A DNA stretch of 13,075 nucleotides from positions 1 to 13,075 of the forward strand of contig DVLP01000073.1 in the NCBI GenBank assembly GCA_018715445.1, written 5' to 3'. The first letter of the stretch is position 1. Each line of letters opens with the position of its first letter. Origin of the DNA: Candidatus Avipropionibacterium avicola (GTDB lineage Bacteria > Actinomycetota > Actinomycetes > Propionibacteriales > Propionibacteriaceae). The position numbers and the translations under genes were made by a program. This document shows positions 1-13,075 of this stretch, in pieces. A model generated the notes under the pieces. The model had not been told where the DNA came from, did not search any database, and saw only the letters and a program-made list of their open reading frames with translations.

Positions 1-396
1 CAGCATGTACAGCACGACCACGGTGCCCAGCGACAGGCTGGCCAGGACCAGGCCCAGGATGGTGCCGGTCAGGCTGACCAGGCTGAAGAAGCCGAACCAG
101 ATCACGACGGCGACGCCGAGCACGATCAGCACCGCGATCGGGGCACCGACCTGGACCGCGGTCCGCTGCATCGGGGGCCGGTACGCGTTCGGGTTCGGTG
201 CGTTGTTGGTGTGGAGGAACCCCTGGGGTTGCGGTACGGCCTGACCCGGCTGGGGCGGCGGCATGGCCGTGCCGGCCGTGGCTTGTCCGGCCATGGGCTG
301 ACCGGCGATGGGCTGACCGGTCGTGGGCTGTCCGCCCGGGGGCGGACCAGGGGGTCGGGGCCCACCCGGCTGTGGTGCACCGCTCGGATCGGACAT
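1..396 (-). CDS. Proline/glutamine-rich membrane protein, N-terminal part (partial)
   Basis: The 132 visible codons have no stop, so the gene runs off the left edge. It starts at an ATG (complement of 394-396), with a GAGGAG Shine-Dalgarno sequence 10 nt upstream on the minus strand. Residues 1-75 are a low-complexity tail rich in Pro, Gly and Gln, including four tandem GQPxx pentapeptides at residues 22-41. Two hydrophobic segments follow at about 84-106 and 110-132; the second reaches the window edge. A disordered Pro/Gln/Gly-rich cytoplasmic tail before a membrane domain is common in actinobacterial envelope proteins, but I do not recognise the family. The gene is divergent from mfd with a 67-bp gap. 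That this is coding is fairly secure; its function is unknown. Confidence 0.75.
   Translation of the reverse strand, partial: MSDPSGAPQPGGPRPPGPPPGGQPTTGQPIAGQPMAGQATAGTAMPPPQPGQAVPQPQGFLHTNNAPNPNAYRPPMQRTAVQVGAPIAVLIVLGVAVVIWFGFFSLVSLTGTILGLVLASLSLGTVVVLYML
274..333 (-). repeat. Four 15-bp tandem repeats coding GQPxx pentapeptides
   Basis: Within the partial minus-strand gene, residues 22-41 read GQPTT, GQPIA, GQPMA and GQATA, which is four imperfect in-frame 15-bp repeats. Such arrays can change copy number by slippage without breaking the frame. Confidence 0.7.
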
Positions 397-427
397 CGGC
401 TGGTGACTCCTCAGGATCGACAATGGC

Positions 428-443
428 GACACCACAGTGTGTC
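428..443. promoter_or_regulatory. Inverted repeat between divergent genes
   Basis: GACAC at 428-432 and GTGTC at 439-443 form a perfect 5-bp inverted repeat with a 6-bp spacer. It lies in the 67-bp gap between the minus-strand membrane gene and mfd, where an operator could act on both. The arms are short, so chance is possible. Confidence 0.25.
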
Positions 444-459
444 ACTCCGAGGATCGCGG

Positions 460-465
460 TACAGT
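460..465 (+). promoter_or_regulatory. -10-like TACAGT, 7 nt before the GTG at 473
   Basis: TACAGT fits the actinobacterial TANNNT -10 pattern. It sits 7 nt before an in-frame GTG at 473, the geometry of a leaderless mRNA. If real, mfd would start at 473 rather than at 464. No convincing -35 is visible. Confidence 0.35.
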
Positions 466-3400
466 GCCTTCAGTGAGCCAACCTGCCTCCACCAGCACTG
501 CCGCAGGGTCCCGGCGCAACTCCGACCCCACGATCCCGACCGATCACCTCGCACCCCTGTCCGGGGTCGTCGACGTGGTCGCGAACGAGCCAGCGGTCGC
601 CGATGCGCTGGACTCCGCCCGCAGCCGCAACCTCCACAGCCACGACCTGACGATGCCGCCCGCGCTGCGGCCCCCGGTGGTCGCGGCACTGAGTCGTACC
701 CGCCCGGTGCTGGTGGTCTGCTCCACCTACCGCGAGGCCGAGGAGCAGGCGGCGGTGCTGGCCGACCTGCTGCCCGCCGACGACGTCGCCTACTACCCGG
801 CCTGGGAGACGCTGCCCCATGAGCGGCTGAGCCCCCGGTCCGACACCGTGGGGCGTCGTCTCGAGGTGCTGCGCCGGTTGACCGGGACCGACCCGGACCG
901 ACCGGCCCCACGCGTCATCGTCGCCCCGGTGCGCAGCGTGCTGCAGCCCCAGGTGAAGGGGCTGGGCCAGCTGCGTCCGGTCCGGATCGTGTCCGGCCAG
1001 GACTACGAGATCGCCGAGCTCGCCGAAGCGCTGGTGGGGGCGGCCTACGTACGGGTCGACCTGGTCGAGCGGCGCGGCGAGTTCGCCGTCCGTGGCGGCA
1101 TCCTCGACGTCTTCCCGCCCACCGAGGAGCATCCGCTGCGGATCGACTTCTTCGGGGACACCGTGGAGGAGATCCGCCACTTCCAGGTCGCCGACCAACG
1201 CTCCGACGAGGAGCTGGTCGAGGCGTTCACCGCGTTCCCGTGTCGGGAGTTGCTGCTGACCGACCAGGTCCGTGAGCGGGCTGCCGCCCTCGTGCCGCAG
1301 CACCCCGAGATCGCCGAGATGTTGGAGCGGATCGCTGCCGGCCACGCGGTCGACGGCATGGAGTCGCTGTCCCCGGCCCTGGTCGAGGGCATGGAGCTGC
1401 TGATCGAGCTCCTGCCAGCCGACACCCTGGTGACGGTCTGCGATCCCGAGCTGGTCCGCGGCAGGGCCCGTGACCTGGTCGCCACCAGCGAGGAGTTCCG
1501 CGCCGCCTCCTGGGCGGCTGCGGCGGCCGGCGGTACGGCGCCGATCGACCTCGGGGCCTCGGCCTACGCCGAGCTCGGTGACGTCCGTGGGCTGGCCCTC
1601 GAACGGGGGATGAGCTGGTGGGGACTCTCTCCGTTCGCCGCGGGCCCCGCCGACGCCGCCGAGCCGGTGCGGACCGAGGACGGCGAGGTCATCGACCTGT
1701 CGGCCTACGACACCGGCGGCCTGCGCGGGGTCACGATCGCGGCCCAGGGTCCGCAGGAATGGCACGGCGACACCGAGGCCGCGGTGGCGGCCATGACCGA
1801 GCAGACCGGTGCCGGGCAGCGGGTCGTGGTGGTCACCGAGGGTCGCGGCCTGGCCGAGCGGGTCAGCGAGATCCTCAACGACGCCCAGGTCGGTTTTCGC
1901 CTGCTCGACGACCTGACCGCAGAGCCCGAGACCGGCATGGTCTCGATCACGACCGGTGCCCTGCGACACGGATTCTCCTTGCCCGGTGCGGATCTGGTGG
2001 TCCACACCGGTGATGACCTGGCCGGGCACCGTGGCACCCAGGAGCGGGGCCAGCGCTCCATGCCGCGCCGCCGCAAGAACCAGGTCGACCCCCTCGAACT
2101 CACCCCGGGTGACCCGGTGGTCCATGACCAGCACGGCGTCGGACGCTATGTCGAGATGGTGCAGCGCACCGTCAAGGTCGACCCGCGCAGCCGACCCGGA
2201 CAGGGTCAGACCACGACGCGGGAGTACCTCGTCATCGAGTACGCCGCGTCCAAGAAGGGTCAGCCGCCGGATCGGTTGTTCGTCCCGATGGACCAACTCG
2301 ACCTGGTGACCCGCTACGTCGGTGGGGAGGCCCCCACCCTGGACCGGATGGGTGGGGCCGACTGGAGCAAGCGCAAGAGTCGCGCCCGTCGCGCGGTCCG
2401 CCAGATCGCCGCCGAGCTGATCAAGCTGTACGCGGCCCGCCAGGCCAGCCGGGGCCATGCCTTCGGGCCCGACACCCCGTGGCAGCGTGAGCTCGAGGAC
2501 GCCTTCGCCCACATCGAGACCCCCGACCAGTTGTCCGCGGTCGACGAGGTCAAGCGCGACATGGAGCAGATCGTCCCGATGGACCGACTGATCTGTGGCG
2601 ATGTCGGCTACGGCAAGACCGAGATCGCGGTCCGGGCAGCGTTCAAGGCCGTCCAGGACGGCAAGCAGGTGGCCGTGCTGGTCCCGACGACCCTGCTGGT
2701 GCAGCAGCACCAGGCCACCTTCGCCGATCGCTACGCCGGCTTCCCGGTCAAGGTCGCCGGACTGTCACGGTTCTCCAGCGAGTCCGACACCCGCGCCACC
2801 CTCGACGGGATCGCCGACGGCAGCGTCGACGTGGTCGTGGGCACCCACCGGATCTTCGGCAAGGAGGTCCAGTTCAAGGATCTCGGCCTGGTGATCATCG
2901 ACGAGGAGCAGCGCTTCGGGGTCGAGCACAAGGAGGAGCTGAAGCGCCTCCGTACCCATGTCGACGTGCTGGCGATGTCGGCGACCCCGATCCCGCGCAC
3001 CCTGGAGATGGCGGTCACCGGGATCCGGGAGATGTCGACCATCGCGACCCCACCGGAGGAACGCCACCCGGTGCTCACCTTTGCCGGCTCGTACGACGAG
3101 GGTCAGGTCGTCGCGGCCATCCGTCGTGAGCTGCTGCGCGAGGGCCAGGCGTTCTACGTCCACAATCGGGTCCAGTCGATCGAGAAGACCGCCCGGCGCC
3201 TGCGCGAGCTGATGCCCGAGGCGCGGATCGTCACCGCCCACGGCCAGATGAGCGAGAAGCAGCTCGAGCAGGTCATGCTCGACTTCTGGGAGCGCCGGGC
3301 CGACGTGCTGGTCTCCACCACCATCGTCGAGGCCGGTCTCGACATCTCGAGCGCGAACACCTTGATCATCGAGCGTGCCGACCTGCTCGGGCTGTCGCAG

Positions 3401-4174
3401 CTGCACCAGCTGCGTGGTCGGGTGGGCCGTGGTCGCGAGCGCGGCTACGCGTACTTCTTCTACCCTCCGGACAAGCCGCTCACCGAGACCGCGCACGACC
3501 GGTTGGCCACCATCTCGGCGCACACCGACCTGGGCGCCGGCATGGCGATCGCGATGAAGGACCTCGAGATCCGCGGCGCCGGCAACCTGCTCGGCGGGGA
3601 ACAGTCGGGCCACATCGCCGACGTCGGCTTCGACCTGTACGTACGGCTGGTGGGGGAGGCGGTCGCCGAGTTCCGGGGCGACCAGTCCGAACCGGAGCCG
3701 GAGGTACGCCTCGAGCTCACCGTCGATGCCCACCTGCCGGAGGACTACATCGAGTCCGAACGGCTGCGGCTGGAGATGTACAAGCGGCTCGCCGAGGTCC
3801 GTGCTGTCGAGGACCTGGTCGAGGTGGAGGCCGAGCTGGAGGACCGCTACGGCGAGCTCCCGGCCCCGGTCCACACCCTGCTCGACGTCGCCCGGCTCCG
3901 GATCGCGGTCCGCGCCGCCGGACTCACCGAGGTCGTCACCCAGGGCAACTCGATCCGGTTCTCCCCGGCGGACCTGCCGGACTCGCGCAAGCTGCGGCTG
4001 ACCCGGCTGTATCCGGGCACCGTGGTCAAGGCCCAACAGCACCAGATCCTGGTGCCACGGCCGAAGACCGGTGGGATCGGAGGCAGTCCGCTCGCCGACC
4101 AGCCGTTGCTGCAGTGGTGCGCCGATCTGGTGAAGACCGTCTTCGACCGTCCGGCGGTGGACCAGCAGCCGTAG
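464..4174 (+). CDS. mfd: Transcription-repair coupling factor Mfd
   Basis: This superfamily 2 DNA translocase removes RNA polymerase stalled at lesions and recruits UvrA. The protein has 1236 residues, slightly long for the family. Residues from about 30 to 370 form the UvrB-like region. A CarD-like RNA-polymerase interaction domain starts near residue 548 (DPVVHDQHGVGRY, 550-562). The motor carries Walker A GDVGYGKT (712-719), DEEQ (813-816), SATPIPRT (about 839), VSTTIVEAGLDI (about 950) and QLRGRVGRGR (from 982). The C-terminal TRCF domain lies at about 1080-1180. The start is a GTG with a GAGGAT Shine-Dalgarno sequence 9 nt upstream. A GTG at 473 (leaderless, from TACAGT) and one at 437 are alternatives; 437 lies upstream of that ribosome-binding site and adds an unlikely peptide. 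All key motifs are intact, so function is near certain. Confidence 0.97.
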   Translation: MPSVSQPASTSTAAGSRRNSDPTIPTDHLAPLSGVVDVVANEPAVADALDSARSRNLHSHDLTMPPALRPPVVAALSRTRPVLVVCSTYREAEEQAAVLADLLPADDVAYYPAWETLPHERLSPRSDTVGRRLEVLRRLTGTDPDRPAPRVIVAPVRSVLQPQVKGLGQLRPVRIVSGQDYEIAELAEALVGAAYVRVDLVERRGEFAVRGGILDVFPPTEEHPLRIDFFGDTVEEIRHFQVADQRSDEELVEAFTAFPCRELLLTDQVRERAAALVPQHPEIAEMLERIAAGHAVDGMESLSPALVEGMELLIELLPADTLVTVCDPELVRGRARDLVATSEEFRAASWAAAAAGGTAPIDLGASAYAELGDVRGLALERGMSWWGLSPFAAGPADAAEPVRTEDGEVIDLSAYDTGGLRGVTIAAQGPQEWHGDTEAAVAAMTEQTGAGQRVVVVTEGRGLAERVSEILNDAQVGFRLLDDLTAEPETGMVSITTGALRHGFSLPGADLVVHTGDDLAGHRGTQERGQRSMPRRRKNQVDPLELTPGDPVVHDQHGVGRYVEMVQRTVKVDPRSRPGQGQTTTREYLVIEYAASKKGQPPDRLFVPMDQLDLVTRYVGGEAPTLDRMGGADWSKRKSRARRAVRQIAAELIKLYAARQASRGHAFGPDTPWQRELEDAFAHIETPDQLSAVDEVKRDMEQIVPMDRLICGDVGYGKTEIAVRAAFKAVQDGKQVAVLVPTTLLVQQHQATFADRYAGFPVKVAGLSRFSSESDTRATLDGIADGSVDVVVGTHRIFGKEVQFKDLGLVIIDEEQRFGVEHKEELKRLRTHVDVLAMSATPIPRTLEMAVTGIREMSTIATPPEERHPVLTFAGSYDEGQVVAAIRRELLREGQAFYVHNRVQSIEKTARRLRELMPEARIVTAHGQMSEKQLEQVMLDFWERRADVLVSTTIVEAGLDISSANTLIIERADLLGLSQLHQLRGRVGRGRERGYAYFFYPPDKPLTETAHDRLATISAHTDLGAGMAIAMKDLEIRGAGNLLGGEQSGHIADVGFDLYVRLVGEAVAEFRGDQSEPEPEVRLELTVDAHLPEDYIESERLRLEMYKRLAEVRAVEDLVEVEAELEDRYGELPAPVHTLLDVARLRIAVRAAGLTEVVTQGNSIRFSPADLPDSRKLRLTRLYPGTVVKAQQHQILVPRPKTGGIGGSPLADQPLLQWCADLVKTVFDRPAVDQQP

Positions 4175-4215
4175 GGCATTACCATTGCCCGAGGACCGCC
4201 CCGGCCGGGTGGTCC
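4174..4215 (+). terminator. Two hairpins directly after mfd
   Basis: The first hairpin is GGGCA (4174-4178) with TGCCC (4186-4190) and starts at the last base of the mfd stop. The second pairs 4193-4201 with 4207-4215: nine base pairs, including one G-T, around a 5-nt loop. No T-run follows, as is common for actinobacterial terminators. They may end or attenuate transcription into the next gene. Confidence 0.4.
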
Positions 4216-4248
4216 GCAGACGTCAGCCCGAGGCCATCAGGAGACCTT

Positions 4249-4809
4249 GTGAACGCCGAGACCCCGACCACTGCTGCTGCCCGTCGTCCCTCGGGACGAC
4301 GGGGCCGCGTCGCCGTGCTGGTGGCGTTGCTGATCGGCGCGCTGACGATGCTCGGGGCCTGCACCTCGAACTCGGTCGCGGTCTACGTCGACGGTCGCCC
4401 CGTGCTGACCACCACCGAGCTGGACCAGATGGCGGCCGCCTTCGAGGGCTCGGAGATCGAGGCCACCCGTGAGGGAATCCTGACCGTGCTGATCTACAAG
4501 GAGATCGCCGAGCAGGCGGCGGCCGAGCGTGGCGTCGAGCTGACCGACGAGGTCCGCGCGCAGATCCAGCAGACCGTCGGCGAGCAGTCGAACCCGACCG
4601 TCGAGGACCTGCTGATCGCCCAGGAGGAGGCCGGCGCCCTGTTCGGTGTGATGGAGGAGCAGCAGGCCGGTCTGGCCGAGCAGGTGCTCGCAGGAGCCGA
4701 TGTGTCGGTCAACCCGCGGTACGGCACCTGGGCCTCCACCGCTCAGGGGTACGGCGTGCTCACCCCGCAGGGTCTGGCTGAGCCGGCTGCCGTCGAAGAG
4801 AATGGCTGA
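4249..4809 (+). CDS. SurA N-terminal-like lipoprotein
   Basis: The 186-residue protein starts at GTG 4249, with an AGGAG Shine-Dalgarno sequence ending 6 nt upstream. An Arg-rich N-terminus (12-20) and hydrophobic helix (21-34) lead to a lipobox, LGAC, with the lipidated Cys at residue 38. The mature part begins NSVAVYVDGRPVLTTTELDQM. This resembles the N-terminal chaperone domain of SurA/PrsA-type proteins, in which a short strand precedes a helix bundle. No parvulin isomerase domain follows, so a holdase or scaffold role on the outer face of the membrane is more likely than prolyl isomerisation (inference). It overlaps mazG by 8 bp, so the two are probably co-transcribed and translationally coupled. 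Lipoprotein assignment is strong; the SurA link rests on pattern recognition. Confidence 0.85.
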   Translation: MNAETPTTAAARRPSGRRGRVAVLVALLIGALTMLGACTSNSVAVYVDGRPVLTTTELDQMAAAFEGSEIEATREGILTVLIYKEIAEQAAAERGVELTDEVRAQIQQTVGEQSNPTVEDLLIAQEEAGALFGVMEEQQAGLAEQVLAGADVSVNPRYGTWASTAQGYGVLTPQGLAEPAAVEENG

Positions 4810-5419
4810 GTCGAGCGGAGTCGACCGCCTCGTCGAGGTGATGGCCCGTCTGCGGGCCGAGGACGACTGGGATGCCGAGCAGACCCATCGCAGCCTGGTG
4901 CCGTTCCTGGTCGAGGAGGCCTGCGAGCTGATCGAGGCCATCGAGGACGGCACCGAGGCCGATCTGGTGGAGGAGCTGGGCGACCTGTTGTTCCACATCT
5001 CCTTCCACTGTGCGATCGGCGAGGAGCAGCAGCGTTTCGACCTGGCTGAGGTCGCTGACCGGGTCACCGACAAGCTGGTCCGGCGCCATCCCCACATCTT
5101 CGCCGATGACGACGCCCCGGAGGACCCGGCGGCCGCGTGGGAGGCGGCCAAGGCCCAGGAGAAGGCGCGCACCTCGAGCCTGGACGGGATCCCGTACCGA
5201 CTCTCGGCGCTGGCCCGGACCGCCAAGGTCCTCGACCGGGCAGCCAGCCGCCAGGTCCCGCTCGAGCTGCCGGCCGTCGAGCCGATCAGCGCGGACGAGC
5301 TCGGTGAGGATCTGCTCGCCCTGACGCTGCGGGCCCGGGCGAGCGGGCTCGATGCCGAACAGGTGATGCGTGACGTGCTGCGTCGCCTCGAGAGTCAGGT
5401 CCAGGCCGCCGAGGCGTAG
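4802..5419 (+). CDS. mazG: MazG family nucleoside triphosphate pyrophosphohydrolase
   Basis: MazG enzymes hydrolyse NTPs/dNTPs to the monophosphate and pyrophosphate, cleaning the nucleotide pool. The 205-residue protein has one recognisable MazG domain at about 7-110. It shows the entry motif W23DAEQTHRSL, the metal-binding EExxE (E38, E39, E42) and the downstream ExxD (E58, D61). The C-terminal half lacks a second full motif, as expected for the actinobacterial form, which is shorter than the two-domain E. coli enzyme. ATG 4802 is chosen because it overlaps the lipoprotein stop (ATGGCTGA). Upstream in-frame codons run inside the lipoprotein gene and give an unlikely peptide. The position after mfd matches M. 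tuberculosis Rv1021. Confidence 0.93.
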   Translation: MAESSGVDRLVEVMARLRAEDDWDAEQTHRSLVPFLVEEACELIEAIEDGTEADLVEELGDLLFHISFHCAIGEEQQRFDLAEVADRVTDKLVRRHPHIFADDDAPEDPAAAWEAAKAQEKARTSSLDGIPYRLSALARTAKVLDRAASRQVPLELPAVEPISADELGEDLLALTLRARASGLDAEQVMRDVLRRLESQVQAAEA

Positions 5420-5427
5420 TCGACGGA

Positions 5428-5441
5428 CCCGGCTGACCGGG
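5428..5441 (+). terminator. Short GC hairpin after mazG
   Basis: CCCGG (5428-5432), loop CTGA and CCGGG (5437-5441) form a compact tetraloop hairpin 9 bp after the mazG stop. No T-run follows. It may end the mfd-lipoprotein-mazG unit. Confidence 0.35.
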
Positions 5442-5508
5442 CGGTGACCGGCGGGTGAAGCGCAGCCGACGGGTTGACCGTTTCGCCCCTCGGCGCCCGG
5501 AACTGTCC

Positions 5509-5514
5509 TACTGT
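5509..5514 (+). promoter_or_regulatory. -10-like TACTGT before the wall-hydrolase gene
   Basis: TACTGT lies 42 nt before the ATG at 5557, in the 137-bp gap after mazG, and would leave a leader containing the GGAGAGG ribosome-binding site. A TTGACC at 5474-5479 resembles a -35 but is 29 bp away, too far for a normal pair. Confidence 0.3.
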
Positions 5515-5556
5515 GAGGGACCGAACCGTCATCCCCCAACGGAGAGGAACAGCACG

Positions 5557-6480
5557 ATGCACACCTTCAGCAGACGTCGGATGGTCACCCTCACAGCCGC
5601 CCTCGGAGTCGGCGCCACCCTCGCCAGTACGGCCTCGCCCCGCTCGTGGGCGGCGAACAACAACGAGACCGCGTGGAACTTCTTCACCGGCAAGGGCCTG
5701 TCCCAGGCCCAGACCGCCGGCCTGATCGGCAACTTCATCGTCGAGTCCGGTGCCGACCCCATCAACCCGGCCTCCGAGCAGCACGGCGGTGGCCCCGGCC
5801 GCGGCATCGCGCAGTGGGAGGGCAGCCGACGCTCCGAGCTGTACGCCTACGCCGACTCCCGCGGCCTGGCCTGGTCGAACCTCGGTCTCCAGCTGGACTT
5901 CGTGTGGAAGGAGTTCACCAGCACCGAGAGCGCCGCCCTCGCCAAGATCAAGGCCACCACCACGCCCAGCGCAGCAGCCGTCGCGGTCCGCAAGTACTAC
6001 GAGCGGCCCTCCGCCCATGCCGACCAGGCCCGCATCAGCGCCGCAGAGCTGATCTACTCGCGGTACGGGGACGGCTCAACCCCGCCGCCGTCCGACACCA
6101 CCTTCCCGCTGCTCAAGAGCGGTGCCTCCGGCGCGGCGGTCACCACCGCGCAGTACCTGCTGCGTGGCAAGGGACAGAAGCTGGACGTCGACGGCCGCTT
6201 CGGCCCCGGGACCCTGGCCGCGGCCAAGGCCTTCCAGAAGGCGCAGGGCCTGGTGGTCGACGGGGTCATCGGTCCCCGCACCTGGTTGGCCCTGGTCCCG
6301 AAGCTGCGCAACGGCTCGAAGGGCGACGCCGTCCGTGCCCTGCAGAGCGAGTTGAAGATCGAGATCGACGGCAGCTTCGGCCCGGCCACCGAGAAGGCGG
6401 TCCGCAGCCATCAGGACAAGGCCGGACTCGAGGTCGACGGCGTGGTCGGACCCATCACCTGGGGCAGCCTGATCAGCTGA
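5557..6480 (+). CDS. Secreted peptidoglycan hydrolase: phage-tail-lysozyme-type domain plus two peptidoglycan-binding domains
   Basis: The 307-residue protein starts at ATG 5557, with GGAGAGG 9 nt upstream. The N-terminus S5-RRRMV followed by a hydrophobic stretch (10-26) and a likely cut after SWA (30-32) looks like a twin-arginine signal peptide. Residues about 35-170 resemble the phage-tail-lysozyme (Phage_lysozyme2) fold: ETAWNFFTGKGLS, then GLIGNFIVESG with the probable catalytic Glu63, then GRGIAQWEGSRR (81-92). Two PG_binding_1 domains follow at about 185-245 and 248-307, each with the DG-x-F/I-GP signature. It should cleave cell-wall glycan outside the membrane. It sits between mazG and eno, the place of the lytic transglycosylase gene lpqU in M. 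tuberculosis. Despite the domain name there is no phage context. Domain calls are strong; exact bond specificity is inferred. Confidence 0.9.
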   Translation: MHTFSRRRMVTLTAALGVGATLASTASPRSWAANNNETAWNFFTGKGLSQAQTAGLIGNFIVESGADPINPASEQHGGGPGRGIAQWEGSRRSELYAYADSRGLAWSNLGLQLDFVWKEFTSTESAALAKIKATTTPSAAAVAVRKYYERPSAHADQARISAAELIYSRYGDGSTPPPSDTTFPLLKSGASGAAVTTAQYLLRGKGQKLDVDGRFGPGTLAAAKAFQKAQGLVVDGVIGPRTWLALVPKLRNGSKGDAVRALQSELKIEIDGSFGPATEKAVRSHQDKAGLEVDGVVGPITWGSLIS

Positions 6481-6481
6481 C

Positions 6482-6505
6482 GCCCCGACCCCGAGCTTGG
6501 GGGGC
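6482..6505 (+). terminator. Hairpin after the wall-hydrolase gene
   Basis: Two base pairs after the stop, CCCC (6489-6492) faces GGGG (6499-6502) around GAGCTT, and GCCCC at 6482-6486 can instead pair with the G-run to 6505. The core resembles a shortened copy of the 19-bp element that follows. Probably a terminator. Confidence 0.45.
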
Positions 6506-6512
6506 CCACGCT

Positions 6513-6581
6513 CCCCGAGCTCGTCGAGGGGCTAACGATCCCCGAGCTCGAGGGCTTACGACTCCCGAGCTCGTCGAGGGG
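6513..6581. repeat. Mini-array of the 19-bp element between convergent genes
   Basis: Three direct copies lie here. 6513-6531 is perfect CCCCGAGCTCGTCGAGGGG, 6540-6554 lacks internal bases, and 6563-6581 differs at the first base. The 8-bp spacers CTAACGAT and CTTACGAC are alike, so the repeating unit is really 23-27 bp. The last copy ends exactly beside the stop codon of the minus-strand gene. Its position between two convergent genes suits a bidirectional transcription stop. Confidence 0.85.
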
Positions 6582-7073
6582 TCAGATGTCCTGCTCGTCC
6601 AGTGGGCAGCGAGCGCCGTTGCGCTCCAGCAGTTGACGAGCCTTGCGCAGCCGTGACCGTCCTGGCCAAGCGATCAGGACGGTCATGGCCGCGGCGAGCA
6701 GGAGCCCGATCAGCACGGCCATGGCGTTGATCGGCAGGACGAAGCCGAGGGCGAACAGCACCAACGCGCTGCCGTCAGCCAGCGCCATTTGGACGAAGGT
6801 GGCCGACTGGAGCCTCATCAGACCGGCCACCAGCGGGTTGGGCTCGTCCTGGTCCAACGGTCTGATGAAGGTGCCGGCGGTCAGCAGCGCCACGACGCCG
6901 CCCACCAGTCCGAGCCCGACCGCGATCACGAGTTGCGTGGCATCGAGCTCGACCTCGGGGAGGATGACCTGGGCGATCACGCCGAGCACCACCATGGTGC
7001 CGGCCATCGCCATCACCATCATCCGCAATGGGGCCAGTCGTTGCTTCAGATCGATCGAGGTCGGCGCGCTCAT
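6582..7073 (-). CDS. Four-helix integral membrane protein of unknown function
   Basis: The 163-residue protein has hydrophobic segments at about 18-38, 47-68, 94-113 and 116-137, a basic stretch RSRLRKARQLLER after the last helix, and an acidic C-terminus. I recognise no family motif. The start is ATG (complement of 7071-7073). The same frame stays open far upstream, but that part reads as low-complexity peptide through the repeats, so it is not used. No Shine-Dalgarno sequence is visible, while TACGAT lies 7 nt upstream, suggesting a leaderless mRNA. It is the only complete gene here on the minus strand and is bracketed by clusters of the 19-bp element. It interrupts the conserved order, so it may be a lineage-specific insertion (inference). 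Confidence 0.8.
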   Translation of the reverse strand: MSAPTSIDLKQRLAPLRMMVMAMAGTMVVLGVIAQVILPEVELDATQLVIAVGLGLVGGVVALLTAGTFIRPLDQDEPNPLVAGLMRLQSATFVQMALADGSALVLFALGFVLPINAMAVLIGLLLAAAMTVLIAWPGRSRLRKARQLLERNGARCPLDEQDI

Positions 7074-7080
7074 GGGGCAG

Positions 7081-7086
7081 ATCGTA
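7081..7086 (-). promoter_or_regulatory. -10-like TACGAT for a leaderless start at 7073
   Basis: On the minus strand TACGAT is followed by 7 nt and then ATG. It fits TANNNT with leaderless spacing. No clear -35 is seen. Confidence 0.45.
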
Positions 7087-7113
7087 CGTGCTGACCGTTC
7101 CACCGTGGCCCCA

Positions 7114-7160
7114 CGACCCCCGAGCTCGAGTGCCCGACGACCCCCGAGCTCGTCGAGGGG
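7114..7160. repeat. Second cluster of the 19-bp element
   Basis: A 15-bp direct repeat CGACCCCCGAGCTCG occurs at 7114-7128 and 7138-7152. The second continues into a perfect 19-bp element (7142-7160); the first is cut short after CTCGAG. The base context (CGAC before, CAACGAT after) matches the 6513-6581 cluster, so both belong to one family. It lies upstream of the minus-strand membrane gene. Confidence 0.8.
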
Positions 7161-7223
7161 CAACGATCCCGCCGGACCCGGGACCCTGACCGAAAATCTG
7201 TGCCCTGTCCAAGGCCTGAACTG

Positions 7224-7229
7224 TAGGCT
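7224..7229 (+). promoter_or_regulatory. -10-like TAGGCT for a leaderless start at 7236
   Basis: TAGGCT is followed by 6 nt and the ATG at 7236, and no Shine-Dalgarno sequence is present. The same hexamer occurs upstream of eno at 7687. No clear -35 is seen. Confidence 0.45.
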
Positions 7230-7235
7230 GCCCTG

Positions 7236-7568
7236 ATGACGGAGTACCGCCCCGAACCGACCGATGCCGAGATCGTTGGCGGCGAGTACCAGCCGTACCA
7301 GACCCATCCGCCCCAGCAGGACGCCCAGCTGGTTCCCCGCACCGTCGCCACGCCGACCCCCGTGGGGACCGAGGAGGACGACGATTCCGAGGACAGCGCC
7401 GGCTCCCACCAGTTCGTGCTCGCGATCGTCTCGCTCGGCACCGGCATCCCGATCACCGCGATCGCCGCGGAGTCGGTCGATCCCGGTCTGCTGGGCCTGG
7501 CCGTGGCTTGGGCCGGGATCATCGGGGTCAACCTCACCCATTACCTGGCCCGCAAGCGTCGACGCTGA
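7236..7568 (+). CDS. Small two-helix membrane protein of unknown function
   Basis: The 110-residue protein has a polar N-terminal half rich in Pro, Gln and Thr with an acidic run EEDDDSEDS (46-54). Two hydrophobic segments follow at about 59-78 and 84-104, and the C-terminus is basic (ARKRRR). By the positive-inside rule both ends are probably cytoplasmic. I recognise no family. The ATG at 7236 has no ribosome-binding site but has a TAGGCT box 6 nt upstream. The stop region carries a perfect 12-bp palindrome AGCGTCGACGCT (7555-7566). It precedes eno by 174 bp and is probably a separate unit. Coding is supported by clean hydrophobic segmentation and the promoter-like box. Confidence 0.75.
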   Translation: MTEYRPEPTDAEIVGGEYQPYQTHPPQQDAQLVPRTVATPTPVGTEEDDDSEDSAGSHQFVLAIVSLGTGIPITAIAAESVDPGLLGLAVAWAGIIGVNLTHYLARKRRR

Positions 7569-9032
<1,464 letters not shown>

Positions 9033-9034
9033 TC

Positions 9035-9694
9035 ATGGCGCGCACCGGCCGTCCCACCTCCCGCCCCGGATCCGTTCCGGGGCGGGGGTCACGCCGCCGT
9101 CGGTCATTGACCGGTGGTACGGCAGGGGCGGCCGGTTCGCCGATCTCACCGATCGACGACGACCTCGAGGATGTCGAGGTCGACGCCGAACGCACCCGTG
9201 AGCTCAGCATCCAACGCCGCCGCTCCGGCATCACCAGCCGGGCGATCGCCCTGGGCGTGGTGGTGCTGTTGCTGACGATCTCGTACGCCTCGAGCCTGCG
9301 GGTGTTCTTCGAGCAGCGACAGGAGATCGCGGCGACCGAGGCCGAGATTGCCCAACGGGAGCAGCACATCACCGACCTGGAAGCCGAGCTGAAGCGCTGG
9401 GACGATCCGGAGTACGTCAAGGCCCAGGCTCGGGAACGCCTCGGCTGGGTCGTGCCCGGGGAGAAGGGCTACCGGGTCGTGGGTCGCGACGGCAAGCCCC
9501 TGGTCCCCGGCGCGGAGGTTGCTCCCGACGACCCCGATGAGCCCGCCACCTGGTGGGAGAAGCTCGGTGGCTCGATGCAGGCCGCCGACGGACCGAAGCC
9601 GGCCACCCCTGATCCGTCGGCACCGCCCGAGCCGACGGCACCGCCGAAGACCGTCGGCCCCGAGGATCCCGAGCCCACCAAGAAGCCCACCTGA
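9035..9694 (+). CDS. ftsB: FtsB/DivIC-type septum formation protein
   Basis: The 219-residue bitopic membrane protein has a basic, low-complexity cytoplasmic N-terminus (1-68), one transmembrane helix (about 69-88) and a coiled coil (about 93-122). The family hallmark WDDPEYVKAQARERLGWVVPGE follows at 122-143. Such proteins join FtsL and FtsQ in the divisome and help activate septal wall synthesis. A Pro-rich extracellular tail (about 160-219, many PxP and KKP elements) is long compared with the roughly 100-residue E. coli FtsB but usual for Actinobacteria. The ATG lies 2 bp after the eno stop, so coupled translation is likely. The matching M. tuberculosis gene is Rv1024. The symbol is by family and position; DivIC is the equivalent name in Firmicutes. 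Confidence 0.9.
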   Translation: MARTGRPTSRPGSVPGRGSRRRRSLTGGTAGAAGSPISPIDDDLEDVEVDAERTRELSIQRRRSGITSRAIALGVVVLLLTISYASSLRVFFEQRQEIAATEAEIAQREQHITDLEAELKRWDDPEYVKAQARERLGWVVPGEKGYRVVGRDGKPLVPGAEVAPDDPDEPATWWEKLGGSMQAADGPKPATPDPSAPPEPTAPPKTVGPEDPEPTKKPT

Positions 9695-9698
9695 TCCC

Positions 9699-10256
9699 AT
9701 GAGCGTCGACGACAAGGACCTGGCCACCGTCGAGGCCCAGCTGGGTCGTACCCCCCGTGGAGTCGCCCGGGTCGCGTGGCGCTGCCCCTGTGGCAAACCC
9801 GGAGTGGTCGCCACCGAGCCGCGACTGCCGAACGGGACCCCGTTCCCGACCACCTACTACCTGACCTGCCCGCGGGCCACCAGCGCCTGCTCGACCCTGG
9901 AGAGCCAGGGCCTGATGGCCGAGATGACCGAACGACTCGGCACCGATGCCGAGCTCGCCGCCGGGTATCGCCGTGCCCATGAGTCCTATCTGGCCGACCG
10001 GGACGAGCTGGGTCGCGCCACCGTCGGGGAGGTCGGCGAGATCGCAGGCATCAGCGCCGGCGGCATGCCCGATCGCGTCAAGTGCCTGCACGTGCTGGTC
10101 GGCCATGCTCTGGCCGCCGGGCCCGGAGTGAACCCGCTCGGTGACGAAGCCGTCGCCGCCCTCGGTGACTTCTGGACCCGACCCTGCCTCGACGAGGCCT
10201 GCGACGCGTCGGACCTGGACGGCTCGGACCGGGACGGCGTGGAGGGGGACCGGTGA
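9699..10256 (+). CDS. DUF501 family protein
   Basis: The 185-residue protein belongs to the DUF501 family, conserved across Actinobacteria beside ftsB-like and ppx genes (Rv1025 in M. tuberculosis). It shows the family blocks CPCGKPGVVATEPRLPNGTP (29-48), FPTTYYLTCPR (49-59) and GGMPDRVKCLHVLVGHALAAG with PGVNPLGDEA (about 121-150). Conserved Cys (29, 31, 57 and one near 127) and His residues suggest metal binding, but no activity is established. There is no signal peptide or membrane helix. The ATG is 4 bp after the preceding stop, and the gene overlaps ppx by 4 bp (GTGA). The acidic C-terminal tail is variable. Confidence 0.92.
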   Translation: MSVDDKDLATVEAQLGRTPRGVARVAWRCPCGKPGVVATEPRLPNGTPFPTTYYLTCPRATSACSTLESQGLMAEMTERLGTDAELAAGYRRAHESYLADRDELGRATVGEVGEIAGISAGGMPDRVKCLHVLVGHALAAGPGVNPLGDEAVAALGDFWTRPCLDEACDASDLDGSDRDGVEGDR

Positions 10257-11182
10257 CCACGGTCGCCGCGATCGACTGCGGTACGAACACGCTGCGTCTG
10301 CTGATCGCCCGGCCCGTCGTGGACGACGCCGGGGCGATCGTGGACCTGGAGGCCGTGGACCGGGCCACCCACTTCGTACGTCTCGGACAGGGGATCGACG
10401 CCACTGGCGAGTTCCACCCCGAGGCATTGGCGCGGGCGTTCGAGGCCTGCGAGGACATCGCGCGTCGGATCAGCGACCACGGAGTCCAACGGGCACGGTT
10501 CGTCGCCACCTCGGCGGCGCGCGATGCCCGCAACCGTCACGAGTTCTTCGCCGGGGTTCATCAACGGTTGGGCCTGGACGCCGAGGTCGTCGACGGGGCT
10601 GAGGAGGCCGAGCTCTCGTACGCGGGGGCCACCCGTGGCCTGCCCGCCGACACCGCCGAACCGATCCTGGTCGTCGACATCGGCGGCGGATCGACCGAGT
10701 TCGTGCTGGCCGCCTCCGGTCAGATCCTGCACCGCACCAGCCTCGACATCGGCGCGGTCCGCCTCACCGAACGGTTGCTGACCGGGGATCCGATCGCGCC
10801 CGGTGACTGGCAGGCCGCCAGCGACCTGGTCGATCGACAGCTCGACACGGTGGGCGTCGACTTCGCGACGGTCCGCACCTGGCTCGGGGTGGCCGGCACC
10901 CACACCAGCCTGGCGGCGATCCACCTCGAGCTCGAGGCGTACGACCGTGACCGCGTGCACCACACTGTGCTGCCGCGGGCCGCGGTGCTCGCCCTGGCCG
11001 AGCGCTTCGCGGCCTCGACCGCGCAGCAGCGGGCCCAGATCCCGGTGCTGCCGCCGCGCCGCGCCGACGTGATCGCTGCCGGCAGCCTGATCGCCGCCCG
11101 GGTCGGGGCGCGCGTGGGGGTCGACCTACAGGTCAGCGAGAGCGACATCCTCGACGGGATCGCGCTGGGCCTGCTCGGCTGA
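10253..11182 (+). CDS. ppx: Ppx/GppA family phosphatase (exopolyphosphatase type)
   Basis: Members of this ASKHA-fold family remove terminal phosphate from polyphosphate and/or hydrolyse pppGpp to ppGpp. The 309-residue protein has only the two-lobed catalytic core, as in actinobacterial enzymes such as Rv1026, and lacks the C-terminal HD-type half of the about 500-residue E. coli Ppx/GppA. Motifs seen are phosphate loop 1 AAIDCGTNTLRLL (D8), ATSAARDARNR, the likely catalytic Glu in EEAELSYAG (117-120), and phosphate loop 2 VVDIGGGSTEFVLA (D142). The start is GTG 10253, overlapping the DUF501 stop by 4 bp, with GGAGGGGG just upstream. Family is certain; which substrate dominates cannot be told from sequence. 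Confidence 0.93.
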   Translation: MTTVAAIDCGTNTLRLLIARPVVDDAGAIVDLEAVDRATHFVRLGQGIDATGEFHPEALARAFEACEDIARRISDHGVQRARFVATSAARDARNRHEFFAGVHQRLGLDAEVVDGAEEAELSYAGATRGLPADTAEPILVVDIGGGSTEFVLAASGQILHRTSLDIGAVRLTERLLTGDPIAPGDWQAASDLVDRQLDTVGVDFATVRTWLGVAGTHTSLAAIHLELEAYDRDRVHHTVLPRAAVLALAERFAASTAQQRAQIPVLPPRRADVIAAGSLIAARVGARVGVDLQVSESDILDGIALGLLG

Positions 11183-11257
11183 CCGGTGCCCGGCGACCGA
11201 GGAACCCGTGAAACCGGACCGGGTGAAACCGAGTCCCGCGCAGTTGGCAGTCGACAC

Positions 11258-11263
11258 TAGGGT
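11258..11263 (+). promoter_or_regulatory. -10-like TAGGGT for a leaderless start at 11271
   Basis: TAGGGT is followed by 7 nt and the ATG at 11271, with no Shine-Dalgarno sequence between. A TTGGCA at 11244-11249 is too close (8 bp) to be its -35. Confidence 0.45.
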
Positions 11264-11270
11264 GGTCACC

Positions 11271-12503
11271 ATGTGGCGCAGGATCCCGGTTCGCAAGATC
11301 GTGACCCGTACGGCGTTGGCCGTGGCCGCCGTACAGGCAGGGACCCTTGCGGCGCTGGCCGTGGTCGACCACCGTCGCAAGCGGAACCGTCGCCCGGCAG
11401 CCTTCCCACGGGTCGCCCCGCACAGTGTGACCGCCGGTGGCTCGGAGGTGACGCTGTACACGTACGGCGAGGACCTCTACTACGACATGCTCTCGGCGAT
11501 CCGCCACGCCAAGAAGCGGATCTTCTTCGAGACCTTCATCTGGAAGTCCGACCCGATCGGTCAGGCGTTCAAGGATGCGCTGATCCAGGCGGCTGACCGC
11601 GGCGTCGAGGTCTACGTCATCTACGACGTCTTCGCCAACCTGGTCGTCCCGCCGTCGTTCTACCGTTTCCCCGACAACATCCACGTCCTGCGTTATCCCT
11701 TGTTCGGCGGGGGAGCGATGTTCTGGCACCCGCGTCACTCCGGACGTGATCACCGCAAGCTGGTCGTGGTCGACGAGGACGTGGCCTATGTCGGTGGCTA
11801 CAACATCGGATCGCTGTACGCGACGGACTGGCGCGACACGCACTCCCGGTTGACCGGCGACATCGTCACCGAGATGCAGAACGCCTTCATCGACTTCTGG
11901 AACCTGTCCGGGCCGCGTCAGCCCGAGCTGGAGGACCCGAAGACCCGTACCTGGGTGCCGAACTTCCGGGTGCACCGCAACCTGCCGCGGCACTACGTGT
12001 ACCCGATCCGTGGGATGTATCTGGAGGCGATCGACCGCGCCCAGCACCACGTCTACCTGACCCATGCCTACCTGGTCCCGGACCGCGACATGCGCGATGC
12101 CCTCACCAAGGCGGTGGAGCGCGGCGTCGACGTCCGGGTCATCGTGCCGGCCGAGTCGAACCACATCGTTGCCGACTGGCTGTCACGCGGCTTCTACAGC
12201 CATCTGTTCAAGGGTGGGGTCCGGCTGTTCCTCTACCAAGGGGCCATGGTGCATGCCAAGACCGCCACCATCGACGGCGAATGGTCCACCGTCGGCACCG
12301 CCAACATCGACCGGCTCTCCCTCACCGGCAACTACGAGATCAACGTCGAGATCTTCGACGCCGACACCGCCCGTCAGATGGAACGCATCTTCGACGTCGA
12401 CGCCGGCAACTGCGTCGAACTCACCCTCGAGCACTGGCAGCGGCGCAACCCCCTGATGAAGGTCTCCGAAGCGATCCTCACCCCGTTCCGCCCCTTCGTC
12501 TGA
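11271..12503 (+). CDS. Phospholipase D-like / cardiolipin synthase-type protein
   Basis: The 410-residue protein has one N-terminal membrane anchor (about 11-32) and two phospholipase D modules. Both HKD motifs are complete: HRKLVVVD (161-168), followed by VAYVGGYNIG, and HAKTATID (328-335), followed by STVGTANID. This layout and length resemble ClsB-type cardiolipin synthases, which transfer phosphatidyl groups at the membrane; other PLD transferases cannot be excluded. ATG 11271 is chosen because it has the TAGGGT box at leaderless spacing and leads straight into the anchor. A GTG at 11208 would add 21 residues of basic peptide and lies upstream of that box. The gap from ppx is 88 bp, so it is probably its own unit. 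A strong hairpin follows the stop. Confidence 0.92.
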   Translation: MWRRIPVRKIVTRTALAVAAVQAGTLAALAVVDHRRKRNRRPAAFPRVAPHSVTAGGSEVTLYTYGEDLYYDMLSAIRHAKKRIFFETFIWKSDPIGQAFKDALIQAADRGVEVYVIYDVFANLVVPPSFYRFPDNIHVLRYPLFGGGAMFWHPRHSGRDHRKLVVVDEDVAYVGGYNIGSLYATDWRDTHSRLTGDIVTEMQNAFIDFWNLSGPRQPELEDPKTRTWVPNFRVHRNLPRHYVYPIRGMYLEAIDRAQHHVYLTHAYLVPDRDMRDALTKAVERGVDVRVIVPAESNHIVADWLSRGFYSHLFKGGVRLFLYQGAMVHAKTATIDGEWSTVGTANIDRLSLTGNYEINVEIFDADTARQMERIFDVDAGNCVELTLEHWQRRNPLMKVSEAILTPFRPFV

Positions 12504-12504
12504 C

Positions 12505-12532
12505 CCCCTCGACCCCCGAGCTCGTCGAGGGG
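12505..12532 (+). terminator. Strong hairpin after the phospholipase D-like gene
   Basis: CCCCTCGAC (12505-12513) pairs perfectly with GTCGAGGGG (12524-12532) around a 10-nt loop, starting 1 bp after the stop. The right arm is the end of a 19-bp element, so this copy is part of the terminator. No T-run follows. Confidence 0.6.
12514..12532 (+). repeat. 19-bp element, opens unit A
   Basis: Perfect CCCCGAGCTCGTCGAGGGG. It starts the first ~220-bp unit and also supplies the right arm of the terminator hairpin at 12505-12532. Confidence 0.9.
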
Positions 12533-12551
12533 CATGCACCCCCACCTCCGA

Positions 12552-12729
12552 GCCTGGACCAACTCCGGTACGGATGGAGGTCCGCACATGGTTGGTGGGG
12601 CCAGCAAGCCGCCTGGTGGGTCCGCCCCTCGCCGACGCGTTGCGTTCCCACACTGGGGATTGCGGACCTCATCGTTGCTGTGCGGACCTCCGGGCCCAGG
12701 CCCGCACTTCCGTACCCCCAGCCCAGGCC
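12552..12729. other. Nested inverted repeats of unit A (possible structured RNA or cruciform)
   Basis: Four nested pairings are visible: GCCTGG 12552-12557 with CCAGGC 12724-12729; GGTACGGA 12567-12574 with TCCGTACC 12709-12716; a perfect 13-bp arm 12576-12588 with 12679-12691; and GGTCCGC 12619-12625 with GCGGACC 12662-12668. Together they would fold about 178 nt into one long branched hairpin. Whether it is transcribed is unknown. Confidence 0.6.
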
Positions 12730-12736
12730 TTCCGCC

Positions 12737-12755
12737 CCCCGAGCTCGTCGAGGGG
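12737..12755 (+). repeat. 19-bp element, opens unit B
   Basis: Perfect copy, 223 bp after the copy at 12514. Confidence 0.9.
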
Positions 12756-12800
12756 CATGCACCCCGCCTCCGAGCCTGGACCAACTCCGGTACGGACGAA

Positions 12801-12909
12801 GGTCCGCATACGGCTGGTGAGATGAGCAAGCCGCATGGTAGGTCCGCCCCTTTCCGATGCGTTGCGTTCCCACACTGGGGATTGCGGACCTCACCGCGCT
12901 GTGCGGACC
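12801..12909. other. Heptamer pairs of unit B
   Basis: GGTCCGC at 12801-12807 and 12841-12847, and GCGGACC at 12884-12890 and 12903-12909, keep the order and near-exact spacing seen in unit A. The surrounding bases differ, and the two outer pairings of unit A are lost here. Confidence 0.65.
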
Positions 12910-12956
12910 TCCGACCCCGGAGCTCGGCCTTCCGCCTCCGGGCCTGCAGTTCCGAT

Positions 12957-12975
12957 CCCCGAGCTCGTCGAGGGG
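12957..12975 (+). repeat. 19-bp element, opens unit C
   Basis: Perfect copy, 220 bp after the copy at 12737. A decayed copy (CCCCGGAGCTCGG, 12915-12927) lies 30 bp before it. Confidence 0.9.
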
Positions 12976-13075
12976 CCTGCACTCCCGTCTCCGAGCCTGG
13001 ACCAACTCCGGTACGGATGGAGGTCCGCACATGGTTGGTGGGGCCAGCAAGCCGCCTGGTGGGTCCGCCCCTCGC

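Follow-up and report, generated by a model that had tools for sequence, protein, structure and literature searches.

Direct repeats of one site about two helical turns apart, set in inverted arms, are the layout of iteron-type and transposon-end binding arrays, and the ends of Tn7-type elements likewise carry several binding sites of about 20 bp, comparable in layout to the core arms described here. Another described system is the super-family of CGTC-tagged REPs (Di Nocera et al. 2013, PMC3733652). In the portion of that paper used here, these repeats have an unpaired CGTC (or TGTC/CCTC) tag, a stem of 8 to 9 bp, and a loop of 4 to 5 nt, and they occur predominantly as head-to-head dimers, with head-tail arrangements negligible; they are named for five phyla, and the word Actinobacteria is absent from the main text. 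The array that starts in the DNA studied here consists of units of about 220 bp, each pairing a 19-bp REP-like element with a 116-bp element of six half-sites. Our preferred reading, to which we give an about even chance, is that this composite was likely duplicated between pld and glsB and that its six half-sites are predicted protein-docking sites.

The window, meaning the whole stretch of 13,075 bases that was analyzed, is an entire contig (C462) of the assembly of Candidatus Avipropionibacterium avicola, here called G000, which comprises 469 contigs and 3,246,910 bases. The features needed below are as follows.

6513..6531, + strand, further copy of the 19-bp element
6563..6581, + strand, further copy of the 19-bp element, 1 mismatch
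7142..7160, + strand, further copy of the 19-bp element
11208..12503, + strand, PLD-like gene (pld), upstream neighbor of the array and synteny anchor with the sister species
12514..12736, + strand, unit A, 223 bp: 19-bp element, spacer, 116-bp six-site core, spacer
12514..12532, + strand, 19-bp REP-like element of unit A, preceded by CGAC
12576..12691, + strand, core A, 116 bp, outer arms GGAGGTCCGCAC and GTGCGGACCTCC; half-sites start at 12579, 12599, and 12619 (forward) and at 12642, 12662, and 12682 (reverse)
12737..12956, + strand, unit B, 220 bp, diverged
12737..12755, + strand, 19-bp REP-like element of unit B, preceded by CGCC
12798..12912, + strand, core B, 115 bp; half-sites start at 12801, 12821 (degenerate), 12841, 12864, 12884, and 12903
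12957..13075, + strand, unit C, truncated at the contig end
12957..12975, + strand, 19-bp REP-like element of unit C, preceded by CGAT
12989..13075, + strand, 87-bp stretch equal to 12546-12632, running to the contig end and of uncertain reliability
13019..13075, + strand, left arm of core C, model positions 1-57, truncated by the contig end

The tandem array in the window is genuine. As the initial annotation had described, three direct units are each opened by the same element, CCCCGAGCTCGTCGAGGGG, with copies at 12514, 12737, and 12957 and steps of 223 and 220 bp, and Tandem Repeats Finder reports an array at 12510-13075 with a period of 222, 2.6 copies, 84% matches, and a score of 844 against a reporting threshold of 50. 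Unit B, flanked by A and C, had correctly been called diverged and is 88% identical to A across 135 bp. The identity of A and C, given earlier as 86 bp, is real and its true extent is 87 bp (12546-12632 and 12989-13075); five differences between the two units lie between 12513 and 12545. Since the window is the entire contig, this identity stops where the assembly stops.

The proposal that the array runs on past the window draws support from another contig of the same assembly, C182, whose end the 222-bp unit matches twice in tandem (8308-8700, minus strand), giving two further units. The reverse complement of C182 opens exactly with the 19-bp element, carries a second copy at 220, and reaches at 626 the start codon of a gene that we take to be glsB. 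In a sister species of the same genus (G001), pld is followed by a 112-nt gap, a glsB-like gene, and then the other C182 genes in unchanged order, and in G003, from another genus, pld also adjoins genes of C182. Based on this synteny, C462 and C182 are very probably neighbors, and pld and glsB, two codirectional genes, very probably enclose four or more array units: A, B, and the pair on C182. If the two contigs are adjacent, the array occupies what is the 112-nt gap in G001. Many copies elsewhere had been named as support for a mobile repeat. Both halves of the unit are dispersed in G000, and the full-length unit was matched in G000 alone among the 57 genomes of the relatives search, with a 32-bp match at the unit start in G021.

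The 19-bp element works like a REP, being abundant, mostly intergenic, and close behind gene ends. Its 18-bp version has 96 exact copies in G000 compared to 0 for a reversed control, and at up to 3 mismatches the 19-bp element occupies 309 places compared to 12 control hits. Only 22 of 145 copies lie inside predicted open reading frames; the median distance to the nearest gene 3' end is 31.5 nt (86 copies), and 37 of 93 copies, compared to 32 of 133 background gene pairs, lie between convergent genes, figures that come from 243 kb of stretches selected for containing copies and from crude calling of open reading frames. By inspection, its stem consists of CCCC/GGGG, then GA opposite GA, then one G-C pair, with no Watson-Crick stem of 8 to 9 bp. 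No match to Y1_Tnp (PF01797, of the IS200/IS605 type, which includes the REP transposase, RAYT) was found in G000, a 91%-complete assembly; a control search was positive in 5 of 14 genomes. Five G000 contigs (C75, C184, C370, C469, and C182) end at a 19-bp element or within 11 bases of one. The repeat probably fragments this assembly.

The exact 18-mer occurs in 4 of the 57 genomes of the relatives search, including G000, with 1, 3, and 1 copies in the other three and zero in G001, and a version with Y/R at varying positions matches 12 of 396 genomes of the phylum (194 copies in G000, then 24 and 7). An A+T-richer form, CCCTGAGCTTGTCGAAGGG, is found in records of many phyla, in at least 120 stretches. 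It differs from the 19-bp element at three positions, two of which make up the outer pair 4/16 (C-G in one, T-A in the other), and this pair is also T-A in related 19-mers of other genomes; we infer common descent of the two forms. In Bacteroidetes bacterium 47-18, CCCTGAGCTTGTCGAAGGG opens the units, of about 127 bp, of a tandem array (L234:1931-2688), and on a contig from an uncultured Microbacterium a related 19-mer occurs three times at a 95-bp step (L225:7545-7735).

The other half of the unit, the core, consists of six GGNNNGC half-sites in two converging arms, with spacings of 20, 20, 23, 20, and 20. Fourteen aligned G000 cores have a mean column identity of 76%, and most columns with little or no variation spell GG...GC on the left and GC...CC on the right. 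Information averages 1.88 bits in the 24 anchor columns, 1.67 in the 42 motif columns, and 1.00 in the 74 other columns, as computed from the 13 of 16 copies with a length of exactly 116 bp, some of which are closely related. Correlation within the core peaks at a lag of 20 on the left and 20 to 21 on the right. Conserved anchors recur at a fixed spacing. The outer ends of core A are inverted over 12 of 12 bp and imperfect in several other copies. No consistent neighbor gene was noticed in the lists of open reading frames around the cores.

A covariance model (R1), built from cores without the 19-mer and counting a place once if both strands match, found 24 core places in G000 and 12 in G001 at an E value of ≤0.01, and a wider search with stricter filtering found a core match in 6 of 197 genomes of the family. 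Core and 19-bp element are strongly associated in the G000 species: 18 of the 24 cores have an element (≤3 mismatches) within 60 bp, where about 0.01 to 0.07 per core would be expected, one more has an element at 131 bp, and the remaining five have none in the up to 400 bp available. The two parts are nevertheless separable, because G001 has cores and zero exact elements. Direct repeats of 20 bp extend beyond the cores at C182 and at one G001 place, G001:C68:1578-1693 (L155), where a direct tandem of the 20-bp step GCAGGCCAGCACATGGTGCG lies beside the core. The latter tandem suggests that core arms can grow by single 20-bp steps.

The half-sites of the two sister species differ in their word. 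Of the half-sites with intact anchors, G000 has C at position 5 in 92 of 111 (the GGTCCGC type, in 22 of 24 cores) and G001 has A there in 39 of 45 (the GGCCAGC type, in 10 of 12 cores); the comparison leaves out C386 and, on grounds of length, C322 and two short cores of G001, and a Fisher value on position 5 is overstated since copies within one genome are related. Because R1 fixes the spacing and favors the G000 word, the G001 word was found against the bias of the model and the spacing with it: the spacing of the G001 copies partly reflects how they were found, with shifts of 1 bp allowed in placement. The same word difference appears at a place that the two species likely share (C375a and G001:C1), where one flank is 89.9% identical across 1,530 bp, a weaker match of 66.7% across 393 bp lies in the opposite orientation, and the flanking gene reads by eye as infA. 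It is the 1 shared flank in a comparison of 18 G000 contig places with 12 G001 places.

Genome-wide counts of GTGCGGACCTC, an end word of G000 cores, do not show a word change between the two species. There are 21 copies in G000 (control, 2) and 18 in G001 (control, 0); 14 of the G000 copies lie within the 23 cores examined, and none of those in G001 was found within its 12 cores or in the 53.5 kb of its stretches examined, which places the G001 copies elsewhere in that genome. We do not take such bare counts as evidence, because GTGCGGACCTC occurs in 53 of 57 relatives, often above its reversed control.

Converging arms built on yet another word are seen outside the genus. The 10-mer CTTGGGAACC has 20 hits in G071, from another genus, compared to 6 for the control, in clusters at steps of about 20 or 40 bp; elsewhere the counts are 9 compared to 3 (G007), 2 compared to 1 (G030), and, below control, 3 compared to 7 (G113), and the 10-mer was itself picked from the second-genus hits of R1, which are weak (E values of 2.5e-4 to 0.009). 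Among 17 stretches, which covered 20 of 20 CTTGGGAACC places in G071, 3 of 3 in G113, 3 of 9 in G007, and 1 of 2 in G030, seven have converging GGTTCCCAA-like arms with up to 2 mismatches per site and steps of 19 to 22 bp (five in G071, one in G113, and one in G007). The dispersed G071 arms, on C47, C59, C137, C223, and C279 (L333, L334, L337, L340, and L342), consist of 2 forward and 2 to 5 regularly spaced reverse GGTTCCCAA sites. The best second-genus hit of R1, in G030, lacks GGTTCCCAA-like arms. A tentative extension, which we hold to be rather improbable as it stands, is that the core represents one lineage of an undescribed class of actinobacterial chromosomal elements, intergenic and dispersed, with half-sites some two DNA turns apart in converging arms; each lineage would keep the spacing and exchange the word (GGTCCGC, GGCCAGC, or GGTTCCCAA) in every copy, because a fast-changing protein acting in trans would read it.

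Other origins were considered and rejected. Open reading frames cross the array on both strands, and three that were tested match no Pfam family, in agreement with the earlier view that the array is noncoding; the frame shifts between units because 223 and 220 are not multiples of 3. A phage or plasmid origin found no match in a phage or plasmid collection. Elsewhere in the window, the gene at 5455-6480 encodes a domain resembling phage tail lysozyme along with two peptidoglycan-binding stretches.

A constant half-site spacing and the difference in word between sister elements argue for the core as a putative protein-docking array, and the suggestion in the initial annotation of an array of protein-binding sites keeps its place on these sequence grounds. 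A candidate sequence-specific protein, either a host factor or a transposase, would read half-sites about two DNA turns apart, and a changed specificity of that protein could lead the elements of one species to share one word. Against this, the step of about 20 bp could reflect a history of tandem duplication, given the repeats at C182 and G001:C68, GTGCGGACCTC is about equally frequent in G001 and G000, and several cores fold far better than shuffled sequences. The last point favors a reading of the core as structured RNA or as a transcription terminator working in both directions, in either case a long hairpin, sited where genes end, that would halt or stabilize transcripts arriving from either side. 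Unit A folds at -69.1 kcal/mol (z score, -4.7), and z is below -2 in 12 of 16 of the species' own copies. Values for single cores include -6.1 (g1C68), -4.6 (C182_1), -1.1 (C135_1), and -0.4 (C44). The proposed pairs hold in 84.7% of alignment cells compared to 27 to 49% when the partner is slid, yet shuffles reach 84.9%, and none of five measures is clearly above shuffles. Pairs changed on both sides number 4 compared to 2.6 in shuffles (82 of 500 shuffles reach 4), half-sites match their hairpin partners at 5.77 of 7 positions and nonpartners at 5.62 of 7, and in helix 3 two central pairs are broken in 9 to 10 of 14 sequences; the 13-nt spacers match partners slightly better than nonpartners (0.38 compared to 0.27). 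Because one word is repeated in both directions, the palindrome of the core is explained without selection for a hairpin. Gene orientation gives the terminator some support, with 10 of the 17 places where both neighbors were called lying between convergent genes and 0 between divergent ones, in a sample of 29 entries of which 4 are inside a predicted open reading frame and 8 are without a neighbor, C277 and C322 being omitted. However, the convergent places are mostly those of G001 (7 of 10), with G000 contributing 3 of its 7, and the P value of 0.002 for the excess is not a clean test, the background of 32 in 133 coming from G000 only; the pld array itself sits between codirectional genes. 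In Rfam, the window from 12400 to 13075 drew only MIR8622, at 23 bits against a gathering score of 197 (E value, 0.058). With pairing and covariation not above shuffles and no Rfam family at cutoff, the noncoding RNA option offered earlier is disfavored, and we consider a hairpin function, whether RNA or terminator, unlikely to explain the core, which may still have a terminator-like role.

How the composite came to be an array is a separate matter, and here sequence identities point to duplication in place. Cores of the pld array are 83 to 90% identical to one another, with the best outside copy at 83%, and those of a second composite run, which reaches a contig end (G000:C135:12333-12687, L053; 19-mers at 12333, 12374, and 12517, with a partial copy at 12681; two cores spaced 164 bp, at 12398 and 12562), are 91% identical to each other with a best outside value of 74%. 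At G000:C348:1-526 (L064), three successive cores at steps of 227 and 159 each follow by 2 bp a 19-bp element with 1 to 2 mismatches; they are 76 to 83% identical mutually, up to 87% to C113, and 84% to C216, and because they are no closer to one another than to those copies, local duplication is not supported there. Pooled, the three arrays have a mean core identity of 85% within (10 pairs) compared to 70% (110 pairs). A single-copy full unit at C450 matches at 77% across 205 bp. The units of the pld array were thus probably duplicated in place: a dispersed composite of 19-bp element and core would have existed first and would then have been duplicated between pld and glsB, by unequal recombination or slippage. 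A nonautonomous repeat amplified in place, one of the options originally listed, is therefore the best-fitting description, given the dispersal of both halves, the single unit at C450, and the identities within the array, if mobility is set apart. Mobility proper would make the core a nonautonomous MITE-like element, its arms serving as multisite ends to which a transposase binds. That the two species carry intergenic copies at different places, with only the one shared flank, and that the outer ends in unit A are perfectly inverted speak for this, but no target-site duplication or clean empty site was found, the 112-nt pld-glsB gap of the sister does not align across the junction, and the stretches read contained no visible autonomous partner, with Y1_Tnp, the sole transposase family searched, giving no match; we regard it as doubtful. 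A neutral minisatellite, in which an intergenic region rich in repeats was duplicated in tandem by chance and neither part has a function, fits the diverged units of the Tandem Repeats Finder array, the further runs of such pairs at C135 and C348, and the description, in the part of PMC3733652 used here, of REP clusters reiterated in tandem with flanking DNA. It fails to account for anchors that stay conserved in 14 aligned cores while the spacers vary, or for the word differing between the elements of the two species, and we think it improbable. Recent unequal exchange or conversion, which had been suggested from the identity of A and C, is not established because the contig stops within unit C. 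Over its opening 34 bp (12957-12990), C is identical to the start of the C182 reverse complement, with divergence afterwards, and the 87 bp that equal A then run to the contig end, so unit C cannot serve as an argument on unequal exchange. It could be a genuine fifth unit, or the contig end could be unreliable. Its mosaic makeup, the end of the contig within it, and the termination of five checked contigs within 11 bases of a 19-bp element speak for an assembly error, which would leave the window with only two complete units, a possibility that we hold tentatively and do not favor; against it, the C182 units independently indicate that the array goes on, irrespective of the nature of C.

The initial annotation could match the array to no named element. 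That statement holds for the 116-bp part within the searches made, and it does not hold for the 19-bp part, which is REP-like and of a kind already described. Text searches of the literature with the 19-mer or A+T-richer strings returned unrelated subject matter only, and those with core words returned only unrelated vertebrate and medical subjects, in both cases over article text rather than figures or supplements; six short strings of the 19-mer type are absent from the portion of PMC12306157 covered. We could not find a description of the core element in the literature searched. Taken whole, the array belongs to a known kind, the REP-cluster-like composites. In G000, a G+C-rich 19-mer resembling a repeat of many phyla occupies about 300 places, and G001 has zero exact copies of it. 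The word difference at equal steps points to a specific DNA-reading protein and offers a direct way to seek it.

Compared to the CGTC REPs, as far as the consulted part of PMC3733652 describes them, the 19-bp element is likewise a short, palindrome-like, high-copy-number repeat, mostly intergenic and close behind gene 3' ends, lying between convergent or codirectional genes, preceded by a tetranucleotide that starts with CG (CG at -4/-3 in 128 of 142 copies of the 243 kb selected for containing them), and accompanied by no dedicated or tyrosine transposase in the Y1_Tnp search. Unlike them, it has the exact CGTC tag in only 33 of 142 copies and no 8- to 9-bp stem by inspection, and neighboring copies less than 400 bp apart share one orientation in 61 of 61 pairs rather than standing head to head. 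Because the stem and the head-to-head dimers fail, we do not file it in the CGTC super-family. BIMEs and tandem REP clusters similarly combine REP-type elements with other motifs in intergenic mosaics that may be reiterated in tandem, but BIMEs alternate their REPs, whereas neighboring copies here all point one way, and the partner motif here is a six-site element that also occurs without the 19-mer. The array of Bacteroidetes bacterium 47-18 shares near-constant units and an opening 19-mer three positions different, although its unit is A+T-richer and has no visible six-site core. Like ERIC, RU-1 (127 bp; PMC2759123), and other MITE-like intergenic repeats, the core falls at 100 to 130 bp, is an imperfect palindrome, and is dispersed between genes. 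In contrast to them, it is built of six iterated half-sites with a species-dependent word, and no target duplication was found. With iteron and transposon-end arrays the core shares the repetition of one site at about two turns in inverted arms, but it is dispersed intergenically, and no link with an origin, a transposon, or any single gene was apparent. REP-type repeats and their clusters are already known; here a REP-like element is paired with an element whose word differs between sister species while its steps remain equal.
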